From contig CAUJNA010003291.1 in the NCBI GenBank assembly GCA_963377175.1, positions 373,501-437,500 on the forward strand: a DNA stretch of 64,000 nt, in the 5' to 3' direction. Shown piece by piece: positions 1 to 64,000 of the stretch. Both the position numbers and the translations under genes were made by a program. The notes below the pieces were generated by a model. The model saw only the letters and a list, made by a program, of their open reading frames with translations. It was not told the DNA's origin and did not search any database. Every line of letters begins with the position of its first letter. Position 1 is the first letter of the stretch. The stretch is from Effrenium voratum. Taxonomy: Eukaryota; Sar; Dinophyceae; Suessiales; Symbiodiniaceae.

Positions 1-430
1 ATTGCTAGCATGTCGCCCCCCCCACGAATGACCACAGTCTGGAGGAAGTCAACAGCTGCTCTTGGAAAGGCAGGCTCGGGCTCATCTGGCAACTCATCTG
101 ACTCATCTGCAAAACCACGGCGCGGAGGGTGAAAGCTGCTGCCATCTGCCATTGGGAAACATCTCTGCGCTAGGGTATGTGATGCTGTGTTGGCAAACTG
201 GGGGTGGCAACTAAACTAGTCTGTGTCCGTGTGTGTGTCTCACAGCGATGTGTTTCGGTAGCAAGTCCACTTAATCTCCCAAGGCTCCTAGCGTGAATTC
301 TGAGATGGGCGACACCCTTTCTTGGAAGAAGCCACCGACGCCCACTGGTGCGATTCGGAATTCTTTCCTCAGGCCATATCAATTCCGCGTAAGGCGGGGA
401 ACCCCTAAAATAGTTCAGCTTGTTTGGCTC
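1..430. other. Unannotated left edge
   Basis: I see no convincing exon, repeat or RNA gene here. Short open frames exist on both strands but lack coding bias and recognisable motifs. Confidence 0.4.
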
Positions 431-1310
431 ACCTTCACCATCCGAAACACCAACATCCAAAATGCAAGGAAAGGAAGGTCACACGGTCACACCCTGTGTT
501 CGCCAACGCTTTGGCAAAAAAAAATCCTGAAGTCCGAAGTGTCAAAACCGGTATGGTATGATGCTCTGTGCGCCAAACAGCAAAGTCCAAATAGTTTATC
601 CAACGCATGTGCCAAACAACAAAGCCCGACACATGAACATCTTGATCTTGGCAGCTTGGACTTCGACATGTTGGCGCCTGTAGGGTGCGCAACGCAAACA
701 AGTACACGCGCAATGCGAACAAACACCAATGTGAACAAAACGTAAAAAGACCTCAACGCCGCCAACATGAGAGCCCATCATGCAAGGTGAAAACCCAAAA
801 CATGCTCAATGCGACACACATTGCCACCGTGACAGACGTCAGTTTCCCCCAAAAAACGATGCGTCTAATCAAACTAGCGCCAAAATCCAACATGCTCCCC
901 CGAAAAAAAGCACGACCTTTCCACCACAACACACATGAAGGTCCAAAATGCCAGACAGAAACGAGGCATTGCGCCCAATGCAACAAACATCGAAGTCCAA
1001 AATGCGCTAGAGAAATCAAGGTTAACTCCAACGCGAGCAACACCCACGCCGAAAAGGCTTGCAAAAACGAACAAACGGTGCGCCCAAGGTGACGAACATT
1101 GCAGGCCAACACTCCCCCCAAAAAAACACCTACTATTTGACAAACATTGCAGGCCAACATCTCAATAACAAAAAAGCTATGCGACACACTTTCCAGGCCA
1201 ACGTGCCCACCCACCTCCAAAAGAAAGCTGACCATATAACAAACATTGCATGCCAACATGCCGCCCAAAAAAACATGGTTTGCCCAATATGAAAAACAGC
1301 AAAGTAAAAA
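430..1310. repeat. Degenerate tandem-repeat region rich in GCCAAACA and GTCCAAAATGC words
   Basis: Short words such as GCCAAACARCAAAG, GTCCAAAATGC and AACATTGCAGGCCAACA recur at irregular spacing. The last occurs near 1096, 1145 and (diverged) 1190 and 1242. All open frames across the region are rich in N, K, T and Q because of this composition, so I do not call them genes. Confidence 0.6.
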
Positions 1311-1313
1311 AAT

Positions 1314-1719
1314 CAGCACTGCAACTTGTCATGTCCCCCCCCAAAACAAATCTCATGCCCCATGCGGCGTACATTAATGCCCAAAATGCATTAACACAAA
1401 CAGTAAATGCTGAGAAACAAAAAACACAAATCTCTCCCAGCACCTGCGCGCACAACGACATGGGCCCGACGCAGCCCGACGAGCGTGGTCTACGGCGGCG
1501 TCATTTCAAGGAAAAACAGCACTGCAACTCGTCTTGCCCCCCCCCAAAAAAAACCATCTCATGCCCCATGCGGCGCGCATTAAAGTCCAAAATGCATTAT
1601 AACACAAACAGTAAATGCTCAGAAAACAACGCAAATCTCTCCCAGCACCTGCGCGCACAACGACATGGGCCCGACGCAGCCCGACGAGCGTGCCCCACGG
1701 CGGTGTCATTTCAAGGCCC
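1314..1719. repeat. Two-copy tandem repeat, about 203-bp unit
   Basis: The unit starting CAGCACTGCAACTYGTC at 1314 starts again at 1517. Both copies share the C-run/A-run block, CTCATGCCCCATGCGGCG, CAAACAGTAAATGCT and the block from CAAATCTCTCCCAGCACC through GACGAGCGTG, then GTCATTTCAAGG. Small indels separate them, so the duplication is recent but not new. Confidence 0.85.
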
Positions 1720-2130
1720 CGAGAAAAGCCAAAAAATACAGGAAGCGCCAGGCTTTGCAAACATAATTTTGCCCCACCAGCGTCGTTTCGGAAGAAATCA
1801 TTCCCTCGAGAAAATTCAATCTGTTTCGACGGCCCCGAGTCCTGAAAACACCCTGGCTTCAACCATGTAGCGCAAACCGACTGTTACGAATTTTGCCCGT
1901 TTAAAACATGGCTTTTTCCACCAAAATAAAGGGAACCCACCATTTACAAGTTGCAATGTTCAGGTGTATAATGCATCCGGATCCCTGCTGTAGAAAGACT
2001 ACTTTCCTCTTGGTTAGTTGGGCCTTTTTGCAATTCCGTGTGAGTTGGTGGGTGCATGTACGCGTAAGACATGGTATGTTCACGATTGGCAGCGCTCACA
2101 TCATGCTCCGAGGCTGCACTTGGCGGGAGG
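1720..2130. other. AT-rich spacer, no gene seen
   Basis: No exon-like bias or recognised element was found in this interval. Confidence 0.35.
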
Positions 2131-2138
2131 GTCTTTGT

Positions 2139-2262
2139 TTCAAATCTGCGCCTCGCCGGCGCCTCGCCTTGGACCGTGCGCGCGCCAGGCGCCAGCGTGG
2201 CGAGGCACGGGGCTCCCGCGGTGGGAAAAAGGGCCCGGTGGCCGTTGGGAGCGTGACGGACA
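2139..2262 (+). CDS. Possible GC-rich exon, unidentified
   Basis: A GC-rich island in AT-richer surroundings has an open + frame (NLRLAGASPWTVRAPGASVA) with mostly G/C third positions. A second + frame, rich in Arg and Ala, is almost as good, so even the frame is uncertain. Right after it comes GTGGGTCAAACATAGGG, which is also found next to an exon-like segment at 53,070, so an intron element may start here. No family recognised. Confidence 0.25.
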
Positions 2263-2269
2263 GCTGTGG

Positions 2270-2495
2270 GTCAAACATAGGGTAACCCCAAAATGGAAGA
2301 AATAAAACTATTGTAAAAATACAACTATTTCCAGTAGTGGTAGATTCCCTTTAAAACCAACAGGGGAAAATAAAACATATTCTCAACCAAAAATGGCTGT
2401 TGGTCAAAACTAGGTACCGCAAATGGGTTGCCCCGGTAAATGGAAACAAAGACTAAAACCAGCGGTCCTCTGGTGGTTTAATGTTGACCCATACC
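2270..2495 (-). mobile_element. Intron-element fragments (families D and B, reverse orientation)
   Basis: At 2331-2372 lies the reverse complement of the family D core (CCAGTAGTGGTAGATTCCC, then AAAACCAACAGGGGAAAA). At 2430-2492 lies a reversed family B-like piece (GGTAAATGGAAAC, CCTCTGGTGGTTTAATGTTGACCCATACCC). Together they look like a composite of two element families. Confidence 0.5.
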
Positions 2496-3246
2496 CAGCT
2501 TGAACAGGACATGAAAAGGAGGAGGATGCTTTCAAAAGGAGAAAAGCGGAAGTTGACATTTGAATGATTGTCATTTTTGATTTTGCTTGTGATTGATAAT
2601 TTGGAAGGGCCATTATCGGGTTGACCGCTTGCAAGGAGACATCCCGGATTGCGATTTTTGTTTTTTTAAGGTTGTGATTTTATCCTGGATCTTTGTCTGA
2701 GAATCATAGATCCCCCGACGGGGAGTAAATTCCCCTGCTTTCTTACAAACAACAAAAACTGTCTCCTTTGAACCACGCAGACACGCCCTCGGAAACTTGG
2801 GCTGACGTTTGCACAACGGCGTCGCAGGGAGCTCCTATCGTTTCGGGCGAGCAGCGAATGAAACACCGAACAGGCCGTGCACGATTTGGCGCCCAGCACG
2901 GCTTTGGTTGCTATGGATTGCGTGTTTTTTTTTTTTCTGCTGGTAGGCCGTATGTGCTTGCCACAAATGGCCCTGGTCATTACAACTTCCAATATGATAC
3001 GTGGCCGAAGAGGTGACGCTGCGGCACCGTATTATCTGCGCTTGTGTACGGCAAAGTTGGAGAGCTCAAGCAGTGTTTGAATGAAGCCTCTCCTTTTCAG
3101 CTTCCAACTGGTGAAGTCTGGTGAATTCAGCCCTTGGGTTAACAACAGGACCCCCTTTTTGTGACGGTTTCTCTCGAAAATTGAAAAAAGGGGACGCCTC
3201 GCCCTTGCCACCGCACCTTCAATGCTGCCATGTGCGCCTTTCGCAG

Positions 3247-3297
3247 GAGGCCCCTTTCCACAAGGAGAAGAAGAGGCAGGACAGCCAGCGACACTAG
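3247..3297 (+). CDS. Possible terminal exon of an unidentified gene
   Basis: After an acceptor TTTCGCAG|GAG comes a short frame, EAPFHKEKKRQDSQRH, ending in TAG at 3295-3297. Nearly all third positions are G or C, unlike the other two frames, which are also open. It is only 16 codons, so the call rests on the AG|G acceptor, codon bias and in-frame stop. If right, a + strand gene ends here. Confidence 0.35.
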   Translation, partial: EAPFHKEKKRQDSQRH

Positions 3298-3299
3298 TG

Positions 3300-4250
3300 A
3301 GGAAAAGGCAATGCAGACAATCGAAGGGTCCATGTTTCAATTGGGATGGAGTGTTTGGTGCGGCTTTCATATCTTCGCAGAAGTATCCCATTACAGAACA
3401 TTGTCCAGTGCGGAGCAAGCTGGGGGCAGTCAAGATCCCCAGCATGGAACATACCAATCCCATGCCCTCAGTTTTTGGGGTCCCGGCCGGGGGCCCCAAC
3501 AAACCAGGCACCTAGAGTGAGGTAGCTCCCATGGTCTGGAGATGTTAGCTGCCATCAAATCGGCTTCCAGCGATCCGCTCTCCGGGACTCTCCGTGTTCC
3601 AGTGCCCTTGAATCCTTCCTGGACCTCAAAGCAGAGAAGTCAGCGCTGGTTCCAAGTGCCCTTCAATCCTTCCAGACCCTAGACCTCAATGGCGCTGGGA
3701 GGTCAATCTTTAAGGCCTCGGACTCCTTGTCCAACTGGAAACGCCTTCTTTTGGTTTGGAGCGGGCTTCCCTTCGCTGCATTTGCGCTACTCCCGTGCCA
3801 ACGGCGCCGGGAGTTTCAGTGCTCAAGACGTCTGGCAATGGTGTAGGTGGGCTTCCGTTACAAATCTGCTTGGTGAATATGGCGAATTCAAAACCCCAAT
3901 GGCATTTTTTAGGGGTTATGGTAAGGCCTACATAAGCTTGAGCGCCAAAAACTGAGCTATGTGCAGTGTTTCGCATGGGAACAAGAAAAGCACGGGAAAG
4001 CCAATGTTTTGTGCATTCGGGCTTGCATGTCCACCAGTTGTGACCTTGGTGTTGCTGGCTACCTGCGGTACTGGCGAAGAGGAACACCACTGCGGGTGTG
4101 ACTCTTTTAGGGGATCCCTGAAGATGGTGGTTTTCTTTCTGGTTTCCCTTTAATCCACCCAAACAAGCGGGGAGCCTCCAAAAAGTCGAGCCACACAGGA
4201 CGGCCTCCGCAAACCTAATGCCAATTTGAGGTTTCGAAGAAGAAACTTAA
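3300..4250. other. No confident gene; possible open stretch at 3560-3840
   Basis: A + frame at 3600-3800 (SALESFLDLKAEKSALVPSA) repeats a motif because the DNA holds a partial duplication of AGTGCCCTTSAATCCTTCC at about 3601 and 3656. Coding bias is weak. Near 4120-4165 there is a GGTTTTCTTTCTGGTTTCCC segment like other intron elements of the window. Confidence 0.3.
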
Positions 4251-4254
4251 GAAA

Positions 4255-4378
4255 CTTGCTGGTGCGATAGGTAGGGAATGAAAACCGTTTTGGGAGATCC
4301 GAATAAAGGAAACCACCAGTTGGATGGTTTGTAAGGGTCATTCCATTTCTCCTTCCGGTGGAGTGCCCCATTCATTTT
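4255..4378 (+). mobile_element. Intron element, family F
   Basis: Starts CTTGCTGGTGCGATAGGTAGGGAATGA and contains GGTCATTCCATTTCTCC near its right end. It shares these with copies at 23,208, 38,953, 49,612 and 58,970. The right terminal repeat is poor. Confidence 0.55.
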
Positions 4379-4734
4379 CACAAGCCCACTTACAGGGCTT
4401 CCTCAATTTGCATCTTCTTTTGGAACCTCCAAAAGTGGCAGTTTCAATGAACACCACCAGCTTGGTTGGGCACCTTGTGTTCCTTGGGGCAAGTGTGGGC
4501 TTCTCCTGGAAGTCGGGTGCTTTCGATTCTTTCCAGGCGTTTCCGGTTATCCATCTAGGGCCGTTTCCCTTGAACGTACCGCTTGGGGGCTGATCGCCGA
4601 AACAGGTTTCACGCCTGCGGCGAATGTGTGCCGGCTCCCCGTTGGACGTTGTCTTTGAACATAGTTAGGTGTGAGTTTTCGGGTGTTGTGTTATTTGAGA
4701 TTGGGATTTTCCAGTCAAGGAAGAAAGCAACAAC

Positions 4735-5095
4735 ATGAGCAAGCAAGTGCCCTACAACCCACCTTGACCCAACCCTGAACCCGCCCGTACTAAACCAGCC
4801 CTAGCCCCCTACACCAACTCCAATTCTAGACCTACTTGAACCTGCATTGAACAAACCTAACCAAAACCAACCTCACCTCAACAAGCCTACCCCAAACCCA
4901 CCTGAATTCTCAACTAAATGAACCTACACCAGCCCCAAAATTTTCTGAACCAACCAAACCAGACTAAACCCACCTTAAGCCACCCTGAACTCACCCTGAA
5001 CCTACCTTAAAAAAACACCCTAAACCTAGGGTGCACCCCAAACCACCCTAACCCCACCCTACGCAGCCCAGACCAACCCTAAAATCCTCCCCCAC
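4735..5095. repeat. Degenerate telomere-like tract (CCCTAA/CCCTGAAC type)
   Basis: Dozens of imperfect words such as CCAACCCTGAACC, CACCCTAAACCTAGG and CCACCCTAACCCC fill about 360 bp. The pattern resembles interstitial, decayed CCCTAAA repeats (the strand complementary to TTTAGGG). No exon is present. Confidence 0.6.
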
Positions 5096-5099
5096 CCCC

Positions 5100-6480
5100 C
5101 CAACCTACCACGCTGTTGAGTGGCTGCTGTGCATGCCATGTTGTCTCTGCTACATTCCAGAACATTTCATTGTCATGTTTTGTATACATGGACAACCGGA
5201 AGATCTTCGCCGTGCTCTTCGCGGGATGTTGCTTTGTGAGTTCCAGCCTTTTCGTGATAGGCGTGTTGTTTGTGTGAACCACTTTGGAGGTGGTTCCCCT
5301 ATCGAACTCGCCAAAGGAGGCCCATCTCTAGGACACGCCCAAACAGCAGCAACAGACCTCACTTCTGCATGATGCGCGCCATGTGGTGTTGTGCGTATGT
5401 GTGTGTGTTTTGTTGGGTGGGATGCCCCGAGCACGGGGGAAGCTTTGAATGAAAAATAAAAAGAAGCCAAAGGGAATCAAAGGGGTTCCTTATTTTGACA
5501 TAAACCCATGCGAGTTTTTTTAACATGCTCCGTTTCAAGCAGCCGAAATGTGCATGGTGTGGCCTCGGCAACCTCAAGAAACACTCGAGGGCTTTTCAGA
5601 TGGCTCAAAATGAGGGGCTAGGCCTTTTAGCGTTTTGCGATTTGGCTTGACCGCACTCCATAACCCGATTCTAAGAGTTGCTTTTTGCTGCGAGCCCCTG
5701 TTCTCCAGCGTCTATGGAAATTGCGGCCTTCTCCAGATGTGTTTGTCGTCCTGATTCGGTGTTTTTCTAGGCGGCAGCCAGAGCGAGAGCATGGGCGTTG
5801 AGCACACCATCCGAGATCAAATGACGGGGTCGCGTTGCTTCCTTGGAACCCACAAGAAGCCCAGAAAAAACTTGCTGGCTCGGGGATGAGTTGGAATGCC
5901 CCTCTGAACCATTGTGGCTTCGTAGCAAATAGTAGGGAACCCCTAGATTCATTGCCATCCCTGCAAGGGAAAGAGAAAACATATCCAAGATTGGGGAACT
6001 CGACCTATGATCCGGTGGCTGGAAGGCTTTCAACTCCTTGGCAGCTGAACACCATGTGAGCAAGTTGCGTGCCGCAGATTGTGATGAGAATGGCATGTGG
6101 GCATGCATTTTGACCCCACATGGTGTCAAGTATTTTTTGACCTCGCCTTTTTCCAGTGTTACGTCCAACACTAGCCAAATCCGGTGGCCTGGAGGGCCCG
6201 GTTGGCTTGCTAGGCAGGTTTGCGTTTTTGGCAGGGGCGTGATAAGAATGATCCATAAAGCCAACTCATTGGTCCGAAACTCTCCATGATTGATGCACGC
6301 TGTCGCGCGCCCTAAGCCTCCGCAAGTTCTCTCCTGAGCGGAGTTGGGCTTGGCCCAGTGCACAGCCAATGCTCTCCTCGACCAGGATTGCTTTGCCTGG
6401 TCAGAGCATTGCCTCTTCTGGTTGCCCTTGGCGCTTTGGGTCCAAGGGCATATCTCACTTGCCCAAAGCGAATCGACCTT
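5100..6480. other. No confident gene
   Basis: Several open frames cross this stretch but none shows consistent coding bias or a known motif. At 5867-6066 a segment starts AACTTGCTGGCTCGGGGATGA and ends GAGCAAGTTGCG, loosely like a large family F element. Confidence 0.3.
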
Positions 6481-6500
6481 TGACTTTTGGGTGTTCGGTG
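6462..6500 (+). mobile_element. Intron element fragment, family L
   Basis: Contains CAAAGCGAATCGACCTTTGA, which recurs at 9714 and 42,775. Only the left part is recognisable. Confidence 0.45.
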
Positions 6501-6783
6501 TTCAAGGTTTCAAGAGCTTAAACATCAAATGTCCTTGTTCTTTCGGCAAGTGAGAGAATGGTTGGTGAACACTGATCCCCAACATGCGGATGACGTCCCT
6601 GATTTTTTTCACATCTTTGCGTCAGAGTTGTGGCCAGGTTTGTTGCTTGAACAACGCCACGCTCTGACCTCGCAGCATTTTTCCAGACAATTTGAAATGA
6701 GGGGATCCAACAAGCGCTTTTATTTCTGCTGTGCTATCCGAAGACCATCGCCATCCAACACAACCATATCCCTTTGTTTTTGA
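6487..6783 (+). CDS. Open frame, possible exon of unidentified gene
   Basis: A 98-codon + frame ends in TGA. Its middle (REWLVNTDPQHADDVPDFFH, then FASELWPGLLLEQRHAL) has natural-looking composition, but codon bias is weak and no family is recognised. It may be an exon, a decayed mobile-element gene or chance. Confidence 0.25.
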   Translation: MGVRCSRFQELKHQMSLFFRQVREWLVNTDPQHADDVPDFFHIFASELWPGLLLEQRHALTSQHFSRQFEMRGSNKRFYFCCAIRRPSPSNTTISLCF

Positions 6784-7119
6784 GTCATGTGCAGATTTGA
6801 GAGAAGGTCATGCGCTTTTGACCTGCCGAGAAGCCACTATTGGCTTCGCTTTAGCATGCGGGAGCGATTCGTAACCCGCGTCTTGCTTTCTGCTTGGATC
6901 TGGGTTTTGTGGGAAACAAAATCTGGACCTCGGCACTCCATCAAAGCCATGCTGTTCGCTTCCATAGGTACCAAGAGGCGTAGTCCAGGGGCTTGTTCCG
7001 CCGGAACTCCTCGATGCGCTGATGCGCTAGTGGTTCCGATCCGGTCGCCTGCAAGCACGTTTCAGGGGATGATTGGCCAAAAGGCGAAGCAGGGATAAAG
7101 AAGGTCCTCCCGTTCTTTT

Positions 7120-7500
7120 TTGGAGCCAGCTCTGCGGGCTACGCCCATGAAGGCCCTTGACTTGGAGTTCCTTTCTCCCAGTTTGGGACTTCGATATTTG
7201 CCCTGCGTGGTCAAGCTTCTCAAGCATGGCGGGCTTGGGCCGAGTGCACCAAATGCCCGGACTGAGGTGCATCCGCCCGACCCGAGATGTTCACGTTTTT
7301 TGTTTGCGGACGCACACCCCAGCGATTCGAATCAGAAGCTCGCAAGCGTTCGACGCTTTGGCCCCTGCCGGCCCTGCCGGGGGCCACAGGAAGCCTGGAC
7401 AGTTTCAGAGTTGGCGAGCCATGGCAAGCTGGTCTCAGGAGACTTTGCCGTGGCCAGGACGTTTACCGTGCTTGCGCTTGTCTACTTTTTGTTTTGTTTG
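7120..7500 (+). CDS. Open frame, possible exon(s) of unidentified gene
   Basis: Three + frames are open at once here. The frame from 7120 contains SNQKLASVRRFGPCRPCRGP and WTVSELASHGKLVSGDFAVA, the most protein-like. A family B element starts at 7511, so an exon could end just before it. Splice sites were not resolved and no domain recognised. Confidence 0.3.
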
Positions 7501-7510
7501 CCAAGGAAAT

Positions 7511-7614
7511 GGGTGTGGCTCAAAATTACCCAGGAGCGGTTACGCAGGTTTTGGTCCATGCTTCCACTTACCAGGGTTCCATTTTGGGTACCGGTTTTTT
7601 GAGCCACAGCCAAA
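7511..7614 (+). mobile_element. Intron element, family B (GGCTCAAAA subtype)
   Basis: Left end GGTGTGGCTCAAAAT, core TTTTGGTCCATGCTTCCACT then CCAGGGTTCCATTTTGGGTA, right end TTTGAGCCACAGCC. The ends are inverted repeats of each other. The same layout occurs at 15,096, 36,822 and, reversed, 42,011. Confidence 0.8.
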
Positions 7615-7784
7615 TGCCAGGTTTGGCCTGTGCTTAAGGGAGCGTGATTCTTTGTGCCCTTAGCCTTGGTCCACAATGAGAAAGCTGGCGCAGTGTCTGG
7701 CGGTGAAGGTTTGACGCTCACACCGAGCAACCACGTGGAAAGTTGGGAACTAGTTTCACTGCCAGCAACCAGCGCAAGCTGAAT

Positions 7785-7860
7785 TAAACCACCAGGGGAC
7801 CGCAGGTTTGGTCCTGGGAGTTCCATTTTGGGTACCTATTTTTGACCCACAGCTATGTTG
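7785..7860 (+). mobile_element. Intron element, family B (left end missing)
   Basis: AAACCACCAGGGGACCGCAGG, GAGTTCCATTTTGGGTACC and TTTTTGACCCACAGC match the 22,774 copy. The normal left end is lost. Confidence 0.7.
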
Positions 7861-8484
7861 TGTTATTGTGTTTTGGTTTATGCCGTGCCCTTCTGATTAA
7901 GGCTTTGCGACAGAAGTCTGCGTTTTGGATGCGACACATCCGTGCCGCGCGTCAGGGAGTCAACGGGCGTTTCCAAAAAAACATTTGGACACCTTAAAAT
8001 CGTTGGTCTTTGGCAGCATCCCTCTTCAAATGTGTGCCCTAGTTTTGGAATCACCCGACTGACTTTTGTGACAAACACGTCTTAGGTGCGCCTGAGGAAA
8101 ATAGTGCGATTGTACCAATTTGGCGATTGCGATTGCAAGAATGACATTTGTGGATTGTTTTCTGGCATGTGATGTCAATGTCAAAGGATGTAATGATAAT
8201 GGACCGAGTATATAAGATTGCAACCGGGACAGGTTCCGGCTGTTTAATGGGAGGGTAATTGGATTGGCAATGGAAGTCATTGCAAAGCCACAAGGGTGAC
8301 TAGATTTCTTGGAAGAGAAGCAAGAACGGAGGTTTGCGCATTCCAGATAAGAAACTGCTATTTGCCTTATTGTTCATGTTTGCATGCTGTATGGATTCCC
8401 CATCCTCTTGTGCCGTAGGTTTCCTTCAGCACATTACGCGTGGGAGCCACTCATGCAACGCAAAGGCTGCTACCAGGGGCTTGC

Positions 8485-8607
8485 TATTATTATTATTATT
8501 AGTATTGTTATTAGTATTGTTATTATTATTGTTATTATTATTATTATTGTTATTATTATTACTATTATTATTATTAGTAGTATTATTATTATTGTTATTA
8601 TTATTAC

Positions 8608-8679
<72 letters not shown>

Positions 8680-8682
8680 TAT
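8485..8682. repeat. ATT/TTA microsatellite followed by (TA)n
   Basis: About 180 bp of nearly pure ATT triplets with a few GTT, AGT and ACT variants run into about 20 bp of (TA)n. Leu-, Ile- and Tyr-only open frames over it on both strands are artefacts. Confidence 0.97.
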
Positions 8683-8742
8683 TTGTTTAAACGCTTCCGG
8701 CCTCGTGTGAGGCAGGTCCATATTTTTGTGCCAGCGATTGCA

Positions 8743-8763
8743 GACACACACACACACACACGC
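8743..8763. repeat. (CA)n microsatellite
   Basis: About ten CA dinucleotides in a row. Confidence 0.9.
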
Positions 8764-8844
8764 AAATCACGGCTTGCGCATGGGAAACGATTCGATCGGG
8801 GCCCTGCGAGGGCTCCCAAAAACGATACTCCCCCCCCCCCCCTC

Positions 8845-8966
8845 GACGCCCGCGAGTTCGATGGAATCTCAGGCCTGGAGTCGCAGCCAGCCGAGGCGAC
8901 GGTTGCCTGCGTCGCTTCGTGTAGCAAAGGCAATCGAGCCGCAGGCCTTATGGGAGATACCTCATG
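8845..8966 (+). CDS. Probable exon, unidentified protein
   Basis: The frame DAREFDGISGLESQPAEATV continues VACVASCSKGNRAAGL with strong G/C third-position bias. It ends at CTCATG|GTGGTTGTTGGG, which is the left border of a family Q element and supplies a GT donor. Joining straight to the next exon candidate would create a TGA across the junction, so one of the two boundaries is wrong. No family recognised. Confidence 0.4.
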
Positions 8967-9084
8967 GTGGTTGTTGGGAAACGGCTTTGTCCCATTTTGG
9001 CTTCTTGTGGTTTAGTGGTTGAAATCGAAATCCACCGAACTGCTAAGATTTATTTTTTTTGCTCCCCTTCCAACGTCAACCAAG
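8967..9084 (+). mobile_element. Intron element, family Q
   Basis: Left end GTGGTTGTTGGGAAACGG; inside it has GTGGTTGAAATCGAAATCCACCGAACTGCTAA; right end TTTGCTCCCCTTCCAACGTC then CAAG. The inverted ends are GTTGGGAA and TTCCAAC. It offers a GT donor on the left and AG on the right. Confidence 0.7.
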
Positions 9085-9178
9085 ACCTAGTCGAGACGTG
9101 GGGGTTGGCCAGGTGCAGGCTCCAGAACATGCCCGGCCCTTGCTGGCGGAGTTCAAAATTCTCGCTTTCGAAGCGACG
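9085..9178 (+). CDS. Probable exon, unidentified protein
   Basis: Directly right of the family Q element an open frame reads PSRDVGVGQVQAPEHARPLL then AEFKILAFEAT with coding-like third positions. The acceptor is ACCAAG|ACC. The right end is not resolved. Confidence 0.4.
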
Positions 9179-9341
9179 TTTTTTTCTTTCTTCTTCGTAG
9201 ACCAATGCCACTGCATGCGTGTGCCTCCAGCCTTTGGCTCGACGTGAAACATATTTTTATTTCAGCAACTTGGGCCACTTTCACTCAGCGCGTCCAGACT
9301 TCCAGGCCGCTGTTGGCGGGTTTGGCCACCTCGAACGGCAG

Positions 9342-9437
9342 CGCCTTTCGCCGGCCATGGAGCTCAGCGCGGAGGAGTGGAAGATGCGAAGCGCCCAGAC
9401 GAAGGCGAAGGTGGAGGAGCGGGGGTTGCGAGGGTGC
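9342..9437 (+). CDS. Probable exon, charged helical segment
   Basis: The frame RLSPAMELSAEEWKMRSAQT then KAKVEERG shows almost exclusive G/C third positions and alternating charges typical of a long helix. The acceptor is GGCAG|CGC. The donor is probably near TTGCGAGGGTG. No family recognised. Confidence 0.45.
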
Positions 9438-9710
9438 CGAACGAATGGGAGGGTGGTGGAAGGGATGTATTTTCCTCCTTGAAGTGGGGGATGGGGTCAT
9501 TTTGACCTGGAATATGTCAGTGGGCGATTTCCACTCCAGTTAGTGCATAGAGGGGGTCACATCCGCGGGGGTTCATGATTGTACATTTTCCGTGGCTGCT
9601 TTTGTTGGAGCAAAGCCATAACTATGGCGGGCGAAGTGACTCGGTCAGAATAAGTTGGTTGCAGGCCTGGGCTCAGCATCTTCTTTGGCATTTCATTGGT
9701 TTGCGTCTCT

Positions 9711-9800
9711 GCTCAAAGCGAATCGACCTTTTGGGTTTTCTCCCATTTCCATATTTCGTCAGGGCCCCAAACTGAGGTCACCTTGTATTTCCAGGTGCTT
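9711..9800 (+). mobile_element. Intron element, family L
   Basis: CAAAGCGAATCGACCTTTTG, GTCAGGGCCCCAAA and GGTCACCTTGTATTTCCAGG match the 42,769 copy in order. Confidence 0.6.
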
Positions 9801-10067
9801 TGCACTTTGCACAAGGGGTTGATGTGAGGGGACTGGATGGATGCAAACATATTTTAGACTCTTTTTTTTGGCTTCGAAGCGGGAGCGAAGCGTTGGGAAA
9901 ACCAGCTTCGAGACACGTTTCTCGCAATGGCCATTGGCCACTCCTGGCAGACAGGAATACCCACTGAAGCGGGAGCCCTTGATATTCATGCTTGAATAAG
10001 GGTTTGCCGCTCTTCACTTGCCGGATTTATTTCTCCTGTGGATGTATTGAGGCCTTCCTTCCCCGAA

Positions 10068-10206
10068 ATTTCATGGGGGCTGGGGGGGAGGGAGGAGGGG
10101 GGAGGGATAAATAAGCCCTAAATAAGGCCTTATTTAGCCCAAGGGCTTTCCAAGGGCTTATTTGGGCTCCCTCCCCCCTCTGCTCCCTCCCCCCCAGCCC
10201 CATGAA
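10068..10206. mobile_element. Palindromic element, family S
   Basis: The left arm TTCATGGGGGCTGGGGGGGA is answered on the right by TCCCCCCCAGCCCCATGAA. The centre is also palindromic: TAAGGCCTTA sits between TAAATAAGCCC and GGGCTTATTT. The whole could fold into one long hairpin. A second member is at 45,150. Confidence 0.8.
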
Positions 10207-10260
10207 AATTACAGTTGTTTTCCCTTTTGGGTGTCATGCGTAGGTCTCCTTGTGCGGTTC

Positions 10261-10350
10261 CTTACTCATCTTGGGCTGCGAAGTGCGAAGGAGCTGCTGA
10301 AGAGTCGCCAGGGCCGTGAAGCGCTGGCGGAAGCGCTCAGGGATCCACCT
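10261..10350 (+). CDS. Probable exon, unidentified protein
   Basis: The frame LRSAKELLKSRQGREALAEA then LRDPPYSAPA has strong codon bias and helical composition. Exact splice sites are unclear: an exon start near CTTGGGCTGCG and an end near CTCAGGGATCC are possible. Confidence 0.4.
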
Positions 10351-10433
10351 TACAGCGCTCCGGCTCGGGCTCATTGGCTCCCGGAAATGTTGGGATGGGA
10401 TGAGTAAGCCCATCCGATTAAAAAGAGGGGTCC

Positions 10434-10546
10434 GACTTAAAGGGGCAGAGTACAGGTTATAACCCACTTACGATGGTTATAAGTCTCCGTTCAGTGGGTT
10501 ATAACCAGGCTTACTAACCACTTACTAAGTACCCTGCCCCTTCAAG
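10434..10546. mobile_element. MITE-like inverted repeat, single copy (family N)
   Basis: The outer arms ACTTAAAGGGGCAGAGTAC and GTACCCTGCCCCTTCAAGT are inverted repeats. Nested inner arms GGTTATAACCCACT and AGTGGGTTATAACC are perfect. No second copy was seen in the window. Confidence 0.75.
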
Positions 10547-11384
10547 TAGTATGTTGTTGGTGCCCCTGAATATCAGTGGGCACCTTTTCGTTGCCTTGGT
10601 GAGTTAAGACCCCTCTGACGCAACGGCAGAGCGAGAGAGAGCTTAAAAAGGGGGGGAACCACTCCAAAGGGGATAAATCCGCATTTTGGCCTCGGATGAA
10701 GAAGCCCATCCTCTTGAAAAGGGCGGGGGATGAATCCGCACGATCAGGGGACACCCGTGTCCCGGACACCGCAAAAAATAGAGCGTATTAATTTGGGGTT
10801 CCCAAAGGCGAGCAAGGGAGTGTGTGTGTGCGCATGTTAGGATCACTGGTCGTGGGCATAACTCAAGTGATACTAGCTTCACAGAACGGTTATGGTACCC
10901 CACCCCACCCCAAACCTGCCTCCGCTAGTTCTGCTTCAATCATACCTTCACGTCCTGTAAAGGGGGGCCAGGGACGGTGGCTGAAGGCGTATCAAAGTAC
11001 TTTGGCTCCCCTTCAGGTGCTTGCATCTTGACTCAGGGTTCCATTTTTTGACTAGGTTGTGGTAGGGGTTTGCCTTTTGTTTGCCTTGGGGTAGTCACAA
11101 AGCGGAAAAATGGACGAGATCTCGCAAGAAGCTGTTGCTTTTTCCCTTTGAACCACCATTGAGAGATATTTCGAGGGGTGAGCTGAGGATGTCGCATGGG
11201 GACATGGCATGGCAGCCTGGCGACCTAGGTGTTTTTTTTGCATTACGAGGTGCCGTCCAAAACACGTCTAGGTGTTTGACCCGTTGATCCCATCTTTTTG
11301 TGTAAAGGACAAGTCGAGGCAAGGGTTGCTTACTTGCTCCCAGGCATCCGGTTCCTGAGCTTTTGAGCCTTGTGTTTAGTGGTA

Positions 11385-11490
11385 GTTTCCGTATTTAACC
11401 CACTGAAAGTCAAACCTTTAGCGGATCCTTTTAGTGTGTAGTGGTAGTTTCCATTTATCCCACTAACAGCTAAACCTTTAGCGGATCCTA
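11385..11490 (+). mobile_element. Intron element, family G (tandem double copy)
   Basis: GTGGTAGTTTCC..CCCACTRAMAGYYAAACCTTTAGCGGATCC occurs twice in a row. Other members are at 23,478, 30,818, 37,618, 42,447 and 44,842. Confidence 0.75.
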
Positions 11491-11565
11491 AAACGGGCAG
11501 CCCAGCTTAGAACGGTTCCTGTCGCCAGCTTCGTCGCGGTGGGCCAAAGGGACGCTTCCGGACAG

Positions 11566-11664
11566 GCGCCCCGGCGGAGACGAAGGACCAAGCGGCCAAG
11601 ACGCTGCTGCTGGCGATGTCTGCCTTCCGCGAGGCCAAAGGGCCGCTTCGGGCGTCGGGCATTG
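11566..11664 (+). CDS. Probable exon, unidentified protein
   Basis: After acceptor GGACAG|GCG the frame reads APAETKDQAAKTLLLAMSAF then REAKGPLRASGI, with strongly biased third positions. It ends at CATTG|GTGGTCGTTGGG, the left border of a family Q element. Removing the element (11,665-11,743) keeps the frame open into AAWRVLRPSRWLWCEGF, which supports the element being an intron. Confidence 0.55.
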
Positions 11665-11743
11665 GTGGTCGTTGGGAAGCATTTTTGCATTTTTGCTGAA
11701 CTGCTATTTTTTTTTTTGCTCCCCGTCCAACGTGGAAACCAAG
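11665..11743 (+). mobile_element. Intron element, family Q, acting as an intron
   Basis: Left end GTGGTCGTTGGGAAGCA, inner GCTGAACTGCTA, T-tract, then TTTGCTCCCCGTCCAACGTG and AACCAAG. TGGTCGTTGGGAAGCA and TGCTCCCCGTCCAACG are imperfect inverted ends. GT at the left and AG at the right coincide with the element's borders. Confidence 0.7.
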
Positions 11744-11825
11744 CAGCTTGGAGGGTTTTGAGGCCAAGTCGCTGGCTTTGGTGCGAGGGTTTTTGTATGA
11801 CATTCTGGGATGACACCCCTGCGAA

Positions 11826-11897
11826 ATGACCCAGAATGGTTCACCTAAATGGGGTCAATACCCAGTGGGCGTATTCCCAGGGTGTAATACCAAAAAA
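11826..11897 (+). mobile_element. Intron element, family O
   Basis: GAATGGTTCACCTAAATGGGG, TCAATACCCAGTGGGCGTAT and TTCCCAGGGTGTAATACC reappear in reverse orientation at 58,333-58,457. Confidence 0.6.
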
Positions 11898-12235
11898 AAA
11901 ACATAGAGTTGCAAATCCTGTGCGCCACTGGAACTTAGGCAGAGATCAAGGATGCAACAGCCTTCCTGGGGGAAGAGGCGCAGATTCTGGCCAGCATTGG
12001 GACTTTTGGCTGGGCTGGCTTGTGGCTGCTGGTTTTCTGGGTGCCTTTTTGAACCTCTGCCCACCAAAGTTCCAAAACGCCAGACTCGCTGGCGTTGGCC
12101 CAGAAAAAGAGGTGGTTTCCTGTGGGAACTGCGCGTTAGACGTGCAAATCCCATCCTCTTTGAGCTTTCTGATTTTGGGCGTCGAGTTCCAAGGAACCTT
12201 TTGATGAAGTATCTCTACAGGTGTGAAGCCCAGCT

Positions 12236-12586
12236 GTGAGCACAGATGCATGGCCTGAGCCATCTCTTGGGAGCGGTTTGGCGGCGGATTGTGAATGGGG
12301 AACCACCTCAAAAGGGCAGCGGCTCGCACGCTCGCACCGGAGGTTCTGGGGCCAAAGCCTGCCGGCGAAAACCAATGCTCAGCTCTTCGTGTGGCATGCC
12401 GCGCTGGTATCACAGGCTCGGTGCAGTCGAGCCTCGGAAGTGGCTGAGAAATGTTTTCATCTCTCCTTGGCCAAGGGCTTAAATATCAGCGGCATTCAGC
12501 GGCTTCGAAGCCAGATCCAGTTGACGCGTCCATTCGCTTCATTTGGTTTTCGGAGTGCGGCACATCATTTGGAAGCATGCGCATGA
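12236..12586 (+). CDS. Long open region, coding status unclear
   Basis: A 116-codon + frame (QRLARSHRRFWGQSLPAKTN and on) overlaps another + frame and a minus frame of similar quality. Composition is coding-like on both strands. No splice sites or domain are convincing. Confidence 0.2.
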   Translation: MSTDAWPEPSLGSGLAADCEWGTTSKGQRLARSHRRFWGQSLPAKTNAQLFVWHAALVSQARCSRASEVAEKCFHLSLAKGLNISGIQRLRSQIQLTRPFASFGFRSAAHHLEACA

Positions 12587-12611
12587 GTCTGGAAGCAGGC
12601 GCGTGAGATTC

Positions 12612-12830
12612 TGCCTGCTTGCCTCCTGCCTTCCCTGCCTGCCTGCCTGCCTCCCTGCCTCCCTGCCTCTTTGCCTACCTGCCTCCCTGCTTGCCCTGCC
12701 TGCCTGGTTTCGCTGGTTGTTTGGGGTTGATTTTGTTGATTGGTTGATGGCTTATTTGGTTGGTGGCCTGTTTGCTTGCTTGTCTGCCTCCTGGCTTGCC
12801 AGCTGGCAGGTCAGTTGGTCAGGTGCCTGG
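12612..12830. repeat. (TGCC/CCTG)n-type degenerate microsatellite
   Basis: CCTGCCTGCCTGCCTCCCTG and variants continue for about 100 bp and decay into TTGGTTGGTGGCC-like words. Confidence 0.8.
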
Positions 12831-13025
12831 GCCGTTGTGCCTCGATTCCTGTTCGTAGCCTGAACCAGACCTCAGACCCCACACAGACGTGTTCCCAACA
12901 ACCGTGTCAATCGCGTGGGGCATCCGCTCGAAAGCCGCAAGCAGCCAAGCTTTGCCTTGGCTAACCTGAGTGCTGGCGCTGTCAGAAACGAATGCACGTA
13001 TCGCGCCACGGCATGCCGCGGCCAG

Positions 13026-13142
13026 GCTGGAACCGGCTGCATTGCCACTTGGCCCGCGCGGAAGGGGCGGCAGGGGCCGAGGCTCTCCGGGGAGACTCCG
13101 CTTTAAAACTTGCTGGCTCATTCCCAGCTGAGGACCCGCGAG
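13026..13142 (+). CDS. Probable exon with a canonical GT donor
   Basis: The frame ARAEGAAGAEALRGDSALKL then AGSFPAEDPR lies between acceptor CGGCCAG|GC and donor CCGCGAG|GTAAGC. Codon bias is clear. No family recognised. Confidence 0.5.
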
Positions 13143-14029
13143 GTAAGCATGTTGCAACTTTGTTGGCACAACTGCCACTGAGGTCAGGGTGCTCTATGAC
13201 TGGAACTGGCCTTGATCCCGTTGCCGCGTGAGCAAAAAGGAGCAAGGCCTACATGGTGAGCTGCTCGAGCTGTTGTGACCATTTAGCTTTGTGCAACGCC
13301 AGCATCAAGCCTAGACGTTCATGATTCGATTCACTCGGACTCACGGCCCCGTATCGCGCTTACATGCACCAAACCTATAGAGGTTGCCACCCAAAAAGCG
13401 CCACTGCAAATTAAGCTGAAGCATCATGGAACCCAACACGGGGTCCCGGCTACCCCCCTAAAGGAGATTCCTCTGTCAACTCCGCCAGGGGTGGGGCGTT
13501 ACGTTCCGAGCTTCGGCGTGCGAACTCGCATCTCTCAGGTGGTCAGTGCTTGCCGCGAGGCAAAGGCGAAGCCAGCGGAGCACGGGGGCTCGAAAAGTGC
13601 TTTGAGTGGGCATGCCTTTCGGGAGAGAGTTAATTTAAGCACGTGGTAAGCAAGAAGTTTGGATCCAACAAGTGTGGACTTCGGTACGGTTTGTGGGGTT
13701 GGCTTAAATGAAAGACATGAAAACCACATCTTGGGCTTCTCTCATTTTGAGCACAGCCACGTGTATTCATCGGTGCGTGATCCAGATTTGCCGAGTCTGA
13801 CTGGAGCAGAATCAGGAGCCTCGCAAGCAGCACGGAAGCTGGGTTCAAAATCCATCCTTATACTCCTAATGCCAGAAGGAAGCGGTGTCCTACTACCGTA
13901 GTAGGATTACAGATTGTTTAGCAAACAGTTTGGATGCGCTTTTTGTGAATTTCACCCAGTCTTCGTCCGAAAAGTCCTTGTATTGAGCTATGAAGGGGAA
14001 GACCTTTTGGTCTCAGCGTTGACCTTCGC

Positions 14030-14345
14030 GAAAGTTCCGCGAAGGGGGTCGCGAAAGTTAATTGTTTTTTCCGCGAAAGTTTTGTGTGGCTTGCTAACAG
14101 GAAGCTGGAGTGATGAATCATGTGTAATTACCGGCAGTGCGCGCAGAATGCCTGCAGACTAAAGTTGGTCGGAGAATGCGCAGCCTGAGGGTCGCCACAA
14201 GAATACGCCGCTGCAAAAGCAATCCCCAGCCAGCAGAAACCAGCTTCTGGGAGTTTTGATGCTGTCGGGGCAAGCTGAGCGCAGCTTCCAGCCGGATTTT
14301 CGCGAATGTTTGGCGTAAGATCCGCGAAAGTTTCGCGAAAGTCGA
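14030..14345. repeat. Dispersed CGCGAAAGTT repeats
   Basis: TCGCGAAAGTT or CCGCGAAAGTT occurs at least six times (near 14,028, 14,051, 14,071, 14,323, 14,333 and reversed variants). More copies follow at 14,698-14,730. Confidence 0.75.
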
Positions 14346-14409
14346 CGGACCTCCCCGCCAGTTTCCGGACATGAGGCCAACGGGTCCTCTCACGCGTAGC
14401 TCACGGCTC

Positions 14410-14690
14410 GTGAGCTGGAGCTGCGGAAGCGCGCTTCGCGTGCTACTTTGGAACTGAAAGGTTGCGACTTTCGAGCTGGGGCTGCAGAAGTTCACTTTGT
14501 GTACTACTTTCGTATTGAAAAGTTCTGACTTTCGAGGCTGAGGGAGTTTAGTTCGTGTACTACTTTCGTATTCAAGCCGGGCTGCGGAAGTTTACTTTTA
14601 GTACTACTTTCGCACTGAAGAGCTGCGACTTTCGAGCTGGGGCTGCGAAAGTGTACTTCGTGTACTACTTTTGTGATGAATGCTCTGAAA
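14410..14690 (+). repeat. Minisatellite, unit about 60 bp
   Basis: About four to five units share GAGCTGGGGCTGCRGAAG, TTCRTGTACTACTTTCGTA and GAAAAGTTGCGACTTTC. Starts lie near 14,413, 14,474, 14,538, 14,575 and 14,635. Confidence 0.8.
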
Positions 14691-15095
14691 ACAGCCCCGC
14701 GAAAGTTCCGCGATGGGGTCCGCGAAAGTTATTTTTTCTCGCGAAGATGGCGGTTTCCGGAACAAGGAATTTCAGACAACCGTCATGTCAACAAATTTGA
14801 ATTTGGTGGGCTTCCACCAAACATGGAATTTCACTGGAAGAACATTTGAGTTTGATTGAAAAGTTATGGGTTTCCTTGGGAGGTTTATTGGAACATTTGA
14901 TGGCATTGAAGCTTCATTGGCCATGGAATGGCCAATGCAGGCATGCCTGCCAATGTGTTTCAGGACAACGTGGTTGATGCCAAAACCTTCCGCAAATTGC
15001 GTTGGAACCGTCGCCTTTTTTATTTTGCCAGCATGGCACCCCTTTGAGAATGGGCGTTAGGGCCGAAATCTCGATGAGGATTTTTACAAAATCCA

Positions 15096-15204
15096 GGTGG
15101 ATGTGGCTCAAAGTGAAAGGGCCAGGGAGACGCAGGTGTTAGTCTTTGGTTCCATTTGCCAAGGTGCTCTTTTTTGGCGCATTTTTTTGAGCCACAGCCA
15201 TGTC
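15096..15204 (+). mobile_element. Intron element, family B (GGCTCAAA subtype)
   Basis: GTGGATGTGGCTCAAAGTG on the left and TTTTTTGAGCCACAGCCATG on the right are inverted ends. The core has GTCTTTGGTTCCATTTGCCA, as at 54,080. Confidence 0.7.
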
Positions 15205-15251
15205 TCTGAAACAACAAAACAACCTGACTGCTAGACTTGCGAAATAAAGGG

Positions 15252-15542
15252 TACGGCTATAGAAGGACCCTCGGCCTGGGCGAAGGGCCGAACCGGACTC
15301 ACGGACTGAGGCCCTGCCCGGTTTGCTTCGACCCGGTGGAGTCCGGTTGCACCTGCGCCTGCGGCAGGAGCGGGAGGGGGGGCCGGTTTGGCCCGCTGAG
15401 GGCGAATTTGGAGGGCGATTTGACAGGGGCCAGCTCTATTTCCCTTTTTGGTGATGCTTTAAACATCACCTTGGCCCGTGAAAGGCGGGTCTGTGTTGGT
15501 GGGAGTGATGTTTTGAGGGGAAATATAGGGAGCCCTGTTTGA
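15252..15542 (+). CDS. Probable exon with a cysteine cluster
   Basis: The frame contains GLRPCPVCFDPVESGCTCAC, then GPLRANLEGDLTGASSISLF and GDALNITLARERRVCVGG. Third positions are strongly G/C in the first half. The cysteines (C-x2-C-x7-C-x-C-x-C) resemble a small metal-binding knuckle, but no named family fits. An in-frame TGA follows CCTGTT near 15,540, so it may be a last exon or read into an intron. Confidence 0.5.
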   Translation, partial: YGYRRTLGLGEGPNRTHGLRPCPVCFDPVESGCTCACGRSGRGGRFGPLRANLEGDLTGASSISLFGDALNITLARERRVCVGGSDVLRGNIGSPV

Positions 15543-15897
15543 GAGCAAGGCGTGGGGATGGCTTGGAGCGATCGCACTGAGCTACCTGTCACTTGCGTGA
15601 CCTGTGCTCGTTGCGACATGTCGTGACCATGGGACACATAAGCCTGAAGTCAGGTCTCCAATGTCCTGCGAGTGGAAACAGGTTTGCAATGACTTTTGGA
15701 AGACCGGATTCCTGTTTGTGTTGTTGACGCCCTTGAACTGACGATGCGAAGTGAGACAGAATGCCAACCTCTGACCCCCAACCCGCAGCGGCGGGGGATC
15801 CGAAGTCGGGCGAGTCTTGGCAGGAACTTGCACGCAGAGTGCCAGCATCCCGGCGCGCTGGCGCTATGATGGCGCCGGAAGGATCGTTTGAACCATC

Positions 15898-16015
15898 GAA
15901 ACCCCGGTAAGTGAGCATCGGGGACAGCCCCAGCCAGAATAAGGCGCGGCTTTTGAGTTTTTCACGTGGTTTTGGGTCGACCATGTTGATGCCAGGTTGT
16001 GAGTGTGGCTCATTT
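15898..16015 (+). mobile_element. Intron element, family R
   Basis: Left GGTAAGTGAGCATCGGGGAC then AGCCCCAGCCAGAATAAGG; right GACCATGTTGATGCCAGGTT then GTGAGTGTGGCTCA. The same order occurs at 35,334 and, diverged, at 25,655, 33,308 and 43,740. The left border supplies a canonical GTAAGT donor. Confidence 0.7.
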
Positions 16016-16085
16016 GTCTGTCTCGGTGGCTTCCAGCTATCCCCTCAGCTTGTCAGCTTTTCAGGGCCTAGTGGGGTTTCCATTT

Positions 16086-16165
16086 GGCTATGGGTGAAAA
16101 AAACTCGTACCCCCAGTGAACATCCCAATCCAACCACTAAAATAGGTCCTAAAACGGGTGCACCG
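16086..16165 (-). mobile_element. Intron element, family A, reverse orientation
   Basis: CGTACCCCCAGTGAACATCC then CAATCCAACCACTAAAATAGG is the reverse complement of the family A core found at 20,606 and 58,746. Confidence 0.75.
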
Positions 16166-16179
16166 AAACCCCTCAAAAT

Positions 16180-16235
16180 TGTACCCCTAACTTCTAACCC
16201 TAACCTCTAACCTTTACCTCTAGCCCTAACCGTAC
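16180..16235. repeat. Telomere-like CCCTAACCTCTAA tract
   Basis: CCTAACTTCTAACCCTAACC and CTCTAGCCCTAACC form a short degenerate CCCTAA tract right beside a reversed family A element. Confidence 0.65.
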
Positions 16236-17219
16236 GGGAAGATGACGGAAGACTACGGGAAGATGACGGAAGACTGCTTTGGCCAGGCCAAAACGCCGTT
16301 TCAACTCAACGAACCACCGAGGCCTCGAGCAGTGGCGCAGGGCCAGTGTGCAAGACGCGTGCGTGTCCCAGCTCCCGAAAGGGCCGTGTCTTGTTCAAGG
16401 CCGCCTTTTTTTGGAGGTGGGCTTAAAGGGAAGCCAAAAGTTGAAGTTGTTTTTTTTTCTTCTTCGGGCGGGGGTTCCAAACAAAAGACGCAGTTTTGGC
16501 GCCGTTTCCCTTTTGGAACCTCCAAAAGTGGCAGGTTCAATGGAAACCGCCAGTAAATTGATCGACTTTTAACAGGGAAACCCAGTGACCCCTGTTACAT
16601 AAAGGGTAACCAGAAGGAAAATCACTGTTTGGGGGGATCTCCCCAAAACAAGAGACATAAACAAAAAGGCGTTTTGGTCGGAGATGTGTCGTTTTACATT
16701 CGTGCCGCGGAGGTCAATTGTGCTGCCTCGTGCGCGAAGTGCAAATATGCTTCCATGCCCCCCATCGCCGGCAGCACGCCAGGTTGTTGAAGTTCATGCA
16801 AATTCATTTGATCGATCAAGAATGGTGCGGTTGGAGATTGAAGCAAGCTTGCGGGCATGAAACAACGAGCAGGCAGGCAGCGTGGAAAATCATGTTCGGT
16901 CTTTTTCTTCCCCCCTTTTTGGTGAACCACAGACTTGTTGGGGGGTCGCCCCCAAAAAAAGTGAAGGACAGACGCAGCATGTAGCTTCACGCGGCGAGGT
17001 CTGGCAAGTTGCTGGATTGCTTGGTGCTCTCCGGGGTGCGGTGTGGCTCCCAGCCGGCGGTTTTTCCCTTAAAACCAGGCGGTGTTTTCGGTGTTCTTGG
17101 TTGCTCTTTGCCAGGTGACGACGTGGTTGCTCTGTGGTTCGGTTGTTTCCCTTTAACCCACCACTTAGGGTGTTGTTCTTGGTTGCTCTTAGCTGGTGTT
17201 CTTGGTTGCTGTGCTTTTT

Positions 17220-17275
17220 TTTTCCCCCTGTTGGTTTTGCAGGGAATCTATCACTACTGGAAATATCATTATTTA
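17220..17275 (+). mobile_element. Intron element core, family D
   Basis: CCCCCTGTTGGTTTTGCAGG then GAATCTATCACTACTGGAAA matches the family D core. The terminal CTTCCATTTG ends are not seen. Confidence 0.6.
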
Positions 17276-17289
17276 GAATATTGTTCCCT

Positions 17290-17393
17290 GGGGTCATCAT
17301 TTTGGCGGCTTCTGGGGGTGATCCTTCAGTCACAAAATGGAATCGGTTGTTTCCCTTCAACCCACCACTGAACGGGGGTGACATTGATCATGG
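17290..17393 (-). mobile_element. Intron element, family I, reverse orientation
   Basis: GGGGTCATCATTTTGGCGG on the left and GGGGGTGACATTGATCATGG on the right, with TTTCCCTTCAACCCACCACT inside, is the reverse complement of the 27,887 and 35,078 copies. Confidence 0.75.
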
Positions 17394-17639
17394 TAAAATA
17401 ATGAGGCCAGCTTTGGTTCGACCTGCAACCTGTCAACTGTTCAGAAACCGATTTCCTCAAGCAGAGATTCTAGGAGCAAAGAATGTGAGGACTTAGGCTG
17501 ATTGTCCCTGTCGGTCTGCAGGTCCACTCCAAAGTGTCCACGCTGCAACGAGCAGGAGGCCTCGAGACAGACCGCATATTTGAGAAGCCATCTAAGAAGG
17601 CATGGAATCAGGAACGTTTAGACTGATGCGCAGGGAGAT

Positions 17640-17850
17640 CTCTGCAAGGTCTCGAGTCAAATTTCTTTGCCCAAGTTGGTCTACGGAAGTTCTCGATGCA
17701 AGTTTCTGTTTGTGCAAGTTTACAGTCTTTGTCGCGCGAGTTCTCGATGCATGTTTTTCAGGGCGAGCTCTCGGTGCATGTTTCTACGTGCGAGTGCTCT
17801 GCGCAAGTTTCTCAGTTGCGGGAGTCATTCTCAACGCAAGGGCCGCGAAA
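17640..17850. repeat. Degenerate short tandem repeat (GCGAGTTCTCGATGCAAGTTTCT-like)
   Basis: The words TTCTCGATGCAAGTTTCTG, GTTCTCGATGCATGTTTTTC, CTCTCGGTGCATGTTTCTAC and GCTCTGCGCAAGTTTCTC follow at 25 to 50 bp. Open frames here derive from the repeat. Confidence 0.6.
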
Positions 17851-17864
17851 AGTTGCACCTCAAC

Positions 17865-18470
17865 CGCGCCGATCTCCACAGTGGGGTGGCGCGCCCAAAT
17901 CAAGCAGTTGCAAAGTTTTCGCATGAGCCCACGCCGACCAGCGCCAGCGGGTCAAGCAGACAGTCTTTGAGTCACTGCGTGCGCCGGCCCCGGCTTAGTT
18001 GAGCAATGTGCGGGATCATGTTGACCCCGGATTAATAAGCCAATAAATATGGGGGTCTTGCCCTCCAAAAGTGATAACTCCTCACTAAAACCAGGGACAC
18101 CCCCATATTAATAAACAGGTGCTTATTAATCCATGGTCAACATGACGCATCCCCACCAGGGGCCCCAAGATGTCCCGTACCAGTTCTACTGGTAGGGTGG
18201 GCAATGGCTCCCCGGTCAGGGTCTCAGTTGTCGCTCCTCCACGCCGATTTCCGCGGAGGGCCGAGTGAGCAAAAGAAGCAAGTCCTCAGTTTTCCACGCC
18301 GGTCCGTGCAAAGAGTCGCGCGCCCGCAAATCAACAGCGGCAACCATGCGCAGTTTTCGTGCACATCGCCGAGGCCGATCCCCGCAGCGGAAAGGTCCAA
18401 CACAAATTGCGGAAGCGCTCACTTTATGCACATTGACGACGCTGATCTCCGCAGAGGGGTGTCATTTTCG
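17865..18470. repeat. Degenerate repeats around GCCGATCTCCGCAG
   Basis: CGCCGATCTCCACAGTGGGG, CGCCGATTTCCGCGGAGGGC, GGCCGATCCCCGCAGCGG and CGCTGATCTCCGCAGAGGGG recur at about 60-380 bp, each followed by related sequence with CAGTTTTC. Not called coding. Confidence 0.5.
18008..18155. mobile_element. MITE-like element with 30-bp inverted ends (family M)
   Basis: The left arm has CATGTTGACCCCGGATTAAT then AAGC. The right arm has GCTTATTAATCCATGGTCAA then CATGACGCATCCC. Inner arms AATATGGGGGTC and GACACCCCCATATT are also inverted. A half copy lies at 46,222. Confidence 0.8.
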
Positions 18471-18888
18471 CAGGGTGGGTTTGGTCCCTCTGCGCCGCCT
18501 TAAAAGATGCAAGCGTGCAGTTCACTGGTGCAAATTGCTGCGCCTGTTCTCTTGTGCTACTTGCTCTGCATGTCCTCTCGTGCATCTTGCTCTGCATGTG
18601 CTGCGTGCCCCAGTTTGTTTTTTCGTGTTCTCGGAATGGGAGTTGATCCATTTGCTAAAAGGGCTTCCCTTTCGGGATGGGTCCATGTTGAGACAGCAAT
18701 TGAATGCAGGCCGCGCCTGAGCGCCTGAATTTGTGGCTGGCTCAGATTCGGGAGGTCTTGAACCCGACTCGCTTTCCTGGAAGAGTGTCGACTCCAACTG
18801 GTCCTTCTGAGTGTTAATTCGGTTGGACCTGGAAACCTCGTAGCGTGTCTCTCTCCACATCAGACTTGCTCGGTCGTTTCTTGCGCAG

Positions 18889-19035
18889 GGCAGTGCGAGT
18901 TGCAGACTCCAGCCACGTGCAGCGGCCCAGGTCCTCGGTCTCTTCCCTGCACGCGGCCCCGCAGAGCCTGGAGGAACCTGCAGCCGTGGCGAAAGCGGGG
19001 GGGGAGGTTTGGCCTGTGCGAAAGCGGCGATCAAT
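18889..19035 (+). CDS. Probable exon, unidentified protein
   Basis: After acceptor TTGCGCAG|GGC the frame reads VADSSHVQRPRSSVSSLHAA then QSLEEPAAVAKAGGEVWPVR with good codon bias. An in-frame stop follows TCAATT, so the donor lies before about 19,035. No family recognised. Confidence 0.45.
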
Positions 19036-19611
19036 TTGACTTCTCAAGGGGTTTTTTGGGTGGCTTGAGACATCTTTCAAGAGTCTCCCGTTTTTGTTTT
19101 TTTTTTTTTTGGGGGGGGGGCTTGAGACTGGTGGGTGCCGACGTTCGGCCGCGCATGAAACCTTTTGGGTGGCTTGAGTTGTGCAGCATACAAGCCGCTG
19201 ATGCAACCTTAAGCTGTGCATGAGGCATTCTTTGAGCTGACATGCAAGCAGCACAAGCTCAAGGAGAAGCGAGGAAAAATGAGCAACCCTGCTTCCGGTG
19301 AGAGAAGCCAAGCCAGTTCCCAAGACCAACTTCGGGCTTTTTACCCCAAAGAGGCATTCTAAAATGGCCGTGCCTTTTTAGTGGCTTCCCTTTTTTTGCT
19401 TGCCTCCAAAGGGAAATCAAAGTTGAAGCGCCCATGTTCCGATCATGTTCCGATCATGTTCCGACTTGTTTCGAGAAACAAAGGTCAACACTTGATTGCT
19501 TTTGGCTTGGATCTTTAGACTTTAACTTCTTTTTTTTGAAATCCAGGGTTTTCATTTTAACCCACAAAACAGAAAGAAAGCAAAAACACAAATCAAGTTT
19601 TGCAGAGGGGC

Positions 19612-19770
19612 CGTTACAGCAAGCAAGAAAAGTCCAGGCGCACGAGGCATCAGTCCATTCGCATCGCCCGCGACGCGATGCAGCGGGCTTTGCTGCGCCT
19701 GCCGCGGCGACGGAGGTTTTGGTCGCTGGCGGTGTGTGCGGCGTGGCCCGACGCTTTGATTTGCAGTCAG
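19612..19770 (+). CDS. Probable exon ending at an element's GT border
   Basis: Of two open + frames, RRTRHQSIRIARDAMQRALL then RLPRRRRFWSLAVCAAWPDA has the stronger third-position bias. It ends ATTTGCAGTCAG|GTGGCTGTGG, exactly at the left end of a family A element. After the element, CCAAG|TTGGCGCTTCATGGC continues the frame as LALHGFEG. No family recognised. Confidence 0.45.
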
Positions 19771-19985
19771 GTGGCTGTGGGTCAAAACCAATGGACCACC
19801 CATTTTAGTCTACTCCAACGTGCCTCTGGGTGCAGGTCCCTCTACAAATCGTTTGGCAGGGGACCATGTGGCTGTGGGCCAAAACGAATTGGATCCCATT
19901 TTGGTTGGTAGGTGAATTCACCACCCATGTTAGAACCTGTTTTAGTTGTTCACTGGGGGTACAGGATTTTGACCCATGGCCAAGT
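19771..19985 (+). mobile_element. Intron element, family A, with a nested second left end
   Basis: It starts GTGGCTGTGGGTCAAAACC and ends GGATTTTGACCCATGGCCAA G. Inside, at about 19,866, a second left end GTGGCTGTGGGCCAAAACG occurs, so one copy has inserted in or duplicated within another. Confidence 0.75.
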
Positions 19986-20605
19986 TGGCGCTTCATGGCT
20001 TTGAGGGGACTTTTTTTGGGGTGCTTGAAAGGGACACCAAGATGATGGGCACCATTTGTGGGTCCCCTAGAAAAACACAGCTCTGGGAACCATGTTCAAT
20101 TTGGTTGGTGGGCCAGTGCCGGTCCCTGTCAAGATTCGAACCCAAGATCTTATATTCATGTTCAAGCCGGCCCCACTTGATTTGTGTCTTCACAAATGCC
20201 GTCGCAGTTGGACACAAATCCAACCATGTCCGAGCGTCCAAAAAGAATCCCAAGCATCGACTCATCGACTCGACTCGCTTCACCGCGCATGGAACGAATC
20301 GCTAGGCCAGTTCCTGGGTGCCCAGCCTTGCGCCCCGCCGGGTTCTGAGCCGCTGCGTGGCCGCCAAAGCGGAGGCGGTTTCGGCGAAACTCTCCGAAAT
20401 CCAATTCCGCCCAGGTCAAGGATCCAGTTTTCTCCGTTTTGGTGCTGAAAACGGTACCCGCTGGGGCCAGTTTACAGTTAGTTTTTCTTTGGGGGTCAGC
20501 GAGCAAAAAAGAGGTGGAAGTGTCGGGAACCCTGATGCCAAGTCCGAAGTCCATCGGCTCGGCAACACACGGCTTGATCAGAGAATCACAATCCCGGCAC
20601 CAGTC

Positions 20606-20735
20606 AACCATGGGGCATAACCTATGGCTCCATTTTGGGGGTTTCGGTGCACCACCCATTTTAGAACCCATTTTAGTGGTTGGATTGGGATGTTCACTGG
20701 GGGTACGATTTGGATTTTGACGCACAGACACATGT
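20606..20735 (+). mobile_element. Intron element, family A
   Basis: CATTTTGGGGGTTTCGGTGC, CACCCATTTTAGAACCC, TGGTTGGATTGGGATGTTCA and CTGGGGGTACGATTTGG precede TTTTGACGCACAGACACATG. Confidence 0.75.
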
Positions 20736-20873
20736 TGAATCTGATCCCCCGGGTGGGGCAAAATATGGTTTAAACACCACCTTTACAAGGGAAGAATCAT
20801 CATAACCAGTGGTTTAAACATGTTTAAACCAATGGGTGGCCCCGCCCTACTGATCCCTTCATCCAAAAACCGA

Positions 20874-20965
20874 CGTCAGGTTTTCGCTTCGCATCGCCAT
20901 GGCCAGGCGAGCGATGGGGAGGTGCCCTCTGCAGAGGACGGCGCGCAGGATGTAGTGGGATTCAT
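20874..20965 (+). CDS. Probable exon, unidentified protein
   Basis: The frame HGQASDGEVPSAEDGAQDVV shows strong G/C third-position bias and acidic, disordered composition. Boundaries are approximate. Confidence 0.35.
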
Positions 20966-21140
20966 CACTTTTGGAGGGGAACACCCCCCCCACACTAATA
21001 CAGGGCTCCTTAAAAGATACATTTTGCAACCACTTGAAACATGTTGCTTTTTCAACAAAGTAAAGGGAAACCACCATTTACAAGGCAATGTTCAGGTGTA
21101 TAATGTAGGGATCCCTAAAAACGGTTCTCGGCGACCACAG

Positions 21141-21196
21141 AGTTGCTAAATGAGGCGAAACCAGAGGATGTGAGACGGCTTCTCCAACAAGAATGG
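21141..21196 (+). CDS. Probable exon, unidentified protein
   Basis: After acceptor GACCACAG|AG the frame reads LLNEAKPEDVRRLLQQEW, with a possible donor TGG|GTTTCT. The composition suggests a helix. It may belong with the terminal exon at 21,298. Confidence 0.4.
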
Positions 21197-21297
21197 GTTT
21201 CTCCGAATGTGACACTAGCCACGTTGTGGAAAGTGCCCAAAGGTCCAAGGATGGCGCATGACTCCCACAGATTCCACCGCACCGGGTCAGCCTTGAG

Positions 21298-21471
21298 GCT
21301 TCGGCCGAAGCCGCGTCAGCGCAGGTTGTGTTGCAGCAGCTGGAGGAGAGCGGCCTGTTCGAAGGGCAGGCCGGGGAAGTCGGCCGCGTGAAAACGAAGC
21401 AGAGGGTGCCAATTGCTTGGCTGGAAAAGGGGAGGCGGAGGAGTACCCATTTCAAGGCTGCTCCGGTGTGA
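21298..21471 (+). CDS. Terminal exon of an unidentified gene
   Basis: Acceptor CCTTGAG|GCT opens a 57-codon frame beginning ASAEAASAQVVLQQLEESGL. It continues FEGQAGEVGRVKTKQRVPIA and ends THFKAAPV with TGA at 21,469-21,471. The first half has very strong codon bias. The stop marks the 3' end of a gene about 1.2 kb upstream of the first sirtuin exon found. No family recognised. Confidence 0.55.
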   Translation, partial: ASAEAASAQVVLQQLEESGLFEGQAGEVGRVKTKQRVPIAWLEKGRRRSTHFKAAPV

Positions 21472-21545
21472 TTTTAATAATTTTTGAGACACCCCTTCGG
21501 CTTTTTCAAAGATCAAATCCGGGGCTTGAGCTGGAACATTTGCCG

Positions 21546-21665
21546 TGTTACTGATGGTCATTCCTTCTCCCTATGCGCCGCAAATCGGGCAGGAAGAGAT
21601 GCTGCTGAGACTTCGTATGTTGGCAGCACAGGGCGCCCTGGCAGAAGCCGGCCATGTTTTATTGG
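21546..21665 (+). CDS. Probable exon between the upstream gene and the sirtuin
   Basis: The frame PSPYAPQIGQEEMLLRLRML then AAQGALAEAGHV is coding-like. It could be an N-terminal exon of the sirtuin gene or belong to a separate small gene; neither can be settled from sequence alone. Confidence 0.4.
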
Positions 21666-21699
21666 CCGTGCTTTACTTCCATTTTCTGAAGAAGTTCTT

Positions 21700-21755
21700 T
21701 TTTATTTCCCCTGTTGGTTTTAAATGGAATCTATCACTACTAGAAAAATTCTTGA
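21700..21755 (+). mobile_element. Intron element core, family D
   Basis: TTTCCCCTGTTGGTTTTAAA then TGGAATCTATCACTACTAG matches the family D core. Confidence 0.7.
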
Positions 21756-22631
21756 GGGGCCTCCAGCCAGTCAAGGCTTAAAATAGGTGGACAGGGACCC
21801 CAAACTGGCCGTTTCATTCGGTTTTTCCCATGTCAACGTCTAAAAGGGCACACAAAAAAAAAAGCGCGTTTTGGCGGCCGGTATGTACTGTGCACCGTAA
21901 GTGAACCAAGGGACGTGCAAAACACGGCTGAGAGGGTGCACTGGCTGGACTGCCATGGTCGCAGAGCAAGAATATCGCGGGAAGTGCACTGCATTGCACG
22001 AGCGCGACGCATTGACAAGTCAAGGGAATAAGCTGCACCCCACAAGTGAGCCTTGCTTAAGGGTTCTTTTGGACACTTCTGCTTGTGCATTGTCGCTTCG
22101 GTTGGGTGCCGGATCGGTCCAAGTGGGACATGCGTCAGACACCCCAGAAATCCTGGAAAGACAGCCGCATCTTTTTCAGGCTTCACACCGTGGCAGAACG
22201 GCCCAATGAATATTCCGTGCAAAACGTTTGACACTAAACTGTGCTGACATGCCAAAGGGTGGAAGGGTCACAGGCGCTGCCACTGCCAAAGCAAGTGAGG
22301 TGTGCATCCATTGGATGCATTGCGAGCAAGTCGCCTGCAGGAGGACAGACGTGGGCAGGCGGGACCCAGTTTGGTCTTTTGCCTGGGGGCTTGTCGTTCA
22401 ACAGATCCCGCTGGATGGTGTTCGTAGGATGCGGTCGCTCGCAGTTGGCAGGAGGAGCCACGCGATGCTGTGTTGGAGTCATTCGACATCGAAGGACCAT
22501 TTCGATGGGCACTCGCGAACTTGACCCCTGACGCCTGACAGCACCACCAGTCCAACACGACACCCAAGCTTGGGCTGCCCAAAGAAAGCGCAGCTCGCCC
22601 TGCCGTTTGTGCTGGGGTAACTCCACCGGAG

Positions 22632-22710
22632 GAGTTGCCAAGTACATGCAAGCCAGCAAGTGCAAGAACGTGGTGGTAATGTGCGGGGCTGGCATCTCCA
22701 CATCCGCAGG
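22632..22710 (+). CDS. Sirtuin exon 1 found: NAD-binding GAGIS
   Basis: Acceptor CCGGAG|GAG; frame [20 protein letters not shown] then GISTSAG. The GAGIS loop binds NAD in all sirtuins. The exon ends TCCGCAGG|GCGGC (GC donor) in a phase that joins to G|ATC at 23,353. The true N-terminus lies upstream and was not found. Confidence 0.9.
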
Positions 22711-25700
22711 GCGGCACGGATGCGCTTGCATGGTGTGTTTGACGTCCGCGCCCATCTTTGCTTCAGCTCCACATGTGGGTGTGGGTCAAAATGAAACCAC
22801 CAGGGGACCACAGGTTTTGGTCCATGTTGCCACTTACCAGGGTTCCATCTTGGGTACCTATTTTTGACACACAGCCATGTGAGCATGAGCAGGGCCAGGC
22901 CAGAAAGGTGATTTTTGTTTTTTTTGATGCAACTAGTTCCCCCAGTAGTGCCCTTTTACCCTTTTTTCGGGGACGGATCCCCTACTAAAATAGACTACGG
23001 AACAAAGGGCACCCTTATTCTAACCTCTCTACTGGAGGACCTCGGCAACAGTTTCTTGGGATTTCGAGAGCCTTCCTTTTGCAATGGCTTCGGGCAGAGT
23101 AGGGTTTGTCCCAGATTAGGGGAACCTCAAATCGGTGCTTCCCTCTAATTTCGCTTCAAACTATGCCGCAAAAGGCGCCGGCGAAAAAAAGCCACATCCA
23201 TTTCTCGCTGGTGCAGTAGGGAATGAGGGAATGAACTTCAGGGCCCATGGGGATGGTTTATAGGGCTCATTCCCTCATTCCCTGCTGAGCACCGGCAAGA
23301 TGTTCGGTTTTGGGACATCGACGGACGCCGCCGCCAATTTCCCCGTGCCGAGGATCCCGGACTTCCGAACTCCGGGGAGCGGTTTGTACGAAGCTCGGCG
23401 GTTTGGCGTTTAGTCGAGCGATGAGAGGGTTGTGGGATCAGGGGGGGTGTTCCACTTCTCTTTGGTGCACTTTGCTTGGCTGTTAGGACTTTAACTTTTT
23501 GCCAGCTGATGGGTTTCTCACTAGACCACTAAAAGTAAAACTTTTAGCAGGGGAGCAGAAAGCAACCGAGTTCTGTGATGCAAAGGAATCTCCCCCCGTA
23601 TAGGGGGAGGTAGTCTAGGCCCCTTTTTGTTGGATCACAGAAGTGGGTTCCATTTCCCGAAGCCCTGAGCGACGAAATTTTGATAAAGTCGTTGGCGGCC
23701 AGAAATCTCTGCCTAAATGATGCCCGCCTGAGTCGTGGTGATGATTATCATCATCCCTGCTGGTGGTGTTGGAGATGCGTAGTGATGACGATCATCATGG
23801 TGCATCATCACATCGTCATCGTTATCGTCCTTGTGTTTTTTCATATACGTTTCAAGTGTCCCGTTAGACCGACCGAAATTCATACCACAAGGGTCTCAAA
23901 CACAAGGGGTCAAGGGGGATTCATAGGAGTTTCAACTGAAAGTGGGGGGATTTGATGGTTTTGATCAATCAGGGGTTTCAGGGTTGATTTGTCCTGGGCT
24001 TCGAATCATACGGCCAAGGACAACTTGCAGCGTTATAACCTCAGTCAGCCCGAGCTCATCTTCGACTTGGCTTTCTTTCAAAGCCAGCCAGGCACGAAGC
24101 GGTGGGTGGGTGGGTGGGCGGGCGGGCGGGTGGGTGGGTGGGTGTGTGTTTGTGTTTTGGTGTGTCTCTGTGAGTGTAATCTGTGTCTTTGTGTGTCTCT
24201 GTGCGTCTTTGTGTCTGTTTTCCTTTTGTCTCACTGTGTGGCTCTAAGCTGTGTGTGTGTGTGTGTGTGTGTGTGGGTCTCTGTGTGTCTCCGTGAGTCT
24301 CTCTGTGTCTCTGTGCGTCTCTGTGTGTCTTTGTATCTGCTTTTCTGTGTGTCTCTGTGTGTCTCTGTGTGGCTCTACGCAAAGCTCTGCAGCCAAGCCG
24401 CCTGCATTCAAAACCACCGGAGTTTTCAAGCATTATTTGTTTTTCGCGGGCACGGCCAGTCCCCGAGTTTTGACAACGCATAACTGCTGAGGGCCGGGCA
24501 AAGCAGAACTGCTTGAGCCAGGCCATGGACCCACTGCTTGATCCCTAAAATGGCTCGTCCTTTCGTTTTCCTTGACAGTCGCACAAGCATACTCTCAAAA
24601 ATCAGACGCCAATCCATACCAATCCAACTGGGAAACAGTCAAAGGGCTCGCGTCTCCGATTTGCGTCTCTCGGCAAAAGCGACGTCGGCCAGCCCCCTTC
24701 TACGAGCTTTGCAAAGAGCTTTGGCCTGGGACGTACCGGCCAACAAGGGCGCACTACTTCATCCGCCTGCCCCTCGGCTTGCACGCCTGTTATGGCTGAA
24801 GTCGCTGCTCCGAAAATGCCACAACGCGACCCTTGCCTAATGACTTGGTGGGCGATGTGCGAGTTCGGTGGTTGCAATGCAGTCGGGTCAAACCTTCTCG
24901 TGTGCTAGCAACGGCGATTCAAGCAATCCATGGTGCACCTGAGCTGCGGGAAGATGATTCGCTGCGCCAAGGCTGGAGGAGAAGGCGCGCGCTTGAAAGT
25001 TGCCGCCTTTCAAAGCTGCTGCGATTTTTGATCCTTTTTGCTGCTTCAGGGATTCGAAGCCGGAAGAATTGTTGCTGCCAGTTTGGACCTCACGTGATGT
25101 TTGCCGTGTTTTCTGGATTTTCTGAAGCTCGCTGAAATTCTGAAACAACAAAACGCATGCTGGCAACAGCGATTGTCGGCAGGGCGTGCTGCGACGATGC
25201 TACACGCAGAAGCTTGGCAACGCTTTGCGCAGCTTATTCGTGTAGGAATGTGAATTTGAATCGGGAATGCCCTCGAAAATGGTTGCTGGACCTGGCTCTC
25301 CGCGTCAAATTTCCAAGGCCAAGTCAAACCGGAGAACTTTCCTTTGCTTCGAAGAACGCCGCCGGAAATCGGCCGGCCGGAGAGTTTCATGAGACACCAG
25401 CGTCTTAAAATAGGAGACCCCAAACTGGGGTTGCATTCTTTGGTTCCTCTTGAAGGCCTGAACAAAAAGACCCACGGCCAGTAGTGAGTGGCAACCTTTC
25501 AAGGGTGACTCCAGGGGCCCTGATCTCGCCGCATCGAATGGCACCGGCCGAGGAATATCGCAGCACGGCAGCAGGGGCTGTTGTGTGGGTCTGGTCGGGG
25601 CCAGCAGGCCATGAACATCAATGGCTTTTTTATGCATATAGCTTTCGTTTTTATTTGACTCACAAGCAAAACCTGGAAAATTGGAGGAAATTGGAGGGTA

Positions 25701-28700
25701 GTCAGGGGCAATCCAGTGGGTGCGGCCACCTCTTTTTTTTTGCATGGTTCTGGGTGGACGATTTGAATCCCAGGTTTGATTGCAACTCTGGGATTTGTGG
25801 CTCCAGCTGGCACCTTGTCAAAAGCTCAGGACTCTTTGGAGCGGCAAGCTGGTCTCAGCCCGGAGACGCTCTGAGAGAAAATTTCCCTCAACTTCACGAA
25901 GATGGCGCTTGCTGTGTTGGTAGCTTCAGGTTTCTCAAAAATAACTCACATCCTGGCTGTCTCAGAAATGTGATTGGGGGGAGGGGCGCCACAACTGCAA
26001 TACCTTTTACCCCCAAAATGGTGGGTTTCCTTTCGGTTTCCCTTTAAAACACACCCAACAAATCCCAAAAAGGTGTACCGCCAAAAGCAAGACAGCCCCA
26101 TTTTCCATAAGCCCTAGGCTGTGTCGAAGGCATCTTCCTTCATGGTGTTGCAGCTGAGGAAAGTTGTTGCGGCGCATGGGAACATGGATGAAGCACATGT
26201 CCTCGACTCTGTGCCGGAGAGAAAGGTTGACATTGAGGATGTCAGGCGCCATCTTGGCGGCCTTGCGACAGACCGGCTTGTTGCGTCAGCCAGTCAAGGT
26301 GCATGTTCCTTGCAACCAGCTTCGCATGTCATGCACGCCGCGTGGATCGTTGACCGCTCCAGGCGAGCGATCTTCGCTGGGGAAGAAGGCTGGCAGGCCC
26401 TGCGGCAGGCCCACGGAGGTCTGGTGAGGCTTAGCTCAATTCGTAAGCGACGGAAAGCGCCGAGTCAGCATTGAACTTCACTGGGCTGGCGGCTTCAATC
26501 AAAACCTGAGTGGATGGAAATTCGGGGACTTCCTCCAGAATAGGCGCGGAGAAATCGGGCATTCAGGTTCTGGCTTGTTGATAGCACGTTCATCTCAGGA
26601 GGTTTGATTTCCCAGTCATTTCAGGCATCCAGCATTTGGATTTACGGTTTGTTGGGCATAGCCCATGCATCTCTTGGTTAAGAGTCAGCACCTCATTTGG
26701 ATTTTGGGGTGTAGCCTATTCATTCATCTCAGGTTTGATTTCCCGGTCGTTACCTCAGGAAGCCGAAGATTGTCATGTTTGGGGAAGACCTGCCCGACCG
26801 CTTCTGGGAACTGCAGCAGCAGGACTTGCAGGAGTGTGATCCTTGGCAGATGTCGCTCGGGAGGGTCTCACAATCCGGGGGAATTTCGCCCGTGCCGTCC
26901 TTCTTTTCCGCCCTCTGAAGACACCCTTTGCGTTCAGCCACGAAGAAACTGCATGAAACGGTTGGTTGCCGGCAAGGGGAACCCTGCCATGCAAGAGGTT
27001 TTGTCTCATGCTTCTGTTTTCCAGTGGAGATTGCCATGATTCGTCAGGACTTGATCTTTGTTCAAAGCCAGCAGCAAGACAATGTCGGTGTTTGGCTGCA
27101 TTTCTCGAAATGAAAGCAACCCCTGGGGTTATGAATCGAATCAGCACTGGCAACAGCATTCACGGCTGTGGCTTTTCAGTGTGTAGGTACATTTTTTTGT
27201 GGGGCAGTGGAGGGAGATTGCTTCAACTCGGGGGTTGTCTCAAAATGGGGCGGCGGGTGGTTCGCATGGCCAGTTTCTCCTGCATCGTCCTTGGCTTCAT
27301 GCAACCTTTTTCCGCTTTCCAGCAGCTATGGAAGCGGAAAGAGGGGCAACATCCTCCCAAAATGGTTGGTTTCCTTCAAGCTCCCCTTCAAATACCAACC
27401 AAAAGGGGGTCCACCATTTGGATGTAGCCCTTTTTTGAGGGTACTCCTTTTTTTTTTGGGGTCGTGCACGCCCAAAGAAAAGACATTTTGAGAAGCACGC
27501 GCCATGCCCACCAAGGATTTGTTGATCGTGATAGGAACCTCCTTGGTGGTCGAGCCCTTTGCCGGCTTGGTGGGGAAAGCGGCCCCGGACGCCCCACGGC
27601 TGCTCATCAACAGGCACGAACCACCGGGCTCCCGCATATTTTGTCTCGTTTTTCAGACCTCGACAGCAAGAGTTTCAGGTTCCTCTTTTTTTGGGGGGGT
27701 GAATTGGATTGGTGGATTTGGAAGTGCTGGCATTTGTAGGGCGCTGGGGTTCCCAGCCCTAACCACCAGAGAAGTGGCAGTTTTTTTGGAACCCACCAGA
27801 GCCAAGTTGAAGGGCCTACTGCTTAGAGCGGGGGCCCGCGAGATGATGGGCGGTGCTTTCGGATTTCGCTGGCCTCTTTATTTTGCCATGTTCAAAGTCA
27901 CCCCCTCAGTGGTGGGTTTAAGGGAAACAACCAATTCCATTTCCTGATTTTGACAACCCCCAGGAACCATCAAAATAATGACCCCAGAATGGTCTGCCCC
28001 CGAAAAATAGGCCCGGAGGCTACCTGCAAAACCAAGTTCCTCTTGGCCCCAAATTCTGACCGATCCAGGGAGCCGGCCGGGACCTGCGAGCAGCGCGTTT
28101 TCGGCTTCCGCTTCCAGTGCTTTGGACGGAGGGGGCTCTGGGGTGAATTTGGGCTCGGTGCGATGTGCAGTATGGGGGCTGAGGTACGTGCACCTGGCAC
28201 GTGAAGTCCACGTGGTCCAAATTTGGGGAACCCTTTTTGGCATGCCGAGGGCTTCAGCTGAACTAGGTCCCCCAGTAGTGCCCTTTTGCATTTTTTTGGG
28301 GTTCCCCTACTAAAATAGACTACAGAAGAAAGGGTACCCTTATTCTAACCTCTCTACTGGAGAACCAAGCTGTGTAAAAGTGGCCGTTCTTTTTTGGAGA
28401 ACTTCCTGAGATGTTCTCACAAGGTGTCCCCCTCGGATGGATTGCATTGCCAGGTTGCCAGAGGGTGACAACTGGCGGGACGTGTGGTTTGAAGGCTCGA
28501 GCGCGAAGTTTCCCTGAGCATGCGCTTGACGCGTCGACCAATGTCCAGACATGGGGCCGTGTTGTTTTTTTTGCTCGGGTAGATGTTGGGGCAATCTGAG
28601 ACAGACCCACATTGCAGTTGCTGAGGATGTTTGAGCAGAATCCTGAGTGGATGGAGTGGCTCCAACTTTTGAAGCCTACGGAGAGACTAGCGGGTAGTAC

Positions 28701-30524
28701 ACATTAAAGCGCAGACAGATCGATATGCGCATATAAACCTGGCAACGAGAGACGGAAAGCGAGAAAGCTCACACGACTAACTGACTCCATGACAGAGGTC
28801 CTGTTTTGACGGGGGCACCTCGGCGTGGACAGCCTTAGAGCCCACGCTACTGGACACCCTACGAGCTTACGGATAAACATGCTAGTCGCGGCAGCGCGAC
28901 TTTGGCGAGCAAGGCAATGAGAGACTTTCAATTTTTCGGAACGATCAGACCCAACACTTGGATGAGCTGCACTGTGCTAGAACCTGTCTCCGAAGACGTC
29001 ATTGAACAGGGAGTTGCAAGAGAACTCATGGTCCTTGAGTCATGTTGTTCTCCTTTACTTTCAGACAGTGCTTATTCTGGCCTGCAGAACTGGTCATACA
29101 CGGAAAGGATGTAGGGCAGCGCTCGGCTCTGCACCGAGCAGCGCGTGGCAAAAACAAAGGATTGAATAGCGCCTTCCAATTGAAAAAGCCACGAACGGAC
29201 CGTTGCGCTAGCACATAAAATCACGAACACAAGTCACGCACACAGGTCACTAGAACTGCTCCTTACTTTCCAACTCCAAGTCGCTGCTGTACGCTGGAAG
29301 CTTTGCCAAAATTTCGGTACAGAGTCAGTGGCATGCAAAGTCCTGAGCGCAAGAAGCCAGAAGTTTTTAACCAACACCCAGTTCCCAAGCCACGAGCCCC
29401 CAGTCAGCTGACACCAACTTAGTAGCACCACATGTTCATTTTTTTCACCTGCTAGCCGCACAAACACCAACACTTGGACATCAGCCGCGTGCTAAAGTTT
29501 CCACCTACTTTCACACTAAGTCATGAACGCATACTTGCACGCAAGCACGCACGCATGCACACACCCACACCCACACCTACACACCCACACCCACACACCC
29601 ACACCCCCGCAGCCGCACCACCCACCCATCCACACACACACACACACCCACGCACGCACTTAGCGCCGCCACGCCACGCACACGCGCACGTGCACGCGCA
29701 CGCTCACGCGCACGCGCGCACGCGCACACAGGCACGCGAACACACAGGCACGCACACACAGGCACACCGGCACTCTGGCGCACGAGCACCCCAGAGACTT
29801 CCATTTGAAAGGAATGTGTATATATATGTATATATCTATATATATATATTTTTTTCCCTGCTGGTTTTAAAGGGAATCTGCAAGTATTGGACGTATGTTT
29901 AGCTTTCCAGTGGGCTTACGCAAATGGAAGGAGACTACCTCTGTCAAAGGGCTGGGTTACAGGAACAGCTAACATACCACAAAAAGCAAAAGAGGTTCAA
30001 CAGTATAATTTCCTGTAACCCAAGCCTTTGAAACTATGAAGCCCCGATCATTTCCCACCTTTGGTGCTTTAGGGTTTGCTAATGACGCGGCATTTGGTTG
30101 CGGGAGGATTGAAAAGTAATTGGATGAATTTGGCCTCTTGAGGGCGATGTGTTTGTGGGTCAAAGCCAATGGGATCCCATTTTGGGGTTTTCGGTGCGCC
30201 ACCCATTTTTGTCTATTTTAGAGTGGTTGGATTGGGATGTTCACTGGGGGTACGATTTGGCTTTTGACCCATTGCCATGTGGGAATGGGTCAAAATCAAA
30301 CCACCAGGGGACCGCAAATTCTAGTCCATGTTTCCATTTACCAGGGTTCCATTTGCCCGGGTTCCATTTTGGGTACATATTTTTGACCCACAGCCATGTG
30401 TTTGTGTGGTTCTTGTCAGGCGGTTGTGACGAGGGTTGCCACGCGCTGGCCGCTGCCCTGGGCTGGGGCGAGGATTTGCAGCGCCTGGAGTCAGAGGTGT
30501 TTCCGGCCAGGGGTGCTTCTCAGG
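22632..30524 (+). CDS. Sir2-family NAD-dependent protein deacylase (sirtuin), about 12 exons
   Basis: Twelve short exons on the + strand can be joined in frame into roughly 268 codons, the size of a Sir2 catalytic core. In order they carry the Rossmann-fold motif [42 protein letters not shown], the active-site [22 protein letters not shown] with the adenine/NAD-binding GTSL, LLIN, and [15 protein letters not shown] at the C-terminus. This matches class I (SIRT2/Hst2-like) sirtuins, which remove acyl groups from lysines using NAD. Odd points: no cysteine lies between HGN and FGEDLP, where the zinc ribbon should be; all resolved internal donors are GC or GA; and the TQN-ID junction lacks four bases. 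No start Met or stop was identified, so the ends are partial. Introns carry elements of families A, B, C, F, I, J and R and two microsatellites. Confidence 0.92.
22774..22879 (+). mobile_element. Intron element, family B, in sirtuin intron 1
   Basis: GGGTGTGGGTCAAAATGAAA on the left, TTTTGACACACAGCCATGTG on the right, core CCACCAGGGGACCACAGG and ACCAGGGTTCCATCTTGGG. The ends are inverted repeats. Confidence 0.85.
22931..23042 (+). mobile_element. Intron element, family C, in sirtuin intron 1
   Basis: CTAGTTCCCCCAGTAGTGCC on the left and CCTCTCTACTGGAGGACCTC on the right are inverted ends. The middle has CCCCTACTAAAATAGACTAC and ACCCTTATTCTAACC. Confidence 0.9.
23208..23303 (+). mobile_element. 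Intron element, family F, in sirtuin intron 1
   Basis: CTCGCTGGTGCAGTAGGGAA with TGAGGGAATGA is answered by TCATTCCCTCATTCCCTGCT then GAGCACCGGCAAG. The arms are clear inverted repeats. Confidence 0.8.
23353..23389 (+). CDS. Sirtuin exon 2: [12 protein letters not shown]
   Basis: Acceptor GCCGAG|GATC. The 37-bp exon encodes the invariant IPDFR motif following the NAD-binding loop. The phase agrees on both sides if the donor is TTGTAC|GAAG (GA). Confidence 0.9.
23478..23556 (+). mobile_element. Intron element, family G, in sirtuin intron 2
   Basis: GGACTTTAACTTTTTGCCAG, ATGGGTTTCTCACTAGACCA and GTAAAACTTTTAGCAGGGGA match the 44,842 copy closely. Confidence 0.7.
23725..23832. repeat. ATC-rich imperfect microsatellite
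   Basis: GATGATTATCATCATCCCTG and GATGACGATCATCATGGTGC plus CATCATCACATCGTCATCG form a short ATC/GAT-rich patch. Confidence 0.6.
24019..24091 (+). CDS. Sirtuin exon 3: [20 protein letters not shown]
   Basis: Acceptor GGCCAAG|GAC joins in phase to exon 2, giving [11 protein letters not shown]. It ends CAGCCAG|GCACG, a GC donor. The segment corresponds to the Y-x-L-P-x-P-E-x-I-F helix region of class I sirtuins. Confidence 0.9.
24100..24380 (+). repeat. GGGT/GGGC tract followed by GTCTCTGTGT minisatellite
   Basis: It starts directly after exon 3 with about 45 bp of GGTGGGTG/GGGCGGGC units. About 230 bp of TGTGTCTCTGTGTGTCT-type repeats with a pure (GT)n core follow. Cys/Val/Ser open frames here are artefacts. 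Confidence 0.95.
24693..24768 (+). CDS. Sirtuin exon 4: [12 protein letters not shown] and AHYFIRL
   Basis: Acceptor CGGCCAG|CCC joins to exon 3 as [15 protein letters not shown]. It continues [13 protein letters not shown] and ends CGCCT|GCCCC (GC donor). It is typical of the sirtuin small-domain entry helix. Confidence 0.88.
25170..25211 (+). CDS. Sirtuin exon 5: GVLRRCYTQ
   Basis: Acceptor GCAACAG|CGA; frame [13 protein letters not shown] plus AA, then GC donor (GCTTGG). Y-T-Q-N is the catalytic segment that contacts NAD ribose and water. The start, and so the residues before GVL, is the least sure part. Confidence 0.8.
25655..25795 (+). mobile_element. Intron element, family R, diverged
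   Basis: CTCACAAGCAAAACCTGG on the left and CCCAGGTTTGATTGCAACTC on the right are inverted ends; the interior has GGGGCAATCCAGTGGGTGCG. It sits in the sirtuin intron before DSLE. Confidence 0.65.
25830..25864 (+). CDS. Sirtuin exon 6: [12 protein letters not shown]
   Basis: Acceptor AGCTCAG|GAC; frame [11 protein letters not shown] plus GA, then GA donor. It matches the IDSLER-AG segment after TQN. Joining to exon 5 leaves a gap of four bases (the C of AAC plus ATT), see findings. Confidence 0.85.
26010..26075 (+). mobile_element. Intron element fragment, family J, in a sirtuin intron
   Basis: CCCAAAATGGTGGGTTTCCT, TTCGGTTTCCCTTTAAAACA and CACCCAACAAATCCC share their pattern with 27,350-27,475 and 33,785-33,950. 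Confidence 0.5.
26159..26245 (+). CDS. Sirtuin exon 7: catalytic His (HGN), cysteines absent
   Basis: Acceptor GCTGAG|GAAA completes [20 protein letters not shown], followed by [11 protein letters not shown] and a GC donor after GTCAG. H of HGN is the general base. In SIRT2-like proteins a CxxC/CxxxxC follows; here HVLDS replaces it. Confidence 0.92.
26363..26425 (+). CDS. Sirtuin exon 8: [20 protein letters not shown]
   Basis: Acceptor GCTCCAG|GCG joins as [13 protein letters not shown]. It ends GGTCTGGT|GAGG (GA donor), giving GGLVKPK across the junction, the normal sirtuin wording. The second zinc cysteine pair would fall here and is absent. Confidence 0.92.
26759..26837 (+). CDS. Sirtuin exon 9: [20 protein letters not shown]
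   Basis: Acceptor ACCTCAG|GAAG. FGEDLP-x-RF is diagnostic for class I sirtuins. It ends GAGTGT|GATCC (GA donor) so that ECD joins LLIVIGTSL. Confidence 0.95.
27350..27475 (+). mobile_element. Intron element, family J, in a sirtuin intron
   Basis: CCCAAAATGGTTGGTTTCCT, CCAACCAAAAGGGGGTCCAC and TTTTTTGAGGGTACTCC resemble 33,785-33,950. It lies about 40 bp before the GTSL exon. Confidence 0.55.
27516..27617 (+). CDS. Sirtuin exon 10: [20 protein letters not shown]
   Basis: Acceptor CACCAAG|GATTTG. It contains the GTSL motif (Ser contacts NAD), then [13 protein letters not shown]. The donor is either AACAG|GCAC (GC) or CAC|GAACC (GA). Confidence 0.95.
27887..27988 (+). mobile_element. Intron element, family I
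   Basis: CATGTTCAAAGTCACCCCCT on the left, TCAAAATAATGACCCC on the right, with AGTGGTGGGTTTAAGGGAAA inside; same as 35,078. Confidence 0.8.
28091..28116 (+). CDS. Sirtuin exon 11 (tentative): QRVFGFRF
   Basis: Between LLIN and CDEG a sirtuin should have a short segment with G-x-x-F. QRVFGFRF after acceptor CTGCGAG|CAG fits and is phase-compatible with a GA donor upstream. The right boundary is a guess. Confidence 0.5.
28263..28368 (+). mobile_element. Intron element, family C, in a sirtuin intron
   Basis: CTAGGTCCCCCAGTAGTGCC on the left and CTCTCTACTGGAGAACCAAG on the right; inside CCCCTACTAAAATAGACTAC and AGAAGAAAGGGTACCCTTAT. Confidence 0.92.
29525..29790. repeat. (CACACCCA)n and GCACGCACAC minisatellite
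   Basis: About 250 bp of CACACCCACACC then CGCACGCGCACG and CACACAGGCACGC words in the intron before the last sirtuin exon. Pro/His/Thr open frames are artefacts. Confidence 0.95.
29799..29930 (+). mobile_element. Intron element, family D, with internal (TA)n
   Basis: CTTCCATTTGAAAGG on the left and CAAATGGAAGG on the right are inverted ends; core TTTTCCCTGCTGGTTTTAAA then GGGAATCTGCAAGTATTGG. An ATATAT tract of about 30 bp lies inside. Confidence 0.75.
30146..30280 (+). mobile_element. Intron element, family A, joined head-to-tail with a B element
   Basis: GTGTTTGTGGGTCAAAGCCA to TTTTGACCCATTGCCATGTG, with CACCCATTTTTGTCTATTTT and GGATTGGGATGTTCACTGGG inside. A family B element begins at its right end. 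Confidence 0.85.
30281..30401 (+). mobile_element. Intron element, family B, immediately before the last sirtuin exon
   Basis: GGGAATGGGTCAAAATCAAA to TTTTTGACCCACAGCCATGT. Inside, CCGGGTTCCATTT repeats ACCAGGGTTCCATTT in tandem. It ends about 18 bp before the exon acceptor. Confidence 0.85.
30420..30524 (+). CDS. Sirtuin exon 12: [20 protein letters not shown]
   Basis: Acceptor CTTGTCAG|GCG. It encodes the typical C-terminal CDEG-x-x-x-LA-x-LGW-x-x-x-L signature, then [12 protein letters not shown]. The probable donor is CAGG|GTGTGGGTC, the left end of another element, so the protein likely has a further short exon. Confidence 0.92.
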
Positions 30525-30707
30525 GTGTGGGTCAAAAATCGGCACCCTCCCGCCACTCAACATGGAACCTGACAGAGGCTCCCTTTAAAAGGACAGTCAG
30601 CTTCCATGTTAAGTAGTGGGAGGGGACCCAAAATGGGTTGCCTGGTAAATGGAAAGGCCCTTCAAACCAGTCCCTTTCCTGTTTCATTTTTGACCCATAC
30701 CCCCCTG
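30525..30707 (+). mobile_element. Composite A/B-type intron element
   Basis: GGTGTGGGTCAAAAATCGG on the left and CATTTTTGACCCATACCCCC on the right are inverted ends. Inside, CCCAAAATGGGTTGCCTGGT then AAATGGAAAGG is a reversed B-like core. Confidence 0.65.
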
Positions 30708-30817
30708 ACTGTCCGCTGGTTGACTCGGGCTCTCTCCTGAAAAGTTGTGGTAAGTTTTGAGGTTTCTGATTCTGAACTCTTGCCCTAGCTGGCCTAGAAG
30801 CCTTGCATGAGCTTCGC

Positions 30818-30908
30818 GGTTCCCAGCCGTCCCCTGAGCTTTTTAGGCTTCTAGAAGGTTCTGGTAGTTTCCATTTATTCCACTAAAAGTTAAACTTTTA
30901 GCAGGGGG
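30818..30908 (+). mobile_element. Intron element, family G
   Basis: TTCCCAGCCGTCCCCTGAGC, GGTAGTTTCCATTTATTCCA then CTAAAAGTTAAACTTTTAGC. Confidence 0.8.
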
Positions 30909-31227
30909 ATTTGAGGACAACACAGATGAGGTTGTATCTGAGGAGGGTGGCAAGATTTGCAGAAAAGTGATGAGTTTCCCCAAAGAACCTGCGAATCCAA
31001 AAAATATGTTCAGGGCTTGTCTTGCATTTGCGGAGTTGTGAGCATTTGCCTTCAGTGCCCTTCATTACACCATATTACACCGTTTGCACTTCCAATTTGC
31101 TGCTCGTTTGCTGCAGGGCAAAGGCTTTGTCAGATAGACGTGTTTCTGCTGCCAGGCCGAGGCTGAGTGAATCACGCGTGAGAAAAGGGGCCGGTCTGAA
31201 GAGCTTTTGCTGACAGTCAGGATTGGC

Positions 31228-31300
31228 GTCTTCCATTTGCTGAATTTACTTTCCCCGGCTGGTTATAAAAGGAATCTATAATAACTATTGGATTTTTGGT
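31228..31300 (+). mobile_element. Intron element, family D (left part)
   Basis: GTCTTCCATTTGCTGAATTT, TTCCCCGGCTGGTTATAAAA then GGAATCTATAATAACTATTG. The left border is the same GTCTTC donor as at 43,085; no right end seen. Confidence 0.6.
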
Positions 31301-31785
31301 CATTTTAGCTTTACTGAGTCCAATGCTTCAATCTAGATGCTAATCTGGTTCGTGCGAGTGAGATATGGGCAAGCTTTGCAGGGTCCTCCGCCAAGTACAC
31401 AGTTTTGACAATTCCTATGATACCTGTTGGGCACCAAAGTTGCAACCACTTTCATTGAGTGAGCCCAGGCGGAGTATGGTTTGAGACATGGTACAAACAA
31501 TGATGTGTTGCATGTAGATGACTTCACCCTGGTTTTGTGTTCATGAGTCCCCCATTCTGTTTGCTGAGAGCTCTGGAATGTTGGACTGGTTTTCTTTGGA
31601 CCTTTTCAAGCCCGGACAAGCACACGTATTGAAATCTAGAACGTGTTACTTGACGGTGCAGCGTTCGATGTTGCATTCCAATCATCGGACGTTCCTTGCT
31701 TTAGTTGTGGAAGCCGTGCATCATGACCAGCGGGCGGAGCAGGTTTCGACAAGGCGTGGTTGCAAGATGCATAGTGCTGTTTCAA

Positions 31786-31888
31786 TCCCTTCCATTTGGT
31801 TAAGACTTGTTTTTCCCCTGTTGGTTTTAAAGGCAATCTATCACTACTGGATTATTATTATTTTTCCGGGGGACGTATCCGCAAATGG
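31786..31888 (+). mobile_element. Intron element, family D
   Basis: CTTCCATTTGGTTAAGACTT on the left and CGCAAATGGAG on the right; core TTTTCCCCTGTTGGTTTTAA then AGGCAATCTATCACTACTGG. The right border AATGGAG| works as an acceptor. Confidence 0.85.
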
Positions 31889-32015
31889 AGGAACCCTCTC
31901 GGACAAGGAACTTGCACGCCCGCTTTTGCAGGAGACCTATCCGGACACCTACAAGTGGATAGCCCGTCGCCAAAAGCCGGTTGAGGGTGGCACGGATCCA
32001 CCCTTGCCGCACTGA
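31889..32015 (+). CDS. Probable exon, unidentified protein
   Basis: Directly after the family D element a frame reads TLSDKELARPLLQETYPDTY then KWIARRQKPVEGG. Another frame is open but less biased. A TGA follows at the far end near 32,013. No family recognised. Confidence 0.35.
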
Positions 32016-32358
32016 GTTTTTTTCTTTTGTTTTTTTTGTTTTTTCTCAGGGGGAAGTGCGACAAATCTTCCATAGAGATGCAGAACTTTCATCGCACAAT
32101 GCTAGACCTCCTTGGGCATGCGCCGGAAGCGCTAGATATTGCTACTGACCCTCCAGCAGTGCATGCAAGTTCGCCGCGCTTCCACTCGTCCAATTGTTAA
32201 TGCACTGTACATGTCACAACCGGCTGTGTGCTGTTGGAGAAAAGGCTGCGGGGGCCTGTGTGGCTTGCAGGGCGCATTGCGAGACAAGCAGAAACTGCCA
32301 GCACAGATGTGCGCATGTGAGCTCATTCCTGGATGGCATTAGACAATTTGATCAACAT

Positions 32359-32487
32359 GTGGCTGTGGGTCAAAACCAATGGTTCCATTTTGGGGTAGGT
32401 GCACCACCAATTTTAGTCTATTTTTAGTGGGGATTGGGATGTTCACTGGGGGGTACGATTTGGATTTTGACCCATGGCCATGTTGAG
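32359..32487 (+). mobile_element. Intron element, family A
   Basis: GTGGCTGTGGGTCAAAACCA on the left and TTTTGACCCATGGCCATGTT on the right; core GGGATTGGGATGTTCACTGG. Confidence 0.85.
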
Positions 32488-32720
32488 CAAGCCGCGGACG
32501 GTGGTCCATTGCTGCGAGAGGTGCCGCTCCGTGGCACGTAGGCTCTCAAGAGCCCCTCGGGCACGGGTCATGGCGGCGGAGTTGGAAGGAGTGTTGGACT
32601 TCCGTCTCGGCAAGGGTGTCATAGGCGGGAGGGCAGCGGCACAAAGACCAACATGTTTTGCCGTTCTTGGGTCTTCCGCGGTTTGTTTGTGTGCGTATTT
32701 GTACGAGCCTCGGGGTTGAG
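32488..32720 (+). CDS. GC-rich segment, probable exon but strand and frame unclear
   Basis: A + frame (VARRLSRAPRARVMAAELEG then VLDFRLGKG) and a minus frame (AMTRARGALESLRATERHLS) both have coding-like third positions. The + strand is favoured only because all recognised exons are on it. Confidence 0.25.
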
Positions 32721-33168
32721 GCTCTCTTGCCGGCAAGGTATTGTCAGTTTCTTGTCCGGCGGCTGAAGGGGTTACTGGGTTCACACAGGCACAGGCAAGC
32801 AGGATTCGGCGGCGCCTCCACATTTTTGGCCTTGGCAGCTCGCGCCCGCGTTTTGGCCAGGGAAATGGGCGGTTGGCTGGTTCGTGCTGAGCGGCCGGCA
32901 CTTGGAGCAGTACGGTGCTGAGAACGGGAAGAAGACGGAGGCAAGGCTTCAAGGCTCATTGCGTGCTATGCTCGTAAAGAGATCTGAGGCAAGCAGGCTT
33001 CTGTTCGCTTCTGTTTCCACGCGGGAAAGGCCTTCTTGAGATCAAGCTCCGCATGTGGTGAAGGAATGGTTATGGAGATGGGCCCGTGTTTCATGCACAA
33101 AGTCATTGAACATGTGTCTTCAGGATGCTGCTCACAGTCTGCCGACCCTTCATGCAAATCTGTCACAG

Positions 33169-33223
33169 GTCTCTTTTGGTTGGGCTACTGAAGCACCCCT
33201 TGAGAACTTCAAAGAATCAGAAG
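33169..33223 (+). CDS. Probable exon with canonical splice sites
   Basis: Acceptor TGTCACAG|GTC and donor TCAGAAG|GTAAGC enclose VSFGWATEAPLENFKESE. Codon bias is weak; splice sites are good. Confidence 0.4.
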
Positions 33224-33307
33224 GTAAGCTTGTCCCGGCTGTGGATTCCACCCCTTTTCGGCCTGCGGTCCTCTGCGTTCGCACATCAACCGCGAAAAGG
33301 GTCGATC

Positions 33308-33400
33308 TGAGCCAATTTCAAAACCTGGGTAGATGAAGGTTAGCAAGGGGCAGTCCCAGCCTGAAATAGTTGCGGCCGCCTTTCTACTTCTTTACATGGT
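33308..33400 (+). mobile_element. Intron element, family R, diverged
   Basis: CAATTTCAAAACCTGGGTAG, GGGGCAGTCCCAGCCTGAAA and TTTACATGGTTCCGGG align with 15,898 and 43,740. Confidence 0.5.
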
Positions 33401-33539
33401 TCCGGGTTCACCTAAGCTAAGGCTCCTGAGGCTTTTTGGACCCTCAAAATGGGTTGTTTTCAAGGGCCCCCATTGGAGGTCCGGGGTCTTTGGAGGGCCC
33501 GGGACCCTGAGGGGTCATGAGCCTTAGGGCAGGTTTTCT

Positions 33540-33650
33540 AGGTCCACCAGTAGTGCCCTTGTACCAACTTTTTTGGGGGAGGGTTCCCCTACTAAAATCG
33601 ACTACAGAAAAAAGGCCACCCTTATTCTAACCTCTCTACTGGAGGACCTG
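33540..33650 (+). mobile_element. Intron element, family C
   Basis: TAGGTCCACCAGTAGTGCCC on the left and TCTCTACTGGAGGACCTGG on the right; inside CCCCTACTAAAATCGACTAC. Confidence 0.92.
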
Positions 33651-33683
33651 GTTTTGATTGTGACTCATCAGCTTCGCTGGCAG

Positions 33684-33771
33684 GAGGCGGTGAAGAAGGT
33701 CTTTGACCTCTCCGACGCCAACGACTTCGGCTACGATGTGGAGACTCAGCATCCGACCTTTTCCATGCCGG
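33684..33771 (+). CDS. Probable exon, unidentified protein
   Basis: Acceptor CGCTGGCAG|GAG and donor TGCCGG|GTTGAA enclose EAVKKVFDLSDANDFGYDVE then TQHPTFSMP, with clear third-position bias. It follows a family C element by about 30 bp. No family recognised. Confidence 0.5.
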
Positions 33772-33784
33772 GTTGAAGAAATGG

Positions 33785-33950
33785 GAGTGTCTTTTTTAGG
33801 GGGCCCCCCAAAATTGCGGCTGTCCTCTTGTTTCCCTTTAACCCCCCAACAAGTGTACCCTCAAAAAAGGACACACCCAAATAGACCCCCAAACTGGTGG
33901 TTTTCTGGTTGTCCTTGAAAACCACAAACAAAAAGGGTATCCGGGTATCA
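33785..33950 (+). mobile_element. Intron element, family J
   Basis: GGGCCCCCCAAAATTGCGGC, TGTTTCCCTTTAACCCCCCA and GGTTTTCTGGTTGTCCTTGA with CCCAAATAGACCCCCAAACT. Arms CTCAAAAAAGGACACACCC and similar recur at 58,078. Confidence 0.5.
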
Positions 33951-35077
33951 ACAAAGACACCCCGTATTGATTTTGAGGGTACCCCTGTTCAGGGAACAGC
34001 TCGTCTTGACACATCCCTATTTGTTTGGCGGCGGCTCCACATTTTCTGGAAAGGAGCCAGTACCCAGTTCACGATTTGAGGGCTGTTTGTTTTCTGTTTT
34101 CCCCCCACCCCATAAATCCCAAAATATGGGTAGAAACGCCAGAAACCAGCATTGTCAGCATTGTCGTTTTGTGAAGCTGTAAAGGAGTTGTGTCTGTTTG
34201 GAGGCGACCGAAGCCCTTGTTTTTGACCCAGTCGAAGGGCGCAATATGGAAACCCTCTTCCATTTGGTCTGTCGCAGTGGTTTTCTTGTGGTGTCCTACA
34301 GGTTACGGATGATTTCCCTTGTTGACAGATCCCCCCAATTCTTTTCAGCTGCAGTCTTGTCTAAAGCCACCCATCTTCAGGCAATTTGGGGAAGTTGGTC
34401 CTAGAATGACCGTTCTTTTACCACCCAGTTGTTCAGTGGCATCCTTTTTCCCCTTTTCCCGTTATTGCTTGGTGGGTTCACTGTGAATCGTTACCCCTGT
34501 TCTCCACATTGGTCACGCAAGAACAAACAAATAGATAAGCACTTTCCTGTGCTTGCGTCAAATGAAAAAAGGCCCCCCGCGCGCCAAGCCTACACAAACA
34601 CCGACGTGCAGTAAGAAGCGCGCACCTGCTGCGCGGCTTGCAGTAGACGCGACCTGCCACTGGCGGAAAATATAACTCGAAGTCAAGCTTGCCCATGCCA
34701 AGACAATCCTCGTCACCGCCTAACGCGGACCCATTAACAAGCCTCCCAGGAATTGGTTATATAGTGGGGATTTCTTTCAGGGGGACCCTGATTAAGAACT
34801 GGGGGGATTAATTACTCAGGGGTCCTTTTCCCCCAGTTCTCCAGTGGGCATAGAAACCCGGAACACTGTCACTTGCATTTTTTAATAAACACCCAGCAGT
34901 TTTGTTTCTTCCTTTTTTCTCAAGCAAAATGTTAGGCTGGAATCGGCGAGACGCCAACCAGCCCAAACCAACTTATGCGAAGCCATGTGGCAATGCGCCT
35001 GGTGGCAACGTAAGCCCCTCGACAGCACTGTCCAAAATGTTAGAAACACGCGCGCAAACTGGCCGCCTTCTTTTTTT

Positions 35078-35175
35078 AACCATGGTCAAAGTCACCCCCT
35101 AAGTGGTGGGTTAAAGGGGAAACAACCCCATTTCTGACTTTGATACCCCCAAAAACTGTCAAAACAACGACCCCT
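35078..35175 (+). mobile_element. Intron element, family I
   Basis: CCATGGTCAAAGTCACCCCC on the left and GTCAAAACAACGACCCC on the right, with AGTGGTGGGTTAAAGGGGAA inside. Confidence 0.8.
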
Positions 35176-35222
35176 GAAACACGCGCACAACCGGTTAGAC
35201 AGGTTGCTTGACCACCTCTTAG

Positions 35223-35333
35223 GAGAAGAACGAGATCGCCCTGCAGTGCGGCAACGAGCGTATCCGCCTCCGCGGCCCCGTGGAGACGGTGCGCGCCTGG
35301 TACGACGCCATGCGGAAGAAGGCGGGGGCCTCG
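35223..35333 (+). CDS. Exon encoding the C-terminal part of a PH-like domain
   Basis: Acceptor CCTCTTAG|GAG and donor GGCCTCG|GTGACG enclose exactly 37 codons in phase 0: EKNEIALQCGNERIRLRGPV then ETVRAWYDAMRKKAGAS. Very strong codon bias. The pattern of a beta-strand, L-R-G turn and a final helix with a conserved Trp (RAWYDAM) matches the end of pleckstrin-homology domains, which bind phosphoinositides or proteins. The rest of the domain was not found. A chance match is possible. Confidence 0.55.
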
Positions 35334-35430
35334 GTGACGGCCTGGAGGAAGCCCCAACCAGAATAAGGTGCGCCTTTTAAGTTCTTCACGTGGTTTCGAG
35401 GCGACCATTTTGATGCCAGGTTGTGAGTGT
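35334..35430 (+). mobile_element. Intron element, family R
   Basis: AGCCCCAACCAGAATAAGGT, AGTTCTTCACGTGGTTTCGA and GACCATTTTGATGCCAGGTT then GTGAGTGTGACTCATTTG match 15,898-16,015 almost base for base. Its left edge supplies the GT donor of the PH-like exon. Confidence 0.8.
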
Positions 35431-35442
35431 GACTCATTTGTT

Positions 35443-35597
35443 CCAGCTATCTCTTTAGCTTGTTAGCTTTCTAGGACCTAGTGGGGGTTCCATTTGGCCA
35501 TGGGTTGCGTAACCTACAGCTCCATTTTGGGGTGGAGCAACCATTTGCCACCTATTTTGGATGTTCACCAGGGGTGCAGGGTTTTGACCCACAGCCG
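35443..35597 (+). mobile_element. Intron elements: family G-like left piece plus family A
   Basis: CCAGCTATCTCTTTAGCTTG then TAGTGGGGGTTCCATTTGGC equals 16,029-16,085, followed by an A element from GGCCATGGGTTGCGTAACCT to TTTTGACCCACAGCCG. The same two pieces are adjacent at 16,029-16,165, but there the A piece is reversed. Confidence 0.6.
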
Positions 35598-35627
35598 TTT
35601 AACCCAATCCGAGGACAGCCCAGTTGT

Positions 35628-35722
35628 CATAGGTGTCCTTTTTGGGTGCTTTGCTAGAAAAGTAGATGGCCCTGGTTTACCTTGTATCATCCACCAGGGC
35701 CATCTATTTCTGTCCTTTGGTT
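35628..35722 (+). mobile_element. Intron element, family E
   Basis: ATAGGTGTCCTTTTTGGGTG, AGATGGCCCTGGTTTACC and the inverted ACCAGGGCCATCTATTTC. Confidence 0.8.
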
Positions 35723-35869
35723 GCGGGATGTTCTTTATAACGGTGGTTCGAAGTGAAACACCAGTGGCAAAACCCACCAACAGAAAACACACACCCAGTT
35801 TAGATCAAAAAGGACCAAGTTTGGGAGATCAACAGAAACAAACACAAATTTGAGGATGTTCTTTATCGT

Positions 35870-36015
35870 CAGCTTCCCTCCAATTGGTGGTTTGGAACCG
35901 AATCGGTGGGTTCTTTATAAGGGTGTTCTTTATCAGGTGGATGAATACATCAAGGGTTGGTTTTCCTAAACTTGGTGGTTGTCCTTTATAAGGTTGGTTT
36001 GGTGGTTGGCTCAAA
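35870..36015. repeat. Short degenerate repeats (GGTGGTTTG, TTCTTTATAAGG)
   Basis: TTCTTTATAAGGGTG, TTCTTTATCAGGTGG and CCTTTATAAGGTTGG with GGTGGTT words form an irregular tandem array. Confidence 0.5.
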
Positions 36016-36042
36016 TCTTATTGTTTCTATACTTATATACTG

Positions 36043-36143
36043 GGTCCCCCAGTAGTGCCTTTTCTCACCTTTTTTGGGGGGAGGGTTCCCCGTCCTGAAA
36101 GAAGTTGGCACCCTCATTCTAACCTTTGTACTGGAGGACCTAG
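36043..36143 (+). mobile_element. Intron element, family C, internally shortened
   Basis: TGGGTCCCCCAGTAGTGCCT on the left and TTGTACTGGAGGACCTAG on the right; the CTACTAAAATAGACTACAG part is replaced by CGTCCTGAAAGAAG. Confidence 0.85.
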
Positions 36144-36169
36144 TGTAGGAGGTCAAAGGGAATACCCTG

Positions 36170-36378
36170 CAAAACCACCAATTTCAGGGGAGCAACCGGA
36201 AACACACCAATTTCAGGAGATCAACCTTAAATCACACAAATTGCAGGAGATCAACCTTGAAACGCACCAATTTCAGGAGATCAACCTTGAAACACACCAA
36301 TTTCAGGAGATCAACCTTGGAACACACCAATTTCAGGAGATCAACCTTGAAACAAGCCAATTTCAGGAGATCAAACAT
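36170..36378 (+). repeat. 30-bp minisatellite, about seven units
   Basis: The unit ACACACCAATTTCAGGAGAT then CAACCTTGAA repeats in tandem; units begin about every 30 bp from 36,173. As 30 is divisible by three, an open frame repeats HQFQEINLET-type decapeptides, but flanks give no sign of coding. Confidence 0.92.
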
Positions 36379-36389
36379 CTATATCTACA

Positions 36390-36427
36390 CACACATACAC
36401 ACACACACATATATATATATATATATG
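36390..36427. repeat. (CA)n then (TA)n microsatellite
   Basis: CACACATACACACACACACA followed by ATATATATATATATAT. Confidence 0.9.
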
Positions 36428-36629
36428 GTCAGGTCCCCCCCCATGAACTACCTTTTGTTCTTTCTTCATAAAAGACTGCAAAAACACTGTTTTTTCCATA
36501 GTTTTTAGCTTTCTCGCCAATAAAAACAACAAAATACACAAAGCGGATTCCGTTTTGGTATGCCTTCTTGCAGACATAGTTCAAAATATGAAAAATAGCA
36601 AAAAACACTGTGTTTTTACGTGTTTTTTT

Positions 36630-36653
36630 AATATATATATATATATATATATG
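36630..36653. repeat. (TA)n microsatellite
   Basis: About 12 TA units between T-rich sequence and GTGGG. Confidence 0.9.
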
Positions 36654-36821
36654 TGGGTATCTATTATGTTAAAACAGATGCACGGAGTTGGTCCCTCAAT
36701 CTTGCGAAAAGCGCCAGGTGCCGCAGGCGCCGCCCGCCAACACCTTTGAGCCCCCAACGCGGGTGCAGGAGTCTTGACTCGCGGAGTCGGGGTTGCTCCG
36801 CGGAGTCGGTGGGTAACATTA

Positions 36822-36917
36822 GGTAGGTGTGGCTCAAGGGGCAAACCGCAGGTTTTGGGCCATGTTTCCACTTGCCAGGGTTCCATTTTGGTACCGGTTT
36901 CTTGAGCCACAGCCAGG
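36822..36917 (+). mobile_element. Intron element, family B (GGCTCAAG subtype)
   Basis: GGTAGGTGTGGCTCAAGGGG on the left, TTTCTTGAGCCACAGCCAGG on the right; core GTTTTGGGCCATGTTTCCAC. Confidence 0.85.
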
Positions 36918-37042
36918 TAGGTAGGTAGATAGGTAGGTAGACTATGGATTGGTAGATATGTAGGCAGGCAGGCAGGTAGGTAGGTAGGTAGAGAGGTAGG
37001 TAGATAGGTAGATAGGTAGGTGGTAGGTGGGTAGATAGGAAG
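36914..37042 (+). repeat. (TAGG)n microsatellite
   Basis: AGGTAGGTAGGTAGATAGGT and variants for about 125 bp, starting at the right end of a family B element. Confidence 0.95.
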
Positions 37043-37617
37043 ATTAAACAACCGATGGCATCCTTTCAAGGGAAACTAAAGGAGGCGAGAATCAAAGTTA
37101 TCACCAAAACACTGGGTAGCACGTGTCCGCCCCACCAGTAAACCGGAAGGTTGTTTAAGCAATGATTGCTTGAGCTTGTGCTCAAACAAGTTGTATTCCT
37201 GGAAAACCCAGGCAGTGCGTCTTGTCGCTTTTTCTGTGGTTTCCCTTTTGAAACCTGTTTGTTGCAGTGTTTTTTGGTTTTCCTCCTACGCCAAACCAAC
37301 CAAGTCTGTGGTGCCTTGCTTCTTGGAATCATCTAGATGAATGGAAGATCTGGAAAGGTTTGGTTGCAAAGCCATTTTGGTTTGGAATACTCAACCGCGA
37401 CTTGGCCGGAAAGGAAGAATCAGTTGCACCAAGCTTATTCGAACATGGCCTGTTCTGCCATGGGCAGAATTGGTTGCTTTTCAGGCAGGCTCCCATATCG
37501 TTTATTCAAATTCCACGGCTTTGGGGACTCGCTGGCCCCAAACAGCGAGTCCCCACAAGTTCGGGATTGTGGCCAGGAACGACGGGATCCAACTTTGAAC
37601 ATAAGGCCATCTTTTCT

Positions 37618-37716
37618 TGGTGGTTCCCAGCCATCCCCTCAGCCTTTCTAGGCTTTCAGCTGGTTTAGTGGTGGTTTCCATTGATTCCACTAAAAGTTAA
37701 AATTATTTTGGCAGGG
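37618..37716 (+). mobile_element. Intron element, family G
   Basis: GGTTCCCAGCCATCCCCTCA, GTGGTGGTTTCCATTGATTC then CACTAAAAGTTAAAAT and GGCAGGGGATC. Confidence 0.85.
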
Positions 37717-37780
37717 GATCAGACAACAGATAGCCCAGGGGTAAGCCGTGAGGTTGAGAAGCAGACTTGGAAGTTGCCAG

Positions 37781-37934
37781 GAGCCGATCGACAACGACGT
37801 CGCCTCTGCGCCTGACGTCTCCGCGCGCGCCGCGGCTTCGCCGCCGGATGCGGAGACCCCGGTCTCGCCCAGGAGCTCTGGAGACGCCACCTCCCCGTCC
37901 GGGCGAAAAACACGCAAGAGCCTCTCGGACTTGG
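37781..37934 (+). CDS. Probable exon, acidic/Ser-Pro-rich linker
   Basis: Acceptor AGTTGCCAG|GAG and donor GACTTGG|GTAGTG enclose EPIDNDVASAPDVSARAAAS then PPDAETPVSPRSSGDATSPS and GRKTRKSLSDL, with very strong codon bias. The composition suggests a disordered linker with possible phosphorylation sites (RKSLSDL). It probably belongs with the EF-hand exons downstream. Confidence 0.55.
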
Positions 37935-38395
37935 GTAGTGCAAGCGGAAGGCCTGAAAGGTATTCTAGGAGTTGCCTTGAAGGTTTTGGAGTTGGTTTTC
38001 AGGAAGGTTTTGGCTTAATTTGTGGTTTTTGGCAGCTGCAGCAACCGTCCAGCAGGTTATGGCCAAGGCTCAGGCAAGCCCGGAGTGAAGGCCTGTGAAG
38101 ATAAGGTCTTGGGTTGCCGGGATCGGTGCAGCTTGTAGCGGCCGAAGGGCGAAATGGGCGAAATGAGTGGAATGGCCTCACCCACGATATCGCGGATTCT
38201 TTTGTGGGATCTGAGGATGGGATTGATCATGCGCTATGCAAAGTTTTTTTGACATGGCCGTGTTTCAACGTAGGGCCCTCCAGAAAAACATCATGGACTT
38301 AAGCTTTCAAGGATCCAAGAAGGGCGCCCTCCAAAAAAACATCCAGCAGGTGTCCCTTCACTTCCCCTTCCGAGCTGCTTTCAAGGATCCAAGCA

Positions 38396-38512
38396 TAGGT
38401 GTCCTTTTTGGTTGCTTTCCTCGAAAAAAAAGATGGCGATTCCTGGTTTACCGGGTGTTTTTTGCTCACCTACCAGGGAAACCCATCTATTTCCCCTAAG
38501 GACACCTATGGA
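38396..38512 (+). mobile_element. Intron element, family E
   Basis: ATAGGTGTCCTTTTTGGTTG on the left and CCCTAAGGACACCTATGG on the right are inverted; inner AGATGGCGATTCCTGG and ACCAGGGAAACCCATCTATT. Confidence 0.9.
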
Positions 38513-38580
38513 TCCAAGGCTGCCCTAAAACAAAACAACACTCACCCCAAGCTATCCGTGGGCCTTGCCACCCAGCGGAG

Positions 38581-38710
38581 GCTTCTTCCAGACGCCTTTG
38601 GAGCACCTCAAGTCCCACGAGCGCCTGGATCCCTCGGTGGCCACGTCCCTCAGCAAGGCCTCCCAGATGCTGCTGACCATCTTCTACCAGCTGGACACCT
38701 CCAAGCTCAG
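38581..38710 (+). CDS. Exon upstream of the EF-hands
   Basis: Acceptor CCAGCGGAG|GCTTC; frame FFQTPLEHLKSHERLDPSVA then TSLSKASQMLLTIFYQLDTS. It ends AAGCTCAG|GAGC (GA donor), whose phase fits the EF-hand exon at 39,126 (joined as KLRTSDLVRRIDTSGDG). Third positions are almost all G/C. It looks like the helix before an EF-hand pair. Confidence 0.65.
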
Positions 38711-38952
38711 GAGCGCCCCTTGTTTTTTTTGTTTTGTTTTTTTTTTTCTCCGACCAGAAAACAGCGCGCCTGAAAAACCGGAGCCGCCAGGTCTCAGGGG
38801 GGATGGTTTTCGGCGCAGAAAAAGGTGCCTTTGGAAGGGACACGGCGCGCCACAAGAACGCCCGTGGTTTAGGGGGATTGAGATGGAAAAACAGGTGGAT
38901 CTGGAAGTTGCTCTGGAAGTCCTGAAAACCTACAAATCAGAATATCATCAAC

Positions 38953-39080
38953 TTGCTTGTGCGATGGGTAGGAAATGACCTTCGGAGATGTTGGGAATGA
39001 ACCGGTTTTGCGGATTCCCTTAAAGGAAGCCATGGGGGGATGATTTGTCTCGGGGTCATTCCAATTCTCATTCCTAACGA
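38953..39080 (+). mobile_element. Intron element, family F
   Basis: CTTGCTTGTGCGATGGGTAG, GGATTCCCTTAAAGGAAGCC and GGGGTCATTCCAATTCTCAT then TCCTAACGAAG. Confidence 0.65.
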
Positions 39081-39125
39081 AGTCCCGCAAGTCACTGACT
39101 TCCGATGCCCCGCCCCGAATCGGAG

Positions 39126-39215
39126 GACCTCGGACCTGGTTCGGCGCATCGACACCTCCGGGGATGGGGAGATCTCCAGGAGCGAGCTGCGCAAGGGCTT
39201 GGTGGATTACCTGGG
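39126..39215 (+). CDS. EF-hand 1 exon (loop DTSGDGEISRSE)
   Basis: Acceptor ATCGGAG|GACC; frame TSDLVRRIDTSGDGEISRSE then LRKGLVDYLG; donor CTGGG|GTTTC. The 12-residue loop has D1, S3, D5, E7, I8 and E12, a complete canonical calcium-binding site, flanked by hydrophobic helices. It is part of an EF-hand protein whose second hand follows in the next exons. Confidence 0.85.
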
Positions 39216-39879
39216 GTTTCTCGGCGGGATCTGAGCGCCCAGGTCTGAGAACCCGAAACTTGGTCAACGCCCAGCACCGAATCCGAGGATCTGATCTTTT
39301 CTACCCTCCTTTTAGTCCAGCTGGCAATGTCACATGGTAATTGCCCCCTTCCCAACAATGGAAGCTGACAGCTGCTTTTGTTTTACTTTATCTCCGCACG
39401 GAAAGGGGGTCCGAAACCCATCCACACATCCACATTTGTGTGGGTATTTTTAAGGATCGGTACCCTTGTTGGGGTTGGATTCAACGGAAACCAAAAGGAA
39501 CAAATGATGTTTGTCCCCTATTTTGGGCCCTTTCTTGCGACGCGGGTTGAGTTCCAGCATCGTTCCAGACTTCAGGGTATCAATTGGGTTGGGGTGTCTG
39601 ATTCTGCAGTCCCCGATCATTCATTGCATGCCTTTTGGAGTACAAGGGCAGCCATGGAAACCGTGCCCCCTGTTGCGAGATCGTTTTGCCGCAAATGTGG
39701 GCTCAGTCGAAGCGTTCGGCGCTACGGAGCGGCCGGACTGCACTGCGGGGGTTGGCTCTTTGCGTCGGAAGCCAGTGCTCCCGGAGCGTGGCGTCCGGTC
39801 CGTTCTTTTTTTTGTTTCCGATTTTTATGTTCCTCTCTTTTTTAATAAGCAAAGTAAGTTGTTTTTTGGCACTTGTGAG

Positions 39880-39958
39880 GTTACAGTTTACCAACGATGA
39901 GTTCAAAGAGCTGATGGGCGTGCTTGATGCCGACCAGAGTGACTCGATTTCCGTGAAG
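39880..39958 (+). CDS. EF-hand 2 exon (first 11 loop residues)
   Basis: Acceptor TTGTGAG|GTTA joins to the previous exon as DYLGLQFTNDEFKELMGVLD then ADQSDSISVK. It stops after position 11 of the loop at GTGAAG|GCGTGG (GC donor). The twelfth residue, the calcium-binding Glu, comes from the exon at 40,632. Confidence 0.8.
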
Positions 39959-40631
39959 GCGTGGTCTTAGTCCATCCTGTTTTGATGAGTGAGCCTTTGG
40001 CTAGTAAGGGCCTTACCCTCCAGATATGGAACCCCGAAAACCACCATGTTTAGAGGAATCGCCATTAGGGGGGGGTGCCTTTTTGCCGGGGGAGCAACTT
40101 CGGACGCAACCAACTTGACCCGCCAATGTCAAATACAGGGTTCCACTTTTAGTTTCATTGTGGCTTCCCAGTTATAGACTTAAACCCAGGGGTTTTCCAT
40201 TTACCATAAAGGGAAACCCTGGGTTTGATGTCAAAAAGTGGAAGCCTGGTGACATACCTCCAAGAACGGAATAGCACTTTGGGTCTTTCAACCCCCCGGC
40301 CCCAATCGGGGAGTCATAAGGTTACCAGATGGCTTTCCCAGACCTTGTTTGGGCAAATTGACCGATATGGCTTCACGACATGGCCCCCCAATGATGCCCA
40401 GATAGCCAAGTTGCTGCTTCTTTCAGCCACTGTTGCTGGTGTTTTGGGGTAAAGTGGATGGAAAGAAGCGATCGCAGCTGGCGATCCAGGTGTTTTTTTT
40501 TGTTTTTCGCGGCATGGCCCGGATCCGCAGGACAGGACAAATATTTAAAGAAAAGAAGGAACAAACAAACTCGGACGACTCGAGCTCCCTGGCGCCTGGC
40601 TTCGGTGGGAAAGAAGGGAAAAAACCGCGAG

Positions 40632-40780
40632 GAGTTCGACAGGGCCCTGAAGAAGGCGGCGAAGGGCGAGGACGTGGTGATCGAGAAAGAGGCGGAGGAG
40701 GTCCTCTACGACGCCATGCTTCAGATCGAGCCTTGGATGCTTCTGATCGATCGGACATCGGAGGGCTTCTATCCTTTTTT
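40632..40780 (+). CDS. Exon completing EF-hand 2
   Basis: Acceptor CCGCGAG|GAG; frame EFDRALKKAAKGEDVVIEKE then AEEVLYDAMLQIEPWMLL. Joined to 39,958 it gives SVKEFDRAL, completing the loop DADQSDSISVKE. Codon bias is very strong. The right end is unclear: the frame stays open into T-rich DNA, and a donor before about 40,780 is likely. Confidence 0.75.
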
Positions 40781-41166
40781 TGGGGGTTATTTTTTTGCTG
40801 GGTTTTCACATCGTTTGCCTGGACTGCCTGCATTCCTTTCATAGGCACAACCCTGGAAGACTGGATCAGTGTTGGCGTGCTCTTTAGCTAGCATCCGCAA
40901 GCTGTGCTAGCTGTGCTGGCAAGTTGTTGCCACCAACTGGAAGCCATTTTCCAGAGATTGAGAGGGGTCCGTTGTGGTGGGCAGTATTGGCAGCCTCCCT
41001 TTCTTGCAGGTTCCCGGGTTCGCTGGATGCTGACCTCTTACATGATGTTGTCCGGTTACTATAGTAATTGGAAACACTGGCCATGGCCAGGCGCGGCTTT
41101 TGCGCCCAATAGCGAATTCGCAGCACCCTCGTTGGTGTGCAAAACCACCGAGCGCCGGGCTGGCAG

Positions 41167-41310
41167 GACACTGTGAGCGGCATTGCGATCGACGCCAGCA
41201 ACGGGGACTCCATGTACGTGGCTCGCGCAAAGTGGAAGGATGATGAGAAGGGCAAGGGGCCCAAGACAGAGGCGCGCCCCGCCAATATCAGCGGAGCTGC
41301 CACGGAAGAC
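41167..41310 (+). CDS. Probable exon, lysine-rich segment
   Basis: Acceptor GGCTGGCAG|GAC; frame DTVSGIAIDASNGDSMYVAR then AKWKDDEKGKGPKTEARPAN, strongly biased. No family recognised; the SGIAIDASNGDSMYVA wording is beta-rich. The donor is unresolved. Confidence 0.55.
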
Positions 41311-41769
41311 TGCGCAATCAGGCGGGCAAAGGGGGGCAAAGGGGCACCGATCGCTTCAAGCTTTTGTGGTCGTTGGGCCGCATGATTTGCCTTGGTGCCA
41401 GACTGCTTGATGCTTCGCGTGCGAAGCCTGCTGGACGGCTTTGAAGAGATAGAGCGACTTTGTTTCTGAGTGGTTCCCATCAAAGCTCGCGCCCCCAGAG
41501 ATAATTACAAGCCAAGCGCCTAAAGTTGCACTTCACGCTTATGGGGAATGCGTACTTCTGTTTGCTGGATGATGTTGGATGTGTTAAACAACTCTTTTGC
41601 GATTTCGGAGCACCTCTTTGAATGCTTTATACCCGCCCAGCTAACGGCCGGACTCTGACGTTCGGGGGCTGCTGGTTTAGACCTCCTTTTCCTTTGGGGA
41701 CCCCCAAAGGTCAGGTTCCGGTGAAGGTGGGACAAAAAACCCCGGAAAGGGGTTTTGCGCACCCGGAAG

Positions 41770-41838
41770 GCAGCAGCTGAAGCTGATCGCCAAGAAGACC
41801 TTCACTGTAGCCGTCCTCAGCCGCCTGGCACCAGACGG
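41770..41838 (+). CDS. Probable exon, unidentified protein
   Basis: Acceptor CCGGAAG|GCAG; frame QQLKLIAKKTFTVAVLSRLA then PDG with nearly all G/C third positions, followed by a G-run. No Met, so not in a long open frame. Confidence 0.5.
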
Positions 41839-42010
41839 GGGGAATTGGGGGGGGGAAGGGGGGGGAAAAGCATCGGCTTGTGAGGTTTTGACCCAACTGG
41901 TATGGGGCCCTTCCAACCGTGCGGAGCGTGTTTTCTTCTTTCGCGGATGGACGAAATTGACATTTCGCACTACAGGCACCCTTGAATGATGGTTTCAACC
42001 ATGGCTTGAT

Positions 42011-42118
42011 TTGGCTGTGGCTCAAGAAACCGGTACCAAAATGGAACCCTGGTAAGTGGAAACATGGCCCAAAACCTGCGGTTTGCCCCTCCTGTTCAAA
42101 TGTTGAGCCACACCCATT
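42011..42118 (-). mobile_element. Intron element, family B, reverse orientation
   Basis: GGCTGTGGCTCAAGAAACCG on the left and TGTTGAGCCACACCC on the right; core CAAAATGGAACCCTGGTAAG then TGGAAACATGG is the reverse complement of the 36,822 copy. Confidence 0.88.
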
Positions 42119-42446
42119 TCCTGGTACAAACAGATGTTGGAACCATCCGCATGAAGCTTGAGAGCCTGCAGAGGGGCCTAACCTTTGTCCCAGTCTGAGG
42201 CTCAGATTCTGGGGTCTTTTCATGGTTGTCGTTGCGTCAACCAAGTTTTGGTCATGATGCTGAATATGCGGCTCCCTATGGAAAGTGCCACGTGTTCCCA
42301 AGCGAGTCGGCGAAGCAGCCCACACCCCACATTGGGGCGATCCTTGGGGTATTCCCATGTGCTCAGGCGGCCAAGTAGCGCATGCCGTTTGTTTCGCACT
42401 TTGCCCATCGGAGCAGTGCCCTTTCGAAATCGGCAGATATTTCTTG

Positions 42447-42538
42447 GTGGCTCCCAGCCATCCCCTTAGTCTTTTAGCCTTTTAGGGCCTAGTGGACATT
42501 TCCCTCTAATCGACCAAAAGCTAAACTTTTAGCGGGGC
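42447..42538 (+). mobile_element. Intron element, family G
   Basis: GGCTCCCAGCCATCCCCTTA, GTGGACATTTCCCTCTAATC and AAAGCTAAACTTTTAGCGGG. Confidence 0.8.
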
Positions 42539-42554
42539 ATTTGAGGACAGCCAA

Positions 42555-42628
42555 GCACTAACATAGGTCTTAAAATGGGTGGTGAATTCACCTACCCCAA
42601 AATGGTTTTGACCCACAGCCACATGGAA
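42555..42628 (-). mobile_element. Intron element, family A, reverse orientation, shortened
   Basis: ACATAGGTCTTAAAATGGGT then GGTGAATTCACCTACCCCAA and TTTTGACCCACAGCCACATG. Confidence 0.65.
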
Positions 42629-42768
42629 CCCACCAAAGTCCCCTTAAAAAAAAACCGGTCCAGGGACATCCCAGTCTGATTCCATGTTGGTGGATGGGGG
42701 GGGTGCGAAAGTTTTGAGGGTCCAAACCTCTGGCCAAGGCCGCGAAAACCGGATCCCTTCTCTCAGTT

Positions 42769-42880
42769 GTTCAAAGCGAATCGACCTTTTGACCTTTTGG
42801 TTTTCCCATTTTGGGTTCCCATTTTTAGTCATGGCCCCAAAAGGTGATCACCTTTTAGTCCCAGGTCCTTTGGGCAACTG
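42769..42880 (+). mobile_element. Intron element, family L
   Basis: CAAAGCGAATCGACCTTTTG, ATGGCCCCAAAAGGTGATCA then CCTTTTAGTCCCAGGTCCTT. AAAAGGTGATCACCTTTT is a perfect palindrome near the right end. Confidence 0.65.
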
Positions 42881-43019
42881 AGTTCTTGATTTTGATCTTG
42901 GCTAATGGACATTCGGCCCACCGCCTGCTTTTCCAGGGTCCTGGAAGAAGGTAAGAGGCTGCAAACGAGAAACAAATCTGCCGCGAGGTGTGTGCCGACG
43001 GGCTCCAGACGGCTTCGAG

Positions 43020-43084
43020 GAGTTGGTGGGCCAGGTGGAGATGAACGTGCACAGCGAAGAGCACCACGAGCCCCGAACGGCATC
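43020..43084 (+). CDS. Probable exon ending at a family D element
   Basis: Acceptor GGCTTCGAG|GAG; frame EELVGQVEMNVHSEEHHEPR then TA plus TC, with strong codon bias. Donor GGCATC|GTCTTC is the left border of a family D element. Removing that element continues the frame at 43,202. Confidence 0.55.
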
Positions 43085-43201
43085 GTCTTCTTCCATTTGC
43101 TTAAGAGTATGTGTTCTTTTCTCTTGTTGGTTTTGAAGGGGATCTATCACTACTGGATGTGTTTGTGTTTTTTTTTCCCCAGAAGGCTTAAGCAAATGGA
43201 A
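43085..43201 (+). mobile_element. Intron element, family D: element equals intron
   Basis: GTCTTCTTCCATTTGCTTAA G on the left and CTTAAGCAAATGGAAG on the right give perfect 16-bp inverted ends (CTTCCATTTGCTTAAG). The first bases GT and last bases AG are usable splice sites, and excision leaves the reading frame open (TASSAYVCKQIAHRAML). This is the clearest case in the window of an element forming a whole intron. Confidence 0.88.
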
Positions 43202-43275
43202 GTCTGCCTATGTTTGCAAACAAATCGCGCACCGTGCCATGCTTTCTAGCAAATCCCTCATTTCAGATTTGGGAA
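43202..43275 (+). CDS. Probable exon after a family D intron
   Basis: The frame (TC)T|AYVCKQIAHRAMLSSKSL follows the AG border of the element. Bias is weaker than in the previous exon; the right end is unknown. Confidence 0.4.
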
Positions 43276-43739
43276 TGGACGTTTTTTTTTTCAGATCCTG
43301 GCTCTGAAAGATGCTGATCGGCGCCCAGCACACCAGCTGGGCCCGGATTTTGTTGGTTAAGCCCAGAATGGACAATGGGGGCGTTTGAGAGTTCGCGAGC
43401 TGGGTTTCGAGCCACAGCCGGTTTTGAAGCTTCTATCACCTTTTGGGAAGCTCACGAACCAGACGACTCGCTTATTGAATATTGTTTTTTTCTTGCGTGT
43501 TTGCGCAATGCATTGGCCCTCAATGCCCTGTTTTCAGTACGGAGAACTCGTTTGCATCCAGCATAGCGGGGTTGCTTGTCGGGACCGGCGGCAAAGACGG
43601 TGAGCAAGCCCTACTCGCTTGCTCCCATGGCCCTAACATCTCGCGCTCGGCATGGACTGACCAACATACCCATTAGATGCAGGCACTTGCATCTCCCAGA
43701 CTTGTTGACCAGCAGGCACAGCGAACAGCAGCAACAAAG

Positions 43740-43853
43740 GGCAATGTGAGCCACAATCAAAACCCGGGAAGTGAAGCTTTGTAAGGGACAATCCCAGCCA
43801 CAAATGGGTGCGGACCATTTTGATACCAGGTTTGATCATAGCTCATGTGCTTC
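43740..43853 (+). mobile_element. Intron element, family R
   Basis: GTGAGCCACAATCAAAACCC on the left and CCAGGTTTGATCATAGCTCA on the right are inverted ends; interior GGGACAATCCCAGCC. Confidence 0.7.
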
Positions 43854-44489
43854 ATGTGCCTTTGTGCCGCGATTGAAACAGGCATAGAGATGCAAAACCA
43901 ACCTGCCAAGGAGAATTCAGACTTGAGACGGCCATGGGTTTGCGTGAAGACCTTGTGAAGATGGCGTTGCTTGCCGAGGATGTCCATCTTCTGCCACTTC
44001 TCACGGAAGCTGGTGCTTGGAGACGCAAGTAGGCCAAAGCTCGTTGGACTGGTTTCACGGCTGGGGTGGTCCATTTGCAAGCGGTCGCCCAAAGCATCAT
44101 ACGCTATGGCAACGCAGTTTCTTCACGTTCCTTCCCCCTTTCGCTTCGACAAAGGTTGCAGCTGCATGTGTTAAGCGTGCGCACGAAAGGGCGAGTCCGC
44201 AACCCGGTGCCCCGTCATTTTGTTGAAAGGTACTTGAGTAACGTGACATGAAAAGGACACGCTGATGCAAGACATGTTCCTTAGATTAGATTGTTCGCAG
44301 GAATCTGTAGCCATTCATTGCCACACTTCGATGCGTATGTCATTATGTGGTGTTACGTGAGTGTGCGACATACTTTCCAAGGCTCTAATTTTCCATGTGT
44401 GAGGGACTTTGTGAGGGAAGGCGGAAGAAATCCACGACAAATGCGAAGATTAATAGGGGGTGTTGGAGGGGCCACCCCCCGATAAATCT

Positions 44490-44604
44490 GGGTGAGTTAT
44501 AACGACCTCACACGACCGAATTCACCCCAAATGGTGGTTTATGTGTGGAATATCCCCCCAAGCACCTTATTTCAGGCTGGTGAAAATTAAGATTCACCCA
44601 GATA
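44490..44604 (+). mobile_element. Intron element, family H
   Basis: GGGTGAGTTATAACGACCTC on the left and AATTAAGATTCACCC on the right; interior CCCAAATGGTGGTTTATGTG and CTTATTTCAGGCTGGTGAAA. A second copy at 59,841 has better ends. Confidence 0.85.
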
Positions 44605-44648
44605 GGATGGTTTCGTCGGCAAAACAAATTACCAATGCCTCGCCCCAG

Positions 44649-44737
44649 GTGCCAAGACGGGCACGAGTGTGCGGCTGCGGATCAAGCTGAAGACCCAAAA
44701 GCCGCAATTCAAGTCGGCCACTCGCCCGTCGATCTAG
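44649..44737 (+). CDS. Terminal exon of an unidentified gene
   Basis: Acceptor CGCCCCAG|GTG; frame AKTGTSVRLRIKLKTQKPQF then KSATRPSI and TAG at 44,735-44,737. Third positions are nearly all G/C. It follows a family H element by about 45 bp. It plausibly closes the gene containing the EF-hand exons, though that link is inferred. Its basic C-terminus is notable. Confidence 0.6.
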
Positions 44738-44841
44738 AATCTTTGGTGCAATTGCCAAAGGCCAGGATCAATGTGTGAATCCCCGAATAAAACCTTTCTA
44801 TTCATCTATATAGTGTATTCAGAGGTGCATTTTGTTTGGAT

Positions 44842-44918
44842 CTTGGGACTTAAACTTTTTTGTCCAACTAATGGGTTTCCCATTAAACCACTAGAAGTTA
44901 AACCTTTAGCAGGGGAGC
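44842..44918 (+). mobile_element. Intron/intergenic element, family G
   Basis: GGGACTTAAACTTTTTTGTC, ATGGGTTTCCCATTAAACCA and GTTAAACCTTTAGCAGGGGA, near-identical in layout to 23,478. It lies after the stop codon, so not all copies need be intronic. Confidence 0.75.
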
Positions 44919-45149
44919 AGAAAGCAACCCAGGAATTTGACGCCACTTTTCCGAAAAGGACTGTGTGGCAGGTTCAGCAACCTGCGAGTGAAATCCGTTG
45001 GTTTAGGGCTGGTTCCCAAAAACCTTTCTAAGGCCCTAAGCAAGTTTAGGGGACCCTAAATAACTCAAAAGGGACTCTCATCCACCCCCTTTCTACCTAC
45101 CCCTGTTTAGAGATCCCAATGCTCCCCCGACGCGCGTGAGGGATCCACA

Positions 45150-45246
45150 AGTTTTAGGGGTTGGGGGGGAGGAGCCCAATAAGCCCCTTGTCAAGCCCCT
45201 AATAAGGCCTTATTGGGGCTCCCTCCCCCCCCCCAGCCCTCATGAC
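45150..45246. mobile_element. Palindromic element, family S
   Basis: GGGGTTGGGGGGGAGGAGCC on the left and GGGCTCCCTCCCCCCCCCCA then GCCCTCATGA on the right surround ATAAGGCCTTATTGGGG. Same design as 10,068. Confidence 0.75.
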
Positions 45247-45426
45247 ACACGTTTTGGGGTCACTCAGTCGGCGTCCACGATGTCCCTGGCGCGCATGGGC
45301 TCTTCCGCGTCCTTGGCGTCCCCTCGAAGCGAGAAGAAGGACCCAGCAGGGCGGCACGCAGCTGGCCGCAAACGCGGCAAGCTGCTTGAGGGTGGACGGT
45401 CTAGAAGTGGGGGGTACCCCTTTTAA
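45242..45426 (+). CDS. Probable early exon of a new gene
   Basis: The frame TQSASTMSLARMGSSASLAS then PRSEKKDPAGRHAAGRKRGK has strong bias until about 45,400. ATG at about 45,280 followed by SLARMGSSASLASPRS could be the start of the downstream coiled-coil gene. No promoter element was recognised. Confidence 0.4.
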
Positions 45427-45732
45427 ACAAGACACACCAAAGTGCCAAAATTTCCCCCCTCCGGTTTGAGAACATGTTTTTGTCATTTTTGATGGTTTTA
45501 ACCGGGGACCTCAGGATTTCCAGGGGGGTGCACTCCTCTTCAAGGCTTCTCTCAGGGCTCCGCTTTGTTTGGCTGGTGTCATGGGGGTTTTTCGAAGTGA
45601 GTGGTTCTCCAATTTGTTTCTTTCTGGGCGGTTTGACCTTTGGACCCGTCGTCGCCCGGGTCCGAAACTCGGGGGGGGGGCTTCAACTTTGTTTTTAGGC
45701 ACCCCGGTTTTGGCGTGCAAGCGGAGCGATAG

Positions 45733-45790
45733 GAGGAGGAGGAGAAGGAGGAGCCGGGGGCGCGCCTGGAGAAGCTGCGCCTCGATTTTT
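45733..45790 (+). CDS. Probable exon, coiled-coil segment
   Basis: Acceptor GCGATAG|GAG; frame EEEEKEEPGARLEKLRLDF. Very strong G/C third positions and Glu/Lys-rich helix. The donor is unclear. Confidence 0.45.
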
Positions 45791-46221
45791 CGTCAGTCAA
45801 CCCAAAGTTTGAGCATAGGCGCCCAAAGTTTGAGCATTTGCAGCGTATCCACAGCTTTGAGAATTGAAGGCAAGGCTAGCCCCACACGCTTTTGCGCAAG
45901 GCTACACCGCGCATCCTGAGGATAGGTGTGGATTGAGTCGCATGTCGTTTCTGCTTGACCATGTCAAGTTTCGACTGTGCTGAAGCCGAAAGGATGCCCT
46001 GGCAAAAAACAACACGCTTCAAGAATTGAAGGCGCAGCCCCCAAAGTTGGAGGATTGAAGGCAGCAAGGTAGACTTAAGCCCGGTGGTTGATTTCTCAAA
46101 GGGGTTCCCTTCCCTGGGTTTCATGTTGACCGCGTCTGAGTTTCAACCACCGTTTAAGAATATGGTGGTGCTTCTCCCTGGTTGAAATGCGGGAAGACCA
46201 CTTTCGGAGGGGAACTAGAAA

Positions 46222-46260
46222 AAAAATCAGGTGTTTATTAATATGGGGTCAACAGAAACC
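46222..46260. mobile_element. Half copy of family M
   Basis: GTGTTTATTAATATGGGGTC then AACAG resembles the inner and outer arms of 18,008-18,155. Confidence 0.4.
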
Positions 46261-46839
46261 AATAGTTGCTGGCCACTTGCCAATGAGCAAAGGAACAAGA
46301 ACAGTTTCCAAGCACCAGACAGTATTTATGTCGGATTTGCATTGGTTTGGATTTGGATTTGAACCCTGGGTCCTTGTAGAGGATCAATGGGAAACCACCA
46401 ACTCCAACCACCAAGCCAATCCAAATTACCAAGAGGGGAGCGCATATGTGTTGGATGTTTAGGCAGAACAATGTTTTAGACTTTACCCTCCAATTCCACA
46501 TCATGAAATCTGACGAACGGGGGCGGTCCTGGTTTGGACCATTTCCCTCAACACGTGGACAGAAGGGCAACCTTTTTTTTCTTTCTTTTTTTCGCCTTTC
46601 TCATGGCCAAAAAAAAAGTTAGACGCAAGTTCTTTTGCCATTTTTCCTTTCGCATAACCAAAGGGAAACAGATGACCCTCCCTCCCACATTGCCATGGCA
46701 TCTGTGGGAGGGCATCTGGAAGATCACTTTCCTCTTGGAGGGACCCCCTGTCAGGTGCCATGAAAACGTGGGAGACAGCGTAAACACCAGATCTTTTGGC
46801 ATGATATGTGTTTTTCCTTTCGCATAAGGAAAAAGGATT

Positions 46840-47239
46840 GTTGGGAAACATTCTACATTTTTGCTTATGGTCGTTTACTGGTTGAACTTCAAATCCACTG
46901 AACTGCCAAAACTCGGTTTTTTGCTAAATCCCCACTTAAGTGCTAAAAGAACGGTTTTTTGCTAAATCCCAACTTAAATGCTAAAAAAAATGAAAACTGT
47001 TGCTAAATCCCCACTGAACTGCTAAAACGTGCTTTGGTCTTGCTAAAAACTCCCCACTGAACTTGTTTTTTTTTTGTTTTAAACAAATGCCAAAAATCCC
47101 CACTCAACTGCTACACATGTTTTGCCAAATCCCCACTGAAGCGCAAAAAAGGTCCCCATTTTTTGCTAAGTCCCCACTTAAATGCCAAATCCCCACTGAA
47201 ACATTTTTGTTTGTTGCTCCCCTTCCAACGACCCACGAG
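46840..47239 (+). mobile_element. Family Q intron element expanded by an internal minisatellite
   Basis: It starts GATTGTTGGGAAACATTC and GTTGAACTTCAAATCCACTG, and ends GTTGCTCCCCTTCCAACGAC then CCACGAG, as in 8967-9084. In between, instead of one AATCCACCGAACTGCTAAGA, there are about nine to ten copies of TGCTAAATCCCCACTGAACT-like units (46,880-47,205). The right AG is the acceptor of the next exon. Confidence 0.75.
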
Positions 47240-47315
47240 GTACAAGCTGCACGCCGAGAAGCAGAAGCGCATGGAGGAGAAGCGCCAGAAGCTGGAAGCC
47301 GAGCCGCTGGCCCGA
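47240..47315 (+). CDS. Exon, coiled-coil segment
   Basis: Acceptor CCCACGAG|GTAC; frame YKLHAEKQKRMEEKRQKLEA then EPLARG with nearly perfect G/C third positions. Glu/Lys/Arg-rich helix typical of a long coiled coil. It follows the family Q element directly. Confidence 0.6.
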
Positions 47316-47379
47316 GGGAAATCGGCGTTTTTGTCACGTCCTTCCATAGGATGTCTAGGTGCTGAAATGTTTTTCTGGT

Positions 47380-47500
47380 TTAAACCTGTTGGTTTTGATA
47401 TTTTTTTTAACCTGCTGCAAGGTGTTGGTTTTTTTGGTTTAACCTGTTGGTCTTGAAAGGAATCGATTTCAGAACTGGACATATGTTTCCTTTGATTAGG
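47380..47500 (+). mobile_element. Family D-like repeats of AACCTGTTGGTYTTGA
   Basis: GGTTTAAACCTGTTGGTTTT, AACCTGCTGCAAGGTGTTGG and GGTTTAACCTGTTGGTCTTG then AAAGGAATCGATTTC. Looks like a D core with its left part duplicated. Confidence 0.45.
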
Positions 47501-47539
47501 GGAAGCACATCATTTCCTTCCAGCAGGGTACGTGTCAAG

Positions 47540-47625
47540 CAGGGAATATATTTTTCCCCCTGCCGTTTAAAGGGAATGATTGATTTTTGGATTATTTTTC
47601 CCCAGTGAGCTGAAGCAAATTTTGA
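47540..47625 (+). mobile_element. Intron element, family D, diverged
   Basis: TTTTCCCCCTGCCGTTTAAA then GGGAATGATTGATTTTTGG and TTTTTCCCCAGTGAGCTGAA then GCAAAT. Confidence 0.55.
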
Positions 47626-47833
47626 AGCTTCCCGAGTTGGCGGCTGAACTTGAAGCATGTTCGGTTACTTTTTTTTTGCGGCCAAGGACAAGCATCAGAC
47701 TGTTGGCCAATCTCAGGAAGAGAGGGTTTCTTAGAACCGGCTTCTGATAGAAGTTTCTGATGATGTAAGGGTTGCTTGGAGGGTGTGTATGGGTGTGTCT
47801 TTCCTTGAGGGTATGCTTATGTTGGTGGCTCAG

Positions 47834-47990
47834 GGTAACCAAAGCGGCGCAGATTTTGGTCCGGGCTCAAGCGCGGACTTTTCACAAGGTCAGGGACAGA
47901 TTTTGTGACAGGCGGGAGAACAAAAGGAAAAAGAAAGAGGAGAAAGTCGGAGAGAAGGAGCACAGACAGAAAATTATCTACACCTCTTGA
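47834..47990 (+). CDS. Probable exon with IQ-like motif
   Basis: Acceptor GGCTCAG|GGTA; frame VTKAAQILVRAQARTFHKVR then DRFCDRRENKRKKKEEKVGE and TGA at 47,988-47,990. AAQILVRAQARTFHKVR resembles an IQ motif (calmodulin-binding) followed by a charged helix. Codon bias is mixed, so it may be partly read-through of an intron. Confidence 0.4.
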
Positions 47991-48302
47991 ATGTTGAAAC
48001 TTCCGCCCACCAGCTCCTTTGCCCCTACTGGTATCCAAAAGCAAACCGCACCAGGCACGCAAGCTAACGTGGCTATCGCTGAAAGTTGTGCGTGTTTGTG
48101 CCAGCTGGCTGAGTCTTCTCTTGTGAGACTCTGTCCGAGAGCCAGCTTTCTATCAGTGCCCGTACCACAAAAGGTGTTTTTTCTTCTTTTTTCTCAGAAT
48201 CCTTGGAGAAGCCACAAGCCGCTGGGGTGATTCATACCACAGCCTGAAAGCACCAGGAAGCAGAGTCACACGAGTGACCGTAGTTCCATATTTCCCACTG
48301 AG

Positions 48303-48435
48303 GCACATGGAGAAGCTCCAGCAAGAGGCCAATGACCTGCGGAGCAAGAGCATCAAAGCAACGGAGCTGTGCCCGAAGGCTGCCGCCGATCGCTGCTCGG
48401 AGAAAGGGAGTTCATGTTGCGGCGCCAGACGATAG
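48303..48435 (+). CDS. Probable exon, coiled-coil segment
   Basis: Acceptor CCACTGAG|GCAC; frame HMEKLQQEANDLRSKSIKAT then ELCPKAAADRCSEKGSS, with good bias; TAG at 48,433-48,435 is probably read after the true donor. It belongs in style with the neighbouring coiled-coil exons. Confidence 0.45.
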
Positions 48436-48635
48436 AAACAGGAGTTTCTCACGAAATTTCGCGGAAGAACTAGGCCATGTGAAATTCCATGCGCGTCAGG
48501 AGCAATCATGACGCTCCTGTAATTGAAATCGTTGAATTAATGCCAACCTTTTCGAACTGTTTGCTTTTCCTTTTTTGGCAACCACTTTTAGTCAAGATTT
48601 CCCGAAAAGGCGATCGATCACTTTTTTTCTTCAAG

Positions 48636-48905
48636 GTCCCAGCTGGGGTGAGGCTTGCGCCCGAAGAAGATTCAGACGGCATGACTTGCTTCCAGCCTGG
48701 TCCATGGAGCCAAGGCTTGTATCGCGACAGCAAGGCGGGCGGTGGTGGGAGGGTCACGGTGGCGGTCACTGCCTGTTCAAACTGCCAAGAGGTCATGGTC
48801 CCCAAAGCCAAGCCTCTCCAAGGAATAAAGGCTCAAATATCAGAGGATTACAGAACGGGTCATTGCAAGGTCGTTCTGACAAGGAGCTGGAGCTGGCCTG
48901 ATTGA
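48636..48905 (+). CDS. Long open exon candidate with a CxxC
   Basis: Acceptor CTTCAAG|GTC; frame VPAGVRLAPEEDSDGMTCFQ, GRVTVAVTACSNCQEVMVPK and AKPLQGIKAQISEDYRTGHC to TGA at about 48,905. Bias is moderate. One CxxC (CSNC) is present. No family recognised. Confidence 0.4.
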   Translation, partial: VPAGVRLAPEEDSDGMTCFQPGPWSQGLYRDSKAGGGGRVTVAVTACSNCQEVMVPKAKPLQGIKAQISEDYRTGHCKVVLTRSWSWPD

Positions 48906-49241
48906 GGGCCAACTGAAGGTTGATGTGCCAGACAGCCACCAGCATTTGGACGGGCTTGTGTGATTAGCTGTGATCTAGCCGTTTGCTCCACTTTGCTCGG
49001 TGATTCATTCTTGCTTCCGCTTGTGATGGTCTTTTGGGCGTTGCGATTCTTGCACCATGTTGCCTTTTGTACTCGACGTGCGACGTGTGACTTCGTATCC
49101 CGACCTTTGCATGACCTTGCCAAGGGCATCCGCCCTTTGCATTGGCTCACTTTTCAGGCGGCCCGCTGGGTTTGGTGGATTGGTGGATTGGTCGTGCTCG
49201 CCGGAAATTTGAAGCGCCCGATGCTTCTTTTTTCTCTGCAG

Positions 49242-49380
49242 GCCCGGATGAGGCGGAGGCGGGAGCATCAGTACGCGCACTACCAAAAGGAGGAGGACAC
49301 CATTCGCCAGTCCAAAGAGGCGCTGGCCTCAGCGGAGAACCGGGCCCGAGGGACCCAAACCAAAGCGCAATCAGATGGAG
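49242..49380 (+). CDS. Exon, coiled-coil segment
   Basis: Acceptor TCTCTGCAG|GCC; frame ARMRRRREHQYAHYQKEEDT then IRQSKEALASAENRARG with strong bias. Arg/Glu-rich helix. Donor unresolved, perhaps near CGGGCCCGAG. Confidence 0.6.
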
Positions 49381-49611
49381 GGCGATGGATGGAGATGGGT
49401 CTGCGTTGCAGGCAAATCGCCAGGATATAGGATATGGATCGCAGGCTTTCCTCGTTTTCCATTAAGGTTCCATTCTTGGGTGCATTTTTTTGACCCGCAG
49501 CCAAAGACTCCTCCTAGAAAGTTGCAGAATGCAGCCTCCAATTGACTCCAAAGCTTGATGTCATGTGCTTTTGGCCTGGAAGCATGGAATTGTTCATGAA
49601 GGGAGGCCTTG

Positions 49612-49728
49612 TCTTGCTGGTGCTCAGTAGGGAATGAGGGAATAAACCTGGGAATTCGCTTAAAGGAAACCGCAAGGGATTGTTTCTAGGGTTCATTCCC
49701 TCATCCCCGCCGAGCACCAGCAAGTTGC
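49612..49728 (+). mobile_element. Intron element, family F (best copy)
   Basis: CTTGCTGGTGCTCAGTAGGG on the left and CGAGCACCAGCAAG on the right are inverted ends; GAATGAGGGAATAAAC is answered by GTTCATTCCCTCATC. Confidence 0.88.
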
Positions 49729-49975
49729 GTGCTGCCTTTGACGCAACCGCCGCATGCTTCACGAGCAATGAAGAAAAACTGTGTGCTCAAAACACAGCCT
49801 CGAACATTCTGGGCTCGGAAAGTGGAGTTCTCCCGAGGAGTCTCGCCGCTATATGAGCCGGTCCTTGTCGGAGGCTTCTTGGCCAAGCTGAGGCCTTGTT
49901 GTGGTTGCCGCTGCCGCGCAGACGTGCACAGAGGAAAAACCACGTGGGTGTGTTGCAAACAGAACAAAGGGATGC

Positions 49976-50045
49976 ACAGATCATTGGGTGGTTTCCTGGT
50001 TGCTTTCCCTTCAAAAAATGGTGCCACCCAAAAGCCAAACCTCAC
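49976..50045 (+). mobile_element. Intron element fragment, family J
   Basis: TGGGTGGTTTCCTGGTTGCT, TTCCCTTCAAAAAATGGTGC then CACCCAAAAGCCAAACC. Confidence 0.4.
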
Positions 50046-50140
50046 TTAAGTAGGTTTGGGACTCTCTCTTTTTTTGACAAATGGGGTGGAAGGATGGACA
50101 CTGGGGCAACGGTAAAAGACTGCCGGGCAGCGCGACCAAG

Positions 50141-50283
50141 GCTGAACTGATTTCCTCGGTGAATGCTGGCAACCGCTTGCACGACCATGCCATCAACAAG
50201 CAGCTGAACTTGGAGCAGAATCTTGGACATACGGTGGACAAATTCCACTTCACACCAGCTCGCACTGACCCCGGCACATGGGA
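50141..50283 (+). CDS. Exon with canonical GTGAGT donor, unidentified
   Basis: Acceptor GACCAAG|GCT; frame AELISSVNAGNRLHDHAINK, QLNLEQNLGHTVDKFHFTPA then RTDPGTW; donor CATGGGA|GTGAGT. Natural composition and good bias. No family recognised. Confidence 0.6.
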
Positions 50284-50734
50284 GTGAGTCTTAAATAATG
50301 GGATACTCCACCTACCAAGGATTTTGTCCATCCACGTGGATGGTTACCATCCTTTTTGACATGGAACCCCATGAGGGCCCATGAGGGAAAATGCCTACCA
50401 GGACCCGAAACGTGAGGTTCCATGGCAGCATGAACTCGGGGAGGGTAGCAGCTGGCGACAGAAAGCATCATGGCACAGTTAAGTACTGCTCGCAGGCAAG
50501 GCATTGTCACCATGCGGGCTTGTCTCAAACTGAGAACACGGTTGGATTGGTTTCCTTTTGGTTTGCCTTGAAACAAGCAAAAGTGGCCTCCCTGAAAAAA
50601 GACACGTCCATGTGTTCGCGTGAGGAAAATCAAGGAGAAGAGCGAGGCCTGCGAGGGAGTCGGGGTTTTTAAGCGGAGCCAACCGCATTGGGTCTCCGTT
50701 TTGTTGGAATTGCTGACTTCTTTGTCCATGTTGT

Positions 50735-50812
50735 GGATTTTTCTGGATCCTCAACAGTGCGCCATCCGTGTCTCCATGTTGTTTTCTGGATCCTCAGCAG
50801 TGCGCCCTACAT
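50735..50812 (+). repeat. Two-copy tandem repeat
   Basis: TTTTCTGGATCCTCAACAGT then GCGCC and TTTTCTGGATCCTCAGCAGT then GCGCC lie about 45 bp apart, each after CATGTTG. Confidence 0.75.
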
Positions 50813-50934
50813 TGCTTAGTTCAGAGATACCTCCTGACATCAAAGGCAGTCCTGGTATAGTACTCGTTGGGTTGCGCAAGGGGTCTGGGGCCCTACTGTG
50901 GATGGACGAAATCCAATTCGCGCCACCTTTCCGA

Positions 50935-51207
50935 AGCCCTGGAATGATGCGATTCCCCAGCAAATACCAACAAGCGTTATGGTTTCAACCATTCTACTGG
51001 CTGCTTCCCCATTCTTTTCAACCATCGTTCTTTTCCAAAACCAGCTGTGAATTTAATGGTTTTCTGAAAAGATGGATTTCTGGAAAACCACGGTTTCAAC
51101 GTGAAACGTTATGGTTTCAACCATGGAATCCTGCACCTCCTAAGAAAGCCTGGAATGATGATCCCCCAGTGAATACCAACAAACGTACAGGTTTCCACCA
51201 TGGCTTC
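50935..51207 (+). repeat. Dispersed GGTTTCAACCAT repeats
   Basis: CCTGGAATGATGMKATYCCCC, AATACCAACAARCGTTA and TATGGTTTCAACCATGG-like words occur in the same order at 50,938-51,000 and 51,150-51,205, with a middle partial copy near 51,090. Confidence 0.65.
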
Positions 51208-51233
51208 AAAGTGGTGCGCAGGGTCCACGGTAG

Positions 51234-51359
51234 GATGTGCAAGCCCTCCGAGAGTTCCGTGAGGCCGAAGTGAGGGAGGCCAAGGAGAAGGCGAGCCGCG
51301 CTCGCAGCGCGGAGCGGGGAAGCGGCCAGCCGCAAAGAGCGAGCAACTTGACTGGCACC
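51234..51359 (+). CDS. Exon of exactly 42 codons, coiled-coil
   Basis: Acceptor CCACGGTAG|GAT and donor TGGCACC|GTAGGT enclose a phase 0-0 exon: DVQALREFREAEVREAKEKA then SRARSAERGSGQPQRASNLT. Bias is very strong. Fits the same long coiled-coil protein. Confidence 0.65.
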
Positions 51360-52797
51360 GTAGGTATCCTTCCTCTCAGTTTGGACACCTGGGGTTGAGA
51401 CATTGACACAGAGCTTGGGTTGATAAAACCACCATGGCTTACCTTGGGATGGTCATCATCCAACTTTGGTCCTTCAACCCGACCCGGTTGAACTGCAGGG
51501 TATGCTTAGAATGCCCTTAGTTCAAGGTGTCCAAAAGCCAGGTAGAGCGTTGTAGCTGTGTGTGTGTGTGCGTGTGCGCGTGCAACCTCTACAAAGCGGA
51601 ATCAGGGCTAAATGTCGTTCTGGATATTCTATAGTAAGCAACCTTATAGTGCCAACTTTATAGTACCAACCATATATTTTTGGCAACCAGCCTAGTACCA
51701 ACTCCAAAAAGCAGCGCAGCCCCTGTCCATCTTTTCCAGGCAGTGCTGGAGCTGTTGTGCCGGAAAGGCTCTACCTGCAGGCGGGGGGTGGCGCGTTTAT
51801 TGGAAGTACCAAAAGGGGGATGGTTTTAAACTCACTGTCTGAGTTCCTGGACTTTGAACTCGTTTTGGGCTTGGACCATTGAGTGTTATAATACAACTAC
51901 TTTTTTTTGCCAATTTACTCAGGGCGTGAGTAAACGGAAACCAAAAGGGAACCACTTTTTTCGTTTGGCGGGGGTGCCTGACTTTGAAGCACAACCATGG
52001 ATTGTGTGGGAAATGCTGTTCAGCGTGGACCGTTGCAGACTGGTCATCCTGTCACGATCTACTAAAGAGGGTGCAGTCGGACTTGATATGCCTAAAGTCC
52101 AGGCGCGCTCGGGCGGCGAGAAGCACTGTTTCATGCGATGCTGATAGGTTGCTGGCAAATTTGTGGCTCATGACTCATTTTACCGAGTGATCAAAAAGGT
52201 CACAACTTTTTCCACGATCGGTCCGCAAACAACGGCGAACACATGTCCAGAAGGCAGGTAGACTTTCAATGTGATTGCATGAGCCAAGAGGAAGAAGCTG
52301 AATTGCTTTGGGCTTCCCGACAGTATGGTTTGCACTCTCCATCTATCCAACATGGTGTGTCCACGGGCGGCATTTGCGCGAAAACCCAGCTAGTTCGTTC
52401 GACGCACAGGTCAGGATCTTGTGCATTGGATCATACAGCTGGTTGCTTTTAGTAGTTCTACTTTAATATCAGCCCAACATCAAGTGAGTTGGAAGACAGG
52501 CGGGGATGCATCCATATGTGCGCCAGCCTGCTTGTTGCCTTGAGGTTTTACCAGGGCTTCAGCCAGACGTGCGGGCATTTGGCAGCTTTCCTGCCTTAAG
52601 TATGAAGCAGGCTGCATGGCATTTGTACATAGGCTTTGTGGAGAGCTTGAGCTTGTTGCTGGCACCTGCTCTGTTCAGCGCGGTTTGAGCAGAACCTGGT
52701 CACAAGCCAATGGCATTCAGGGCCAATTGCTTTCGAAGCAAGATCCTATAGCACGTCACATGGTGCAAAGCAGGCGCTTGACAACATGCAGCATGAA

Positions 52798-52842
52798 TAA
52801 ACCCTAAACCTTAAACTTTAAACCCTAACCCCCCCCCAAAAA
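52798..52842. repeat. Telomere-like CCCTAAACC tract with C-run
   Basis: ATAAACCCTAAACCTTAAAC then TTTAAACCCTAACCCCCCCC, followed by A-runs. Confidence 0.7.
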
Positions 52843-52916
52843 AAATAAAAAAAAACAAAAACACCCCAACATTTTTTTGGGGCGACGTCTTGCTTATGCC
52901 CATTCTCCGCGGCCAG

Positions 52917-53005
52917 GGCATGGAGCGCAAGCAGAAGAAGGACCAGGAGCTCGAGAAGGCGAAGGCGGAGGACGGACCCCGACTTCGGCGGCAGCGTTTT
53001 CGGCG
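52917..53005 (+). CDS. Exon, coiled-coil segment
   Basis: Acceptor CGCGGCCAG|GGC; frame GMERKQKKDQELEKAKAEDG then PRLRRQRF. Near-perfect G/C third positions. Donor unresolved (after GAG or within CGACTTCGG). Confidence 0.6.
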
Positions 53006-53139
53006 CGTTTTCGGCGTGTCGAAGCCCGGTTCTTGTAGAGGGTACATGGGAAACCAGCCCAAGCCACCAAATGGGTATGGGTCAAACATAGGGTAACCCC
53101 AAAATGGGTTGGTTCCTGATAACATGGAGACCACAATTT

Positions 53140-53246
53140 TCCTTTTTTGGTTGTTTTGGCAAAAGAATCGATGGCGATTCCTGGTTTGCCAGGTGGTTTA
53201 CTCATCTACCAGGGCCATCTATGTCCACCAAATGACACCTATGGCT
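53140..53246 (+). mobile_element. Intron element, family E
   Basis: CTTTTTTGGTTGTTTTGGCA, GATGGCGATTCCTGGTTTGC and ACCAGGGCCATCTATGTCCA then GACACCTATGG. Confidence 0.75.
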
Positions 53247-53299
53247 GCAGGTACTTCCGCTGAGGTGAAAAGAGTGGTCAAGTCCGATGAGTACTTAGT

Positions 53300-53362
53300 T
53301 TGTTCGCGGTGGTTTTCGCGAAGATGAGAACTTTGGTTGTTCGCGGTGGTTTTCGCGAAGAA
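53300..53362. repeat. Tandem TTTGTTCGCGGTGGTTTTCGCGAAGA repeat
   Basis: TGTTCGCGGTGGTTTTCGCG then AAGA occurs twice about 39 bp apart. Related to the CGCGAAAGTT words at 14.0-14.7 kb. Confidence 0.8.
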
Positions 53363-54024
53363 ATCCAGCCGAACGGAAGAACAGTGACATAATTGCTTGT
53401 CAAGCGTATTGTTTGACTGTCTCAGAGCAAGGAGCGCGAGAAGTTCATGTCGCGAGCTGCTTTGGTGGCAAGTAGGCAGGTTGCTGAGGGCAAGTTGTGG
53501 AGCAACCAGATGTCATGTGGTGGCGCTTCCACAACAAAAGAGCAGACAATCACCAATTGCAAGGGGATTTACTAGCTCCTTGACATCGAGTGCCTTGTTG
53601 CTTGGTTGCTACCGGTTGAACGAAATCTGGGAAGCGCATCATCGTGACTTTGCTGAATTTGCGGGTTCTTTCTGGCCAGTGGACACACCAAGGAAAAGTA
53701 GGGAGTTTCTTCGATCCAGTTGGCAGCCAATGCCTGGAAGAAGATGACTGCGGAAAACGCCACTTTAATCCCAAGTGTCAATAAAGTGGGTGTCCGTCTT
53801 TTGCGGGTCGCCCAGTTTATGGTTTCTTGCGTGCGGGCCTTCAGGGTATGTGCGGGCCTTCCGGGTTGGGTGGTGCTCGTGGCTTCTGAGGTGGTCGGGA
53901 GCACCCGTCACTTGGCAAGCAACAAGAGTCATGCGCAGTCTGGCTTGCTTTGCCCGGTGCGAAAGAACAAACCCATGTGAAGTTCCACGCGCGTCAGCGC
54001 CGGAATCATGAAGCCTCTCGCTGG

Positions 54025-54183
54025 GGCGCGGCTCAGAATTCAAGAACCAGGTTACGCAGGTTTTCGTCTTTGGTTCCATTCACCAAGGTGCCATTTCGAG
54101 CCAACATATACTTACCAAGTTGCTTTGTCCAACCTTTACCAAGACGTCTCTGGTTCCGTTTACCACGTTTTTTGAGCCACAGA
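54025..54183 (+). mobile_element. Intron element, family B, diverged and enlarged
   Basis: GCGCGGCTCAGAATTCAAGA on the left and TTTTTTGAGCCACAGACG on the right; TTTGGTTCCATTCACCAAGG is followed by a second CTGGTTCCGTTTACCACG, so the core is duplicated. Confidence 0.6.
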
Positions 54184-54323
54184 CGTCTTCGAAGCGCATG
54201 TCCAAACCTGGCTGCGCCGAGGTTATGTCAAGCCCCAGTGCGACTGCAAAGGCGGCCGCTGCCAGGCGGGGGTTTCCTGCCCTCCCCCAGGCTGACATGC
54301 CCCTTTTGGAAGACTTGGTTTCC

Positions 54324-54368
54324 TAGGTCCCCCAGTCGTGCCCTTTTACCCTTTTTTGGGGCATGGTT
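54324..54368 (+). mobile_element. Intron element, family C, left half only
   Basis: CCTAGGTCCCCCAGTCGTGC then CCTTTTACCCTTTTTTGGGG; the right half is missing. Confidence 0.75.
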
Positions 54369-54739
54369 CATGCGCCGAAAGCAGAAGAGAATGAAGCCAC
54401 AGTTCAAGACAGCAGGACCACATGCAAGGTAACGTCGATAACATGTCAGCAACACAGGTGTCAGGAGTGCAGACTTTCTCAGGTGGCCAAGCCGCTGATC
54501 AGAAACGCGCACGCAACACGCGCGCCTTTTTGCCCCAACGCCTGGGCAAAACGTGGCATTTGCTGCACAGCATCTGAAGACGGGAATTTCACAGGCTTTT
54601 GCACTCATCAGCACTCAATTTCGTGGAAAGAAGCAGTCCAAGATCATCACGCTGAAATGAGCAGCGGTTTTAATCAAATGAAAGGGTTTGTACAAAAAGG
54701 GAAATGCATGTACTTTGCGGAGGCAATCCTGGTTGGGGG

Positions 54740-55215
54740 GCGTAGGCTCGCGTAGGCTTCAACGCGTAGGCTGTTCTGTCACCCCTCGCGTTGGCTTTTC
54801 GCGTAGGAGTTTGCTGAACAATGCATGACTCAGTGCTGTTTGCCAAGTAAAAAGGAATTTGCTTCTTTTGCCTTCCTTCTGTTTGTTCTGCAGTCTTCGC
54901 GTAGGCCCTGCGCAGGCATTCGCGTAGGCTTTCAAGGCATTTTGGGTACGTAGACCTTAGCTTTTTTAGCAGCCAGATCCTTGGACAGATGTGGGATTCT
55001 CACTTGCACTGCAACTCTGATCTTAGAGCCGGAGCTGCCAAAACTGCACTTGTACTGAAAAGTTGCGATGTTCCAGCTGGAGCTGCACTTCGACACTTGA
55101 ACTCAACACTTGCCCGCGTACAGGCATCCGCGTAGGCACCTGGAAGCTGACTTGTGCTCGCGTAGGCCCCTTGCGGCCGCGTAGGTTTGCGTGGGTCTTC
55201 GCGTAGGCATGCAAG
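54740..55215. repeat. Dispersed CGCGTAGGC octamer cluster
   Basis: CGCGTAGGC or CGCGTAGGY occurs at least ten times (for example near 54,749, 54,761, 54,802, 54,898, 54,921, 55,130, 55,160, 55,178, 55,200), at irregular 10-100 bp spacing. Confidence 0.85.
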
Positions 55216-55799
55216 TAGTGTATAGGCCTCGAACCACCCAAAAAACACTGCTCAAAGGGCAATGGCAGTCGCTAGTCAGCACTGCGCAGCTTGATGTAGA
55301 GTCTAGCTGAGCAGCAGGGTTGCATTCAAAGGGTTTCCAGTCCGATCGTAGCCTATGAATCATGGCCGCAGTGAAATTTCCCCAATTCTCAATGCAGCTT
55401 GTGAGAAGTTTGCTATTCAAACGATGCCCTGTGCATGCAATCTGTTTCTCGCTCAGGCCGATCACCACCGCATGCGCAGCGCCTTGCAATCACAGTGGGG
55501 CGGGCAAAGCGGGGAATGCTACAAGCGCCAAGTCTGGCCCATTTTTGGGCTATTCCGTTTCCTTACGATGCCATCTTAAGAATCAGAAGGGAGTCCCTCA
55601 AATCGACATGCATTCAAGAGGAAGTTGCCCCTTTCCGTGGCGTCCTCAAATTTGCGTCTTGCCTCCAAGCCGCCTTTTTCACATAGAGGTCCCAAGAATT
55701 CAAGACGTGACTCCTCCGAAAGGACCCGGCGGCGTTTGCCTGTCGCCTTCCGAAAGCGCCTTCGGCGGGCGGGTGCCTTCGCCTCGAGGTTTGGGCGAG

Positions 55800-55895
55800 G
55801 GCCAGCTGAAGAAAGATCGCTTCGTGGAGCTCCATGATGAGCATCAGAAGCGGGTGCATCGCCAGATCGAGCTGCGAGCGCGGGCCCCGGCGTGT
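55800..55895 (+). CDS. Exon, helical segment
   Basis: Acceptor TTGGGCGAG|GGC; frame GQLKKDRFVELHDEHQKRVH then RQIELRARAPA with strong bias. Continues the style of the coiled-coil gene. Donor unresolved. Confidence 0.6.
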
Positions 55896-56527
55896 ATCGC
55901 CTCAGCATGGCAGGTCTCAGGCGTGTCGCTCGCGGCACACGGCACCCAAGGCGTTTTAGTGCTAGTGAAGCCTGAAGTGGTTGGCATGTAGCTCGCGGGT
56001 AAAAAGCATGGCGCAAAGTAGTATGGAATTTTCCTCCCAGGAAACCATTGGGCTTCATATGTTTTACTGTTAACACTCAGATGTTTTGCAGATGGATTTT
56101 GCTTCGACATGGCATACTCATGCAACTCATACATACGCGCACATGCATATGTTGATTTGACCCTGGGCTGGGTCGTTGGGTGAGGTGTCGTTTGAATCCA
56201 TCACAATTAGAGGCGATCCTAGTAATCACTTCTGTCTAGGGATGCCTGACCACTGACATGGCTGTCGGGATTTTTGCCCGCCGGAACATAACGTGGGAGT
56301 ATCAACAAAATAAGAGGAGCCCTTGGAGACAACCATGAAGCCGACCATGTTTGGAGGGTCGCGTTTCTAGATGCAGTTTTTAACAACATGCCATTGTTCA
56401 CCGCGTGTATTTTTCAACGAGGTTGTAGATGCGCTTTGTTTAATGATTCTATCACAGCAATTGCTGTAGTACGTTGGGTGTGACTCATTCTAATTCTAAT
56501 TGGGGGCCCTCTGGTGGACATTATTAA

Positions 56528-56708
56528 GGTGGGGATTCATGTCCACCTACCATTTGGGAAGGGTGTTCCCTATGAAGGTTGTTCTGCCATGTAATTTACT
56601 AATCAACATGGAACCTGACGTTCGGGACCCGGTTCCGGGACCCCCCCGTTTTGTCGAGTCCGGTTCACACCCCTCCCAAATGGTTGGTGGACATGAATCC
56701 CCACCTAA
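56528..56708. mobile_element. MITE-like element with about 32-bp inverted ends (family P)
   Basis: AGGTGGGGATTCATGTCCAC then CTACCATTTGGGA on the left is answered by TCCCAAATGGTTGGTGGACA then TGAATCCCCACCT on the right. The 115-bp interior includes GGACCCGGTTCCGGGACC, itself palindromic. Confidence 0.88.
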
Positions 56709-56861
56709 CAAAGCTGAGTGCGGCAACAAAGCCCCTTGAACAGGAACCTGGTCCAAACCAGGACCCATTTCCCCCTTTTGTCCAGTCCGGCTCCATGGGT
56801 GGGAGGGTAAAGCTCCACGCTCCACCCGCGTGAACCGTTGGCGCGGTCGGTTGGCGCTAGG

Positions 56862-56996
56862 ACATAGGTGTCCTTTTTGCTTGTTTTGGAACGTAGATGG
56901 CGATTCCTGGTTTACCTGTTTTTTTTTTGGTTGTTTTTTTATTAATCATCTACCAGGGAAACCCATCTATTTCCCCTAAAAGGATATCTATAGGAG
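56862..56996 (+). mobile_element. Intron element, family E
   Basis: CATAGGTGTCCTTTTTGCTT on the left, CCCCTAAAAGGATATCTATA on the right; inner AGATGGCGATTCCTGG and ACCAGGGAAACCCATCTATT. Confidence 0.85.
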
Positions 56997-57103
56997 TTGC
57001 CGTCCCACCAATTTACGTGGGATTGTTCGACGTTCCTTTTGAGTCCCGGAAGACCGTGTTCCTCTTAGAGGAACCCCCACAAAGGACACCGAGACGGCGC
57101 CAG

Positions 57104-57204
57104 GAGGAGTCCCGGAAGAAGGAGGACGCCAGTCTGAGCAAGGCCATCGAAGAAGGCCGCGCGCGAGCGCGCCAGAACTTGGACAAGACCAGGAGATCTC
57201 GGGG
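57104..57204 (+). CDS. Exon, coiled-coil segment
   Basis: Acceptor GGCGCCAG|GAG; frame EESRKKEDASLSKAIEEGRA then RARQNLDKTRRS. Near-perfect G/C third positions. Donor perhaps AAGACCAG|GAGA. Confidence 0.6.
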
Positions 57205-57379
57205 CTGTCAATTTTTCGGGTTTTGGCCGGGAGGTGGGTCTAGGGGCGGGGTGTCTTTCTTTGAGGGTAAACTTCTTTCTTTTATCTCGTTTTTTGGTGT
57301 GTGGTTGTAAAGGGTCAGAAATTGCGGTGTAGCCCAACTGAGCAGCGTTTTTTTCTCAGATGATGGATTTTAGCTTCGT

Positions 57380-58012
57380 GGGGAACTCCAAAAAGCTCCG
57401 CGAAGGCACTTGTGCGATACATTGTGTACCGCGAAGCCCCGCGAAGCCACTGCGCGTAGCCCGGTAACATTGACACAGGCGAAGCCACTTCGCGAAGCCA
57501 CTTCGTCGTTTGAGCGTATTGCGTGCTTTCATGGCAAGTGTGTTGTGCGCTTTCATGGCAGTAGTATTCCAAAGGTTGATGTTTAGAGTCAGCAGGCTAC
57601 GACAAGATTACAGGAAAATTACGGGAAGACGACCGGAAGAGCACTGTGCGTTTCAGGCTCGGTTTTGCTAGAAACGATGGAACGTTTTCGCGAAGCCTCT
57701 GCGAAGCCCCCGCGAAGCCCCCGCGAAGCCTCCGCGAAGCCACCGCGGTCCAACTTCCATGCTCCGCCCCTTTGAGGCCCAGCCATGTCCCCTAGTCCTG
57801 AAGCTCAATGCCTCTCTTGCCGCCTTTCATCGAACCCTTTCGCATGGACTCAACTTGATTCAACAACATGGGGGCGCAAATGTGAGAGATGTTTGTGGAA
57901 CAAACATCCGCGAAGCCCGGCGAAGCCACTCCGCGAAGCCACAGTCTTGCCGCGAAGCCTCGCGAAGCCAACCCTTCCACAAATTCTGGCCCCGCGAAGC
58001 CCCCCGCGAAGC
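57380..58012. repeat. Dispersed CCGCGAAGCC repeats
   Basis: CGCGAAGCC occurs about twenty times between 57,430 and 58,010, in runs such as CCCCGCGAAGCCTCCGCGAA at 57,700-57,745 and 57,905-58,010. Spacing of 9 to 12 bp in runs, longer elsewhere. Confidence 0.9.
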
Positions 58013-58091
58013 CTCCCCAGCAGTGTATAAGCCCTGAACCTCTAAAAAAAACAATGCTCAACTGGGCTTAGGTTCGGTAGTCTTTTTTTAA

Positions 58092-58233
58092 AGGACAGCC
58101 AGGCAAACTACCAGCCTTAAACTGACAATTTTGTTTGAGGGTCCCCCCCCTTTTTGTGATGAAAGGACAACCAGGAAAACTACCAGCCTTAAACTGACAT
58201 ATTTTGAGGGTACCCCCTTTTTGTGATGAAAGA
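58092..58233 (+). repeat. Two-copy tandem repeat inside a family J-like element
   Basis: GGACARCCAGGMAAACTACC then AGCCTTAAACTGACA, TTTTGAGGGT and CCCCTTTTTGTGATGAAAG occur twice, starting at 58,092 and 58,165. Confidence 0.85.
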
Positions 58234-58332
58234 ACCAAAAAAAGGAAAACTCCCATTTTGCGGGGGTCCAACCTTAAACGACACACCCAACAAACGAGGA
58301 CGCATGTGTGATTTTGAGGATTTTTATATTAA

Positions 58333-58457
58333 ACCCTGGGAATACACCCACTGGGTATTGACCCCATTTAGGCACATTTCCGGATAAAGCAGTCCTATTT
58401 TGAACCATCTTGGGCCATTTCCCAAGGGTGTAATCCCAGGGTGTAGTACAAAAACCC
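58333..58457 (-). mobile_element. Intron element, family O, reverse orientation
   Basis: AACCCTGGGAATACACCCAC then TGGGTATTGACCCCATTTAG and TTTGAACCATCTTGGGCCAT mirror 11,826-11,897. Confidence 0.65.
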
Positions 58458-58460
58458 TCA

Positions 58461-58507
58461 CCCAGTTGCCCAGTGGTGCCCTTTGTTCCTTTTTTTGGGG
58501 AAGGGTT
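58461..58507 (+). mobile_element. Intron element, family C, left half, diverged
   Basis: CAGTTGCCCAGTGGTGCCCT then TTGTTCCTTTTTTTGGGGAA. Confidence 0.6.
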
Positions 58508-58601
58508 TCCTTGAAACTAACCAACCAAAAGAATCATGTCCTGTTTTTCCCCTGGCTACTGGGCTGAGCTCAGATGCTCCTTTGGTCTCCCACCCGATAA
58601 G

Positions 58602-58728
58602 GAGCACCAGCCGGGAGCTGATCCCTTGGCACGTGCGGCTCACGCAGACCAAGCCCAAGCCCGAAGATCCCAGCAGCTCGGATCGATCCGCGACGCGCGG
58701 ACGGCGCAGGCCGCGGAGCCCATGTTGA
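58602..58728 (+). CDS. Probable exon, unidentified protein
   Basis: Acceptor CCCGATAAG|GAGC; of two open frames STSRELIPWHVRLTQTKPKP then EDPSSSDRSATRGRRRPRSP has clearly higher G/C at third positions. TGA follows at 58,726-58,728, just before a family A element, so the true donor may lie slightly upstream. Confidence 0.5.
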
Positions 58729-58745
58729 GTGCTCGGGAATGAGAC

Positions 58746-58877
58746 GTGGCTGTGGTGGTCAAAACCGTTTTGGGATACCATTTTTGGGGTAGGTGAATTC
58801 ACCATCCATTTTGGAACCTATTTTAGTGGTTGGATTGGGATGTTCACTGGGGGTACGATTTGGATTTTGACCCAACC
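58746..58877 (+). mobile_element. Intron element, family A
   Basis: GTGGCTGTGGTGGTCAAAAC to GATTTGGATTTTGACCCAAC, with TTTTGGGGTAGGTGAATTCA and TGGTTGGATTGGGATGTTCA. Confidence 0.85.
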
Positions 58878-58969
58878 ATCGTTCAAACCCGGATCCGTTT
58901 TCCCTGGGTTCCTGAATTTTTCTAGAAAGAAGGATCCCTGGAAAGAATGGAAGTAGAAGGTACCCCTAG

Positions 58970-59122
58970 ACTGGTGCTCAGCAGGGAATGGGAAATGGAA
59001 TGATGACCCTAAGAAGAACCATCCACTCCCTAGAATGCCTAACTTCCTTCGGGAATCCCCCTTCCACCGGTTCATTCGAAACCAACACCCGGGCTCGCAC
59101 CCCGTCATTCCCTGCCTATGGC
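58970..59122 (+). mobile_element. Intron element, family F
   Basis: CTGGTGCTCAGCAGGGAATG on the left and CATTCCCTGCCTATGGCACC on the right are inverted ends. Confidence 0.75.
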
Positions 59123-59309
59123 ACCGATCGCAAGCGTGACGGAACAGTGCCATGAACTCACTTTGCTAGTTCTTCGCCCTTCCGGCCATTTCTCTTGCCC
59201 ACGTAGACGACCAATTCAACCCAATTCGACTATCCCTGAGTTAAGGGCGAGTGCAGCTTCTGAAGAAAGCATGGAACACTTTGCTAGTGCTTCGCGTTTC
59301 CATCATTGT

Positions 59310-59436
59310 CTAGGTCCCCTAGTAGTGCCCTTTCGCACCCCTTTTTGGTTGGGAGGGTGCCCCTACTAAAATAGACCTTCCAGGAAAAAAATGGGCACCA
59401 ACTTATTCTAACCTCAAACTACTGGAGGACCTAGGA
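59310..59436 (+). mobile_element. Intron element, family C
   Basis: CTAGGTCCCCTAGTAGTGCC on the left and AACTACTGGAGGACCTAG on the right; inside CCCCTACTAAAATAGACC and CAACTTATTCTAACCTC. Confidence 0.92.
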
Positions 59437-59481
59437 GAGCTACATGGCTGTGGTGACCTTTTCAGCTTAGTTTGGTCTCTG

Positions 59482-59552
59482 AAATAGATGGGTTCCACTG
59501 GTTGAGATTGGTTTCACTCCATTTTACCTGGGAAACCCATCTATTTTACCCC
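59482..59552 (+). mobile_element. Intron element, family E, short
   Basis: AAATAGATGGGTTCCACTGG on the left and TGGGAAACCCATCTATTTTA on the right form inverted ends of about 13 bp. Confidence 0.7.
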
Positions 59553-59612
59553 TTCTTCTGGGGGTGTGCGATTCTGGTTGAGCATCGCGGTTGCAATCCG
59601 AGCCAATCCGAG

Positions 59613-59715
59613 GCAAGAAGCCGCCGGCGGTGCCGAAGCCGGCTCCGAAGGCCAGTGGGGTGGATTACATCTTGGAAGCCCTGGCCGCAACTGGCGCAAG
59701 CAGCTTCCGAGCGTT
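59613..59715 (+). CDS. Exon, Pro/Lys-rich then helical
   Basis: Acceptor CAATCCGAG|GCAAG; frame KKPPAVPKPAPKASGVDYIL then EALAATGASSF, with strong bias. KKPPAVPKPAPKA is a typical basic linker. Donor perhaps TTCC|GAGCG (GA). Confidence 0.6.
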
Positions 59716-59840
59716 TTTTTTCTTCCCCAGATTTTTCCCCCTTTGTATTTATTGTTGCTTTTGTGGGGTCCCCTTTGTTTTCCACTAACCAGGCAGAAAA
59801 GGTACTTTTTTGCTGGGGTCCTAGTTCCAGCCAAGTTTTC

Positions 59841-59952
59841 TGGGTGAATTATAACGACCTCACACTGAAATCATCCCAAATGGTGGTTTATGTGGGGAAT
59901 GGCCCCCCAACCACCGTATTTCAGTTGGTGAAATATTATAATTCACCCATAT
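59841..59952 (+). mobile_element. Intron element, family H (best copy)
   Basis: TGGGTGAATTATAACGACCT on the left and ATTATAATTCACCCATA on the right are inverted; interior CCCAAATGGTGGTTTATGTG matches 44,490. Confidence 0.9.
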
Positions 59953-60655
59953 TTTTGGAAGGGAGCTGGCTTCCAAAAGTGGAGGAACTCGAGGGAAACC
60001 GTGGACTCGTCAATTGATCAACTTCGGATTTGGGAAAATCCAGTGACCCAGGTCTAGTTCTCCAGATTGCTCAAGTTCTTTCCGGTATCTCAAAGTCGTT
60101 TTGGCGGACTTAGACAGACCGCTTTTGGTGAAAATTGCAAACAAACACCCCCGAGTTTAAGTACCTTGGGATGTAGTTGTCTGGAGTGTGATTGGGCTAT
60201 GGCTGTTATGGGTCCATGGTGGGATCCCCATGTTAGGCCTTGTTAGGCGCGATTCTTGACTTTTTGGCGCTAGGCTCCTAGGCTCCTAGGCTCCTAGGCC
60301 CTTTTTCTTTTTGGGTGGGATTCTTTTGTTAGCTTTAGCCCTCCCACGATTCGACCAACGCCTGAAGCACCAGGCGGATCTGTATCGAATTAGGTGAGCT
60401 TGGGTGGCCACCCGATCCTTGTGTTGAAACCTCTCACCCTTTGCGAAGCAATGCAAAAGCCGTGGCAACCAAGGACCATTTGATGTGCTCGCTGCGACTG
60501 CGGTGCTCTGCTTTCGCCCCTCCGGACAAGAAGCTGTTGTATCCTGGCCTTTGTATAGCTAGAGGCCTGTGAGCAAGTCCCAAGCTATGTAGCTTCTATG
60601 TTTTGATGTTGACAACGGCATGTTGGCTGCTGATTTCTGAGCCCCAGCTGGTTTC
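59953..60655. other. No gene seen
   Basis: Only weak open frames. CTAGGCTCCTAGGCTCCTAG near 60,275-60,298 is a short triplicated 9-bp repeat. Confidence 0.4.
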
Positions 60656-60681
60656 TTGACTGTGCTTAAGCGGATGCCAAG

Positions 60682-60735
60682 GTATGATCCACTGAAGAAA
60701 GTGGTGGATGACTACAAGGAGGCCTTGCCCCAAAC
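60682..60735 (+). CDS. Probable short exon
   Basis: Acceptor ATGCCAAG|GTAT; frame YDPLKKVVDDYKEALPQT. Upstream LTVLKRMP is also open. A GC donor at AAGGAG|GCC is possible. Confidence 0.4.
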
Positions 60736-61219
60736 ATGTCGTGGTGTTTGCTTTTTCTTTCCGGCTTGCCTGCAAGCCACACTCGGGCCGTCAAAAAGCG
60801 TCGTTTGCGGGCCCTCTTTGTTGTGTCGCTCATTCAATGCAACTTGCTCCAATTTTTCAGGAGGCCAGCGGTGAGGCGTCAGGCTTTGTTGCATCCTTGA
60901 TTTCTTTATGGAGCGGCTGGGGCTTGAGGCTTGCAACCGGATGGGGTACCTGGTTTCCGTTGCCAAAAATGCTTGGCATATTGGTAATGTAGGGTCATGC
61001 AGGTTTGTCTTGCTGCGCAGAGGGAGCGCGGGGGCACTGGTGTGCCCCATTACCCGGCCTCCCATAGAAGGAGGCACGACAAAGGCTAGCATGCAGTGCC
61101 AGTGCTGCCAGATGCCAAAGGAAGGTTCTCAAAGGAGCCAGTCTCAGAACCAAAGCATCCGTCTCTTCGACCCCTTGCTTTTCGCAGGGGACCCGAAACG
61201 GACATCCCAAGTGGCCCAG

Positions 61220-61360
61220 ACGTATCAACTTGGGGTTCCCCAAATGACCAGTGGCCGTCTCTCGGAGGCGCTGACGCAGTGCACCAAGATCGAGGGCTTC
61301 AGCAGCCTGGCGTCCCGGCCCTCCATGCGGCTCTACCCGGACGGCAGCTCGGATATGGCT
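61220..61360 (+). CDS. Probable exon, unidentified protein
   Basis: The frame YQLGVPQMTSGRLSEALTQC, TKIEGFSSLASRPSMRLYPD then GSSDMA has strong bias, especially after 61,268. An exon starting at CTCGGAG|GCG (61,268) is an alternative. No family recognised. Confidence 0.55.
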
Positions 61361-61856
61361 GCTGGCTATTGCTGGTGGCGTCGGGCCTGGGGTTGGTGGC
61401 CCAAAAGTTGGCGCCACAAGAAGCCACCAGAGGATTGAGTTTGGGTTGTCTTAGACCCCCCCACAGTGGCGCATGAGTGTCATTTTTTGTTCTCCTGATG
61501 AGTTTTCCCTTTATCCAAGCCAGGACCTCCAAAGCGGCGCATCCCAATAGGAGCAGGAAAGTCGGGTGGCTGGTTGTGTCCAAGGGGCGCGCCGTCTTTT
61601 GAGGCTGGTCCCTTCCATCATTTGGGCACAAGCTCGCATCTCCAGTCTAATATGGAACCAGACCTTTCGGGGTCCTGGAGGACGATTTTCCTTGAAAAGG
61701 GATCCCCTGGGTTCCATGGCAACGTGGAGAAAACAGGTAACCGGGAATGACTTTGAAAGATGCCTCCACTTTGCATCCCACATCGCAAGGCACTCGTCGC
61801 TCTCCCCGAGTGGTTTTCTCTGAAGCCAGAGGCCACCTCCTGCCGGACCACGTGGG

Positions 61857-61950
61857 CTGGCAGTATGTCAGCGAGCCTGGCCCAGTGCGGCAAGTGCAAG
61901 ATGACTTGGAGGATCTTATGGCGCCTCGCCCGGGGTGCCGACATCGGTAC
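61857..61950 (+). CDS. Probable exon, unidentified protein
   Basis: The frame WQYVSEPGPVRQVQDDLEDL then MAPRPGCRHRYKS is moderately biased. Boundaries unclear. Confidence 0.4.
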
Positions 61951-62517
61951 AAGAGTCATACCAAGCCCCTACCCTTCCAACTGAGGCCCCAGGCATGGAG
62001 TTTAGTCCCCAAGGGGCTAGGATGTATGCCGCACATTGTTTTCACCCTGTGAATAAGATCACGGGAACGCCCCAAAGAGTCTGCTCAAAATTGAGGTAGG
62101 CCAAAACCGTTCTCTTCAAACAAGAAAGAGCTCGGTGTCTTGCCTCTACTTCTGTTTGGCTGAGTTGACTTTCGCAAACTGCTTTTGGGGAGCAGCTTTC
62201 CATTCAACGCACATGCACGCCTTACTGATGTTTTGACTGAGATAATTTATGCAAATGTGGCACTTTCAGAAATTTCAGAGCATGCCTGGCTTCGAGAAGA
62301 ATCGTTTGGAACAGCTAACGGTTTGGCGACTTTTCGTTTTGGAGTTGGAACAAACTGGCGTTGTTTTTGTTAGTGACTGTTAGTGCTTTGGGCTGACTGC
62401 TTGGCATATTGCTTTGCCACTTCGAAAGTAGCGCTTTGCCAAAGCTTTCATTCCTCAGCCGAAACACAAATAGGGACAAATACTCTAAAAAGCGCCGCCC
62501 AGTTATTATCGGGGTTG

Positions 62518-62612
62518 CTGCCAAGAGTACTGGCCTGCAATGCCTTGATGCGTACATGTCTGGCAGCAGCAAAGAACGCCTGATGAAGTTTCAGCGAGCC
62601 TCCCAAGGTGGA
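62518..62612 (+). CDS. Probable exon, unidentified protein
   Basis: The frame GVAAKSTGLQCLDAYMSGSS then KERLMKFQRASQGGV is protein-like; a (CA)n tract follows at 62,631. Boundaries unclear. No family recognised. Confidence 0.4.
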
Positions 62613-62627
62613 GTGTATTGTTTATTG

Positions 62628-62760
62628 ATAGACACACACACACCATGACACACCACAAAACAAAGGAGGTTTAGAGGCGTACATAGAGGCTTACAATCAA
62701 GCCGTGTATGTCGCTTAGAGGCGTAAAGGGGCTCAGAGGTGCATATAAACCGACATGTCA
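62628..62760. repeat. (CA)n plus AGAGGCGTA repeats
   Basis: ACACACACACACAC at 62,631-62,643, then AGAGGCGTACATAGAGGCTT, TTAGAGGCGTAAAGG and CAGAGGTGCATATA words. Confidence 0.5.
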
Positions 62761-63328
62761 ACGATGTCCACCGAAGGGTTCTCAACTAAAGTTCACATCC
62801 ATACAGCTGTCCTCTCGGGGATGTGCCATAGGCCATTGAGCAAGCCAAGCCGTTTTCACTGAGGTGACGGCCGAGCGAGCGCAGGCACACGGGCTGAACT
62901 CATTGCAGCCTCGCGCTTCTCAGAATTGTGGACAATGGTTGGCCCTGCTTTGCATCCAAAGGTTGATCCCTGACGTTGGGAAAAACGCAGGGGTGATGTC
63001 ACTGAAGGATGGTTCCTCTGGGAGATTTGAGGTTTCTCAGAGTGCAGGCGCAATGATGGACACATGTTTGGGTGTTTTGGACGGGTCATACATGGACTTT
63101 GGAAGGAGCTGCCATTGCCGTTGCTCACATCTCGAGATCCATCCTTTCTTCCCCCTTAGTCCGACGCAATGGACAGCTGCAAGAGTACTTAGCAGCAGCT
63201 TGTTTGCTTGTCATTCCTTCTCAGGAACCGATGAGGTCCCAGGTCTTCTTCCATTTTGTGTTCAGCTATGGGTCGCTTTTCCTCAAATTTGGAGCCCCAG
63301 GTTTTCTAAAAGCGGCGTTGCCTTTCAG

Positions 63329-63425
63329 GGTGGGGGGCCCAACTGGGAGGTGATGCTGGAGAGCCTCATCGCGCCCAAGTCGACAGCCTGGAAGCGCGGC
63401 ACCAAGAGACAAGTTGGCATCGGTT
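63329..63425 (+). CDS. Exon, unidentified protein
   Basis: Acceptor CCTTTCAG|GGT; frame GGGPNWEVMLESLIAPKSTA then WKRGTKRQVGIGSLKEGR with strong bias. Donor unresolved. Confidence 0.55.
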
Positions 63426-63777
63426 CTCTGAAAGAAGGCAGAGCTGCTGAACTGCCGAACTGCATGGGGGGTGCCATCAACGAACAAACTGCAGGGGGTC
63501 GCGGGGGGGGGGGTTTCCTGGGTGCCGTCAGTTTTTCACGGATGTAGCCGGCGCTCAGGCACACTGGCCTCAGGGTTGGATTACCAGTAGTTGGTTGGGT
63601 TTGAATCCCCGGGTGGCAGGGAAAGTGGTTTCGAAACCAAGCACTTGCCACAACCAGAGCCACACCTTTTGGGAGGGGTTCCTAGCCATTTTGGGACCCC
63701 AGCCATTTTGCAGGCTCCAACCCAAGCCACCGCCTCCCACGCCCCGGCGTCCGGCCGGCCGGCCGGAGGCCCGGGGA

Positions 63778-63886
63778 GCAGCGGCCAAAGCCCTCGGCGG
63801 TGCCGATGGCCAGCTTCGCCTACAGCCACGGCGTGAAGAGCATGGAGGCGGTCCCGGACGCGAGCGAGCGAAGCCATGCGCTGGGC

Positions 63887-63887
<1 letters not shown>
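63778..63887 (+). CDS. Exon at right edge, unidentified protein
   Basis: Among three open + frames, PSAVPMASFAYSHGVKSMEA then VPDASERSHALGV has nearly all G/C third positions. It runs into a 32-base T tract, so the donor lies just before it. The gene probably continues beyond the window. Confidence 0.55.
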
Positions 63888-63925
<38 letters not shown>

Positions 63926-64000
63926 CAAAAACTAATAATAATAAATAATAATAATAATAATAAATAATAATAATAATAATAAATAATAATAAATAATAAT
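63888..64000. repeat. T32 tract and (TAA/ATAATA)n microsatellite
   Basis: An uninterrupted T run of about 32 bases is followed by AACTCCAAAAAC and then AATAATAAT repeats to the end of the window. Confidence 0.95.

What the first reader, a model, noticed from the sequence alone, without database searches (positions are those of the whole stretch)
26154..26840. Sirtuin apparently without the zinc ribbon
In class I sirtuins four cysteines between the catalytic His and FGE-LP bind a structural zinc. Here the joined exons read AHGNMDEAHVLDS ... AIFAGEEGWQALRQAHGGLV then KPKIVMFGEDLP, about 50 residues with no cysteine at all. HVLDS stands where HC-x-x-C is normal. The flanking motifs are well kept, so the loss looks real rather than decay of the gene. 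Some protists may have similar forms; I cannot check.
Basis: partly seen in the sequence, partly recalled or inferred. Interest (0 to 1): 0.75.

Follow-up and report, generated by a model that had tools for sequence, protein, structure and literature searches.

The report
Sirtuin whose zinc knuckle became helix
A dinoflagellate alga carries an apparently intact SIRT2-like enzyme in which the four zinc-holding cysteines, thought to be needed for this enzyme family's main activity, are gone and one of the two zinc-binding turns is replaced by a conserved helix, a swap shared by many other algae.

Summary
The window (Effrenium voratum or very close) carries a SIRT2-like gene of 22 exons at 19,678-30,616, + strand. 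From the catalytic HG to FGE it has 54 residues and no cysteine.

A missed exon is unlikely. Each of 20 junctions resolves to one GC/GA/GT-AG intron, and 20 of 120 listed homologues bear transcriptome names; all 20 lack the tetrad. Decay is unlikely: catalytic motifs are kept and the segment is conserved.

Of 258 relatives collected from capped lists, 182 lack both zinc knuckles, 43 have both, 32 lie between, 1 was unreadable. Zinc-less rows include dinoflagellates, Chloropicon and Prymnesium. The second CxxC is replaced by a predicted helix with a Trp in 157 of 182 zinc-less rows, 0 of 43 zinc-type. AlphaFold2 models the segment at pLDDT about 96-98; a zinc-type control has no helix there.

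Best reading: a working NAD-dependent deacylase held by a hydrophobic core instead of zinc. Activity is inferred. Nine paper searches showed no description of this group. Zinc-less Sir2 proteins are known elsewhere, so this is a new variant of a known kind.

The parts
19678..30616 (+). SIRT2-like gene, 22 exons (21 recover P0001 residues 1-374; exon 22 added here)
   Evidence: precomputed Pfam PF02146 on P0001
19678..20374 (+). exons 1-2: N-terminal extension (about P0001 residues 1-48), possible targeting peptide; low model confidence to residue 36
   Evidence: targeting is inference
22632..22710 (+). exon 8: NAD-binding GAGIST motif
23353..23389 (+). exon 9: PDFR motif
24972..24984 (+). exon 12: 13-base micro-exon (L-EEK)
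25553..25559 (+). exon 14: 7-base micro-exon carrying Asn-Ile of the catalytic QNID motif
26159..26245 (+). exon 16: catalytic His (AHGN) and first-knuckle position, here HVLDS instead of C-x-x-C
26363..26425 (+). exon 17: replacement helix GEEGWQALRQAHGG (Trp274), where the second C-x-x-C knuckle would be
26759..26837 (+). exon 18: KPKIVMFGEDLP strand (substrate-binding by analogy with SIRT2)
27516..27613 (+). exon 19: IGTSLVVEPFAG and LLIN motifs
30420..30616 (+). exon 22: conserved C-terminal GCDEGCHALAAALGW part, missing from the deposited P0001 model
   Evidence: relatives such as P0002 carry a similar part

Best explanation
An intact SIRT2-like (class Ib) sirtuin of a large algal group that has lost the structural Zn(Cys)4 site. 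Shown by sequence and prediction: the Rossmann and catalytic motifs are intact; the first knuckle has become HVxDS/T (or keeps one Cys); the second C-x-x-C knuckle has become a predicted 11-residue helix (GEEGWxxLxxxxGG) with a near-invariant Trp. Inferred: the small lobe is held together by a hydrophobic core (positions 249, 250, 258, 263, 267, Trp274, Leu277) instead of zinc, and the enzyme removes acyl groups from lysine with NAD in the usual way. Also inferred: without a zinc-thiolate it should not be inactivated by zinc chelators, NO or oxidants acting at that site.
Against: No activity, metal content or solved structure. P0001 is a gene model; no E. voratum transcript was examined. The zinc module is stated to be required for deacetylation by canonical sirtuins (PMC12700824, passage) and zinc is reported essential for PfSir2A (PMC3484402, passage), so loss could mean another activity. 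The segment is less conserved than the domain mean (2.76 against 3.18 bits). I had no coordinates, so the packing of Trp274 is inference. 25 of 182 zinc-less rows lack the Trp and 89 of 182 keep 1-3 Cys in the segment. The length difference is not clean: zinc-less rows are mostly 52 or 54 residues, zinc-type 49 (17 of 43) but also 53 (11 of 43). The free tree needs 5 changes of the zinc-less label, and 0% of 200 bootstrap trees make it one side of a branch.
Confidence: 0.75

Rival explanations
1. Zinc-less SIRT2-like protein with a changed activity (NAD hydrolysis, ADP-ribosylation, or an acyl-lysine reader), since the zinc lobe helps to bind peptide.
For: [quoted passage not shown]
Against: FGE and the other catalytic motifs are kept. 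The nearest solved folds are SIRT2. Changing the tetrad Cys of SIRT3 and SIRT5 to Ala is reported not to stop their deacylase activity in vitro (PMC8652059, passage).
Confidence: 0.15
2. Zinc is still bound by other ligands, such as His248, acidic residues or His281.
For: His248 in 61 of 82 and Asp251 in 48 of 82 aligned rows. Another group among the hits keeps some Cys with a GH motif. Coordination by two to four Cys is mentioned in PMC3484402 (passage).
Against: No four potential ligands are conserved together: His281 only 22 of 82, and position 248 is T or S in 19 of 82. 93 of 182 zinc-less rows have no Cys in the segment. The second knuckle is a predicted helix.
Confidence: 0.06
3. A decaying gene or pseudo-enzyme.
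For: Twenty-two exons, two of them micro-exons, make the locus look fragmentary.
Against: All 20 junctions splice in frame to the deposited protein, motifs are intact, and the segment is conserved across the group.
Confidence: 0.03
4. Gene-model artefact: a Cys-rich exon was missed.
For: Deposited model P0001 appears to miss one exon, at the C-terminus.
Against: One chance C-x(4)-C in one frame of the two introns and no second pair. Relatives with transcriptome names have Cys-poor segments of similar length.
Confidence: 0.01

Closest known systems
Human SIRT2 (class Ib sirtuin)
   Different: SIRT2 holds zinc with four Cys; here none, and the second knuckle is a predicted Trp-bearing helix
SIR2_2 / FAM118 / ThsA noncanonical Sir2 proteins
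   Same: No zinc-binding module (PMC12700824, passage)
   Different: Those lack the module altogether and are described as more like ThsA than SIRT1; here the module's strands and first helix remain in the model and only the metal site is replaced
SIR2 proteins of acetic acid bacteria reported without a zinc-binding site (PMC11820453, passages)
   Same: Sir2 domain with NAD site and no zinc site, by prediction
   Different: Bacterial, placed by its authors in a separate new class; not compared here by sequence
CobB-like bacterial sirtuin L003 in the same assembly
   Same: Segment with one Cys only, no tetrad
   Different: Different sirtuin type, apparently bacterial; would be an independent case (type name Bacteroidetes CobB-like is recalled)
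Zinc-type SIRT2-like proteins of Chlorella, Micractinium, Trebouxia and P0197 (label Tetstr, read as Tetraselmis)
   Same: Zinc-bearing relatives in the collected set
   Different: C-x-x-C pairs present, no Trp at 274, no helix at the second knuckle in the one control modelled

Membership tests
Sir2 family (PF02146) | Profile match over the domain | tested here: met
   110.7 bits, cut-off 24, positions 1-180 of 180 (with a spliced query that carried one false exon); precomputed on P0001
Catalytically competent sirtuin | GAGxS, PDFR, QNID, catalytic His, FGE, GTS | tested here: met
   All in P0001; Q221 N222 D224 H241 G293 E294 invariant in 82 rows
Class Ib (SIRT2/SIRT3-like) sirtuin | PFA sub-motif and Ala before HG (as stated in PMC3191509, passage); nearest solved fold | tested here: met
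   VEPFAG and AAHG in P0001; SIRT2 and SIRT3 lead, with one Leishmania SIR2rp1 among the first rows
Canonical zinc-binding sirtuin | Two C-x-x-C pairs binding structural zinc | tested here: not met
   0 Cys in the 54-residue segment
NAD-dependent lysine deacylase | Enzyme activity | not testable with these tools
   needs purified protein
SIR2_2 / FAM118-type | ThsA-like fold without zinc module | tested here: inconclusive
   not among the 50 rows shown; absence from that list is no exclusion
One zinc-less clade | Single origin of the zinc-less form | tested here: inconclusive
   one clade not rejected, p-AU 0.545; free tree needs 5 changes, 0% of 200 bootstrap trees show it

The most novel reading that the evidence does not exclude
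A single ancient event replaced the zinc-thiolate site of a SIRT2-type sirtuin by a Trp-bearing helix. The resulting zinc-independent, oxidation- and NO-insensitive deacylases spread through dinoflagellates, haptophytes, cryptophytes and some green algae, showing in nature that zinc is a replaceable brace and a redox switch rather than a requirement for deacetylation.
Probability: 0.35. Interest if true: 0.75.

Novelty: new variant of a known kind. Interest (0 to 1): 0.6.

Why it matters
The zinc site is treated as needed for deacetylation by canonical sirtuins and is the spot where NO and oxidants switch several of them off (passages in PMC12700824 and PMC8652059). A large natural group that keeps the rest of SIRT2 at 47% identity but does without zinc makes both ideas directly testable: express the zinc-less and zinc-type algal proteins side by side and ask about activity, stability and oxidant resistance. 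It also matters for annotation: several zinc-less rows are labelled simply 'sirtuin 2' by their sources.

Tried and rejected
A missed exon and decay were tested and found unlikely. My first splice joined a false exon (reading EFESGMPSK) between CYTQ and VVAAHG. It was in the queries, and was corrected when P0001 showed NIDSLERQAGLSPE, which comes from a micro-exon plus 25,830-25,864.

Viral contigs: one scan with P0093 gave 4 pattern matches and no relative; its patterns came from little-conserved peptides, so this is a weak test. Prokaryote genome contigs and metagenome contigs were not scanned.

A W-anywhere count (147 of 165 against 0 of 29; 160 of 182 against 8 of 43) was replaced by a position-specific count, because some zinc-type rows carry a Trp earlier in the segment (QEW).

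My first transcript count was 21 of 21. It included P0093, which is genome-derived; 20 rows bear transcriptome names. I had written that the zinc-less segment is about 3 residues longer; zinc-type rows of 53 residues exist, so this is withdrawn as a general mark.

Classification is by regular expression: zinc-type = C-x-x-C near the start and C-x(1-12)-C later; zinc-less = neither; the rest 'mid'. One of 258 rows had no recognisable segment (P0239). Prymnesium P0143 counts as zinc-less although it holds 3 Cys. P0111 is mis-anchored. Many of the 32 'mid' rows form an unnamed group reading ARCLSGH..C..DDC, which may bind zinc with other ligands.

The tree used 83 of 222 proteins, picked by hand. 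The alignments for the two structure models were picked by class: A1 has 82 zinc-less rows, A2 38 zinc-type rows, so invariant tetrad Cys in A2 is by selection. ThsA- or FAM118-like folds were not in the 50 rows shown; no exclusion.

Plastid targeting was considered from N-termini only and is left as a remark. Papers: only search listings, starts of abstracts and passages were seen. 'Zinc' occurs 0 times in the held main text of PMC5499015, PMC9486876 and PMC3319573.

Full report
What is there. The window is G000:C3109:373501-437500 of a 1.16-Gb assembly in 3699 contigs. The best homologue of a first spliced reading is an Effrenium voratum protein, P0001 (380 aa). P0001 is found in the window: exact blocks plus two very short exons. 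Solving each of the 20 junctions between its 21 exons (residues 1-374) for exact translation gives one solution each: 11 GC-AG, 8 GA-AG and 1 GT-AG introns. GC/GA donors are reported for 25-74% of introns in Symbiodiniaceae (PMC11453091, passage; that Effrenium belongs there is recalled). The gene has micro-exons of 13 and 7 bases; the 7-base one carries the Asn-Ile of QNID. The deposited model appears to read through a GC donor at 28,494; joining exon 30,420-30,616 gives the ...CDEGCHALAAALGW... end that relatives have.

The zinc segment. Exons 26,159-26,245, 26,363-26,425 and 26,759-26,837 encode HGNMDEAHVLDSVPERKVDIEDVRRAIFAGEEGWQALRQAHGGLVKPKIVMFGE, 54 residues, no Cys. The two introns inside hold one chance CDRPAC in one frame and no other C-x(2-4)-C. 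The protein has 8 Cys elsewhere, so Cys has not been purged in general.

Relatives. Three protein searches each listed the best 120 of 2594, 5837 and 6229 hits. They gave 258 distinct proteins: 182 with neither knuckle, 43 with both, 32 intermediate, 1 without a recognisable segment. These numbers describe capped lists, not the whole family. Of the 120 nearest to the window protein, 118 are zinc-less and 2 intermediate. Twenty of those 120 bear a transcriptome name (MMETSP Transcript, TRINITY or TRDRNA2), and all 20 are zinc-less. Named zinc-less rows are Effrenium, Durusdinium, Symbiodinium, Prorocentrum, Polarella, Chloropicon primus and Prymnesium parvum, plus truncated MMETSP names beginning Hemis, Scyph and Lot (classes). 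Named zinc-type rows include Chlorella, Micractinium, Myrmecia, Trebouxia, Symbiochloris and Parachlorella.

Anatomy of the swap. In an alignment of 83 rows the first strand after the catalytic His and the following helix line up in both forms. The first knuckle C-x-x-C becomes V/C-I-D/x-T/S; the second knuckle and its approach become GEEGWxxLxxxxGG. Residue 274 is Trp in 157 of 182 zinc-less rows, 0 of 43 zinc-type and 3 of 32 intermediate. Cys remains in part: 93 of 182 zinc-less rows have none in the segment, 65 one, 23 two, 1 three. In 13 zinc-less rows 274 is Cys. Twelve of these also have Cys at 249; the thirteenth, P0111, is mis-anchored and reads ATC. These could pair in the place of the metal site (inference). 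Segment length does not separate the classes cleanly. Conservation of the segment is 2.76 bits against 3.18 for the domain and 1.69 for the N-terminal region: constrained, but less than the domain as a whole.

Own genome. Zinc-less SIRT2-like loci: the window, C3601 (single open frame, = P0021) and C3557. Zinc-type sirtuins: a cluster on C1110 (CDDC...CSC in L004), C3316 (CEGC...CPKC) and C538 (CETC...CDC). So the organism keeps zinc-type sirtuins; the swap belongs to this paralogue group.

History. A tree of 83 hand-picked rows without the segment columns needs 5 changes of the zinc-less label; 0% of 200 bootstrap trees make it one side of a branch, though starred branches force only 1 change. 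One clade is not rejected (p-AU 0.545; held tree 2.40 log units higher). The shared helix and Trp argue for one origin; this is not shown, nor does the tree tell gain from loss.

What it means. The zinc module is described as required for deacetylation by canonical sirtuins (PMC12700824, passage), and zinc as essential for PfSir2A (PMC3484402, passage). S-nitrosation at the tetrad is reported to inhibit SIRT1, SIRT2 and SIRT6, while Cys-to-Ala changes of the SIRT3 and SIRT5 tetrads did not stop their deacylase activity in vitro (PMC8652059, passages). The natural zinc-less group is therefore a direct test case. Nine searches of the paper library on sirtuins showed no description of it in the listings and passages seen; a tenth was about splicing. 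Subscription papers are mostly not held. One survey reports more sirtuins in most dinoflagellates than in most other eukaryotes (PMC4751559, passage).

Limits. Activity, metal content and side-chain packing are untested; no E. voratum transcript was read; taxa are named for a minority of rows, and higher-group names are recalled.

Noticed in passing
28494-30420: The deposited P0001 model appears to read through a GC-AG intron and to lose the conserved C-terminal exon at 30,420-30,616; other dinoflagellate models may suffer the same.
   Followed up: partly
24972-24984 and 25553-25559: Two micro-exons of 13 and 7 bases; the 7-base one encodes Asn-Ile of the catalytic QNID.
   Followed up: yes
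19678-20374: N-terminal extension (MQRALLRLPRRRRFWSLAVCAAW...) looks like a targeting peptide; P0006 has a stronger hydrophobic one, while P0021 starts close to the domain. A plastid or mitochondrial sirtuin is possible (inference).
   Followed up: partly
L004-L007 (G000:C1110): Cluster of at least four zinc-type sirtuin copies within about 40 kb.
   Followed up: no
L002 (G000:C1) and L003 (G000:C3360): Single-frame bacterial-looking sirtuins; contig C1 is 4.93 Mb and may be a bacterial chromosome in the assembly. L003 lacks the zinc tetrad.
   Followed up: no
P0149, P0157, P0174 and similar: A separate group with a changed first knuckle (such as ARCLSGH) and a kept second Cys cluster; may use a Cys/His zinc site.
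   Followed up: no
P0087, P0089, P0113 and ten others: Zinc-less rows where Trp274 is Cys, with Cys249 in 12 of the 13 as counted: possible disulfide in place of the zinc site.
   Followed up: partly
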